A stretch of 42,184 nucleotides of DNA from Campylobacterales bacterium (GTDB taxonomy: Bacteria; Campylobacterota; Campylobacteria; Campylobacterales; JALSKU01): contig JALUBK010000002.1 of NCBI GenBank assembly GCA_027044945.1, forward strand, positions 1 through 42,184, read 5' to 3'. The translations under genes were made by a program, and so were the position numbers. The notes below the pieces were generated by a model. It searched no databases, was not told where the DNA came from, and saw nothing but the letters and a program-made list of their open reading frames with translations. Below, piece after piece: positions 1 to 42,184 of the stretch. Position 1 is the first letter of the stretch. Each line of letters begins with the position of its first letter.

Positions 1-115
1 TTTTTTCAAGTCCTGCGACTATTACATCAATATCTGCTCTACTTAAAACATCTATGATGCTCATGGCTTCTATCTCCTCAAAACCATTTGCCAAAGGAAC
101 TAAAACTTTTGACAT
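1..115 (-). CDS. DJ-1/PfpI (ThiJ/YajL-like) family protein, N-terminal part only
   Basis: The gene runs off the left edge and only its first 38 codons are visible. They read MSKVLVPLANGFEEIEAMS..., then a helix leading to DVIVAGLEK. The VLVPLANGFEEIE start is typical of the DJ-1/PfpI glutamine-amidotransferase-like fold, where the Glu after the first strand lies near the nucleophilic Cys. That Cys lies outside the window, so protease, deglycase or chaperone roles cannot be separated. The start is supported by a strong AAGGAGG Shine-Dalgarno (SD) sequence upstream of the ATG. It lies 11 bp behind efp on the same strand and is probably co-transcribed with it. Confidence 0.8.
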   Translation of the reverse strand, partial: MSKVLVPLANGFEEIEAMSIIDVLSRADIDVIVAGLEK

Positions 116-126
116 TTTTAACCTCC

Positions 127-690
127 TTATTTTACCTTTTCTAAATATTCACCTTTTGTTGTATCTACTCTGATACTATCACCTTCCAAAATATGAAAAG
201 GCACTTGCACAACAGCACCACTTTCTAAAGTAGCAGGTTTTTTACCACCTTGAGAATCTCCTTTAAAATTAGGTGGGGTTTCTATTATTTTAAGCTCAAC
301 CACAGAAGGAGCTTCGACACCAATCGCATCTCCATTATGAAATAGTATATCAACATTCATGCCATCTATCAACCATTGCTTGGCATCTCCAACTTGTTCT
401 TCGCTAAGAGCAATTTGTTCATAGCTTACCGTATCCATAAAGTGCAACATATCTCCATCATTATAAAGATATTGCATAGTTTTATTTTCCAAATCAGGAG
501 ATTCACATTTATCACCTGCATGAAAAGTTTTATCAATCACTTTTCCATTAAGATATGATTTTATCTTAACTCTAACAAATGCCGCACCTTTTCCTGGCTT
601 TACATGTTGATACTCCACCACTTTATAAGGTATTCCATTTAATTCTATTTTTAAACCTTTTTTTAAATCGCCCATTGAATATGTTGCCAT
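127..690 (-). CDS. efp: Translation elongation factor P
   Basis: EF-P binds between the P and E sites and rescues ribosomes stalled on polyproline. The 187-residue length is standard. An N-terminal KOW-like domain carries the loop VKPGKGAAF, whose tip lysine is Lys34. This is the residue that receives beta-lysine in Escherichia coli; whether it is modified here cannot be seen. Two OB-fold domains follow, ending in the usual region [15 protein letters not shown]. The start has a good SD (AGGAGG). It lies 17 bp downstream of the efflux-pump genes on the same strand and is probably read through from them; no terminator is visible between. Confidence 0.97.
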
Positions 691-707
691 TTTTCCTCCT
701 AAATTAA

Positions 708-2384
708 TTATATATCTTTGGTATTATCCATAAGAATCGGTACAAAAATCAAAGAAATGATAACTGCTGCCACAGTTCCAAATATCAATGATACACCTAA
801 TCCACCAAATATTGGATCACCCGCCAATAAAATACTGGCTAAAATAATAGCTGCTGCTGTAAGCATAATTGGTTTAGCTCTAGTTGCTGTAGCTATGGCA
901 ATAGCTTCTCGCTTTTCAATATTTTTTTTGTTTATCAAAGCTTTAGCAAAATCAATAAGTAAAAGTGAATTTCTAGAGCTTATTCCCATAAGTGCAATAA
1001 ATCCTATCATAGATGTTGCAGTCAAATAAAAAGTATCTTTTGTAAATAAATTCATTATCCAATGACCAAAAAGAACACCTATTATAGATAAAAAACTTCC
1101 GATTAGTATTATAGCACTTATTCTAAAACTTTTGTAATAAACTACAAAAAGAAAGAATATTAAGACTAAAGCAGCAATAAATGCCAAACCCAAATCCCTA
1201 AAAGTATCGAGAGTAACTTTCATTTCTCCTCCCCATACTATATCAAATTTTTCACCTGTTTTTTTATTTTTTAAATGCAAATCAAACATATGTGAAAAAT
1301 TTTCAAACCCTTCTTCTGTAATTATATATTTTTTTGAAAATTCTTTTATCATTTTACTTCTTGCTTTCAAAAGAGGATATACTTGAGAAACTTTATCTGT
1401 TTGAGCAACTATATTTACCATTCTTTTTAAATCTTTTTGCATAATAGATGGTTTACTTTTAACTTTCTTAATACTTACCACTTCGCTAAGAGGAATCATC
1501 ATACCTTTTTTATTCATCAATTCTAATGAACTTAATTTTGACATCAAATCATTTTTACTAAATTTTTTTAATCTTTTTGTTTTTGGACTAAGTGTAACAA
1601 AAAGTGGTATTTGATCCGGAGTATTTGCACTGTTTTTTACGGCAACTCCCATACCTTCAAAAGCCAAATAAAGAATTTTATTTATTTGTTCTATTGATAA
1701 ACCAGATCTTAAAGCTTTTTCTTTATTTATTTTTATACTAAATTTATTATAAATATCATCATCCATAATATCAACATCAACCAATCCTTTGGTATGATTT
1801 AATATATGTTTTATTTTTTTAGACATACTTCTTAAATCTTTTATATTATGGGTATACAATTCCACAACAACAGCATCAAGAGTTGGCGGACCTGCGGGTT
1901 GTTCCACCATTTGTATATTTGTATTTTTAATTATAGGCTCACATTTTTTTTCAATAATTGGTCTCAATCTATGAACCATATCGAAAGATTTTTCTTTTCT
2001 TTTATGTTTATCAGTTAAATTAATGACCATTTCCGCTACATTTTCGCCTCTTTTAAAAGCAGATCCTTTGACAAGCCCTGCATAGTCAAGTGGTGCACCC
2101 TCTCCAAGATAAATTTCCATATCAGTAATATCTTTTTCTTTTTTTAAAATATTAGAGATACAACGAGTTATTTTTTTTGTTTGAGAAACAGAACTACCAT
2201 TAGGAGTTTTTACATAAATAGAATATGTATTGGCGCTTTTTTCAGGAAGCATTTTAACCAAAACCATCTTTGCAGGAATCATCATGATAGAACAAATCAA
2301 TGAAACAAAAATCAAAACAAATACAATAAATTTTTTTCTTCTACTTCTTAAAATGGAGTAAATAAATTTTTCAAAAATTTTCAT
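708..2384 (-). CDS. RND efflux pump, C-terminal half (TM7-12)
   Basis: This 558-residue protein is the second half of an RND inner-membrane pump. It opens with [19 protein letters not shown] and a membrane helix (about 20-38) matching TM7. A large periplasmic porter/docking region (about 40-390) follows, then five C-terminal helices. The segment [16 protein letters not shown] aligns with AcrB TM10, where AcrB has Lys940; here the position is Arg. The gene overlaps the N-terminal half by four bases (ATGA) and has its own SD (GGAG, 8 nt before the ATG), so translational coupling is likely. The two halves together have the length of one RND subunit (about 1,100 residues). Function is inferred as proton-driven export with the adaptor and TolC-like proteins upstream. 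Substrate unknown. Confidence 0.88.
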
Positions 2385-4009
2385 TTTCTATCTCCATTAA
2401 TTTTATCTTTATCAAAATGATGCTCATGGTGATGCATTTTTGGTTTTTTTAATAACAATCTAGATAAATAAGGGGTAAAAATATAAGCAACAACAAGAGA
2501 AGCAATCAAAGCTATTGGAACATTTTCAGGAATAGGTTTCATAAATTGCCCCATCATTTGCCCTACAAATGCCATTGGAATCATTGTTAAAATAATTGCG
2601 AATGTTGCTATATTTGTAGGAGCTCCTATTTCATCAGTTGCCTCAATTAAAATTTCATCCATATCTTTATCTATTGAATCATGAGAATGCAAGTGTCTGT
2701 GTATATTTTCTATAACTATAATAGCTGCATCTACCAAAAGCCCCAAGCTTAAAATCAATGCAAAAAGAGTAATTCTGTTTATGCTTTGCCCTGTCATATA
2801 ATCAATAAAAATCGTAATTGAAAAAATAGCTGGAACTGCAAAAGTTACAATCAAAGATTCTCTCCAACCAAGCACAAAAATCAAAACTACTGCAATAATA
2901 ATAATAGAAATCAATAAATGCATCACAAGTTCATTTACAGCAGCATTTGCCCTTTTTCCATAATTTCTTGTTATTATATAACCAATACCTTTTTTATTTA
3001 ACTCTTTTTTATACTTTTTCAACTCTTTTTTTATATCATTAGCTACAAAAACTGCATTTGTTCCTTTTAATTTTGATATTGTTAAAGTAACTTGTTTGAT
3101 ATTTGTTGTCCATTTGTTTTCTTTATTTTTAAAAGAAATATAAGCACTTCTTTTATCTTGAAAATTAATTCCATCTTTAACTGTTGCTATATCTTTCAAA
3201 TATATCGGAGACCCCATATATTGAGCAATTATAATATTTTTAACATCGTTTATATTTTCAATTGCATTTTTTATACCAAAAATAACTAATTTTCCTTTTT
3301 TTGTTCTATCTTTGATATCAGGAGCATCATAGCTTAATGATTTTAAAGCACTGACAACTTGCCCCAATGAAATATGATATCCTCTTAATTTATATAAATT
3401 AATAAAAATATTGAATTGTTCTTTGTGCACACCTTTGAGTGTAGTTTTTGCAACATTTTTAATACTATTTATTTTTTGTTGAAAATTTCGAATCGTTTTA
3501 TACATAACTATATTTGTAACTTTTTTACTTTTTGGATAAAAAGCTACTGTAACAATAGGAATATCTATATCTATATCAAATGGTTTAATAATCGGTTTCA
3601 TGGCACCTTTAGGCATTTTATCCATATTTTGCATAACTTTGTCATACAATTTAAAATTTGATTTTTCTCTATCTTGACCAATATAATACATTACATTTAC
3701 AACACCTACATTTTTCATAGCTATTCCATAAATATGTTCTATTCCTTTAATCTCTTTTAACTTTCTCTCTAATGGATTAACGATAACATTTTCGATTTCT
3801 TTAGGTGTTGCTCCAGGCATTGCTACAATAACAGTTCCTCCACTAATGCTAATTTGTGGATTTTCTTCTCTCGGTGTAACTACAAGTGCCAAATATCCCA
3901 AAGCAAGTATAAAAACAGCTAAAACTGGTGTCAAAGGACTATGTAAAAAATATTTTGCTAATTTTCCAGCAATATCTGTTGTTGATATTTTATTTTCTAT
4001 ATTTTTCAT
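2381..4009 (-). CDS. RND efflux pump, N-terminal half (TM1-6)
   Basis: This 542-residue protein has TM1 at about 29-49, followed by TPREENPQI and a porter region with the PGATPKEIENVIVNPLE motif common to RND pumps. TM2-TM6 follow (about 365-520). In TM4 the sequence is GLLVDAAIIVIENIHRH: the first relay aspartate (AcrB Asp407) is kept and the second (Asp408) is Ala, as in CusA-type pumps. The protein stops just after TM6 with a histidine-rich tail (MHHHEHH), exactly in the linker between the two RND halves. One extra A in the AAAA run before the stop would fuse it in frame with the next gene. It lies 2 bp behind the adaptor gene. Whether the split is natural or an error is unresolved. Confidence 0.88.
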   Translation of the reverse strand: MKNIENKISTTDIAGKLAKYFLHSPLTPVLAVFILALGYLALVVTPREENPQISISGGTVIVAMPGATPKEIENVIVNPLERKLKEIKGIEHIYGIAMKNVGVVNVMYYIGQDREKSNFKLYDKVMQNMDKMPKGAMKPIIKPFDIDIDIPIVTVAFYPKSKKVTNIVMYKTIRNFQQKINSIKNVAKTTLKGVHKEQFNIFINLYKLRGYHISLGQVVSALKSLSYDAPDIKDRTKKGKLVIFGIKNAIENINDVKNIIIAQYMGSPIYLKDIATVKDGINFQDKRSAYISFKNKENKWTTNIKQVTLTISKLKGTNAVFVANDIKKELKKYKKELNKKGIGYIITRNYGKRANAAVNELVMHLLISIIIIAVVLIFVLGWRESLIVTFAVPAIFSITIFIDYMTGQSINRITLFALILSLGLLVDAAIIVIENIHRHLHSHDSIDKDMDEILIEATDEIGAPTNIATFAIILTMIPMAFVGQMMGQFMKPIPENVPIALIASLVVAYIFTPYLSRLLLKKPKMHHHEHHFDKDKINGDRK

Positions 4010-4011
4010 AC

Positions 4012-4818
4012 CTATTCCACTATAATTTTTGCATACATTCCAGGATAAATATTTTTACCTTGTTTATTAAATTTAACTTTAATTTTAAAAGTGTGAGTTA
4101 AAGGATTTAGGCTAGGTATTATAGCAGATACAACACCTTTTTCTTTTAATCCAACAGAAGGAATTTCTATCAATACTTTTTTACCAATTGTTACATATTT
4201 TAAATTATTTTCAGAAACTTCTGCAGAAATTCTAAGATCATTTAAATCTGTTAAAATATAAGCTGGCATTCCCGGTATTGCCATTTCTCCAACTTTGATA
4301 TTTCTAGAAACAACCACTGCATTATTTGGTGCTTTTATTTGTAAATATTTATATTGATTTTTAACTTCAACAAGCTTAGCTTTAGCTTGTTGAACTTGTT
4401 TGTTTGCAATTTTCATCATATCTTTTAAATTTTTTGATGCAAGTTCAAGATTTTCTACTTGATACTTTGCAACCATATCTTTTTTATATAATCTTTTATA
4501 TCGAGCTAAATTAAGTTCTACATTTAAAAATTTATTTTTGGTCATAGAAAGAGCCAATTTAGCCTGTTCTATTCCAAGTTCTACTTGAATTTTTTCACTA
4601 TCAATTTCTTTAGAATCTATGCTATAAAGCAATTCTCCTTTTTTAACCTTTTCACCTGCACTTGGACCTACTTTTGTAATAAATCCCATATATCTACTTG
4701 TAATTATTTTTTGATTGTTAGAAATTACACTGCCAACCAATGTAAAATTTGCAGCATCCACCAATACGGTTGAAAATAATATCAAAAAAAAGATAAATAT
4801 TATATTTTTGATTTTCAT
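4012..4818 (-). CDS. RND periplasmic adaptor (membrane fusion protein, HlyD/AcrA type)
   Basis: This adaptor should bridge the RND pump to the outer-membrane channel. It has a signal peptide (about 1-22, ending LVDA before ANF). Next comes a first lipoyl half-motif (GPSAGEKVKKGELLYSID, about 52-69), a long helical hairpin (about 75-160), the second lipoyl half (APNNAVVVSRNIKVGEMA) and a beta-barrel domain. At 268 residues it is shorter than AcrA (about 400) and seems to lack much of the membrane-proximal domain, ending soon after the barrel. The ATG overlaps the TolC-like stop by four bases (ATGA), indicating coupling. The operon order is channel, adaptor, pump N-half, pump C-half. Confidence 0.88.
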   Translation of the reverse strand: MKIKNIIFIFFLILFSTVLVDAANFTLVGSVISNNQKIITSRYMGFITKVGPSAGEKVKKGELLYSIDSKEIDSEKIQVELGIEQAKLALSMTKNKFLNVELNLARYKRLYKKDMVAKYQVENLELASKNLKDMMKIANKQVQQAKAKLVEVKNQYKYLQIKAPNNAVVVSRNIKVGEMAIPGMPAYILTDLNDLRISAEVSENNLKYVTIGKKVLIEIPSVGLKEKGVVSAIIPSLNPLTHTFKIKVKFNKQGKNIYPGMYAKIIVE

Positions 4819-6167
4819 TTTAAATCTCCATTTGCAATTTTTTCTAATTCAAGGATTTCTTCATTTCTTTTTGTTTGAATTTTTTCCAAATTTAAAATCC
4901 TGTCAATTTCTTGAGATTGTTTGATAATAACATCATTTATGGAAACAAGTTTTTCCTTATATCTTCCTAAATAATTTCTATAAATTTCTTTTGAAAGTTT
5001 CAATTCTATTTTTAAACTGTTAATATCAAATTGATAACTTTTTATTTTAGTGTTTATTTTATCTATCTTTAAAGATATACCTTTTTTTGCAAGTTCTAAT
5101 TGTTCTGCTGCTTTTAAATTTTGCACTCTTGCTTTTTCAAGATTTGCTTTGTCAATTCCACCATTAAATATATTCCACTTTAGTTGAATACCCAAACTGA
5201 AAGCTTTATGTTTGCTAAAATCATTTAAAAAGTTATTATCGCTACTGCTAACTTCTCCAACAGCTCCTATTTGAGGCAAAAATCCAGATTCTTGTAATTT
5301 TATATTCATTTTTGATATTTTTAATCCTGTTTTTGCTTTTTCAATATTCAAATTGTTTGCAAGTATAATTTTTTTATCTACTTTTCCAATAATTTTATCA
5401 ATATTAACATGCACAATAGATTTCACTTTTTTATTTAATAAAAAAGATAAAAATTGATATACCAATTCTCTATTGACTTTTGCTTGATTTAACATTCTTT
5501 GCACATTTGATTTTTTTGCTTCTACTTCCAACAAATCAACATGTTTTGCATATCCTTCTTTTATCATTGCTTTAGCCGTATTTTCTAAAATATTCATATT
5601 CTTAATAATAATATTTAAATTTTTAATAAAACTATCTAGCAAAGTAATATCAAAAAAGCTTTTTTTTGTTTGAAATATTTTTTGAGAAATCATTTTTTTT
5701 GTATCAAGCTTACTAAGTTTTATCATCTCTTGTGCAATTTTTTTATATTCTTCTAGTTTTCCTCCTGTATATAAAGGTATTTTATATGTAAGTTTTGTTT
5801 GAAATAAATTTCTATATCCGGGATAATTCAAGTCATGAGGTTGAACTTTTAAAATTTCAGGATTAGTAGAATCAAATTGAGCAAATCCAAAATCGCCAAA
5901 ATCAGCTTCTCTACTCATTAATTTTTCACCAAAAACGCTTAAAGCATCATTGCTTCTTGCAAATATTTGAGTCAAATCAAGCTTTCCATAATCATAACCT
6001 TTTGCAACTTTAAAATTAAAAGTTTTCATTTCTTCATTAAATTTTGCTATATTTATTTCTAAATTATCTTTTTTAACGATTTTTTGAGCTTCTTTTAATG
6101 TCAAATTTTGCAAATCATTAGCCATAACAAAAGTAGATAAGATAAAAAAGAATATAATTTTTTTCAT
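4815..6167 (-). CDS. TolC-family outer-membrane efflux channel
   Basis: I place the start at the ATG giving MKKIIFFFILSTFVMA, a clean signal peptide cleaved before NDLQN, with an AGGAG SD 8 nt upstream. An in-frame start 17 codons earlier adds a basic, Cys-containing stretch with no SD support. The mature protein of about 434 residues is almost all alpha-helix with the internal twofold repeat of the family: the GYAKHVDLLEVEAKKSNV helix in the first half and GISLKIDKINTKIKSYQ in the second. The GLKISKMNIKLQESGFLPQIG segment is typical of the family. It overlaps the adaptor by four bases and should form the exit duct of the same pump. Substrate unknown. Confidence 0.88.
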   Translation of the reverse strand: MKKIIFFFILSTFVMANDLQNLTLKEAQKIVKKDNLEINIAKFNEEMKTFNFKVAKGYDYGKLDLTQIFARSNDALSVFGEKLMSREADFGDFGFAQFDSTNPEILKVQPHDLNYPGYRNLFQTKLTYKIPLYTGGKLEEYKKIAQEMIKLSKLDTKKMISQKIFQTKKSFFDITLLDSFIKNLNIIIKNMNILENTAKAMIKEGYAKHVDLLEVEAKKSNVQRMLNQAKVNRELVYQFLSFLLNKKVKSIVHVNIDKIIGKVDKKIILANNLNIEKAKTGLKISKMNIKLQESGFLPQIGAVGEVSSSDNNFLNDFSKHKAFSLGIQLKWNIFNGGIDKANLEKARVQNLKAAEQLELAKKGISLKIDKINTKIKSYQFDINSLKIELKLSKEIYRNYLGRYKEKLVSINDVIIKQSQEIDRILNLEKIQTKRNEEILELEKIANGDLK

Positions 6168-6187
6168 TCTACTTCTCCTGATATTTT

Positions 6188-7774
6188 TTATAAAACAGTA
6201 TATGCTACACCTAAACAAGTAGGCAATTCTTTTAATTCTTGCAAAACTTTTTTATCAACATTATTATCAACGAGTATAGCAGATAATGCTTGTCCTTTAT
6301 CGTCTCTTCCGAGTCTAAAATCAGCAATATTAATATCATTTTTAGCTAAAATTGTTCCTATTTCTCCAATAACACCAGGGACATCTGTGTTTTTAAATAT
6401 AATCATTTTACCTGTTGGCTCAATATCCAAATCAAAACCATCAAATTTTACAATTCTTTGAATATTGTCTCCAAAAGCAGTTCCTTTTATTTCAGATGTG
6501 CCTTTATTTGTAGTAATATACAAATCAATACTATTTTTAAATGCACTTTTTCCAGTAAATTTTTCTTTTATCAATTTAATATTTTTTTCTTCGGCAATAA
6601 ATTCAGCATTTACATAATTTATTTGAGCACCCATTGATTCCTTTAAAGCACCAACTATTGCAAAAGTCATTAAAGAATCAATATAATCAGATATTTCTCC
6701 CTCTGTAACAATTTTTATAGTTCCAATGGAAGCTTTATTTACTTGGGCTACAAAAGAGGCCATTTTTTGCATTAATTCAAGATATGGTTTTACAAATGAT
6801 GGAATTTTTGTCTCATCAATCGGAAGATTTAAAGCATTTGGAAAACTACTTCCTCTAGCTGCACTAATAGCTTGAGAAGCGGCTTGTGTTGCAATTTTTT
6901 CTTGAGATTCATGAGTATTAGCACCAAGATGAGGAGTAACTGAAACATTATCCAAATCAAGAAGTTTATTGTTTATTGCAGGTTCTTTGACAAAAACATC
7001 TATACCAAGATATGCAATTTTACCACTTTTTAATCCATCATACAAAGCATCTTCATTATAAAGACCACCTCTAGCACAATTTACAAGTCTTACTCCATTT
7101 TTCATCTTGGAAATTTCATCATAAGATATTATATTAATTGTTTCTTTATTTTTTGGAGTATGAATAGTTATAAAATCACAAGACAAAATATCATCAAGAT
7201 TTTCACTATATTCAACACCCAAATCTATCGCTTTTTTAGAATCTATATAAGGATCATAAGCAACAACATCCATTCCAAATGCTTTAGCTCTAGTTGCAAC
7301 TCTACTTCCAATATTTCCAAATCCTATAATACCTAATTTCTTACCAAATAATTCAATACCATACCATTTTTCTCTTTTCCAAATTCTATCTAATTTTAAA
7401 TCATTGTTTGCATTTGGAAACGATCTAGCAGTTGCCAATAAATGAGCCATTGTCATTTCAACAGCAGCTATTGTATTTGCAGTAGGCACATTCATAACTA
7501 TTATACCTCTTTTACTGCATCCATCCATATCAACATTATCAACTCCGACACCAGCTCTAACAATAGCTTTTAAATTTTTAGCATTTTTCAAAAAAGCTTC
7601 ATTTACCGGAGTTGAACTTCTAGTTATTGCAATATCATATTCACCGATAACTTTCAACAATTCATCTTTAGGTAAATTTGCACCATTAAAAACTTCTATA
7701 TCTTCTTCGTTTGATAATAATTCTATACCTTTTTCATGTATAGTATCACAAACCATTACTTTTTTTACAGTCAT
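6188..7774 (-). CDS. serA: D-3-phosphoglycerate dehydrogenase
   Basis: SerA oxidises 3-phosphoglycerate to 3-phosphohydroxypyruvate with NAD+, the first step of serine synthesis. At 528 residues it is the long form: a substrate domain, the NAD domain with GIIGFGNIGSRVA (about 148-160), the catalytic Arg in NCARGG, the Glu in VKEPA and the His in PHLGANTHE. An intervening ASB-type domain follows, then a C-terminal ACT domain (about 455-528, MIIFKNTDVPGVIGEIGTIL) that in this family senses serine. The ATG overlaps the stop of the upstream small gene (ATGA), so translation is probably coupled. The efflux operon begins 20 bp downstream with no visible terminator. I recall the same serA / small protein / rpsA order in C. 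jejuni. Confidence 0.96.
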   Translation of the reverse strand: MTVKKVMVCDTIHEKGIELLSNEEDIEVFNGANLPKDELLKVIGEYDIAITRSSTPVNEAFLKNAKNLKAIVRAGVGVDNVDMDGCSKRGIIVMNVPTANTIAAVEMTMAHLLATARSFPNANNDLKLDRIWKREKWYGIELFGKKLGIIGFGNIGSRVATRAKAFGMDVVAYDPYIDSKKAIDLGVEYSENLDDILSCDFITIHTPKNKETINIISYDEISKMKNGVRLVNCARGGLYNEDALYDGLKSGKIAYLGIDVFVKEPAINNKLLDLDNVSVTPHLGANTHESQEKIATQAASQAISAARGSSFPNALNLPIDETKIPSFVKPYLELMQKMASFVAQVNKASIGTIKIVTEGEISDYIDSLMTFAIVGALKESMGAQINYVNAEFIAEEKNIKLIKEKFTGKSAFKNSIDLYITTNKGTSEIKGTAFGDNIQRIVKFDGFDLDIEPTGKMIIFKNTDVPGVIGEIGTILAKNDINIADFRLGRDDKGQALSAILVDNNVDKKVLQELKELPTCLGVAYTVL

Positions 7775-8280
7775 ATCTCACCCTTTTTATCAATAAGTTC
7801 TATTTTTGACTTTATATTATATTTTTTCAAATTCAATAATATATTTTTTAAATAAACACTGTTTTTAGCATCTATATAAATCTCTGACTTTTCATAGTTT
7901 TTCTCTATCGTATAAGGCAATTTTGTATTGTCTAAAATTCTAAAAATACAAAACATAGAATAATTGTTAAGATTTGGAATCAAAAGCCTAAAAATCTTAT
8001 GCACTCTATTTTTTGCAATCTTTTGCTCTTTTTTGTTAGATTTAATTCTAATAAAAAAATCATTAACAGGCAAAATATAATCTGTTTTTTTATAATTTGA
8101 TAATTTTTTTGCCCAACTGTTTAATGAATTTTGAGCGATACTACTCTCTTTCTTTTCTATTTTATTTATCTTATTTACATTATCAACTCCCTTATTTGCA
8201 CTATTTAAAAGAAGCAGCAAAAGCAAAACAATAAAGAATAATAAAATAGCAAAAATAAAGAATAGTATCTTTTTATTCAT
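7771..8280 (-). CDS. Small membrane-anchored protein of unknown function (between rpsA and serA)
   Basis: The 169-residue protein has an N-terminal hydrophobic helix (about 4-26, very Leu/Phe rich) after the basic start MNKK. That is a signal anchor, so the rest should be periplasmic. A Lys/Asn-rich linker (about 28-60) leads to a compact C-terminal domain (about 75-165) with alternating strands and helices, for example DYILPVNDFFIRI, FCIFRILDNTKLPY and SEIYIDAKNSVYLKNIL. I do not recognise a named family. C. jejuni, as I recall, has a similar putative periplasmic protein at the same place. The gene starts 3 bp after rpsA and overlaps serA by four bases, so it belongs to a tight operon and is probably a real, conserved gene. 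Confidence 0.75.
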   Translation of the reverse strand: MNKKILFFIFAILLFFIVLLLLLLLNSANKGVDNVNKINKIEKKESSIAQNSLNSWAKKLSNYKKTDYILPVNDFFIRIKSNKKEQKIAKNRVHKIFRLLIPNLNNYSMFCIFRILDNTKLPYTIEKNYEKSEIYIDAKNSVYLKNILLNLKKYNIKSKIELIDKKGEI

Positions 8281-8283
8281 TTT

Positions 8284-9969
8284 TTATTTCAATTGATCTT
8301 TAATAATATCTCCAAGTGTCATTTTGTCATCTTTATTGATTTCATTCAACATTGCTTTTTCTTTCATTTTTGAAAGTTTCCTAATAGACAATCTTATTCT
8401 GTTTCTATTTGTGTCTATAAAATCAATTACCGATTCCAAAGTATCACCAACTTTTAAATCTTCTATATTAATATCACCTAAATCTTCTTTTCTAATAAGA
8501 GCATCAACATTTTCATCAAGTTCTATAAAAACACCAAAATCTTTAATATCTCTTATTTTGCCTTCTACTATTTCACCAACTTTGTGATCTTTTGAATATT
8601 TTTGCACAGGATTTTCAAGCAATTCTTTTACACTTAAAGAAATTTTTTCACTATTTCTATCTATTTTTGTAATTTTAACTTCAATTTCTTGTCCAACTTC
8701 ATACAAATCTTTACATTTATCACTTCTGTTCCAAGAAGTATCCTCATTATGAAGCAAGCCTTCAACACCATCTATTTTTATAAATGCACCAAAATTAGTA
8801 ATAGTTGTAATAACACCTTTTACAACATCACCTGTTTTATATTTTTGTAAAAACTCTTCAAAAGGTTTTGGTTTTAAATTTTTAAGACTAACTCTAAGTC
8901 TTCTGCTTTCAGTATCAATTTCAATAACTTCGACATCTAATTCTTCATTCAAGCTAACATACTCTTTTGGATTTTTGATATTTTTATCCCAAGAAATTTC
9001 ACTTATATGCAAAAATCCTTCAATATCATTTCCAATGTCAACAAAAACACCATAAGGTTCAATATTACTAACTAATACTTTGATCACATCTCCAACATCA
9101 AGTTGATTTTTTATACTCTCCCAAGGGTCTTCTTGAACAGCTTTTATAGACAAAGAAAGATGTCTTTTCTCTTTATCATATTTTATAGCTTTAACAGCAA
9201 CTTTTTCACCCTCTTCGTATAAACTAGCTGGATTTACAGGTCCTTTATAGCTTATTTCACTATAATGAACAAGTCCATCCACTCCACCAATATCAACAAA
9301 CATTCCATAAGTTGTAATCTTTTTAATAACACCTTCCACAATTTCATTTGTTTCTAAAAGGTTATCGATCAATTCTCTTTTTTTCTTTCTCTCGTCATCA
9401 AGATATTTTTTTCTTGAAATAATAATTGATTCATGATCTTTATCAATTTTTATAACTTTGGCTTTTATTTTTTTACCAACAAGAGAATTTACATCTCTAT
9501 ATGCAGCTTGTGATCTTGGTAGAAAAAATTCAATAGATTCATCATTATCAACTATAAATCCACCTTTATTTTTACCGATAACTTTACCTTCGATAACCAT
9601 ATCGCTATCTTCATTATAATTTTTTATAAAATCTTTTACTTTTTCTTTTTTAACAGCTTTTCTATGAGACACACCTGGTCTTTCATTTCTAAAACCTGTT
9701 ATTACAACTTTAATATTATCACCTACAGAATATTTTAAATCTCCATTATTATCTGTAATTTCTGATAAATTCAATACACCTTCACTTTTTTTACCCACAT
9801 CAACAAGTGCGATATTATCATTTATTTCCACAATAACACCGTCTATCACATTTTCTCCACTAGTCTCTTTTTTAAAAGATTCTTCTAACATTGTCGCAAA
9901 ATCTTCCACTTGCTCCTCATTTTCGCTAACCTCTTGGTTTGCTTGAACTTGTTCGTTCGCCTCTGACAT
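8284..9969 (-). CDS. rpsA: 30S ribosomal protein S1
   Basis: S1 binds mRNA on the 30S subunit and helps initiation on weakly structured or weak-SD messages. The protein has six S1 OB-fold repeats. The last four are clear from their phased motifs: TYGMFVDIGGVDGLVHYSEIS, PYGVFVDIGNDIEGFLHISEIS, NFGAFIKIDGVEGLLHNED and DFGVFIELDENVDALIRKED. The first two are divergent, as usual. I choose the ATG (561 residues), which lies 6 nt after an AAGGA. The GTG one codon earlier would leave too little spacing. A 22-bp perfect palindrome ends about 13 bases before the ATG and a second hairpin lies further up, so the leader may be regulatory. Confidence 0.96.
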   Translation of the reverse strand: MSEANEQVQANQEVSENEEQVEDFATMLEESFKKETSGENVIDGVIVEINDNIALVDVGKKSEGVLNLSEITDNNGDLKYSVGDNIKVVITGFRNERPGVSHRKAVKKEKVKDFIKNYNEDSDMVIEGKVIGKNKGGFIVDNDESIEFFLPRSQAAYRDVNSLVGKKIKAKVIKIDKDHESIIISRKKYLDDERKKKRELIDNLLETNEIVEGVIKKITTYGMFVDIGGVDGLVHYSEISYKGPVNPASLYEEGEKVAVKAIKYDKEKRHLSLSIKAVQEDPWESIKNQLDVGDVIKVLVSNIEPYGVFVDIGNDIEGFLHISEISWDKNIKNPKEYVSLNEELDVEVIEIDTESRRLRVSLKNLKPKPFEEFLQKYKTGDVVKGVITTITNFGAFIKIDGVEGLLHNEDTSWNRSDKCKDLYEVGQEIEVKITKIDRNSEKISLSVKELLENPVQKYSKDHKVGEIVEGKIRDIKDFGVFIELDENVDALIRKEDLGDINIEDLKVGDTLESVIDFIDTNRNRIRLSIRKLSKMKEKAMLNEINKDDKMTLGDIIKDQLK

Positions 9970-9982
9970 CACACTTCCTTTG

Positions 9983-10004
9983 TAAAATTTTTCGAAAAAT
10001 TTTA
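9983..10004 (-). promoter_or_regulatory. Perfect 22-bp palindrome just upstream of the rpsA SD
   Basis: TAAAATTTTTCG followed by its exact complement gives two 11-bp arms with no spacer. In the rpsA message it would fold just before the AAGGA SD. The bases are almost all A/T, so its stability is modest. Known rpsA leaders in enterobacteria carry structured elements used for autogenous control by S1. A comparable role here is inference only. Confidence 0.4.
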
Positions 10005-10017
10005 AAGCCTAAAGCTC

Positions 10018-10053
10018 TAAGTTTTAAATTTTTATCAATAAATTCAAAACTTA
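10018..10053 (-). promoter_or_regulatory. Stem-loop in the ispH-rpsA intergenic region
   Basis: Arms at 10018-10031 and 10040-10053 pair over 14 positions around an 8-base loop. The only imperfection becomes a G-U wobble in the minus-strand RNA. No U-run follows on the minus strand, so it is a poor intrinsic terminator. It is more likely an RNA structure in the rpsA leader or an mRNA-processing/stability element between ispH and rpsA. Confidence 0.4.
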
Positions 10054-10089
10054 AAACTCCTATTTTAAACCATTTCTACATATTATATC

Positions 10090-10914
10090 CTAAAATTCTT
10101 TAATTTTATTCATTATTTTTTCAATTATCCAATCAGGAGTCGATGCTCCCGCACTAATACCACATTTTTTCTTATTTTCAAACCACTCTTTTTCTAACTC
10201 ATTTTCATTTTCAATTAAATGGCTATCACTACAATTTGCTCTTGAAATTTCGAATAACTGCTTAGTATTTGATGAATTTTTACCACCTATAATAATCATT
10301 ACATCACATTCTAAAGAAAGTTTTTTCGCTGCTTTTTGATTTTCAAAAGTTGCATTACAAATAGTATTAAAAATCCTCGCTTCTTTACATTTTGGAATAA
10401 CATAATTTATTATTTTATTATAATCTGAAAATTTTCTTGTAGTTTGAGAAATTATTGCTACTTTATTATGAAGTTTAATTTTTTCTAAATCTTTTTCATT
10501 CAAAACAACCTTTGCATCACCTTGTGCATAACTCATAACACCTTTTACTTCAGGATGTTTTATATCTCCAAAAATAATCACTTGATAACCTTGTTTGCTC
10601 ATATCCTCACATATTTTTTGAGGCTTGGAAACAAAAGGACAAGTTGCATCACAAATATCAATATTTTTCTTTTTTAATTCTTCCAAATTTTCTTTTGTTA
10701 TTCCGTGTGTTCTTATAATAGCTTTTTTAATATTTGTAATTTCCTTAAAATCATTTATATTATCAACATTAAAGTTATTTTTAAGCCTATTTATTTCTTC
10801 GTTATTATGTATCAATGGTCCTATAGTAGTGCTATTAGGACTTTCTTCTGCGATTTTAATAGCTCTTTTTACACCAAAACAAAAACCATAACTCTCAGCT
10901 AATTTAATTTTCAA
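10090..10914 (-). CDS. ispH: 4-hydroxy-3-methylbut-2-enyl diphosphate reductase
   Basis: IspH is the last enzyme of the methylerythritol-phosphate pathway, reducing HMBPP to IPP and DMAPP with a [4Fe-4S] cluster. The ligands are visible: Cys12 ([10 protein letters not shown]), Cys92 (CDATCPF) and the Cys in [12 protein letters not shown] near 187. The substrate histidines correspond to His36 and His70 (RTHGIT). No ATG or GTG is available. A TTG start at 10914, 6 nt after AAGGA, gives [14 protein letters not shown], the usual family start. The TTG two codons upstream is too close to the SD. The gene overlaps the end of aroA by 11 bases. The length, 274 residues, is at the short end of normal, as in relatives. 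Confidence 0.95.
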
Positions 10915-12193
10915 TTTCAATCCTTGTTAATTTTGACAATATATCAAAAAAGTTTGGAAACGAAGTATTTATACAATCTATATCATTTATTTTCATACCA
11001 TCAATCAAGCCTGCAACAGCAAAACTCATAGCAACCCTATGGTCTCCAAAACTATCTACTTCAGCTCCTTTGAAAGAACCTCCTTCTATTTCATAGCCAT
11101 CTTCAAATTCTTTTGTTTTTATACCGCATTTTTTTAAATTTTGAACAACTGTGGATATTCTATCGCTCTCTTTTACTCTTAATTCTTTTGCATTTTTAAC
11201 AATACTTTTACCCTTAGCTACACTCATGGCAATAGAAAGTGCTGGTAATTCATCTATGAGCCAAGGGATATTTTTATCAATCTCAATACCTTTTAATATT
11301 GAGCTTTTTATCTCTATATCTCCTATGCTTTCATACTTTTTACTTTTTATATGATATTTTATATCTGCTCCCATTTTTTTCAAAACCTCAAAAGCTTCTA
11401 TTCTGGTTGGATTTAACAATATATTTTTCAATAAAACTTTTGAATTTTTTGAAACAACAGTTGCTACCGCAAAGAAAAAAGCACTTGACGGATCTGAGGG
11501 AACTTCTATCTCCAAAGATTTTAAAGGAGAAGTTAAAGGAGTTATTTTTAACCAATTTTTATCATTTTTAACTATTTTAGCACCCATACCTTTTAGCATT
11601 TTTTCTGTATGATCTCTACTTAAGAAAGGTTCTTTATAATATGAAATTTTTTTAGCATTTAAAGCTGATAATATCATGGCACTTTTGACTTGAGCAGATG
11701 CTATTTTACTTTCATATCTAAAACCATCCAATAATGTTCCTCTGATAGATAAAGGAGAAAAATTTCCATTATCTCTTCCATCAATCTTTGCTCCAATTTT
11801 TTTCAAAGGCTCACTAACTCTTTTCATAGGTCTATTTGCCAAATATTTATCTCCATGTAAAACAAAAAAACCATCTTTTGAAGCCAAAAATCCACAAAAC
11901 AATCTCATGGCAGTTCCAGAATTGCCACAATCCAAAATATCATCAGGTTCTTTTATGGATTTTGGTGGATAAATAATCGTTTTATCATTTTCCACTTTTA
12001 CTTTAGCACCTAAACTTTGAATAATTTTTAAACTATTTAATGTATCTTCAGCTTGTAAAAATTTGTATATAACAGACGGCTTGTCGCTAAGCAAAGAAAA
12101 AATAGCACATCTGTGAGAGATAGATTTATCACTGGCAATATCTTTGATTTCTGTTTCAAAATTATTATTTTTACAAACTTTAAGACAACTCAT
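10904..12193 (-). CDS. aroA: 3-phosphoshikimate 1-carboxyvinyltransferase (EPSP synthase)
   Basis: AroA joins PEP to shikimate-3-phosphate in the chorismate pathway. The protein (429 residues) shows the two-domain inside-out barrel motifs: [15 protein letters not shown] near the start, the glycine region [15 protein letters not shown], then [16 protein letters not shown] and [15 protein letters not shown] near the end. The key Lys, Ser and Arg residues are in place. The NSGTAMRL segment has the alanine typical of natural glyphosate-sensitive class I versus tolerant variants; I do not assign a class. It overlaps pheT by four bases (ATGA) and ispH by 11, within the pheS-rpsA operon. Confidence 0.96.
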
Positions 12194-14523
12194 CTAATAG
12201 TTATATCCTTTTCTTTTAATTTATCAATTATCGGATTTAATATTTTAGAAATATCTTCATCATTTAAAGTTTTTTCATTTGATTGAAGGATAAATTTAAT
12301 AGTCAAACTAATTTTATCTCCCAATTCTTCACTTTCATATCTATCAATAGGATAAAAATTCAATAAAGAATCAGATTTAACACTTAAAATAATATCTTTT
12401 ACCTCTTTATACATAATATTTTTCGGAATAACAAAACTAAAATCTCTTTCAGTTGAAGGAAATTTAGAATAATTATTTACTATAATATTTTTACAATTTA
12501 ATTTATTAAAATCTATTTCACAAAAATAACTTTTTTGTAAATCAAATTCTTTTTCTATATTTAAGTGTATTCTACCGATATATCCTATTTTTTCACCCTC
12601 TTTTACAATATTTCCAGCTTCATAAGGAGATAAAAAACTTTGAATATTTTCAACTTTTTGAATATCAAATTTTCCTATTACAGAAGATATCATTTGAGCA
12701 AAAGTAAAAAAATCTATAACTTTTGGCTTTCCATGATTTTCAATACCAGCTCTTTGTATTTCGCCACTAAAAATAAAAGAAATTTTAAGACTTTCATTTC
12801 TATCTTTATCAAAAACTGTTCCGTATTCAAAAAGTCTTATACTTTTTTTACCATATTTAACATTTCTACTTGCTGATTCAATTAAACCAACAACCAAAGA
12901 ACTTCTCAATGAATTTAATTCTTTACTTACTGGATTTATTAATGTTTTTTCTTGAGAAACTTCGTCCAAATTAAAAAATTTCATTTTTTCACTATCAACA
13001 AATAAATAACTTATTGTTTCAAAAAAACCTATTGCGGATGCTTTTTTTCTAAAATAACATTTTTTATTATAATTTTGTAATGCTTCATTTTGATTATTAG
13101 ATTCTAAATGTATTAACGGTTTTGATTGTATATTATCAATTCCTATCATTCTTACAATTTCTTCAACAATATCTTGTTCATTTTTTATATCATGTCTAAA
13201 TAAAGGAATTTTAATACTTATAAGATCAAATTCATCTTTCATACTTATTTCAAATCTAAGTCCTTTTAAAATTTTTATTATTTGACTTTTTTCAATTTCT
13301 TGGCCTATTAAAGCATTGATTTTACTCAAATAAACATTAACAATATTTTCTTCAGGTCTATTGTCTATTATTTCATATCCACCAAACCATTTAACTTTTG
13401 AATATTTATTTAATAAAATTTTAAAATATTTAGAACCAAATTCAAATCTTGGCTCACTTCCTCTACTAGCATGATAAAATATTTTATCATTATTTTTTTT
13501 CAAAAATTTACCTGTTTTTGAAAGTTGTTCCGGATTTATATAGCTACATTCAAAAATAATATTTTCATTATTTTTATTTGGTTTAAGAGATTTATCTTCA
13601 TCCAACCCAACAAACGAAACAGCATCTCCTATTTTAATAAATTCAACTTCATTTTCATCTTTTTCCAATTTTATTTCACATTTATTAGATTCTTTGTTGA
13701 TAAAATTATCATAAGAATACAATTTTATAATAACGCCAGTAGCATGAATGGTATAATTTTTATACATATCAAAAATATTATCAAATTTTCTTTCAACAAA
13801 AGCCAATCTAAGTTGCATCAATAAAGGATTGACTAATTCTTCCTTTTGAAATATTTTATATAAAAGAGAAGATTTGCAATCATCCTTGGCAGACAAAGAC
13901 AAAGCTCTACCAATTCCAAGATTGCTATCATCATCTTCCACTTTATCCAAAAAAGTTAATTTTATATCAAGTGCCGCACTTAAATCTCTAGCTACACCAA
14001 AGATACTCAAACAATCACCCCTGTTGGCAGTTAGCTCAATATTAATTATATCATCATTTATAAGAGCATATTCTTTTAATTCTTTTCCTATAACCAATTC
14101 GCCTATGCTATCATCAAGCTCCATAATCCCATCATTTATTTCTGGCAATCCTAACTCTGTTGAAGAACAAATCATTCCATTTGATTCGACTCCTCTAAGT
14201 TTTGCCTTTTTTATTTTAAAATTTTCTCCTAAAACAGCACCATTTACGGCAACTGGAACAAATTGGTCTTTTGCTACATTTTTTGCTCCACATACTATTT
14301 GAAGAATTTCTTCACCAACATCTACTTGACAAATTGAAAGCTTATCTGCATTAGGATGTTTTATACATTCCTTTACATATCCTATTACAATTTTCTCAGG
14401 AATTCTTATTTTTTGAAGACTATCTACTTCCAATCCAATAGAATTTAATGTTTTACAAATCTCTTCACTACTATATTTTTCTATATTTATCCATTCATTT
14501 AGCCATGTTTTAGTTATTATCAT
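12190..14523 (-). CDS. pheT: Phenylalanyl-tRNA synthetase, beta subunit
   Basis: PheT, with PheS as an alpha2-beta2 enzyme, charges tRNA-Phe. The 777-residue chain has an EMAP-II-like tRNA-binding domain (about 40-150, with [16 protein letters not shown] and IVCGAKNV), a B3/B4 editing region in the middle, a B5 helix-turn domain (about 395-470), a catalytic-like core (about 480-680, with [15 protein letters not shown]) and the C-terminal ferredoxin-like anticodon domain (about 690-777, [16 protein letters not shown]). The B3/B4 region (about 200-380) is rich in Asn, Lys and Asp and looks divergent from better-known homologues, for example [19 protein letters not shown]. Both ends overlap neighbours by ATGA, so pheS-pheT-aroA are coupled. 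Confidence 0.96.
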
Positions 14524-15512
14524 TTAAATTGCTCCAATAATCTTAAATCACCCTCATAAAGAGATCTAAGGTCTGGTATCTGATGAAGTAGCATAGCAAA
14601 CCTTTCGACACCAAGCCCAAAAGCATATCCACTGACATTTTCATATCCGACAGATTTAAAAACATTAGGATCAACCATTCCACAACCTAAAACTTCAAGC
14701 CATCCAGTATGCGAACATACTCTGCAACCTTTACCTTTGCAAAAAATACAACTTATATCAACTTCAGCACTTGGCTCTGTAAAAGGAAAAAAGCTTGGTC
14801 TAAAACGAACTTTTATATCACCAAACATATGTATTAAAAAGTCTTCTAAAATAAATTTTAAATTTGAAAACGAAACTTTATCCCCTTCTTCGACAACCAA
14901 TCCTTCTACTTGATGAAATTCTGGAGTATGAGTAAGATCAAAATCTCTTCTAAAAACTGCACCAGGGCTAATAGCTCTAATTGGTGGTCTTGTGTTTAAC
15001 ATTGTTCGTATTTGCACTGGTGAAGTATGTGTGCGAAGCAATTTTGAATCTTGAAAATAAAATGTATCTTGCATATCTCTTGCAGGATGAAATTTTGGAA
15101 GGTTCAGTGCTTCAAAATTATGAAAATCATCTTCAACCAATGGACCTTCTTGAATTTTAAAATTCATATCTAAAAAATAATTGATAATTTTGTCCATTGT
15201 ATCTTGCACAGGATGTAAAGCCCCACTTTCACAAGATGCATCAAACAATGTAATATCCACACTATCTTCTTGCATTTTCTTTTCAATCTCTTGAATTTGC
15301 AAAAAATCTCTTTTTTTCTGTAAAATGCCATTTAATTCTTGTTTTAAACTATTTAATTCTTGTGCAAATATTTTCTTTTCTTCTCCGTTTAAACTTTTTA
15401 ATTTTATAAACGATGAAGCCAAAACACCTTTTTTACCAAATATTTCAATCCTAAGTTTTTCCAACTCATTTAAATCTAATGCAGATTTAATTTTTTGTAT
15501 ATATTGTTTCAA
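14520..15512 (-). CDS. pheS: Phenylalanyl-tRNA synthetase, alpha subunit
   Basis: PheS carries the class II catalytic core that activates phenylalanine. The 330 residues include an N-terminal coiled coil (about 1-85) that contacts tRNA, motif 2 ([23 protein letters not shown]), a Cys-rich insertion ([17 protein letters not shown], about 255-271) seen in many bacterial PheS proteins, and motif 3 ([11 protein letters not shown]). The start is TTG, 7-8 nt after AAAGGT; no ATG or GTG is available nearby in frame. It is the first gene of the long minus-strand operon, and the upstream 132 bp must hold both its promoter and that of the divergent HIT gene. It overlaps pheT by ATGA. Confidence 0.96.
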
Positions 15513-15558
15513 ATAACCGACCTTTAAAAAACCTTTTAAAAAAGATAGCTATTTTACT

Positions 15559-15564
15559 ATAATA
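15559..15564 (-). promoter_or_regulatory. Candidate -10 box for the pheS operon
   Basis: TATTAT followed by AGTAAAAT on the minus strand, about 47 bases before the pheS start. No convincing -35 box is seen; weak -35 boxes with AT-rich upstream DNA are usual in Campylobacterota. Assigned by position in the divergent gap only. Confidence 0.3.
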
Positions 15565-15620
15565 TAAATTAAATTCGGATTAGTCTATATCTTTTCAGTG
15601 CTAACTAAATATAAAAATAG

Positions 15621-15626
15621 TATAAT
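15621..15626 (+). promoter_or_regulatory. Candidate -10 box for the HIT gene
   Basis: A perfect TATAAT lies 18 bases before the HIT ATG, so the leader would be about 10 bases, with the SD (AAAGGA) inside it. The region 17 bp upstream does not match a -35 consensus. Confidence 0.35.
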
Positions 15627-15644
15627 TTTTAAAAAAGGAAAAAA

Positions 15645-16001
15645 ATGTGTATCTTTTGTAAAATTGTAAAAGGGGAAATACCTGCAAATAAAGTATATGA
15701 AAATGATGAATTTTTAGCTTTTAATGATATAAATCCAAAAGCTCCTATACATATTCTTATCATACCCAAAAAACATATTGAAAGTTTTCAAAATGCAACA
15801 CCTGAATTAATGAGTAAAATAACACCTTTTATAAAAGAAATAGTTAAAAAATTTGAACTTGATAAAAGAGGTTATAGGTTGATAACAAATGTAGGAGAAG
15901 AAGGAGGACAAGAAGTTATGCATCTGCATTTTCATTTACTTGGAGGAACAAAACTTTTATGGCCAAAATTAACTACCGATGAAAGTAAAAAATATATTTA
16001 A
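15645..16001 (+). CDS. HIT-family nucleotide-binding hydrolase (HinT type)
   Basis: HIT proteins of this branch hydrolyse AMP-lysine and other phosphoramidate or adenylated compounds. The 118-residue protein has the HinT-like start CIFCKIVKGEIPANKVYEND, the DINPKAPIHILIIPKKHI strand, and the catalytic histidine triad near the end as MHLHFHLLGG. The three His of HxHxH are intact. SD AAAGGA precedes the ATG. It is one of the few plus-strand genes in the left half, divergent from pheS, and converges with argH over a shared palindromic terminator. As I recall, C. jejuni has a HIT gene in the same place. Confidence 0.95.
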   Translation: MCIFCKIVKGEIPANKVYENDEFLAFNDINPKAPIHILIIPKKHIESFQNATPELMSKITPFIKEIVKKFELDKRGYRLITNVGEEGGQEVMHLHFHLLGGTKLLWPKLTTDESKKYI

Positions 16002-16013
16002 GAAACTATTTTT

Positions 16014-16047
16014 GATTTATCCAAAGTCTTAAGACTTTGGATAAATC
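16014..16047. terminator. Perfect 34-bp palindrome, bidirectional terminator between HIT and argH
   Basis: GATTTATCCAAAGTCTT is followed directly by its exact reverse complement, two 17-bp arms. A T-rich run lies on each outer side (ATTTTT on the left, ATTTTT on the right), so it can work as an intrinsic terminator for both converging genes. The right arm is also the last coding stretch of argH: its stop codon covers 16029-16031, at the palindrome centre. Confidence 0.75.
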
Positions 16048-17414
16048 CATTTTTCAAAATAAGTTATTTGTTTTTTTGTTGACTCTTTTGAAGTGCCACC
16101 TTGAGAATTTCTTGCATTCATAGAGTTTTCCAATTTTAAAACATTTATAACATCGTTATTTATTTTAGGTTCAAAAGATTGAAGTTCTTGAAGATTTAAT
16201 TCGCTTATATCTTTATTATGGTCATCTGCATATCCAACAATTTCTCCAGTTATTTTATAAGCATTTCTAAAAGCATATCCACATTTTTTAGTTAAATAAT
16301 CAGCTAAATCCGTAGCACTTAAATGACCTTTTTTAGTGGCATTTTGCATATTTTCTTTTTTTACAGTCATGCTCTCAAGAGTTTTTGCTAAAATTTTTAT
16401 AGATATGCTTGCAGTTTTAACACTGTCAAAAACACCCTCTTTATCTTCTTGCATATCTTTATTATATGCCAAAGGCAAACCTTTTAAAACAGTTAGAAGA
16501 GAGATTAAATTACCATAAACTCTTCCCGTTTTTCCTCTTAAAAGTTCAGGAACATCAGGATTTTTCTTTTGTGGCATAATGGAACTGCTTGTGCTATACT
16601 CATCACTAAGTTCAACAAATCCAAATTCGCTACTGCTCCAAAGAATAATTTCTTCAGAAAGTCTTGAAATATGCATCATCATGGTTGAAATATTAAAAAG
16701 TAATTCTAAAGCAAAATCTCTATCACTGACAGTATCAAGACAATTTATGCTTACCTCTTTAAAACCCAAAAGTTTTGATTCGTATTCTCTATCGGTATTA
16801 TAAGGAGTTCCAGCAAGAGCTGCACATCCAATAGGAGAAACATTATTTCTTTCGATTGAGCTTTCAAACCTTTCAATATCTCTTTTAAACATAGAACTGT
16901 AAGCTAAGAGATGATAAGCAAAATTAATAGGTTGAGCATGTTGAAGATGTGTCATTCCAGGCAATAAAGTATCAACATGCTTTTTCTCTATATTTAAAAG
17001 TATTTTTTCCAATCCAAAAAGAAGTTTTACAATTTCTCTATTTTTATTCAATACAAAGAGTCTAAAATCAAGAGCAACTTGGTCGTTTCTACTTCTTGCG
17101 GTATGCATTCTTTTTGCATCATCACCAATAAGTTCAGTTAAACGATTTTCTATGGACATATGTATATCTTCATCTTTTATAGAAAATTTATATTTACCCT
17201 CTTCTACCTCTTTTTTGATTTCATTTAATCCCTCTATAATCTTATCTTTGCTTTTATCTGATATAATTTTTTGCTTAGATAACATTTTAACATGAGCAAT
17301 AGATCCATCTATATCTTCATTATATAATTCTTTATCAAACATAATAGAAGCATTAAACTCATCTAATAACTTCGCACTACTTTTTTTTATTTTTCCTGAT
17401 GCAATTTTACTCAT
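16029..17414 (-). CDS. argH: Argininosuccinate lyase
   Basis: ArgH splits argininosuccinate into arginine and fumarate, the last step of arginine synthesis. The 461 residues show the fumarase/aspartase superfamily regions: [17 protein letters not shown] (C1), [19 protein letters not shown] (C2) with the general-base His, and the flexible signature loop [19 protein letters not shown] (C3). The last codons, WIYPKS and stop, lie inside the terminator palindrome. The gene starts 8 bp after pckA with an SD (GAGG). No other arg gene is nearby, so its place behind pckA looks like operon membership by position; I recall argH next to pckA in C. jejuni too. Confidence 0.96.
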
Positions 17415-17422
17415 TTTTTCCT

Positions 17423-19009
17423 CTATACTATTTTTGGTCCAGCATTTGAATAATCATACTCACTATTTTCAGTTATATATTTTTTAAAATTATCTATAAA
17501 CATTTTTGCGAGTTTATCTCTTGTTTTGTCATATCCTTTTTTATCTTCCCAACTATTTCTTGGATTTAAAATATTGCTATCAACTCCATTTAATGTTTTT
17601 GGAACAGAAAGATTAAATACAGGAACCAATTCAAATTCGCTGGTATTTATACTGCCATCTAAAATAGCATTGATACAACTTCTTGTAGCTTTTATACTCA
17701 TTCTTTTACCAACACCATAACTTCCACCACTCCATCCTGTATTTACTAAAAATACATTTACTTTATGCTTATCTATTTTTTCACCAAGCAATTTTGCATA
17801 TACAGTTGGATGCAAAGGCAAAAATGGCTCACCAAAACAAGAACTAAATGTAGCAACAGGTTCAGTTATACCTCTTTCAGTTCCTGCTACTTTCGCAGTA
17901 TATCCACTTAAAAAATAATACATCGCTTGTTCTTTTGTTAATTTGCTAACAGGAGGTAAAACACCAAAAGCATCAGCAGTCAGAAAAATAATATTTTTTG
18001 GATGACCTGCTTGAAGAGTTGCACAATGATTTTCAATATGACAAATAGGATATGAAACTCTTGTATTTTCAGTTTTACTTTTATCATTATAATCTATATG
18101 ACCTTCATTATCTATAACAATATTTTCCAAAAGTGCATTTCTTTTTATAGCACCATAAATCTCAGGCTCACTATCTTTATCCAAATTAATAACTTTTGCA
18201 TAACAACCACCTTCAAAATTAAATATCCCTTTATCATCCCAACCATGCTCGTCATCACCGATCAATGCACGATTTGGATCTGTTGAAAGTGTTGTTTTTC
18301 CTGTTCCACTAAGTCCAAAAAACAGAGCACTATCTCCATCTTTTCCAACATTAGCCGAACAATGCATACCAAGTTTTCCTTCAAGAGGAAGCCAATAATT
18401 CATCATAGAAAATACACCTTTTTTAATTTCTCCACCATACCAAGTTCCACCAATAACAGCTATATTTTCTTCGATATCAAAAACAACAAAAACTTCTGAG
18501 TTTAATCCCTGCTTTTTCCATTCATCATTGACAGTTGTGCTTGCCATATAAAGTGTAAAATCAGGCTTAAAATTTTCAAGCTCTTTTTCTGTTGGAGTTA
18601 TTAGCATATTTTTTACAAAATGAGCTTGCCAAGCAATCTCTGAAACGACTCTTATACTTTTTTTACTATTTTCACTAGCTCCGCAAAAAGCATCTTGAAC
18701 ATAAAGTTCTTTTCCTGAAAGTCCTTTTTTTGATTTTTCAAAAAGCTTATCAAAAACTTCTTTTTTTATAGGATGATTTATTTCTCCCCAAGCTATATAT
18801 TTATTTGAAGGCGGTTGATTGACAAAATATTTATCTTTTGGGCTTCTACCTGTAAATATACCGGTATCGATTGTAACAGCACCATTTTCAGTCACTATTC
18901 CCTCATTATTTTTTAACTCAAGATTATAAAGTTCATCATAATCTAAATTATGATAAACCTTTTTTATATCTTTTATACCAGCTTTATTTAACTCATTAAC
19001 AATAGACAT
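17423..19009 (-). CDS. pckA: Phosphoenolpyruvate carboxykinase (ATP)
   Basis: PckA interconverts oxaloacetate plus ATP with PEP, CO2 and ADP. The 528-residue length matches the ATP-dependent family. Visible motifs are [12 protein letters not shown] near the N-terminus (substrate Arg), the metal/PEP region [22 protein letters not shown], the P-loop [26 protein letters not shown] (kinase-1a and 2 motifs with the metal-binding Asp), and [15 protein letters not shown] near the C-terminus. It lies 14 bp behind oadB and 8 bp before argH. The context places it with a sodium-linked oxaloacetate decarboxylase: PckA makes or uses the oxaloacetate that OadGAB also handles. Confidence 0.97.
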
Positions 19010-19023
19010 TTTATATTTTCTCC

Positions 19024-20346
19024 TTATTTAAATATTGAAAGCAACACACCAGCTGCTACCGCCGACCCTATAACACCAGCAACATTTGGACCCATAGCAT
19101 GCATCAAAAGAAAATTTGATCTGTTTTCTTCCATGCCGACTTTATTTGAAACTCTTGCGGCCATTGGCACAGCACTAACTCCTGCCGATCCGATTAAAGG
19201 ATTTATTGGATCTTTAGAAAATTTATTCATAATTTTTGCCATAAGAACTCCAGAAGCAGTTCCTATCGCAAAAGCGACAAGGCCAATAGCTAAAATACCC
19301 AAAGTATCAGGGATTAAAAATTTCTCTGCGGCAAGTTTTGAACCAACACCTAGACCCAAAAATATTGTTACTATGTTTATTAACGAATTTTGCATTGTAT
19401 TTGAAAGTCTATCAACAACTCCTGAAACTTTTGCAAAATTTCCAAAAGTTAAGGCTCCTATAAGAGGAGTAGATTCAGGAAGTATTAAGATAGAAAGCAT
19501 CAAAACAGTCAAAGGAAATATTAATTTTTCAAGTTTGCTCACTTTTCTTAATTGCTTCATTTGTATTTGTCGTTCCTCTTTTGTTGTAAAAAATCTCATA
19601 ATAGGAGGTTGTATAATAGGCACCAATGCCATATATGAATATGCCGCAACAGCAATTGCTCCCATCAAATCAGGAGATAATTTTGATGCAACAAAGATTG
19701 ATGTTGGACCATCAGCTCCGCCAATAATTGAAATAGCTGAAGCATCTTTTAAAGAAAAATGAAAAAATGAAGTATATTGTGTCAATAAAAGTGCTCCTAT
19801 AAGAGATCCAAATATACCAAATTGTGCTGCAGCTCCCAAAAGAGCGGTTTTTGGATTGGCTATAAGAGGACCAAAGTCAGTCATAGCTCCTACACCCATA
19901 AAAATTATCAACGGAAAAAGTTCATTTTTTATACCAGCATCAAACAATACTCCTATAAAACCACCATGTCCAATAATATTAGCTATTGGAATATTTGCCA
20001 ATAATCCTCCAAAAGCTATAGGCAAAAGCAGTAAAGGTTCAAAATTTTTCGCAATAGCTAAATAAAACAAAATAAATACGATAAATATCATAATTACCCT
20101 GCCCCAGCTTTGTGAAAATTTGCTAAGAGGTTCTCCTAAAGCATTTTTGACACCTTTTTTTGGGTTTAAAACCGAATATATACCAGTAGTTTTATAAAAA
20201 TTTTTAAACATTTGGGTTATGGTAACAGATTTATATTTTTTGGAATAATGCTTTGTTTGTTTAATATTTTTATTTTCTGATGCAAAAAGACTTACCGAAG
20301 TGCACAAAAATGTTACAATGAAAAATAGTTGCAATAATCGTTTCAT
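19024..20346 (-). CDS. oadB: Na+-pumping oxaloacetate decarboxylase, beta subunit
   Basis: OadB is the membrane subunit that decarboxylates carboxybiotin and moves Na+ outwards. The 440-residue protein has an N-terminal hydrophobic start ([22 protein letters not shown]) resembling a signal sequence and about 55 polar residues before the conserved membrane core, longer at the N-terminus than the classical enterobacterial subunit. Key motifs are intact: [16 protein letters not shown] (Asp157, matching the essential Asp203 of the Klebsiella enzyme), [18 protein letters not shown] and [20 protein letters not shown]. The gene follows oadA by 13 bp. Alternative: the same fold serves methylmalonyl-CoA and glutaconyl-CoA decarboxylases, but the OadA partner here has the oxaloacetate/pyruvate-type carboxyltransferase. 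Confidence 0.92.
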
Positions 20347-20359
20347 TTTTTTCTTTTTC

Positions 20360-22162
20360 CTACATTATAAATAAAAGTTGACCATTTTCTACACTATCTC
20401 CTGGTGAAACTTCTATAGATAAAATAGTGCCATTACTCGGAGCTACGATTTCAATCTCCATTTTCATAGCTTCCAAAATCAAAACAACATCACCTTTTTT
20501 AACATTGTCTCCTACATTTGCAATGATTTTAAATACATTTCCAGGCAATGAAGCAAAAACTTCTTCTCCTTCAAAAGATTTTATATCAGTAGGCTTAGAT
20601 ATAATTTCTTCTTTTTTAGGAGAAATAGAAATATTTTCATTTTTTCCTTCAATAACATCCACATTATATTTTTTACCATTTACAACGACAGTGTAATTTT
20701 CACTCATCTCATTTTTATCTTTTTTTAATTTAGTTTGGTTCGAATCATTCATTTGAGATATTTTTCTTACATTTATTTTTCCATTATCTTTTAAATACTG
20801 AATTCCTTTTTCTTTACAGGTCGCGACTATAAAAATATTTTCTTCACTTGTTTCAAGATTTTCTTTTTCAAGTATTTCAATAAAATGTTTTTTTGATTTT
20901 TTAGGATCTTCATTTGCAAGTTCAAGTGCTGTTTTTGTAGTTGGTTCCAATTTTAATTGTTCACTTGCAAGTTTTATGATTGTATCATCTGGTTTTGATG
21001 GAGTTTTACCAAAATATCCGAGCACCATTTTGCCATATCCATCAGCTATTTTTTTCCAAGGACCAAACATGACATTGTTAAAAGCTTGTTGAAAATAAAA
21101 TTGACTTACAGGAGTAACACTGGTGCCATATCCACCTTTTTCTACAACTTCCCTCATAGCATTTATAACTTCTGGAAATTTATCCAATATATTATTGTCT
21201 CTCATCATTTGAGTATTAGCTGTCAAAGCACCTCCAGGCATAGGAGAAAAAGGAATAATAGATGAAACTGCCATAGCTTCAGGTGGCACAAAATAATCTT
21301 TAAGTTCATTTTTTAAAAAAGTCTCATATTTTAAAATTTTTTCCACATTCAAATCACCAAGATCATATTTTGTTCCTTTTGTTGCATGCAATAAAGTCAA
21401 TATATCAGGTTGAGAAGTTCCTCCACTAACAGGACTGGCGGCCAAATCAATACCATCCACACCTGCATCTAAAGCCGCAAGATAAGAAGCCACACTAACT
21501 CCAGCTGTTTCGTGTGTATGAAGTCTTACATGAATATTTTCAGGCAACAGAGTTTTTGCCATTTTTATAGTTTCATATACTTTATTTGGATTTGAAGTTC
21601 CGCTTGCATCTTTAAAACAAACACTATCATATTCTATTCCACTATCAAGAATCTTTCTTAATACATTCTCGTAAAACTTTACATCATGCGCTCCAAAACA
21701 TCTCGGTGGTAATTCCATCATAGTAACAACAATTTCATGTTTTAAGCCATATTTTTTTATACACTCTCCACTATATTTCAAATTTTCAATATCATTTAAA
21801 GCATCAAAATTTCTAATAGTCGTAGTTCCATGTTTTTTAAATAATTTTGCATGCAGATCAATTATTTCAGAACTTGCAGTATCGAGCATAACAGTATTTA
21901 CACCTCTGGATAAAGTTTGCAAATTTGCTTCTTTTCCTACAACTTCTCTAAATTTATCCATTACATCAAAAGCATTCTCGTTCAAATAGAAAAAAAGAGA
22001 TTGAAATCTTGCTCCACCGCCAAATTCAAAATGACTAATACCTGCTTCTTTTGCAACCGATACCGCTTTTATAAAATCTTTCACCAACACTCTACCGCCA
22101 AATACAGATTGAAAACCATCTCTAAAAGTTGTATCCATTATATCTATTAATTTTTTAGCCAT
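20360..22162 (-). CDS. oadA: Oxaloacetate decarboxylase alpha subunit / pyruvate carboxylase B-type biotin carboxyltransferase
   Basis: This 600-residue protein moves CO2 between oxaloacetate/pyruvate and its own biotin. The N-terminal HMGL-like barrel has the metal ligands Asp10 ([11 protein letters not shown]), His215 and His217 (RLHTHETAG) and the active-site Lys184 (FKDASG). A conserved carboxyltransferase domain follows (to about 470), then a linker and a C-terminal biotinyl domain with Lys567 in EAMKMEIE. The same architecture is used by PycB of two-subunit pyruvate carboxylases, the name usual in Campylobacter. I prefer OadA because oadG lies 9 bp upstream and oadB 13 bp downstream. 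It could also serve a PycA subunit encoded elsewhere. Start ATG is well placed. Confidence 0.94.
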
Positions 22163-22171
22163 AAAGTTTTC

Positions 22172-22405
22172 CTACTTTTTTCTATATTCTGTTATTGCAG
22201 CTGTTATCACGGCTATAATTTCATCATTATTATTTATATTTTTATTACTTAAAGAAAGCGAAGTTTGATTGTTTTTAGAAAAATATTTTTTAATTATTTT
22301 AGATTCTAATTTTAAAATTATCACCATCAAATACAAAAAGAGGTATACAGTCGTCATGCCTAAAATTAAAAATTTTAATCCCTCTCCTATCAGACTTGTT
22401 TCCAT
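22172..22405 (-). CDS. oadG: Oxaloacetate decarboxylase gamma subunit
   Basis: The 77-residue protein has one membrane helix (about 10-30: LKFLILGMTTVYLFLYLMVIIL) followed by a polar, Asn-rich stretch and the C-terminal end DEIIAVITAAITEYRKK. OadG anchors the alpha subunit to the membrane and binds Zn in classical systems through C-terminal residues; the AVITAAI-x-YR ending is the family's usual close. Identification rests on size, topology, this C-terminus and the position directly upstream of oadA. It is first in oadG-oadA-oadB-pckA-argH, with a candidate promoter 51 bp upstream. Confidence 0.87.
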   Translation of the reverse strand: METSLIGEGLKFLILGMTTVYLFLYLMVIILKLESKIIKKYFSKNNQTSLSLSNKNINNNDEIIAVITAAITEYRKK

Positions 22406-22432
22406 AGTTTTTATCCTTCATTATATTGTCAC

Positions 22433-22461
22433 CAGTTTGTAACTGAAATTCTAACATTATA
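22433..22461 (-). promoter_or_regulatory. Candidate promoter (-10 TATAAT) and short inverted repeat before oadG
   Basis: On the minus strand TATAAT (22456-22461) lies in GAATATAATGTTAG, with only T-rich DNA at the -35 position. Downstream of it, CAGTT-ACA-AACTG (22433-22445) is a short inverted repeat that would fall just after the transcription start and could be an operator. No -35 match and no known regulator motif is seen. Confidence 0.35.
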
Positions 22462-22493
22462 TTCATTAAATAAAAGTTTAAAAATAGTATTTT

Positions 22494-22847
22494 TTAGTTT
22501 TTTATTTTTAATTTTCCAAAAACTTTATATTTGTTCCAATATATATCAATAGCTTTTTTCAATTCTTTGTTGCTTAATTTTGATGGCATTTTGATACCAT
22601 ATCTATTGATATAACCTTTTGGCATTATTGTTTTATAGTATGATGGATGTTTTAAATAATCATAAAGAGATTTTTCTACCATTCTTTTGCTACTATATTT
22701 TAAAAGATACGCATAAAATAATTTATCAAGAGTAACTGCTTGATTTTTATGACATTTTACACAATTTCTTTGATAAATGTTTTTTTTTGCCATTAAAGAT
22801 GAAGCAAAAATAATAAACAAAAATAATAAACATATTTTTTTTACCAT
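22494..22847 (-). CDS. Small exported c-type cytochrome
   Basis: This 117-residue protein has a signal peptide (about 1-20, ending SSLMA) and a single haem-binding motif CVKCH (Cys29, Cys32, His33) immediately after the mature start. Downstream, ITIMPKGYINRYGIKMPSKLSNKEL offers methionines for an axial ligand. The small size and KLSNKELKKAIDIYW helix fit a class I monohaem cytochrome in the periplasm. Its ATG overlaps the histidine-kinase stop by seven bases, so it is the last gene of the DUF1104-RR-HK-cytochrome operon. Its role may be electron transfer, or redox signalling to the kinase; the sequence does not decide. Confidence 0.85.
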   Translation of the reverse strand: MVKKICLLFLFIIFASSLMAKKNIYQRNCVKCHKNQAVTLDKLFYAYLLKYSSKRMVEKSLYDYLKHPSYYKTIMPKGYINRYGIKMPSKLSNKELKKAIDIYWNKYKVFGKLKIKN

Positions 22848-23995
22848 TTTACAATAACCTTTGTAAATTTATCCTTTTCTGATTGAACATCAATAATCAA
22901 ATTGTATTCTTTTGCAATCATTGCGACTATATTCAACCCTATTCCAAAACCACCTGAAACTTCATTAAATCTTTTATATCTATCAAATATTTGATTGATT
23001 TTATCTTTTGGTATCCCTATACCATTATCTTTTACAGATAAAAATTTATTTTTAAGTTTTATTTCTATTTTACCATTTATTTTATTATATTTAATAGCAT
23101 TAGAGATAAGATTATCAATTAATTTTATAATTTTATTTTTATCAATATAAAGATATATGTTATCTTCTATATCTAAAATGAAATCTATTTTTTTCGATTT
23201 TGCTATTATCTTAAAATATTCACATCTATTTTTCAAAATATTTGATATATTTATTTTCTCATTAAAAGTTTGTATTTTATGATTTAAAGTAAGATATGTT
23301 AAATCTTGATAAATATTTGATATAGTTCTAGCAGCTATATCTATTCTTTCTATTTTCCTCACCGTTTTTATATCAACTCTTTTTTTATCTACTGTTTCAA
23401 TATTTGCCAAAATTGCACTAATTGGAGTATTTAATTCATGTGTCGTATCTTTTATAAATCTATCGAGTAAAATAATAAAATCTCTCATAGGTTTTAAAAA
23501 AAGTTTCATTAAAAAAAATCCTATAATGATGACAAAAATAAAAAAAGGTACACCAAATAATATAATTTGTTTCAGAAATAATTTAAACCATTTTCTATTA
23601 TCTTTTATCTCAAAAACAACATATTTTGCACCTAAATAATAAGCTTCTGGTTCTTTTATGTATTGGATTTGATCACCTTTCTCATATATCACTTTATCCA
23701 AATCTGGTTTTTGTTTCAATAAAGAAAATATTTTTATTTTATCACTATCATAAATACCTGTTCTTATATTTTTATTGGTTGGATATATATGAGTTTTGGA
23801 AAAATTTCTATGCAGTATTTTTAATTTTTCTATAAAAGTTTTGGAATAATTTTGCAAAAATTCTCTCTCTTTTTGAAGCATTAAATCTTTTTTAAAATGA
23901 TAATACAATAATGTTGTAAAAACAGCTATAACTAAAGATAAAAAAATATAAAGCAATAAAAAAGAAATTAAACTTTTCTTTTCACTTTGTAACAA
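22841..23995 (-). CDS. Two-component sensor histidine kinase
   Basis: The 384-residue protein has TM1 (about 9-32), a periplasmic segment of about 110 residues and TM2 (about 144-166). Almost directly after it comes the dimerisation/phosphoacceptor helix with His186 in FIKDTTHELNTPISAIL. No full HAMP domain fits between TM2 and this helix, which is unusual. The ATPase domain has N-box NLISNAIKYNKI, G1 VKDNGIGIP and G2 GGFGIGLNIV. The start is TTG, 7 nt after GGGA, overlapping the end of the response-regulator gene by 14 bases; no ATG is available in frame. It presumably phosphorylates the upstream regulator. The periplasmic sensor part has no recognised domain, so the signal is unknown. Confidence 0.92.
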   Translation of the reverse strand: MLQSEKKSLISFLLLYIFLSLVIAVFTTLLYYHFKKDLMLQKEREFLQNYSKTFIEKLKILHRNFSKTHIYPTNKNIRTGIYDSDKIKIFSLLKQKPDLDKVIYEKGDQIQYIKEPEAYYLGAKYVVFEIKDNRKWFKLFLKQIILFGVPFFIFVIIIGFFLMKLFLKPMRDFIILLDRFIKDTTHELNTPISAILANIETVDKKRVDIKTVRKIERIDIAARTISNIYQDLTYLTLNHKIQTFNEKINISNILKNRCEYFKIIAKSKKIDFILDIEDNIYLYIDKNKIIKLIDNLISNAIKYNKINGKIEIKLKNKFLSVKDNGIGIPKDKINQIFDRYKRFNEVSGGFGIGLNIVAMIAKEYNLIIDVQSEKDKFTKVIVKW

Positions 23996-24656
23996 GCCTA
24001 TATCCCAATTTTTTAATACTTAATATGCTATCTTTGCCCAAAATTTTTCTAAGATTTTTTATATAAGCTCTTAATGAATTATCACTATAAGTTTCGCCAT
24101 ACTCCCATAAAGTATTATAAATATTGTCATGCGAAAGTATTTTGTTTTGGTTTTGTAAAAAAAGTTTTAAAAGTTTATTTTCTTTATTGCTTAATTTGAT
24201 TATTTTTTTATCTTTAATTATTTCATTTGTATCAACTTTATAATAACAATTTTCATTGAATTTTATAATATTTTCTTTTTTGTGGAAAAAACTTCTTTTT
24301 AATATTGTTTGCACCCTTAAAAGTAATTCTTTTAAAGCAAAGGGTTTGCGTATATAATCATCACAGCCACTTTTAAAACCATTTGTCAAATCGTCAGTAG
24401 AATTTAAAGAAGTAATAAAAATAGCTGGTGTTTCATTTCCATTTGCTCTTATTTTTTTCAAAAGTTCAAAACCGTTTATCCCTGGAACATTAACATCTAA
24501 AAGAAGAATATCAAAATTATTTTCATATATCACATCTTCTGCACTCAATCCATCATAAGCACAAACAACTTTAAAATCATTATCGTTTAAAAATTCTTCA
24601 ATAGTTTCGCTTAAATTTATATCATCTTCTAATAATAATATTTTATTATTTTGCAT
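23982..24656 (-). CDS. OmpR/PhoB-family response regulator
   Basis: The 224-residue protein has an N-terminal receiver with the acidic pair Asp11/Asp12, phosphoacceptor Asp54 (DILLLDVNVPG), the Thr/Ser switch in FITSL and the conserved Lys in IRKPFALKELLLRV. A C-terminal winged helix (about 130-224) has NKENKLLKLFLQN, the recognition helix SDNSLRAYIKNLRKIL and the wing IKKLGYRLV. It is therefore a DNA-binding transcriptional regulator. It overlaps the DUF1104 gene by 11 bases and the kinase by 14. The inverted repeat over the operon promoter (24894-24923) is a candidate site for autoregulation. Confidence 0.93.
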   Translation of the reverse strand: MQNNKILLLEDDINLSETIEEFLNDNDFKVVCAYDGLSAEDVIYENNFDILLLDVNVPGINGFELLKKIRANGNETPAIFITSLNSTDDLTNGFKSGCDDYIRKPFALKELLLRVQTILKRSFFHKKENIIKFNENCYYKVDTNEIIKDKKIIKLSNKENKLLKLFLQNQNKILSHDNIYNTLWEYGETYSDNSLRAYIKNLRKILGKDSILSIKKLGYRLVTK

Positions 24657-24879
24657 TTTGTTTTTTCAATAGTTTTAAGTTCAATTCATACTCTTTTTTC
24701 TCTTTTTTACTCATCTCTTTTATTCGATTTTTCAACTCTTTCAAAATAGAATTTTTATCTTTTTTAATAATTGTATAATTCATAATAGCTAAAAGTTCTT
24801 GTGTGCTCATAGCACTATAATCAAAATTTGCACCCAATAAAAAAAGAGGGACAATCAAAATAAGCAAAATTATTTTCAT
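24646..24879 (-). CDS. Small exported DUF1104-like protein
   Basis: This 77-residue protein has a signal peptide (about 1-17, LLILIVPLFLLGA). The short mature part reads NFDYSAMSTQELLAIMNYT, then Lys/Glu-rich helices ending ELNLKLLKKQNAK. The SxMSTxELLAxM stretch is what I associate with DUF1104, a family of small periplasmic proteins found in Campylobacter and Helicobacter with no assigned function. It is the first gene of the operon, and its end overlaps the response regulator by 11 bases. Its place before a sensor kinase suggests an accessory periplasmic component, such as a signal-binding or target protein; that is inference. Confidence 0.72.
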   Translation of the reverse strand: MKIILLILIVPLFLLGANFDYSAMSTQELLAIMNYTIIKKDKNSILKELKNRIKEMSKKEKKEYELNLKLLKKQNAK

Positions 24880-24893
24880 TTGTAATTTCCTGT

Positions 24894-24923
24894 GATAGTC
24901 TTTGATTTAATTCAAAGATTATC
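24894..24923 (-). promoter_or_regulatory. Inverted repeat, candidate operator of the DUF1104-RR-HK-cytochrome operon
   Basis: Twelve-base arms (GATAATCTTTGA and TCAAAGACTATC on the minus strand) flank a 6-base spacer, with one mismatch. The left arm includes the candidate -10 box, so a bound protein would block transcription. No U-run follows, which argues against a terminator for hspR. Confidence 0.5.
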
Positions 24924-24947
24924 AAAAAATTGTTTATTAATTGTGAA
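24918..24947 (-). promoter_or_regulatory. Candidate sigma-70 promoter for the DUF1104 operon
   Basis: On the minus strand TTCACA (24942-24947), 18 bases, GATAAT (24918-24923). Each hexamer matches consensus at five of six positions. The start point would fall inside the inverted repeat, about 30 bases before the ATG. Confidence 0.45.
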
Positions 24948-24955
24948 TAATATTT

Positions 24956-25330
24956 TTATTCTCCAAAAAGAATAACATCATAAATATGCTTCTTCTTGAT
25001 AAGATTTTTATTTTCATCAATTGTGCCTTTTTTTCTCAAAATTGACAATTCTTTTCTCATCTGTTCAATCTCTTTTTCCATTTCATCAATTTGTGTTTTA
25101 AATTGCAAAACTATATCAACTCCTGCTAAATTAACCCCCAAATCTCTTGTCAATCTTAATATCATTTTTATTTTATCTATATCTTTTTGAGAATAAAGTC
25201 TCATTCTACCCTCAGTTCGAGAAGGTTCAATAAGTCCTTCTCGCTCATATTGTCTTAATGTTTGTGGATGAATTGATAAAACTTTTGCAACAACACTTAT
25301 TAAATAAACTGGTTCTTCATATCCATGCAT
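24956..25330 (-). CDS. hspR: MerR-family heat-shock repressor HspR
   Basis: HspR represses chaperone genes by binding HAIR elements. The 124-residue protein begins with a MerR-type winged helix: PVYLISVVAKVLSIHPQTLRQYEREGLIEPSRTEGRMRLYSQKDI is the HspR form, with the IHPQTLRxYE recognition helix and the GRxRLYS wing. A coiled coil follows (about 75-105: TQIDEMEKEIEQMRKEL), then a basic tail. It lies 1 bp behind cbpA, with SD GGAG before its ATG. The HAIR-like site upstream of cbpA implies autoregulation of the pair. In Helicobacter and Campylobacter the gene pair and control are known. Confidence 0.95.
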   Translation of the reverse strand: MHGYEEPVYLISVVAKVLSIHPQTLRQYEREGLIEPSRTEGRMRLYSQKDIDKIKMILRLTRDLGVNLAGVDIVLQFKTQIDEMEKEIEQMRKELSILRKKGTIDENKNLIKKKHIYDVILFGE

Positions 25331-25331
25331 T

Positions 25332-26219
25332 TTATTCTCCTGGCAATTTTTCTTTCATTATTTTTACAAGTTCTTCATCAAGTGTTTCTATTTTTGGTAA
25401 TATAATATTGGCTTTCAAATATAAATCACCTTTAACACCACTTTTTATATCACTAACACCATATCCTTTCAATCTAAATTTTTGATTTTGTTTTGTATTT
25501 TTTCCAATTTTTAAAGTTACATCTTTATAATGAGTTTTGACTTTTATTTTACCACCAAAAAGTGCAGTTTTTAAAGGAATATCAAAATTTTTGAATAAAT
25601 CATTTCCAACTCTTGTATATTCATTACTTGGTGCAATTTCTACAATAATATACAAATTGCCTTTTTTTCCATTATAACTTTTGCCTTTATTTCTGATTCT
25701 AAGCTTTTCTCCATTTTTAATTCCGGCAGGAATTTTTATATTAAAACTTTCTCCATTATAATTAATCGCATGAGAACCGCCAAGCACTGCGACATCAAAA
25801 GGTATAGTTATTTTTGCATTTACATCCAAATTAGGTTCTCTTTTTTGTTGATATCCGCCAAAACCTCCACCAAAACCTTCAAAACCTCCGGCACGACCGC
25901 CAAAACCTTCAAAACCGCCACCGCCAAAAATATTTCTTAATATTTCATCCAAATCTGCATTATTCCCATGCGATGAAGCAAAATCATGGAAGTTTTGCCC
26001 TCCAAATATATCATCACCATGCATATCATATTGTTTTCTCTTTTCTTTATTGCTTAAAATTTCATATGCTGCATTAATCTCTTTAAATTTTTCTTCAGCA
26101 TCTGGACTTTTATTAATATCAGGATGATATTTTCTGGCAAGTCTTCTATAAGCTTTCTTGATTTCTTCGGCAGAGGCATTTTCTTTAATACCTAATGTTT
26201 CATATAGACTTCCGCTCAC
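25332..26219 (-). CDS. cbpA: DnaJ-class co-chaperone CbpA
   Basis: CbpA is a type II J-protein that feeds substrates to DnaK. The 295 residues contain an N-terminal J domain with the HPD motif at 32-34 (KYHPDIN), a Gly/Phe-rich segment (about 90-130) with two GGFEGFGG repeats, and two C-terminal substrate-binding beta domains. The Cys-rich zinc finger of true DnaJ is absent. The start is GTG, 6 nt after AAGGAG, giving [10 protein letters not shown]. It leads the cbpA-hspR operon from a promoter with consensus TTGACA and TATAAT boxes, overlapped by the HAIR-like operator. It is divergent from htrA. Confidence 0.94.
25870..25916 (-). repeat. Direct repeat in the Gly/Phe region of cbpA
   Basis: Two identical 17-bp copies (25870-25886 and 25900-25916) with a 30-bp period encode the doubled GFEGFG segments of CbpA. 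A ten-residue repeat of this kind can expand or contract without changing frame. Confidence 0.7.
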
Positions 26220-26249
26220 TTCCTGCTCCTTACTTATTCTTTTAATGTA

Positions 26250-26279
26250 ATTATATCATAATTCCTTAGTCTATGTCAA
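26250..26279 (-). promoter_or_regulatory. Sigma-70 promoter of cbpA-hspR
   Basis: On the minus strand a perfect TTGACA (26274-26279), an 18-base spacer and a perfect TATAAT (26250-26255) with an upstream TG, as TGATATAAT. The same TGATATAATTAC string occurs at the htpG promoter. This is the strongest promoter sequence in the window. Confidence 0.8.
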
Positions 26280-26284
26280 TCAAG
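26264..26284. promoter_or_regulatory. HAIR-like HspR operator
   Basis: Minus strand CTTGATT-N7-ACTAAGG compared with the HAIR consensus CTTGAGT-N7-ACTCAAG: 11 of 14 positions match and the spacing is exact. It covers the whole -35 box of cbpA-hspR, so bound HspR would block RNA polymerase. It also lies about 25 bp upstream of the putative htrA promoter, so it may influence htrA. Confidence 0.75.
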
Positions 26285-26331
26285 GTTTAGAATTTTTTCC
26301 AATCATTTACTGCTCATTTACAATATTTTAT

Positions 26332-26337
26332 TATACT
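26332..26337 (+). promoter_or_regulatory. Candidate -10 box for htrA
   Basis: TATACT in TTATTATACTTCAC, 29 bases before the htrA ATG. A TTTACTG string begins about 20 bp upstream of it and is a weak -35 candidate. Assigned mainly by position in the divergent gap. Confidence 0.35.
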
Positions 26338-26366
26338 TCACACAAATAAATTTTAAAGGAAAAAAG

Positions 26367-27797
26367 ATGAGAAATAAATTCTTACCTATAAGTTTTATAA
26401 TAACTAGTCTTCTTGCAACTTCAATATATGCAAAAGTTACTTTCAATGAAGCAAAAAATATAACTCAAAGAGTTATTCCAGGGAAAAATAGCAATAAATT
26501 GTTATCTTATAATGCTATATTGAAAGAACCACAAAAAAGTGTAGTCAATATATCAACTACAAAAGAAATATATATAAACAATAGTTTATATAATCTTTAT
26601 CAAAATCCATTTTTCAGACAATTTTTAGATCCAAATTATAGAATCAGAACAATGCCACCAAAAAGATTTAAGAAAAAAAGTTATGCCCTAGGATCAGGAG
26701 TCATTGTTACAAAAAATGGATATATTGTAACAAATAACCATGTAGTGGCTGGTGCAAATTCAATAAAAGTAACTATTGCAGGAATTAATAAAACTTTCAA
26801 TGCTAAATTAATTGGAAGAGATCCAAAAACTGACATAGCAGTTATCAAAATAAATGCAAAAAATTTGCATCCTATTAAAATTGCAAACTCTTCCAATCTA
26901 AAAGTAGGAGATATAGTATTTGCAATAGGAGATCCTTTTGGTATAGGCAAATCAGTTACAAGCGGTATCATCTCAGCTCTCAACAAAAATAATGTTGGCA
27001 TCAATCAATATGAAAACTTTATACAAACAGATGCATCCATAAATCCTGGTAATTCAGGTGGAGCATTGGTAAATAGCAAGGGTGAATTAATAGGCATAAA
27101 TAGTGCAATCATAACAAGAAGTGGTGGTTTTAATGGTATAGGATTTGCAATTCCGTCAAACATGGTTAAAAAAATTGCTTTAGCACTTATAAATAACGGA
27201 ACAATTAAAAGAGGTTTTCTTGGAGTTTCTATCCAAGATTTAAATAGCGGATTAAGATCTATTTATAAACATAAATATGGAGCTTTTATAATTGATGTCG
27301 AAAAAGATACACCAGCTAGCAAAGCAGGATTAAAAAGAGGTGATTTAATCATACAAATAAATGGCAAACCAGTTAAAAATGCAAATGATTTAAAAGATAA
27401 AATAGGAGCATTAAAGCCAAATGATACTGTTGTTATAAAAGTAGAAAATCAAAATAATAAAGTGAAAACTTTTAAAGTAAAACTTGCTAAAATGCCAGGA
27501 AGCATCAATGCAAACAATAATAATATTATTAAAGGTTTAAAAGTTATAAATATTAATGCAAGAATTAGATATAATTATGGAATTCCGAAAAATATAAATG
27601 GGGTTTTAGTTATAAATGTTCAAAATAATACAAAAGCAGATAAAATTGGATTTAGAATTGGTGATATTATTGTGCAAATCAATAATAAATTAATAAAAAA
27701 TGTTAATCAATATCAAGAAGCCATTAAAAAAATTAAAAAAGGTATCATATATGTTCAAAGAGGAAACTATATAATTCCATTGGCATACAAAAAATAG
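26367..27797 (+). CDS. htrA: Periplasmic serine protease/chaperone HtrA (DegP)
   Basis: HtrA degrades or refolds damaged periplasmic proteins. The 476-residue protein has a signal peptide (about 1-22, ending SIYA), a trypsin-like domain with catalytic His125 (TNNHVVAG), Asp156 (KTDIAVIKI) and Ser230 (NPGNSGGAL), then two PDZ domains (about 280-370 with GAFIIDVEKDTPASKAGLKRGDLI, and about 400-470 with GVLVINVQNNTKADKIGFRIGDII). The SD AAAGGA precedes the ATG. The gene is divergent from cbpA-hspR and leads an operon with a two-component system 10 bp downstream, as I recall for C. jejuni. Its link to heat and envelope stress is consistent with the shared control region. Confidence 0.96.
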   Translation: MRNKFLPISFIITSLLATSIYAKVTFNEAKNITQRVIPGKNSNKLLSYNAILKEPQKSVVNISTTKEIYINNSLYNLYQNPFFRQFLDPNYRIRTMPPKRFKKKSYALGSGVIVTKNGYIVTNNHVVAGANSIKVTIAGINKTFNAKLIGRDPKTDIAVIKINAKNLHPIKIANSSNLKVGDIVFAIGDPFGIGKSVTSGIISALNKNNVGINQYENFIQTDASINPGNSGGALVNSKGELIGINSAIITRSGGFNGIGFAIPSNMVKKIALALINNGTIKRGFLGVSIQDLNSGLRSIYKHKYGAFIIDVEKDTPASKAGLKRGDLIIQINGKPVKNANDLKDKIGALKPNDTVVIKVENQNNKVKTFKVKLAKMPGSINANNNNIIKGLKVININARIRYNYGIPKNINGVLVINVQNNTKADKIGFRIGDIIVQINNKLIKNVNQYQEAIKKIKKGIIYVQRGNYIIPLAYKK

Positions 27798-27807
27798 CGG
27801 AGAATAA

Positions 27808-28485
27808 ATGATAAAAGTTTTAATGATAGAAGATGATGGAGAATTGGCAGAAATATTGACAGAATATCTTGATCAATTTGACATAAAAGTAAAAAATGTG
27901 GAAGATCCTTATTTGGGTCTTTCTACATTATCTGTTGAAAAATTTGATTTAATTATTCTCGACTTAACACTTCCCGGTATTGACGGACTAGATGTTTGTA
28001 AAGAGATAAGGCAAGATTGCAATACACCTATCATTATATCATCAGCCAGGCATGATATAATGGATAAAGTAACTGCACTTGAAAATGGAGCAGATGACTA
28101 TTTGCCAAAACCATACAATCCAAGAGAATTAGAAGCTAGAATAAGAACAATTTTAAGAAGACAACCAGTTATAAATAAAAATGAAAATGAAAAAAAGCAA
28201 TCAGAAATAATTTTAAATGAAAAAAAACATGAAATCAAACATAAAAATAAAATCTTAGACTTGACTGCAGCAGAATATGGAATACTTCGATATCTCATAA
28301 AAAAAGAAGGGGGTGTTGTTTCAAGAGAAGAGCTTATTTATAATGTTGAAGCTATAAGTGAAGAAAGTAGCAATAAAAGTATAGATGTAATTATAGGCAG
28401 AATAAGACATAAATTAGGAGAATCTCCAAAAGAACCAAAGCATATAAAAGCAGTTAGAGGCATAGGCTATAAATTTATATCATGA
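27808..28485 (+). CDS. OmpR/PhoB-family response regulator of the htrA operon
   Basis: The 225-residue protein has an N-terminal receiver: acidic residues Asp9 and Asp10 (IEDDGE), phosphoacceptor Asp52 (IILDLTLPGIDG), Ser in IIISSARH and Lys in LPKPYNPREL. A charged linker (about 120-145) follows. The C-terminal winged-helix DNA-binding domain contains DLTAAEYGILRYLI, the recognition helix SNKSIDVIIGRIRHKLGE and the wing AVRGIGYKFIS. It lies 10 bp after htrA with SD GGAG and overlaps the kinase gene by four bases (ATGA). It probably controls envelope genes, possibly including htrA, but no operator was identified. Confidence 0.94.
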   Translation: MIKVLMIEDDGELAEILTEYLDQFDIKVKNVEDPYLGLSTLSVEKFDLIILDLTLPGIDGLDVCKEIRQDCNTPIIISSARHDIMDKVTALENGADDYLPKPYNPRELEARIRTILRRQPVINKNENEKKQSEIILNEKKHEIKHKNKILDLTAAEYGILRYLIKKEGGVVSREELIYNVEAISEESSNKSIDVIIGRIRHKLGESPKEPKHIKAVRGIGYKFIS

Positions 28486-29720
28486 AAAAATCATCAATTT
28501 TTACTAGCATAACTTTTATATTTATTACTGCAACAATTGGTATAATTTTTACTTTTATATTTTTTTATCAATATGAAAAAAAACAAAATCAAAAAGATTT
28601 TCTAAATAGATATGCGCTTATGTCAAAATCTATTCAATATCAATTAGTATTTTCTCCAGATTTAAAAGATTTTTTTAAACTTTTAAAAGAAGATAAAGTT
28701 CAACCTATTCAAAATATTAAAAAAGCTTTAAAAATTTTAAATTCAACACCAATTATCTACAGACATACTTCTCCTATTGGCACGGCATTGATTTTAAGAA
28801 ATAAAAAAAATGCCTATCTTTATATAGTAACAAAAAAATATTCTTTGTTACTAAAAGATTTACTTTATAATTCTAATAGAAATATAATTTATATATTAAT
28901 TTTTGCATTAATTTTTGCATTAATAATTATGGCATACATTTTTACAATAAAAAAGTTTTTACCTCTAAAAACACTAAAAATAGAAATAGACAAATTTGCA
29001 AAGGGTGACTTGAATGTTAATATTCATTCTGATGGCAAAGATGAAATTGCAGATGTATCAAATGCTTTTAATAATGCGGTTGCAAGAATAAAAAGATTGA
29101 ACAGTTCAAGAATTCTTTTTTTGAGAAATATTATGCATGAGCTCAAAACTCCTATCACAAAAGGAAGAATTACAGCTGAAATGTTGCCTGAAGGAAAAAA
29201 CAAAGAAAGATTGATCAATGTTTTTGAAAAACTTCAATCTCTTATAAATGAATTTATAACTATAGAAAAAATTTCCAGCGGTTTTATAGTTTTAGATATA
29301 AAACCTGTCAGACTTATAGACATGATTGATGAAGCAGTTGATTTAGCAATGATAAATAAAAATCAAATACAACTAATAAAAAACCGGGATATAATTTTGA
29401 ATGTTGATTTTAAATTTTTTAGTATAGCTATAAAAAATATGATTGATAATGGTATAAAATATTCTATTGATCAAAAAGTCCAAATTATTGCAAACGATAA
29501 AGCTCTTATATTTAAAAACAGAGGTGAAAAACTTAAAAAAGATCTTAAAGAATATATGGAACCTTTCACAAGTGATGGAAACCAAAAAGACAGTTTTGGA
29601 TTAGGATTGTATTTAGTTGATAATATTTTAAGGGCACATAAGTTACAATTACTCTATGGTTACAAAGATGGGTGGAATACTTTTGTATTTAAAAATATAG
29701 ACAAACTTCAAAAGGTATAA
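28482..29720 (+). CDS. Two-component sensor histidine kinase of the htrA operon
   Basis: The 412-residue protein has TM1 (about 8-29), a periplasmic region of about 100 residues, TM2 (about 134-155) and a HAMP domain (about 156-208, with FLPLKTLKIEIDKFAKGDL). His219 is the phosphoacceptor (FLRNIMHELKTPITKG). The ATPase domain has the N-box IKNMIDNGIKYSID and G2-like FGLGLYLVDNIL. The G1 box is weak: DKALIFKNRGEKLKKDL lacks the usual DxGxG, having NRGEKL instead, a form also found in ArsS-type kinases of this phylum. It overlaps its regulator by ATGA and is followed 1 bp later by a small gene. Periplasmic signal unknown. Confidence 0.93.
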   Translation: MKKSSIFTSITFIFITATIGIIFTFIFFYQYEKKQNQKDFLNRYALMSKSIQYQLVFSPDLKDFFKLLKEDKVQPIQNIKKALKILNSTPIIYRHTSPIGTALILRNKKNAYLYIVTKKYSLLLKDLLYNSNRNIIYILIFALIFALIIMAYIFTIKKFLPLKTLKIEIDKFAKGDLNVNIHSDGKDEIADVSNAFNNAVARIKRLNSSRILFLRNIMHELKTPITKGRITAEMLPEGKNKERLINVFEKLQSLINEFITIEKISSGFIVLDIKPVRLIDMIDEAVDLAMINKNQIQLIKNRDIILNVDFKFFSIAIKNMIDNGIKYSIDQKVQIIANDKALIFKNRGEKLKKDLKEYMEPFTSDGNQKDSFGLGLYLVDNILRAHKLQLLYGYKDGWNTFVFKNIDKLQKV

Positions 29721-29721
29721 A

Positions 29722-30123
29722 ATGGCTTGTATTCAATTAGATTTTAAAAATATTTTTCCAATTATAAAGCATCATATAGCTTTATTAGAAAGATATGAGG
29801 ACAAATATCATAGGGATTTTTCGTTAATTTTTATAAAATCAAATAAAAAATTAACTGAAAAAATTATTTCAACACTTTCTAAAATTTTAAGAAATAGTGA
29901 TATAATTTTTAGTAATAATAAAAATGTTGTTATTTTTTCTCCGGGAGCAGATTGGAATATAGCTTATGATATTTCTAAAGGAATTAAAGATTTTTATGGG
30001 ATAAAAGATAAAGATGACACCATCGTAACATATCCTGATGATGGGATTAATAGTATAACTTTGTTAGAAAAATTTAGCAAAGTTATACATAAAAATTATG
30101 ATATTATGGTAAATTTTTATTAA
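29722..30123 (+). CDS. Small protein with a degenerate GGDEF-like fold, behind the htrA two-component system
   Basis: I do not recognise this 133-residue protein by name. The order of elements resembles a GGDEF (nucleotidyl-cyclase) domain: RDFSLIFIKSN matches the first strand that normally reads fSLillDiD, STLSKILRNSDIIFSNNKNVVIFSPGA matches the helix, R-x-D turn and central hairpin, and ITLLEKFSKVIHKNYD matches the last helix. The GGDEF signature and the metal aspartates are absent, so cyclase activity is not expected. No signal peptide or membrane helix; likely cytoplasmic. It begins 1 bp after the kinase stop (SD AAAGG within the kinase end), so it is coupled to it and may bind the kinase or regulator. 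It converges with purH. Confidence 0.6.
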   Translation: MACIQLDFKNIFPIIKHHIALLERYEDKYHRDFSLIFIKSNKKLTEKIISTLSKILRNSDIIFSNNKNVVIFSPGADWNIAYDISKGIKDFYGIKDKDDTIVTYPDDGINSITLLEKFSKVIHKNYDIMVNFY

Positions 30124-30135
30124 CTTATATAAAAT

Positions 30136-31671
30136 TTAATGCAAGAAATGTCTAATTTCGCTAAAATATAAACTTATATTGTGTTCATTGGCAGCTTCTA
30201 TGACTTCTTTATCTCTTATACTTCCACCCGGTTCTATGATAGCACTAATACCAGCTTTTGCAGCTGCATCGATAGAATCTCGAAATGGGAAAAAAGCTTC
30301 ACTAGCCAATACAGAACCACTAACATCAAGTCCTAATTCTATTGCTTTCTTAAGAGCACACTGTGCCGCATCAACTCTACTTGTCATTCCCATTCCTACA
30401 GCTACCATAGCTGAATTTTTAACATAAACAACACAATTTGACTTAGTTAAACTCGCAACCTTATATGCAATCTCCAAATCTTTTAATTCTTGTTTTGTGG
30501 CTTCTTTTTTACCAACAAGCTTAGCACTTTTAACTTCATTATCTTTTACTTTATCGCTATCTTGAAAAACAAAACCACCATTTATATGTTTAAAATCATA
30601 TTTGTCATGACTTACTAAAAGTTTATCGCTATTATATTCAAATAATTTAATTCTCTTTTTATTTGAAAAAACTTCTATAGCTTCTTTTGTAATTTTACCT
30701 GCAATTATAACTTCTAAAAATATTTCATTCATTTTTGTAGCCAATTCTTTATCTACTGTGCCATTTACCGCTACCACTCCGCCATAAGCTGAAATAGGAT
30801 CACATTTTAAAGCTTCCGTATAGCTTTCAAGAAGTGTATTTTTTATAGCAAATCCACAAGGATTTCCGTGTTTTGATATACAAACTGCATTTTCATCTCC
30901 AAAAGCAGATGCAATTTTTACAGCACCGTTCATATCTGTTAAATTATTAAAACTGACTTCTCCTTTTAAAGTTTTAAAATTTTTACTATAAAAATTATCA
31001 AATTCATATAATGCTCCTCTTTGATGAGGATTTTCGCCGTATCTTGTATTTGCTACTTTATTTCCCACGATAAATTGCTGTGCACCAAAACCATTATTAA
31101 ATCTTTCATTCATATAATTTGCAATCATGCTATCATAACTTGCTGTTTTAGAATAAGCTTTTATCATTAAATTTTTTCTAAAATCAAAATCATCTTTTTT
31201 ATCTTTGATAGCTTTTATAATTTTATCATAATCATTTGTATCTGTAACTATAATAACATCTTTAAAATTTTTAGCAGCACTTCTAACCATAGTAGGACCG
31301 CCTATATCTATATTTTCAATAATTTCTTCAAAATCATTTGTTTTTTCAATTGTTTCTTTAAAGGGGTATAGATTGACACACACTAAATCAATAGCTTTAA
31401 CATTCAAATTTTTTGCTTCATCAATATGAGATTTTTTATCTCTTCTGTATAAAATACCACCATGAATATAAGGATTTAAAGTTTTTACTCTTCCTTCAAA
31501 ACATTCAGGAAACTTTGTAACTTCATCTATCTCTACAACTTTTATTCCATTTTCATTTAAAAGTTTAAAAGTTCCTCCAGTTGAAATAATCTCAAAACCA
31601 AGTTTTGATAAATTTTTAGCAAAGTCCACTATTCCTTTTTTATCGCTTACACTAAGTAATGCTCTTTTCAT
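30136..31671 (-). CDS. purH: Bifunctional AICAR formyltransferase / IMP cyclohydrolase
   Basis: PurH does the last two steps of IMP synthesis. The 511 residues hold an N-terminal MGS-like cyclohydrolase domain (about 1-195: [41 protein letters not shown]) and a C-terminal transformylase domain with [28 protein letters not shown] (catalytic Lys-His) and [16 protein letters not shown]. The start ATG follows an AGGAAA. It lies 9 bp downstream of purL, so purL-purH are one unit at the end of the rpmH-purH run. Its 3' end converges on the small GGDEF-like gene only 12 bp away; I see no clear terminator there. Confidence 0.97.
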
Positions 31672-31680
31672 TTTTTTCCT

Positions 31681-33879
31681 TTATATATCTTTTTCTATCA
31701 AATCGTTAAAACTATTAAAATATATATCTTGCAATTTAGATAAGTCTCTTTTGATATCATCTAAAATAAATTTATCTCCTTCAATAATACCTATTTTTTC
31801 ATATTTTATACCAAATTTATTTGCTAATTTTTCAAATTTATTATCATCGCATACTTCAAAAAGTGCTCTCGAAAATGATTCGCTAAAAATATCTATTTTT
31901 TTACCAAAAGAACTTTTTGCTTTTATCCCTTTGTTACCAACTACTGCCATTTTATACAAATCAATTGCAATTCCACCTACATTTACATCTTTTGCAGATT
32001 TTATTAAATTATTCTTATTTGCTTCTATTGTTAAATTCCATAAAGCCAATTCTTTTTGATAATCAATTATAGGCAAAACTCCCTCAACTTTATTAAATAA
32101 TTCTTTTAAAAGCAAACTTCCGCCAAAATCACTTTTTGTATCACCCACCAAATAAATAGAGTTGCCATTTTCTTGAAAACAGTTAGGAATAGTTTTAGTA
32201 GCTTCATGATTTACACCAACCATTACTATTGCCGGTGTTGGAAATATACCTACTCCGTTTGTTTCATTATACAAAGAAACATTACCGCTTACAACAGGAG
32301 TATTCAAAGCTTTACAAGCTTCTTTTATGCCTTCACATCCTTTTGCAAATTGCCACATTATTTCAGGATTTTCAGGATTTCCATAATTCAAACAATCCGT
32401 AATCGCTTTGGGAGTTGCACCACTCATGGCAACATTTCTACCACTTTCCATAACTGCAGCAGCCGCACCATTAAAAGGATCTATATAACAATATCTAGGA
32501 TTACAATCGCTACTCATTGACAAAGCCACACCATTTTCTTTTACTCTTATTACTGAACTATCAAGTTTTCCCGGACCTTTAATGGTATTTGTCTGGACCA
32601 TAGAATCATATTGTTTATATATCCATGATTTATCAACAACTTCATTTGAAGATATAAGTTTGTCAAAAACTTCATCGATATTTAAATCTTTTAAATTTAC
32701 ACTGATATTTTTTATATTTTGCAAATATTCAGGTTTCTTTATAGGACGATCTAATACTGGGGCTTCTTGTGCTATTGGACCTATTGGAATATCCGCAACT
32801 TTTTCATTATGCCAATAAAGTTCCATATTTCCACTATCAGTTACTTCTCCTATAACTTCTGCATCCAAATCCCAATCTTTAAATATTTTTAAAACTTTTT
32901 CTTCAAATCCTTTTTTGGCACATATTAACATTCTTTCTTGTGATTCGCTAAGCATAAATTCAAATGGCTTCATACCTTCTTCTCTTGCAGGAACTTTATC
33001 TAAATACATTTTCATGCCACTTCCACTTCTTCCAGCCATTTCAAAAGAACTACTAGTAAGCCCCGCTGCACCCATATCTTGGATACCAATAATATAATCT
33101 TTTTTAAATAATTCCAAACAAGCTTCAAGCAAAAGTTTTTCAGTAAAAGGATCTCCAACTTGAACAGTCGGTCTTAAAGATTTATTTTCTTCTGTAAAAC
33201 TATCACTGGCCATGACAGCTCCGCCAAGCCCATCTCTACCTGTTTTACTTCCAACATAAATAACTAAATTACCGGCACCTTCAGCTTTTCCATAAAATAT
33301 TTCATCACTTTTGCATACTCCAAGAGTAAAAGCATTTACTAAAATATTTCCATTATAACAATCATCAAAAAATGTTTCTCCTCCTATTGTTGGCACACCC
33401 ATACAATTTCCATAATCTCCAATTCCTTCTACAACACCTCTAACTAAATATCTTTGATATTTTCCATTTTTATCATTTTTGCTGATATTACCAAATCTTA
33501 AAGAGTTTAGATTTGCAACAGGTCTAGCACCCATTGTAAAAATATCTCTCAAAATACCACCAACACCAGTAGCCGCACCTTGATATGGTTCTATAAAACT
33601 AGGATGATTATGACTCTCCATTTTGAAAACAGCAGCCATTCCTCCACCAATATCAATAACTCCAGCATTTTCGCCAGGTCCTTGTATAACCCACGGAGCA
33701 GATACAGGAAAACCATTTAAATATTTTTTGCTTGATTTATAAGAACAATGCTCACTCCACATAGAAGAAAATATTTGAAGTTCGAGCATATTTGGTTTTC
33801 TACCTAAAATCTTAAGAATATTTTGATATTCATCTTTTGTTAATTTTAATTCTTTTATTGTATTTTCAATATTTTGCAT
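31681..33879 (-). CDS. purL: Phosphoribosylformylglycinamidine synthase, PurL (small type)
   Basis: PurL converts FGAR to FGAM with ATP. At 732 residues it is the small bacterial form that needs PurQ (glutaminase) and PurS partners, which are not in this window. Motifs: [15 protein letters not shown] near the N-terminus with the active-site His, [38 protein letters not shown], and in the second half [13 protein letters not shown] and [17 protein letters not shown] is 6 nt before the ATG. It lies 27 bp after mnmE and 9 bp before purH. In C. jejuni, as I recall, a dnaJ-like gene sits between purL and purH; it is absent here. Confidence 0.97.
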
Positions 33880-33906
33880 TGCATATCCTATTTTGTATTG
33901 CTTTAC

Positions 33907-35247
33907 TTATTTTCCCAAACAAAAACTTCCAAACATTTTATCAAGAATCTCTTCTCTGTCAAATTTAAAAGTAATAGAAGAAATATAAGAAATAGCATCA
34001 TTAATTTCATAAGCAAAAAGCTCTAATTCACCATTTTCAAGAGGTTCTTTGGCATTCTTGATCGATTTTAAAGCTTTTTGCATATTTTCAATCTGTCGTG
34101 TTGTAGTAAGCATTACAGATTCATCCAAACTTTGCGAATCCAAATAATCTTTTATAATATTTATCACATTATTTACATCATTTTTTACAGTTATTTTAGC
34201 AGGATTAAAATCTTTCAATTTACTGGCATCAAAATGATTTGTTAAATCACTTTTATTTAAAAAAACAAATATTTTTTTCTCATTTTGATATTTTTTAATA
34301 AGCTCAATAATTCTCATATCTTCTTCATCTATTGGACTTGAACCATCAAAAACAGCCAAAACAATATCTGATTCTTCTATAGATTTGATACTTTTTTGAA
34401 CTCCTATCTCTTCAATACTATCTTTAGCAATTCGAACTCCAGCAGTATCAATGATTTTAATCAAATGAGTTCCAATTTTTACCTCTTCTTCTATTGTATC
34501 TCTTGTTGTCCCTGCAATATCACTTACAATAGCACGATCATAGTTTAAAAATTTATTTAATAAAGAACTTTTTCCAACATTAGGTTTTCCAACAATAGAA
34601 ATACTAAATCCATTTATCAAACCCTCTTTTTGTAATGCTATTTGTAATGATTTTTCTATAAGAGAAGAAAGATTGTCGAGTTTATTTTTAATAGATTTTT
34701 CTATATCTTTTGGTAAATCCTCTTCGGCATAATCAATATTAACTTCTGCATATGCCAATATTTCAACCAGTTCAACTCTCAATCTATCAATAAATTCTTT
34801 TAAATCACCTTTTAATTGTTTTGATAAAATTTTTAAAGCATCTTGACTTTTTGTTTCTATTATTTGAGAAATAGCTTCTGCTTTTGTTAAATCTATTTTG
34901 CCATTTAAAAATGCTCTTTTTGAAAATTCTCCAGGATTAGCCAATCTTGCACCACATTTTATAACTTCTTGAAGTATAACATTTGCCACTGCAATACCAC
35001 CATGGCATTGAAACTCTACAATATCTTCTCCTGTAAAACTATTTGGGGATTTAAAATAGATAGTTATTGCTTCATCAATAATATCTTTTTTACAATCATA
35101 TAAATAAGAAAGTGTAGCATATCTAGGAAATAATTTTTCTTTTTGAGTTATTTTTAGTGCTATTTCATAGGCTTTTTTTCCGCTCACTCTAACAATAGAT
35201 ATAGAGCCTATTCCATGAGCAGTTGCAATAGCTGCAATCGTTTGCAT
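33907..35247 (-). CDS. mnmE: tRNA modification GTPase MnmE (TrmE)
   Basis: MnmE with MnmG makes the 5-aminomethyl/carboxymethylaminomethyl group on U34 of certain tRNAs. The 446-residue protein has the formyl-THF-binding N-terminal domain (MQTIAAIATAHGIGSISIVRVSG, FTGEDIVEFQCHGG), a helical domain, and an inserted GTPase domain (about 213-375) with G1 GKPNVGKSSLLNK, G2 in AGTTRDTIEE, G3 DTAG and G4 NKSD. It ends in FCLGK with the active-site Cys443. The ATG directly abuts the jag stop with no gap, so translation is probably coupled. It belongs to the conserved rpmH-rnpA-yidD-yidC-jag-mnmE cluster. Confidence 0.97.
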   Translation of the reverse strand: MQTIAAIATAHGIGSISIVRVSGKKAYEIALKITQKEKLFPRYATLSYLYDCKKDIIDEAITIYFKSPNSFTGEDIVEFQCHGGIAVANVILQEVIKCGARLANPGEFSKRAFLNGKIDLTKAEAISQIIETKSQDALKILSKQLKGDLKEFIDRLRVELVEILAYAEVNIDYAEEDLPKDIEKSIKNKLDNLSSLIEKSLQIALQKEGLINGFSISIVGKPNVGKSSLLNKFLNYDRAIVSDIAGTTRDTIEEEVKIGTHLIKIIDTAGVRIAKDSIEEIGVQKSIKSIEESDIVLAVFDGSSPIDEEDMRIIELIKKYQNEKKIFVFLNKSDLTNHFDASKLKDFNPAKITVKNDVNNVINIIKDYLDSQSLDESVMLTTTRQIENMQKALKSIKNAKEPLENGELELFAYEINDAISYISSITFKFDREEILDKMFGSFCLGK

Positions 35248-35943
35248 TTATTCTTCTGTTTTTTTATTATTAAAATCATTTACAAGGACATATTTCCCAC
35301 CATTTTTAGCGGTTCTAATGCCTACATATTTATCTGGGAACTCTTCTCTTAATTCCTCTAAAGCAATTTTTACCAAAATTCCATCCAAAACTTTAGTTTG
35401 AGCTCTTCCATTATTTTTAATTTTTTGAATTACATGTTCGAGATATTTTTTTATCATTTCTTTTTGATTTTGTAAAAATTCTGCTATTTCCAATCTAATA
35501 TTTACATCATATTTTATATTTGCCCAATTATATAAGAGATAGGAAAAAGCTTTATATCTATACCCCTCTTTACCTATCATTAAAGCAGCATCTTCTCCAT
35601 CTAAAAAAATAGCTACGGTATTTTCATTGTATTTTTCTACTTTTTTTAATTCTATATTATAACAACTTGCTTTTATTAATTTTTTAACACCTTCTGTTAT
35701 TTTTTGTATGTTTTCTTGATTAACAGTTTCTATAGATTTATTTTTTATAACTGTTGTTTTGGATTCAGACTTTTCATTTTTTTTTGCAATGGATATAATC
35801 GCTTTCTTTTTAAACATCCCTAAAATTCCATTACTTGGGTGTTGAATAATTTCAATATCCAATTCCACTATTGAACAATTAAGTTTTTTTGAAGCTTTTA
35901 AATAAGCTTCTTCCATCGTATTAGATTCTATTATATTACTCAT
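35248..35943 (-). CDS. Jag/KhpB-like RNA-binding protein
   Basis: The 231 residues begin with a Jag-N domain (about 1-52: SNTMEEAYLKASKKLNC, HPSNGILGMFKKKAIISI). A linker follows (about 53-90), then a KH-like region (about 95-155) with a GxxG-type loop in LMIGKEGYRYKAFSYLLYNW. The C-terminal part (about 160-231, with LDGILVKIALEELREEF and VGIRTAKNGGKYVLVND) sits where R3H occurs in Jag, but I cannot see a clear RxxxH, so R3H is uncertain. Homologues bind RNA and affect cell-envelope growth and sporulation in Firmicutes. The ATG overlaps the yidC stop by four bases, the usual neighbour. Confidence 0.9.
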   Translation of the reverse strand: MSNIIESNTMEEAYLKASKKLNCSIVELDIEIIQHPSNGILGMFKKKAIISIAKKNEKSESKTTVIKNKSIETVNQENIQKITEGVKKLIKASCYNIELKKVEKYNENTVAIFLDGEDAALMIGKEGYRYKAFSYLLYNWANIKYDVNIRLEIAEFLQNQKEMIKKYLEHVIQKIKNNGRAQTKVLDGILVKIALEELREEFPDKYVGIRTAKNGGKYVLVNDFNNKKTEE

Positions 35944-37535
35944 TCGTTAGCCTTTTGTTCTTTTAAAGAAACTTTTTTCTTTTCAAGCAGTAAATTTACA
36001 TAATATTGCTGAATAATTGAAAATAAATTATTAACAAACCAATAAAGTGTTAAACCTGCTGGAAATGTCATAAAGAAAAATGTAAATACCACAGGAAGAT
36101 ATTTCATAATTTTTGCTTGAGTTGGATCAGTTATACTGTTTGGTGTAATATGTTGTTGCCAAAACATAGTAACACCCATTAAAATAGGTAAAATAAAATA
36201 TGGGTCTTTTACTGATAAATCATGAATCCAAAATATCCAAGGAGCACCTTGTAATTCGGCTGAATTTTGAAGAACTCTATATAAAGCAAAAAATATAGGA
36301 ATTTGTAAAAGCATTGGCAAACAACCACCCAGTGGATTTGCTCCATTCTTTTTATATAGCTCCATCGTTTTTGCATTTAGTTTTTGAGGTTCACCTTTAT
36401 ATTTTTTTTGTAATTCTTTTATTTTAGGAGCAAGATCTTTCATCTTACTCATTGAAATCATTCCTTTATATGTTAAAGGAAATAAAACTATTCTTATAAG
36501 TAAAGTAGTGGCTACAATAGCCCATCCCCAGTTTCCAATAATTGATTCTAAAAAGCTTAAAAGCAAAAAAACAGGTTTTGCAATAAAAGTAAACCAACCA
36601 TATTCAATAATATCACCCATCTCTTTATTTATAGAATCTAAAATTTTTAATTCTTTTACACCAATATATCCATTAATCGTATAATCTTGTTTTCCTTTTA
36701 TAAAAGCAAGAGGATCTTTCTTTTTATTTTTAGATATATAAACATCCAAGCCTCCTTTTAAATTATAAAAAGAAGTTGTATAATATCTATCACTAGCTGC
36801 TACTATTTTTGCATTTGCAAAATGTTCATTTCCTTTTGCATCTGTATCTTTTATCATGGTCAAAGTATCATCAAATTCTTTTATCAAAACACCATGAAAA
36901 GTATAACCCTTTGCCATCACATCAGGTCTAAATCCTGGACTTATAAAATATTTAACAGGTCTTGACAAAGAGATATGAACACTGTAATCTCCAAGTGGTT
37001 TTATTATCAATGTTTTTGTTAGTGTTAAATTAGTTAATTTTTGAGTCAATACAATTTTAACAGGCTTATTTTTTATTTCTAAATTTTTGATATTTGCAGA
37101 ATATGGGGTTTCAAAAGCTTCTTTATTTAATTTTGCATTACTAAAACGAATTTCCAAAGGCAATGGCAAATCTCTATCGTTAAAAAGTTGAACTCTTTTT
37201 CCATTTTTATTTCTATATCTTTTACCATTTAAATAAAATTTGCTAATTCTACCATATTGATCAATTTGCATTTCAAATTTTTTACTTTTTATGGTAACCA
37301 AAACTTTTTCATTGTTTTTATGATCTATTGGAGAACTTACAGCAGTAGTTGTTTCGGAAGAATTAGACTGAATATTAGGAGCCAATTTAGAAGACACCAT
37401 TTTGGAACTATTTTTTTCTGCTTTTTCAATATTTGTTTGCTTTGGAGCAAAATAATGACTATATACTGCAAAAAACAGAAAACTTAATACTGTTGCTATT
37501 ATAACTCTTTGTTGTGTAGTTAATTTATTTAACAC
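35940..37535 (-). CDS. yidC: Membrane protein insertase YidC
   Basis: YidC inserts proteins into the inner membrane with or without Sec. The 531-residue protein is of the Gram-negative type: TM1 (about 10-29), a large periplasmic beta domain (about 75-310), then the conserved core helices from about 315 with Arg348 (TTLLIRIVLFPLTYKG) matching the groove arginine, the cytoplasmic hairpin MSKMKDLAPKIKELQKKYKGEP, and NPLGGCLPMLLQIPIFFALYRVL. It ends in a basic tail (LLEKKKVSLKEQKANE). The start is GTG, 7 nt after AAAAGG, overlapping yidD by 11 bases. No ATG is available. Confidence 0.97.
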   Translation of the reverse strand: MLNKLTTQQRVIIATVLSFLFFAVYSHYFAPKQTNIEKAEKNSSKMVSSKLAPNIQSNSSETTTAVSSPIDHKNNEKVLVTIKSKKFEMQIDQYGRISKFYLNGKRYRNKNGKRVQLFNDRDLPLPLEIRFSNAKLNKEAFETPYSANIKNLEIKNKPVKIVLTQKLTNLTLTKTLIIKPLGDYSVHISLSRPVKYFISPGFRPDVMAKGYTFHGVLIKEFDDTLTMIKDTDAKGNEHFANAKIVAASDRYYTTSFYNLKGGLDVYISKNKKKDPLAFIKGKQDYTINGYIGVKELKILDSINKEMGDIIEYGWFTFIAKPVFLLLSFLESIIGNWGWAIVATTLLIRIVLFPLTYKGMISMSKMKDLAPKIKELQKKYKGEPQKLNAKTMELYKKNGANPLGGCLPMLLQIPIFFALYRVLQNSAELQGAPWIFWIHDLSVKDPYFILPILMGVTMFWQQHITPNSITDPTQAKIMKYLPVVFTFFFMTFPAGLTLYWFVNNLFSIIQQYYVNLLLEKKKVSLKEQKANE

Positions 37536-37872
37536 TTTTATACCTTTTAAACCTTTTAATTACATAAAAGATATTCTTTTTTTTAGGAACAAACCAATAT
37601 TTTATATCAATTTTATCATATTTTATTGGTTTTAATTTTAATATTTTAAAATCTTTTTTTATTATGGGATATTCTATGCCACCTTTAAATAATTGATTGC
37701 ATCTTAATATCCTAGCAAATGAAAAAAAAAGTGCTTTTGCTATATTATTATTTTCAATTTGCCATTTTGCATATTCAGAACATGTAGGATAATACCTACA
37801 TTGCCCATAACCAAAAACGATACTTATATATTTTTGATATATAAATAATAATTTTAATAATATCTTTTTCAA
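37525..37872 (-). CDS. yidD: YidD, membrane protein insertion efficiency factor
   Basis: YidD is a small membrane-associated protein that helps YidC-dependent insertion. The 115-residue protein has an amphipathic N-terminal helix (ILLKLLFIYQKYISIVFG) and the signature CRYYPTCSEYAKWQI. It then reads ALFFSFARILRCNQLFKGG, the usual R-I-x-R-C-x-P region with Gln in place of Pro. The C-terminus (about 80-115) is a Lys-rich tail longer than in E. coli. The start is TTG, 8 nt after AAAAAGG, only 3 bases after the rnpA stop and in the same frame. An ATG in the other frame nearby does not lead into this protein. Confidence 0.94.
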   Translation of the reverse strand: MKKILLKLLFIYQKYISIVFGYGQCRYYPTCSEYAKWQIENNNIAKALFFSFARILRCNQLFKGGIEYPIIKKDFKILKLKPIKYDKIDIKYWFVPKKKNIFYVIKRFKRYKSVK

Positions 37873-37875
37873 GCA

Positions 37876-38232
37876 TCAAGCCTTTTTAAAAGATTGATTG
37901 CTCAAGGCCTTTGCCTTTTTTAATGATTTTAAAAAATCTTGCTTTAAATTTTTATAATCCAAAGTCAATATTTTATCTCTAGCAACCAAAATATACAAAC
38001 CTTGCTTTAAATCGGATGAAAATTCTTGAAAAAGAGCTCTCATTCTTCTTTTAGCAAAGTTTCTTTTGACTGCATTTCCTATTTTTTTACTGGCGGTAAA
38101 ACCAACTTTTTTTTCTTCACATTCTTTATAAAAGAGAACAAAACTTGCACTAAAATCCTTTTTAGAGTTTTTATAAAGTTTTGAAAAACTTTTTGATTTT
38201 TTTATAATATCAAAATCTCTTATACGCTTAAT
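37876..38232 (-). CDS. rnpA: Ribonuclease P protein component, with no standard start codon
   Basis: RnpA is the protein cofactor of RNase P, which matures the 5' ends of tRNAs. The coding frame ends GCT TGA before yidD and reads upstream through [27 protein letters not shown], the RNase P signature region (RNFAKRR where RNRxKR is usual), and [18 protein letters not shown]. It then meets an in-frame TAG at 38239-38241. No ATG, GTG or TTG lies between that stop and the conserved region; the first ATG is inside the signature. The best start is ATT at 38230-38232, 9 nt after AAAGGG, giving 118 residues. ATA at 38221-38223 is an alternative. It overlaps rpmH by 13 bases. Identity is sure; the start is not. 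Confidence 0.88.
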
Positions 38233-38354
38233 CTTTTTCTACCCTTTGCTCTTCTGGCATTTATAATCTTTCTACCATTTTTATTTTTCATTCTAATTCT
38301 AAAACCATGAGTTCTTTTTCTCGGTGTATTGTGTGGTTGAAAAGTTCTTTTCAT
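38220..38354 (-). CDS. rpmH: 50S ribosomal protein L34
   Basis: L34 is a small basic protein of the large subunit. The 44 residues, [19 protein letters not shown] followed by [25 protein letters not shown], are a full-length canonical L34 with the TFQPHNxxRKRxHGFRxRM signature. The intact C-terminus (GRKRLSV) shows that the sequence around the rnpA start is not damaged in this frame. SD AAGGA lies upstream of the ATG. It is the first gene of the rpmH-rnpA-yidD-yidC-jag-mnmE-purL-purH run, with its own probable promoter. Confidence 0.98.
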
Positions 38355-38392
38355 TTTTAAATATCCTTTTTATTTGTGTATTTAGGGAATGG

Positions 38393-38398
38393 ATTTTA
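38393..38398 (-). promoter_or_regulatory. Candidate -10 box for the rpmH operon
   Basis: TAAAAT in TTTTAGTAAAATCC on the minus strand, 38 bases before the rpmH ATG. The upstream DNA is AT-rich without a recognisable -35. Assigned by position between the htpG terminator and rpmH. Confidence 0.3.
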
Positions 38399-38428
38399 CT
38401 AAAATTTTACTTAAAAGCAGTTTATATA

Positions 38429-38460
38429 TAATTGTGTGATATTTTATTATCACACAATTA
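38429..38460 (-). terminator. Stem-loop terminator after htpG
   Basis: A perfect 13-bp stem (arms 38429-38441 and 38448-38460, core AATTGTGTGATA) with a 6-base loop lies 6 bp beyond the htpG stop. The following minus-strand bases are TATATAAAC rather than a full U-run, so termination may be partial or Rho-assisted. It separates htpG from the rpmH operon promoter. Confidence 0.6.
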
Positions 38461-38466
38461 AAAATT

Positions 38467-40323
38467 TTATTTTATAGAATTTGCCAACATTTTATTAATT
38501 CTTTGGACAAAATCAGTACCATTTTCTATCTTCATTCCTTCAATAAGTCTTGCTTCATTATATAATATATTTGCTACATCATTAATGCTTACTGGTGAAT
38601 TATTTTCACTCAATTTTTTAAATATTTCATGATTTGGATTGATTTCTAAAATAGGTTTTACTTTTGGTAAATTACTTTGTCCCATTTGTTTCAACATCTC
38701 TTGCATTGCAAAATCAGGATCATTCTTATCAACTACTAAGCAAACTGGCGATTCTTTAAGACGAGAACTTATTTTAACATCTTTTACTTCATCTTTTAAT
38801 ATCTCTTTTATTTTAAGCATTAAAGGAGTTATTTTTTTATTTATTTCCTCCTCTTTCTTTTTATCTTCATCTTTTTTTTCTTCATTCAATTCAGCTGTAT
38901 TAACTGAAACTACCGGAGTTTTATCATATTCTGTAACCATTGGCATAATAAGGGCATCAACTTCATCATCCATTATTAAAACCTCAATATCTTTATCTTT
39001 AAAATTTTCAATCAAAGGCGAATTTTTAAGAAGTGCTTCATCTTCACCTGTAATATAATAAATATCTTTTTGGTTTTCTTTCATTTTTTCTTTATATTCT
39101 TTAAAACTTACATTATCTCTTTTTGTAGTTTTGAATAATAACAAATCAAGAATCAATTCTTTATTTTCAAAATCACTATAAACACCCTCTTTTAAAACTT
39201 TTCCAAATAAATTATAAAATTTTAAATATTTATCAAAATCTTTATTTTTTAATTTTTTAAACTCATTTAATATTTTTTTAACAGAAGATTTTTTAATTTT
39301 AGTTAAAATTGTATTTTGCTGTAAAATTTCCCTGCTTACATTCAAAGGCAAATCTTCACTGTCAATAATACCTCTAACAAACCTCAAATATGTAGGCATA
39401 AGCTCCTTGTCATCATCAGTAATAAAAACTCTTTTTACATACAACTTGACTCCTGGTTGATAATCCATTCTAAAGAGGTCAAATGGTGCAACAGAAGGAA
39501 TATAAAATAATGTAGAATATTCCAAAGTTCCTTCAGCATTTGTATGAGTCCAAAAAAGAGGGTCGTTATTGTCTCCGCTTAATTGCTTATAAAAATCAAT
39601 ATATTCCTCTTTTTTTATTTCACTTTTATTTAATCTCCAAAGTGCGGAAGCTTTATTTATTTGTTCCCAAACTTTTTCTTTTTTTCCATCTTTTTCTTCT
39701 TCTTTTAACATAAATATTGGAAAAGGAATATGATTTGAATATTTCTTAATAAGCTGTTCTATTTTCCATTCTTCTAAAAATTCTTCTTCATTTTCTTTTA
39801 AATATAAAACTATATCTGTTCCAAAAGATTCTTTTTCTGCATCTTTTATTTCATATTCTCCGTTTCCAATACTAATCCATTTATATGCTTGTTCTTCTCC
39901 TGCTTTTTTAGAAATTACTTCTATTTTTTTAGATACCATAAAAGCAGAATAAAAACCTACACCAAATTGACCTATCAAAGATGAATCCTTTTTTGCATCT
40001 CCACTTAAATTTTCTAAAAATGATTTAGTCCCACTTTTTGCAATAGTTCCTAAATGATTTACTAAATCATCTTTATTCATTCCTATTCCATTATCACTGA
40101 TAATTAAGATTTTTTTATCTTTATCAATCTTAATATTTATTTTTGGATCAAATTTTAAACTTTTAAACTTATCATCACTAATTGTTAAAAATTTAACTTT
40201 ATCAATAGCATCCGATGCATTTGAAACAAGTTCCCGAATAAAAATATCTTTATTGGAATAAAGTGAATTAATCATTAAGTGTAACAATTGATTTATTTCT
40301 GTATCAAATTTATATTTAGACAT
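38467..40323 (-). CDS. htpG: Chaperone HtpG (Hsp90)
   Basis: HtpG is the bacterial Hsp90, an ATP-driven dimeric chaperone. The 618 residues include the GHKL ATPase domain with ELVSNASDAIDKVKFL (Asn and Asp contacts), ISDNGIGMNKDDLVNHLG and IGQFGVGFYSAFMV (lid). The middle domain has RGIIDSEDLPLNVSREILQQN with the catalytic Arg, and a Lys/Glu-rich dimerisation part follows (about 480-618). A charged insert (EEKKDEDKKKEEEI, about 475-490) is prominent but encoded by ordinary codons. It is monocistronic: its own consensus-like promoter upstream and a hairpin terminator downstream. No HAIR-like site is seen upstream. Confidence 0.97.
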   Translation of the reverse strand: MSKYKFDTEINQLLHLMINSLYSNKDIFIRELVSNASDAIDKVKFLTISDDKFKSLKFDPKINIKIDKDKKILIISDNGIGMNKDDLVNHLGTIAKSGTKSFLENLSGDAKKDSSLIGQFGVGFYSAFMVSKKIEVISKKAGEEQAYKWISIGNGEYEIKDAEKESFGTDIVLYLKENEEEFLEEWKIEQLIKKYSNHIPFPIFMLKEEEKDGKKEKVWEQINKASALWRLNKSEIKKEEYIDFYKQLSGDNNDPLFWTHTNAEGTLEYSTLFYIPSVAPFDLFRMDYQPGVKLYVKRVFITDDDKELMPTYLRFVRGIIDSEDLPLNVSREILQQNTILTKIKKSSVKKILNEFKKLKNKDFDKYLKFYNLFGKVLKEGVYSDFENKELILDLLLFKTTKRDNVSFKEYKEKMKENQKDIYYITGEDEALLKNSPLIENFKDKDIEVLIMDDEVDALIMPMVTEYDKTPVVSVNTAELNEEKKDEDKKKEEEINKKITPLMLKIKEILKDEVKDVKISSRLKESPVCLVVDKNDPDFAMQEMLKQMGQSNLPKVKPILEINPNHEIFKKLSENNSPVSINDVANILYNEARLIEGMKIENGTDFVQRINKMLANSIK

Positions 40324-40347
40324 ACAAACTCCTTATATTTTTTAGTA

Positions 40348-40376
40348 ATTATATCAAAAAATATACATTTTGTAAA
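40348..40376 (-). promoter_or_regulatory. Sigma-70 promoter of htpG
   Basis: Minus strand TTTACA (40371-40376), 17 bases, TATAAT (40348-40353) preceded by TG at -15/-14. The hexamers match consensus at 5/6 and 6/6. The htpG ATG is 25 bases downstream with SD AAGGAG. Confidence 0.7.
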
Positions 40377-40403
40377 TATATATTAGTAAATTTTGTAAAT
40401 ATA
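40367..40403 (-). repeat. 14-bp direct repeat overlapping the htpG -35 box
   Basis: TATATTTACAAAAT (minus strand) occurs at 40367-40380 and again at 40390-40403, with a 23-bp period. The first copy contains the -35 box. This could be a doubled regulator site about two helical turns apart, or chance in AT-rich DNA. An IR (TATACTT-TATATT-AAGTATA) begins at the far end of the second copy, next to the crcB stop. Confidence 0.45.
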
Positions 40404-40419
40404 CTTTATATTAAGTATA

Positions 40420-40794
40420 TCAAGTATATATTTTTTTAAAGATTATAACTGCTGATATAGTTGCCAAAAGTGTTAAAAAGATATTTAACAATATATTTAT
40501 AGTAACTTTTAAATAATCCCCGTCTTGTAACATTGTTACATTTTCTAAAGAAAAGGTAGAAAAAGTTGTTAAAGCACCTAAAAATCCTGTAATAATAAAA
40601 GCTTTATATTCTGGCTCTATAACTTGAGAAAAAAACATAGCCGCAAATCCAATAATAAAACTGCCAAGAACATTTACACTAAGAGTTCCAAAGGGGAAAA
40701 AATTACCTGTATTTCTTTGAACAAAACCCGCTATTAAAAATCTAGAAATTGCTCCAAAAAAACCACCAAAGCCAATATATAATAATGTTATCAA
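40420..40794 (-). CDS. crcB: Fluoride channel CrcB/Fluc
   Basis: CrcB exports fluoride as a dual-topology dimer. The 124-residue protein has four membrane helices and the family motifs GFGGFFGAISRFLIAG near the N-terminus, PFGTLSVNVLGSFIIGF in TM2 and TGFLGALTTFSTFSLE in TM3, with the Asn, Phe and Thr/Ser residues that line the pore in place. The start is TTG, 5 nt after AGGAG, giving MITLLYIGFGG. It lies 10 bp behind a DUF190 gene, a frequent partner of crcB. No fluoride riboswitch is visible, and the gap upstream is too short to hold one. Confidence 0.95.
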   Translation of the reverse strand: MITLLYIGFGGFFGAISRFLIAGFVQRNTGNFFPFGTLSVNVLGSFIIGFAAMFFSQVIEPEYKAFIITGFLGALTTFSTFSLENVTMLQDGDYLKVTINILLNIFLTLLATISAVIIFKKIYT

Positions 40795-40804
40795 CTCTAC
40801 TCCT

Positions 40805-41140
40805 TTACTTATGCTTATATTTTATAACTTCAATATCATTAAGAGTAGCAAGCCCCTCTTCTATCATTTCATCAACATCATCCATAAAATTTATTATTTT
40901 TTCTTCTTCATCTATTATTTCTATAACAACTGGTAACTCTTGAGACATAGCCCATATGTTAAAACTTCTAAGTTCGCTATGGACACCAATGCCTGCAACT
41001 CCTTTAAAAACAGTTGCTCCCGCTAAATTGCATTCTTTTACTTTTTTTAATAACTCTTCCCATAATGGTTTTCCATTATATTTATCTTGGTTGTCTATAT
41101 AAATTCTTGCTATTTTTTTCTTTCCTAAAAATCTTTTCAT
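40805..41140 (-). CDS. DUF190 family protein
   Basis: The 111-residue cytoplasmic protein has the ferredoxin-like pattern of DUF190: ARIYIDNQDKYNGKPLWEELLKKV, the conserved AGATVFKGVAGIGVHSELRS loop and ELPVVIEIIDEEEKIINFM. DUF190 proteins resemble PII-like trimers and commonly occur with crcB; the family has no firm biochemical role, though linkage to fluoride tolerance is suggested by neighbourhood. SD GGAGG is upstream of the ATG, whose gene starts 1 bp after the plsC-like gene stop. Confidence 0.92.
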   Translation of the reverse strand: MKRFLGKKKIARIYIDNQDKYNGKPLWEELLKKVKECNLAGATVFKGVAGIGVHSELRSFNIWAMSQELPVVIEIIDEEEKIINFMDDVDEMIEEGLATLNDIEVIKYKHK

Positions 41141-41141
41141 T

Positions 41142-41831
41142 TTATTTTTCCTCCAAATTTTTTTGAAATACTTGATTCATATCATCTCTCATTTTTTTAT
41201 ACCAATCCTTATCTTTATCAGGTTCAACACAATCCATATATATAAGTTTAACTTTTTCAAAATTTGCAAGAAAATTTTTTGAATCAAAAATATTTATAGT
41301 TCCAACTAAAACAACAGGTTGAATTTTAAGATTTAATTTTTCTGCCAAAATTTTTGCACCATCTTGAAATTTTAATATTTTTTTTCCATTGCTTCTTGTT
41401 CCTTCAGGGAAAATAGCTATAACTCTCCCCTTTTTCAATCTATCTTTAGCATCTTTTAAAAGTTGAATAATAGATCTTTTGTCACTTCTGTTTATGCTAA
41501 TCATTTCAGGATAATCCAATATATGACCAAAAAAAGGAATATCTCCTATCTCTTTTTTAGCTACCCAAGATAAATTAGCTGGATAAACTGCTTCCATGAT
41601 AACTATATCAGCTATACTTTGATGATTTAAAACTAACATTTTAGCTTCACTATTTGGAGTTCCTGTAATTTCTAATTTGGTTCTAAATATTTTTAATTGA
41701 AGTTTTGCCCAGATAGATCTGATCTTTTTATGATATTTTCTAAACAAAAACATAAATATTATAACGATTGATATCGTAAACAAAAAATCTATTGAAAAAT
41801 ATAAAGCTATTAATCTATTTTTTATTTTCAT
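41142..41831 (-). CDS. plsC: 1-acylglycerol-3-phosphate O-acyltransferase-like protein
   Basis: The 229-residue protein has one or two N-terminal membrane helices (about 5-30) and the acyltransferase boxes: block I LNHQSIADI (His70, Asp75 in the HX4D motif), block III FPEGTRSNG (Glu143, Arg146), and VQPVVLVGTI at block IV. It should acylate lysophosphatidic acid to phosphatidic acid at the membrane. I choose the ATG that overlaps the upstream stop (ATGA) and starts MKIKNRLIALYF, with AGGA 9 nt upstream; a TTG eight codons earlier is less likely. Other lyso-phospholipid or ornithine-lipid acyltransferases share these boxes. Confidence 0.88.
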   Translation of the reverse strand: MKIKNRLIALYFSIDFLFTISIVIIFMFLFRKYHKKIRSIWAKLQLKIFRTKLEITGTPNSEAKMLVLNHQSIADIVIMEAVYPANLSWVAKKEIGDIPFFGHILDYPEMISINRSDKRSIIQLLKDAKDRLKKGRVIAIFPEGTRSNGKKILKFQDGAKILAEKLNLKIQPVVLVGTINIFDSKNFLANFEKVKLIYMDCVEPDKDKDWYKKMRDDMNQVFQKNLEEK

Positions 41832-42145
41832 TTTAATGCATCCTTTCTTATCCAACCTATTTTACCATTTGGTAATAAAATTTTGACATATTTTGAAATA
41901 CTATCTAATTTTTCTGCAACAATCTTTCTATTTGTAACATCAAAAACTGTTGAATTATATATTGGTAGAATTGTTATTTTAGTTCCTTTTGGAAGAATTA
42001 TATCATCAAAAGGGTTGTAAAATGTAATTAAATAACCAACTATGCATAAAAAAATAAATATATATATTTTTTTTCTTTTAAAATAGAAAAGGATTAATAA
42101 TAAAAATGCTATTGCAAGTAAAAATATATTTTCATATATATACAT
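41828..42145 (-). CDS. Small membrane protein with a C-terminal SH3-like domain
   Basis: I choose the ATG giving MYIYENIFLLAIAFLLLILF, 105 residues; an earlier in-frame TTG adds polar residues. Two membrane helices (about 6-21 and 26-42) make a hairpin, followed by a periplasmic or cytoplasmic domain (about 48-105) of SH3b type: LPKGTKITILPIYNST, ...YVKILLPNGKIGWIRKDALK. The GxIGWIRKDAL ending is typical of bacterial SH3 domains. Function unknown. It overlaps plsC by ATGA, so the two are coupled. Confidence 0.65.
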   Translation of the reverse strand: MYIYENIFLLAIAFLLLILFYFKRKKIYIFIFLCIVGYLITFYNPFDDIILPKGTKITILPIYNSTVFDVTNRKIVAEKLDSISKYVKILLPNGKIGWIRKDALK

Positions 42146-42146
42146 T

Positions 42147-42184
42147 TTACTCTCTTTGGGATTTAATTCCAATTGAGTGCTTAC
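42147..42184 (-). CDS. Possible C-terminal end of an upstream gene (runs off the window)
   Basis: In the third minus-strand frame a TAA at 42147-42149 closes a frame open to the window edge, reading KHSIGIKSQRE. It ends 1 base before the SH3-gene ATG and contains a GAGAG that could be its SD, as expected for a tight operon. Only 12 codons are visible, so this is tentative and no family is assigned. Confidence 0.35.
   Translation of the reverse strand, partial: KHSIGIKSQRE

Follow-up and report, generated by a model that had tools for sequence, protein, structure and literature searches.

A four-gene operon in the window (the whole 42,184-nucleotide stretch of Campylobacterales DNA that was analyzed) probably encodes, with a probability of roughly 0.6 on the sequence evidence, a DccRS-like envelope two-component system of long standing, in which the kinase acts together with a periplasmic c-type cytochrome of its own, CytC. 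The earlier note had described four overlapping genes sharing one candidate promoter, and both points stood: the genes for a DUF1104-like protein, a response regulator (RR), a histidine kinase (HK) and CytC are all present on the minus strand (Table 1), with successive overlaps of 11, 14, and 7 bp, the last between HK and cytC, and there is a single promoter-like region, a direct-repeat site followed by GATAAT. The operon adjoins hspR-cbpA-htrA in the window's genus, which is the only genus with hspR next to the operon among the hspR loci fetched. An RR/HK pair on the htrA side, from 27814 onwards, was set aside as CprRS-like and different from the pair in the operon.

Table 1. Features of the operon and its promoter region (window coordinates)
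Feature	Position	Strand	Remarks
DUF1104-like small exported protein	24646..24879	-	77 aa; operon gene 1
OmpR-type response regulator (RR), DccR-like	23982..24656	-	224 aa; Response_reg + Trans_reg_C
Sensor histidine kinase (HK), HAMP-less	22841..23995	-	384 aa; TTG start
CytC, mono-haem c-type cytochrome	22494..22847	-	117 aa; CxxCH; final operon gene
Predicted operator, 22-bp site	24927..24948	-	11-bp direct repeat ATTCACAATTAATAAACAATTT; 22.9 bits
-10-like GATAAT, putative	24918..24923	-	3 bp past the operator
hspR	24956..25330	-	neighbor upstream of the operon

The genes are not adjacent in this genome only, the outcome that would have told against the earlier note; a mostly overlapping RR-HK-cytC order, often preceded by a DUF1104-like gene, is conserved in many other genomes. 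Across the class, 67 of 298 genomes carry a CytC homologue. At the first-set loci, which are the best place per genome, HK and cytC are adjacent in 58/58, with an overlap or a gap of at most 20 bp in 53 (median, -7), and RR and HK overlap in 56/56. A later check added 20 places, of which 17 read RR-HK-cytC; ten of these are second copies, and second copies within one genome are likewise full RR-HK-cytC sets. HK thus adjoins cytC in 75 of the 78 cytC places that were inspected outside the window's genome but within the class, a count that leaves out nine weaker matches (E values of 1.5e-10 to 6.5e-4), and because of this frequency the linkage exceeds chance. The three cytC matches with no kinase beside them are all weak (E values of 6.6e-7, 1.3e-6, and 9.5e-4), and at two loci, L178 and L182, an unrelated ORF takes the place of the RR while the HK-cytC pair is kept. 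The retention of HK and cytC together across many related families suggests that CytC may help the kinase to read conditions outside the inner membrane; it also fits coproduction without contact. A plasmid search with the RR gave a best match of 48%, a search of viral contigs found nothing, and NCBIfam searches matched RR and HK only to models far below their cutoffs, while CytC and the DUF1104-like protein matched no model at all. The operon appears to be undescribed, the sole basis being that no description of it occurs in the accessible portion of the literature on DUF1104, on DccRS or DccR, on the repeat, and on two-component/cytochrome combinations.

Among the closest known systems is DccRS, represented by the Campylobacter jejuni pair cj1223c-cj1222c, identified by gene order. 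A tree placed 63 cytC-linked RRs in one clade (99/92) and gave a support of 93/86 for its union with the DccR side, with the DccR group neighboring the cytC-linked group and not inside it; a larger tree of 80 cytC-linked RRs that included second copies recovered one group (89/91) but did not resolve the DccR join. DccS homologues are 32 to 36% identical to the window HK, scoring 198 to 213 bits, compared to 51 to 53 bits for a CprS-like kinase. In the Campylobacter-like loci read, DccRS lies near hspR-cbpA-htrA-cprRS, as does the operon in the window's genus; the position taken as typical of DccRS is near groEL-hemerythrin-cprRS-htrA-cbpA-hspR, and the window operon sits on the other side of hspR, in the window's genus only. 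The DccR operator, reportedly described by Wosten in 2010 as wTTCAC-N6-TTCACw, has the same 11-bp period as the operator of the cytC systems. No such operator was found at L374-L376, and the operator model gave two weak sites there (11.9 and 12.6 bits), both within the hemerythrin gene, some 510 bp ahead of dccR. DccRS also differs in having no downstream cytochrome and no YY[LMF]G motif in its kinase (L261, among 15 compared), and in the three loci read, dccR has no small DUF1104-type ORF listed next to it. DccRS is a colonization regulator of Campylobacter whose trigger has been described only as late growth phase, or, in the available part of one account, as late stationary phase and probably released metabolites (PMC9449129). 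A related system that retains a haem protein beside its kinase makes haem-c or redox state a signal that can be tested, and it also provides a predicted operator together with predicted targets.

The kinase contains HisKA (residues 177 to 235) and HATPase_c (residues 285 to 383) domains, and two predicted membrane helices flank about 110 periplasmic residues. The domain search reported no HAMP domain, in agreement with the earlier note, and its statement that the sensor part matches no recognized family also held, since no Pfam family appeared in more than two of 22 members (best E value, 0.0067). A sequence search of solved structures with the sensor part gave nothing credible (best E value, 0.95). 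An AlphaFold2 model built from a two-sequence input (pLDDT 75.7; pTM 0.52) points to a predicted PAS/PDC-like (CACHE-like) fold; it matches PDC-type sensors with Z scores up to 9.8, where scores of 7 to 8 are common by chance, and also resembles CusS (Z 8.4) and CpxA (Z 6.7), among others. Foldseek with this model gave a best E value of 0.27 and nothing below 0.001. The sensor part carries a YY[LMF]G motif in 64/65 first-set and 14/17 further cytC-linked kinases (78/82), its exact form missing from three of those 17, and in none of 15 other kinases, which also have no CxxCH within up to 900 bp downstream. CytC distances correlate more closely with those of the kinase's sensor part than with those of its catalytic part (partial correlations of 0.51 and 0.31, respectively), and none of 500 mirror-tree permutations, which ignore phylogeny, was as high for either part.

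All 64 CytC rows contain the CxxCH haem site of a c-type cytochrome (class I-like). The name given to the protein in the earlier note is nevertheless weaker than stated there, its Cytochrome_CBB3 score of 20.3 falling below the cutoff of 27. Methionine stands at the likely sixth-ligand position, as judged from sequence, in 36 of the 64 and is absent in 28, and sensing suits CytC better than plain electron transfer because of this absence. Sequence searches of the PDB with CytC and with the haem-less target protein described below gave nothing credible, and an AlphaFold2 model of CytC alone (pLDDT 63) was set aside. The DUF1104 assignment is likewise weaker than in the earlier note: the window protein scores 20.5 bits against a PF06518 gathering cutoff of 25, over positions 1 to 49 of 92, while a relative (L135) passes at 35.1 bits. 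A PF06518 search found no match in the window's own genome or in 14 control genomes and is uninformative, and a PDB search by sequence with the DUF1104-like protein gave HP0721 (2xrh; E value of 0.022). Of 58 loci, only 33 showed a recognizable DUF1104-like homologue ahead of the RR (a minimum, in a set drawn by cytC), so the case for an accessory-sensor role is stronger with CytC than with the DUF1104-like protein.

The 11-bp direct-repeat operator recurs before the operon in other families and, in other families, also before genes for cytochrome c553, a haem-less three-cysteine protein, and glycine-zipper proteins. The operator model was trained only on first-gene promoters, the window's own (22.9 bits) among them. 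Sites of at least 8 bits precede 17 of 22 haem-less genes in operon loci (permuted model, 1.4%), and predicted sites precede 21 of 44 c553 genes (permuted model, 2.2%) and 8 of 28 glycine-zipper genes, those in L225-L232 and L279/L314 having first been found by pattern and so not being independent; the figure for control ORFs was 13/556. A stringent pattern gave eight sites in 16 genomes versus none for a backward control; its five operon-locus matches were already known from the model scan, and two distant sites lie before one haem-less gene and one glycine-zipper gene. In the window's genome, sites without a mismatch precede the operon and a single haem-less gene, C35:10031, and nothing else; there was none before c553 (C1:37501, with the upstream region read by eye) or the glycine-zipper gene. 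When one mismatch was allowed across the genus, sites were no more numerous than for the backward control, and recurrent sites before orthologues and held-out tests were therefore used; among the five one-mismatch sites of the window's genome, one is intragenic (window position 6447), and L244 is without an obvious target. The haem-less protein is undescribed; ten aligned members share three invariant cysteines and one invariant histidine, and the family occurs in 61/67 cytC genomes versus 35/231 others, a difference confounded by phylogeny. The predicted operator could belong to another OmpR-type regulator.

The proposal that haem or redox state is the signal, or that both small proteins are accessory sensors, thus gains indirect support as far as CytC is concerned and less for the DUF1104-like protein, because HK-cytC linkage is tight, second copies and two RR-less loci included, because YY[LMF]G is typical of cytC-linked kinases, because CytC distances follow the sensor part most, and because the predicted regulon includes c553. 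Translational coupling would yield CytC at the ratio of the kinase, and CytC may dock on the PAS/PDC-like sensor part and report the redox state of haem c, an oxidant, or failed cytochrome maturation. Phosphorylated RR would then bind the repeat in the -35 region, activating target genes and its own operon, with the DUF1104-like protein as a possible feedback modulator; the output would be a larger supply of periplasmic electron carrier and of proteins that protect the envelope and thiols. More tentatively, a stand-alone periplasmic cytochrome lacking a conserved sixth ligand might serve in trans as the haem-sensing subunit of a PAS/PDC-type kinase; this would be the form ancestral to DccRS throughout the class, the sensor having been remodeled in lineages that lost the cytochrome. 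If true, a cytochrome as a separate kinase subunit would be an unusual means of sensing the periplasm. The PrrBCA/RegB-SenC-RegA system of Rhodobacter likewise encodes a small periplasmic redox/copper protein with the kinase, but SenC is not known to be a c-type cytochrome.

CytC could instead be no more than a product of the system, cotranscribed with its regulator, that transfers electrons or handles peroxide and makes no contact with the kinase. The likely Met ligand is indeed present in all f7 (13), f4 (12), and own-genus (6) sequences of the first set, and the predicted regulon holds another soluble cytochrome, c553. Yet the Met loss is lineage specific (15/15 in f11, 6/7 in f8, and 4/4 in f12 of the first set), c553 often has its own predicted operator whereas cytC stays beside the kinase, and the 15 cytochrome-less relatives are missing the sensor motif, so we regard this explanation as rather unlikely.

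Copper sensing, with the small proteins being metal protective, is quite improbable. The model is CrdRS of Helicobacter pylori, which responds to copper and nitrosative stress and resembles the operon in its OmpR-type RR and related HAMP-less kinase (L255 and L031); the gene beside CrdRS, labeled by eye, we take to be CrdA-like. An Arcobacter pair (L031; RR 49%, HK 39%) lies beside copper-type efflux genes, also labeled by eye, and the likeness of the sensor model to CusS and the invariant cysteines and histidine of the haem-less target point the same way. However, CrdR-like RRs belong to neither the cytC-linked nor the DccR group in the trees, sitting on long branches that leave their placement unsure, no cytochrome was found downstream of the CrdRS-type kinase, and no copper genes lie beside the operon among the operon loci listed. 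Copper, moreover, had no activating effect on DccRS according to the accessible part of PMC7118207. Improbable too is a Cpx-like envelope-stress system with the DUF1104-like protein as a CpxP-like inhibitor and the cytochrome secondary, given how often that gene went unrecognized before the RR and that the RR/HK pair on the htrA side is a different one. In Escherichia coli, CpxP is a small periplasmic protein encoded with the envelope-sensing pair CpxAR; the likeness of CpxP and DUF1104 is by analogy only. The attractions of the Cpx-like reading are the small exported product of the first operon gene, the hspR-cbpA-htrA neighborhood in the window's genus, CpxA among the fold matches, and a TolC-MFP-FtsX-ABC set immediately upstream of the RR in L186 (by Pfam) and of the operon in L191 (by eye). 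The set in L186 also recalls DccRS, as the available text of PMC11365321 reports a link between MacABC (Cj0606-0608) and the DccRS regulon.

The four genes lie in the window at the positions that the earlier note gave, with overlaps of 11, 14 and 7 bp. By Pfam, the regulator is of the OmpR type and the kinase carries HisKA and HATPase_c domains, with no HAMP reported; for the kinase sensor part no credible family turned up. The window's two small proteins score below the Pfam cut-offs for DUF1104 and cytochrome, but the DUF1104-like protein of one relative passes, and the CxxCH motif of the cytochrome (CytC) is kept in all 64 aligned rows. No published description of the operon was found in a literature search whose coverage left out most subscription journals.

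The same four-gene order is present in five of eight relatives from the window's genus (genomes G001, G002, G003, G004 and G008); G006 has the first three genes, the last being cut by a contig end, G007 has the kinase and cytC at a contig edge, and the operon was not located in G005, a draft that is 87% complete. Across the class, cytC matches at E ≤ 0.001 occurred in 67 of 298 genomes, the window's own counted. In a first set, made up of 58 of these 66 further genomes with the best cytC place of each, kinase and cytC adjoin on one strand in all 58 (overlapping or at most 20 bp apart in 53), and the regulator gene overlaps the kinase gene in all 56 loci that have it. At loci L178 and L182, the regulator position is taken by an unrelated ORF, by eye resembling a Uma2-type endonuclease, and the kinase-cytC pair persists. 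In twenty more cytC places, the regulator-kinase-cytC order recurs in 7 of the 8 best places that remained and in 10 of 12 second ones. Some genomes thus carry a pair of these systems, and each of the two has a cytochrome to itself. Three weak matches had no kinase beside cytC (G134, E 9.5e-4; G245, 6.6e-7; G202, 1.3e-6), and these place counts leave out nine still weaker or partial matches. Among the hspR loci fetched, the operon lies beside hspR-cbpA-htrA in the window's genus only. The window's CprRS-like regulator is htrA-adjacent in several other families too.

When 85 regulators were placed in one tree, those of the cytC operons from the first set and the own genus (63) fell into a single clade (99/92) that mostly keeps families together. 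Sister to this clade, at 93/86 and so short of the starred level, are 12 regulators of families f2 and f3, including that of locus L261. A small DUF1104-like-looking gene precedes 8 of these 12, Pfam-tested in two (L246 and L253). Several f3 proteins of the DUF1104-like type (L246, L251, L262 and L263), all preceding DccR-related regulators, have long His-, Met- or Cys-rich tails, which suggests metal binding. In a larger tree, with 17 further regulators added and four long paralogues removed, 80 cytC-linked regulators form one group (89/91; in 90% of bootstrap trees) and the f2/f3 group is recovered at 100/93, with no resolved order among these two groups and the CrdR-like rows. The added cytC places strengthened the kinase-cytC linkage, and the larger tree weakened the sisterhood with DccR. 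Ten second copies of regulator-kinase-cytC (L385 to L394) mostly form their own group in that tree. The L261 regulator has orthologues in 47 of the 49 genomes that belong to its genus, and three of their loci have the order groEL (by eye), kinase, regulator, hemerythrin (two of three), CprRS-like pair, htrA, cbpA, hspR, as around dccRS in Campylobacter jejuni. The g11 genomes show a Campylobacter-type dcc-cpr-htrA-hspR order, and the only close relative that bears a name is an Arcobacter; on these two grounds the organisms are probably Campylobacterota. Judged from sequence, by the regulator grouping and the C. jejuni-type gene order of the L261 relatives, the closest known system is DccRS (cj1222c-1223c; PMC9449129), a related system that would work in like manner. 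Because it departs from DccRS in its sensor part and in having the cytochrome, we count the present system as a variant and not as DccRS itself.

The periplasmic parts of the cytC-linked kinases have YP, [AG]I[YF]D, IFS and YYLG in common. YY[LMF]G occurs in 64 of the 65 kinases from the first set and the own genus and in 14 of 17 further ones (78 of 82 in total), and in none of 15 kinases from the f2/f3 and Crd-like sets; for [AG]I[YF]D the corresponding counts are 65/65 versus 1/15. A model of the sensor part (two sequences) has five strands between two long helices and aligns with the PDC/PAS-type sensors Mlp24 (Z 9.8), CusS (8.4), PhoQ (7.8) and CpxA (6.7), although unrelated proteins often reach a best Z of 7 to 8. 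A Foldseek search with this model returned nothing significant; a PDC/PAS-type fold is probable. In CytC, Pro68, Leu96 and Tyr103 are also invariant (64/64), and Tyr47 is nearly so (63/64). The residue that would be the sixth haem ligand is Met in 36 of 64 rows (all of f1, f4 and f7, three of five in f9, one of two in f10, one of seven in f8), Leu in all 15 of f11 and six of seven in f8, and Ala or Ser in all four of f12.

The likeliest mechanism is one in which the pair detects a periplasmic haem-c or redox condition through a docked cytochrome and, once activated by phosphotransfer, would raise c553 and proteins that protect the envelope, while also activating its own operon. Sequence comparison establishes the gene order, the grouping, the motif and the recurrence of the operator; docking, signal, direction of control and phosphotransfer belong to the proposed part. 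CytC might instead be a mere output of the system; that whole lineages have lost a ligand is easier to reconcile with a sensor or an exchangeable site than with a conserved electron carrier. Over 62 loci, cytC distances correlate with sensor-part distances at 0.51 after removal of catalytic-part and regulator distances, and with catalytic-part distances at 0.31 after removal of the others, each exceeding all 500 permutations, which leave shared ancestry in. Two further rivals are metal sensing by the pair and a Cpx-like system in which the DUF1104-like protein takes the lead. That protein has a match, linked or unlinked, in 71 of 298 class genomes, and its gene was recognised before the regulator in at least 33 first-set loci, a lower bound because a long regulator reading can hide it (L166).

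An 11-bp direct repeat followed by a -10-like box lies upstream of the operon's first gene. A 22-bp operator model was trained on 63 first-gene promoters, 26 of which score ≥11 bits (for shuffled maxima, 95% stay below 3.8); part of the remainder belong to genes located within longer operons. Applied to 67 loci (1.03 Mb), the model gave 80 hits of ≥13 bits, those used for training among them, versus 19.35 for column-permuted models. Outside the training set, haem-less genes in operon loci reached ≥8 bits in 17 of 22 cases (13 at ≥13) and c553 genes in 21 of 44 (15 at ≥13), compared with 1.4-2.2% and 0.07-0.23% for permuted models and with 13 and 5 of 556 control ORFs. Class-wide searches, partly covering the same loci, gave 23 of 33 haem-less genes at ≥8 bits, and a class-wide profile search gave 8 of 28 scored glycine-zipper genes at this same threshold (30 loci, two without an ORF; permuted 1.7%). 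A stringent pattern yielded eight sites in 16 genomes and none in the backward control: five at known operon loci and one each upstream of a distant haem-less gene, a distant glycine-zipper gene and an uncharacterised 238-aa protein. Nine of the 16, including the DccRS-holding G046, had no such site.

Coordinates of the operon and of associated features (L, fetched locus; C35 and C1, contigs of the window's genome)
Feature	Position	Strand	Remark
Four-gene operon	window 22494-24879	minus	
CprRS-like regulator	window 27814-28479	plus	directly follows htrA
Haem-less protein	L239:1793-2122		~107 aa, periplasmic
The same haem-less protein, contig position in the window's genome	C35:10092-10418		~107 aa, periplasmic
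Haem-less gene with operator site	C35:10031		unmismatched
c553, window's genome	C1:37501-37806		away from operon

The haem-less proteins make up an undescribed periplasmic family; 96 of the 298 genomes in the class have a homologue, and Pfam gave no match for either of two members. An alignment of ten members shows Cys41, His56, Cys78 and a C-terminal Cys to be invariant, and most end in SDSGNVPSC. By-eye labels for genes beside them are Psr-like, DUF3373-like porin, FCSD-like and MsrA-like.

In the window's genome, unmismatched sites precede only the operon and the haem-less gene; none was found before the glycine-zipper gene or, by eye, upstream of c553 (L245), and both absences count against the predicted regulon. 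Elsewhere in the genus, one-mismatch sites precede the glycine-zipper gene in G001, G002, G004 and G006-G008 and a DUF255 thioredoxin-like gene in G001-G007, identities being from Pfam on one or two members. Locus L186 has a TolC-MFP-FtsX-ABC set upstream of the operon, and a site of 14.2 bits precedes its TolC gene; PMC11365321 connects C. jejuni MacABC with the DccRS regulon. Five own-genus genomes have glycine-zipper 2TM and DUF255 genes divergent around one conserved operator-like site (L225-L232), and in three more only one of the pair was seen. Loci L233 and L234 hold a cytochrome b561-like gene and a different OmpR-type regulator preceded by TTTACAATTTCTTTACAATT; this may be a second regulator that uses an operator of similar kind.
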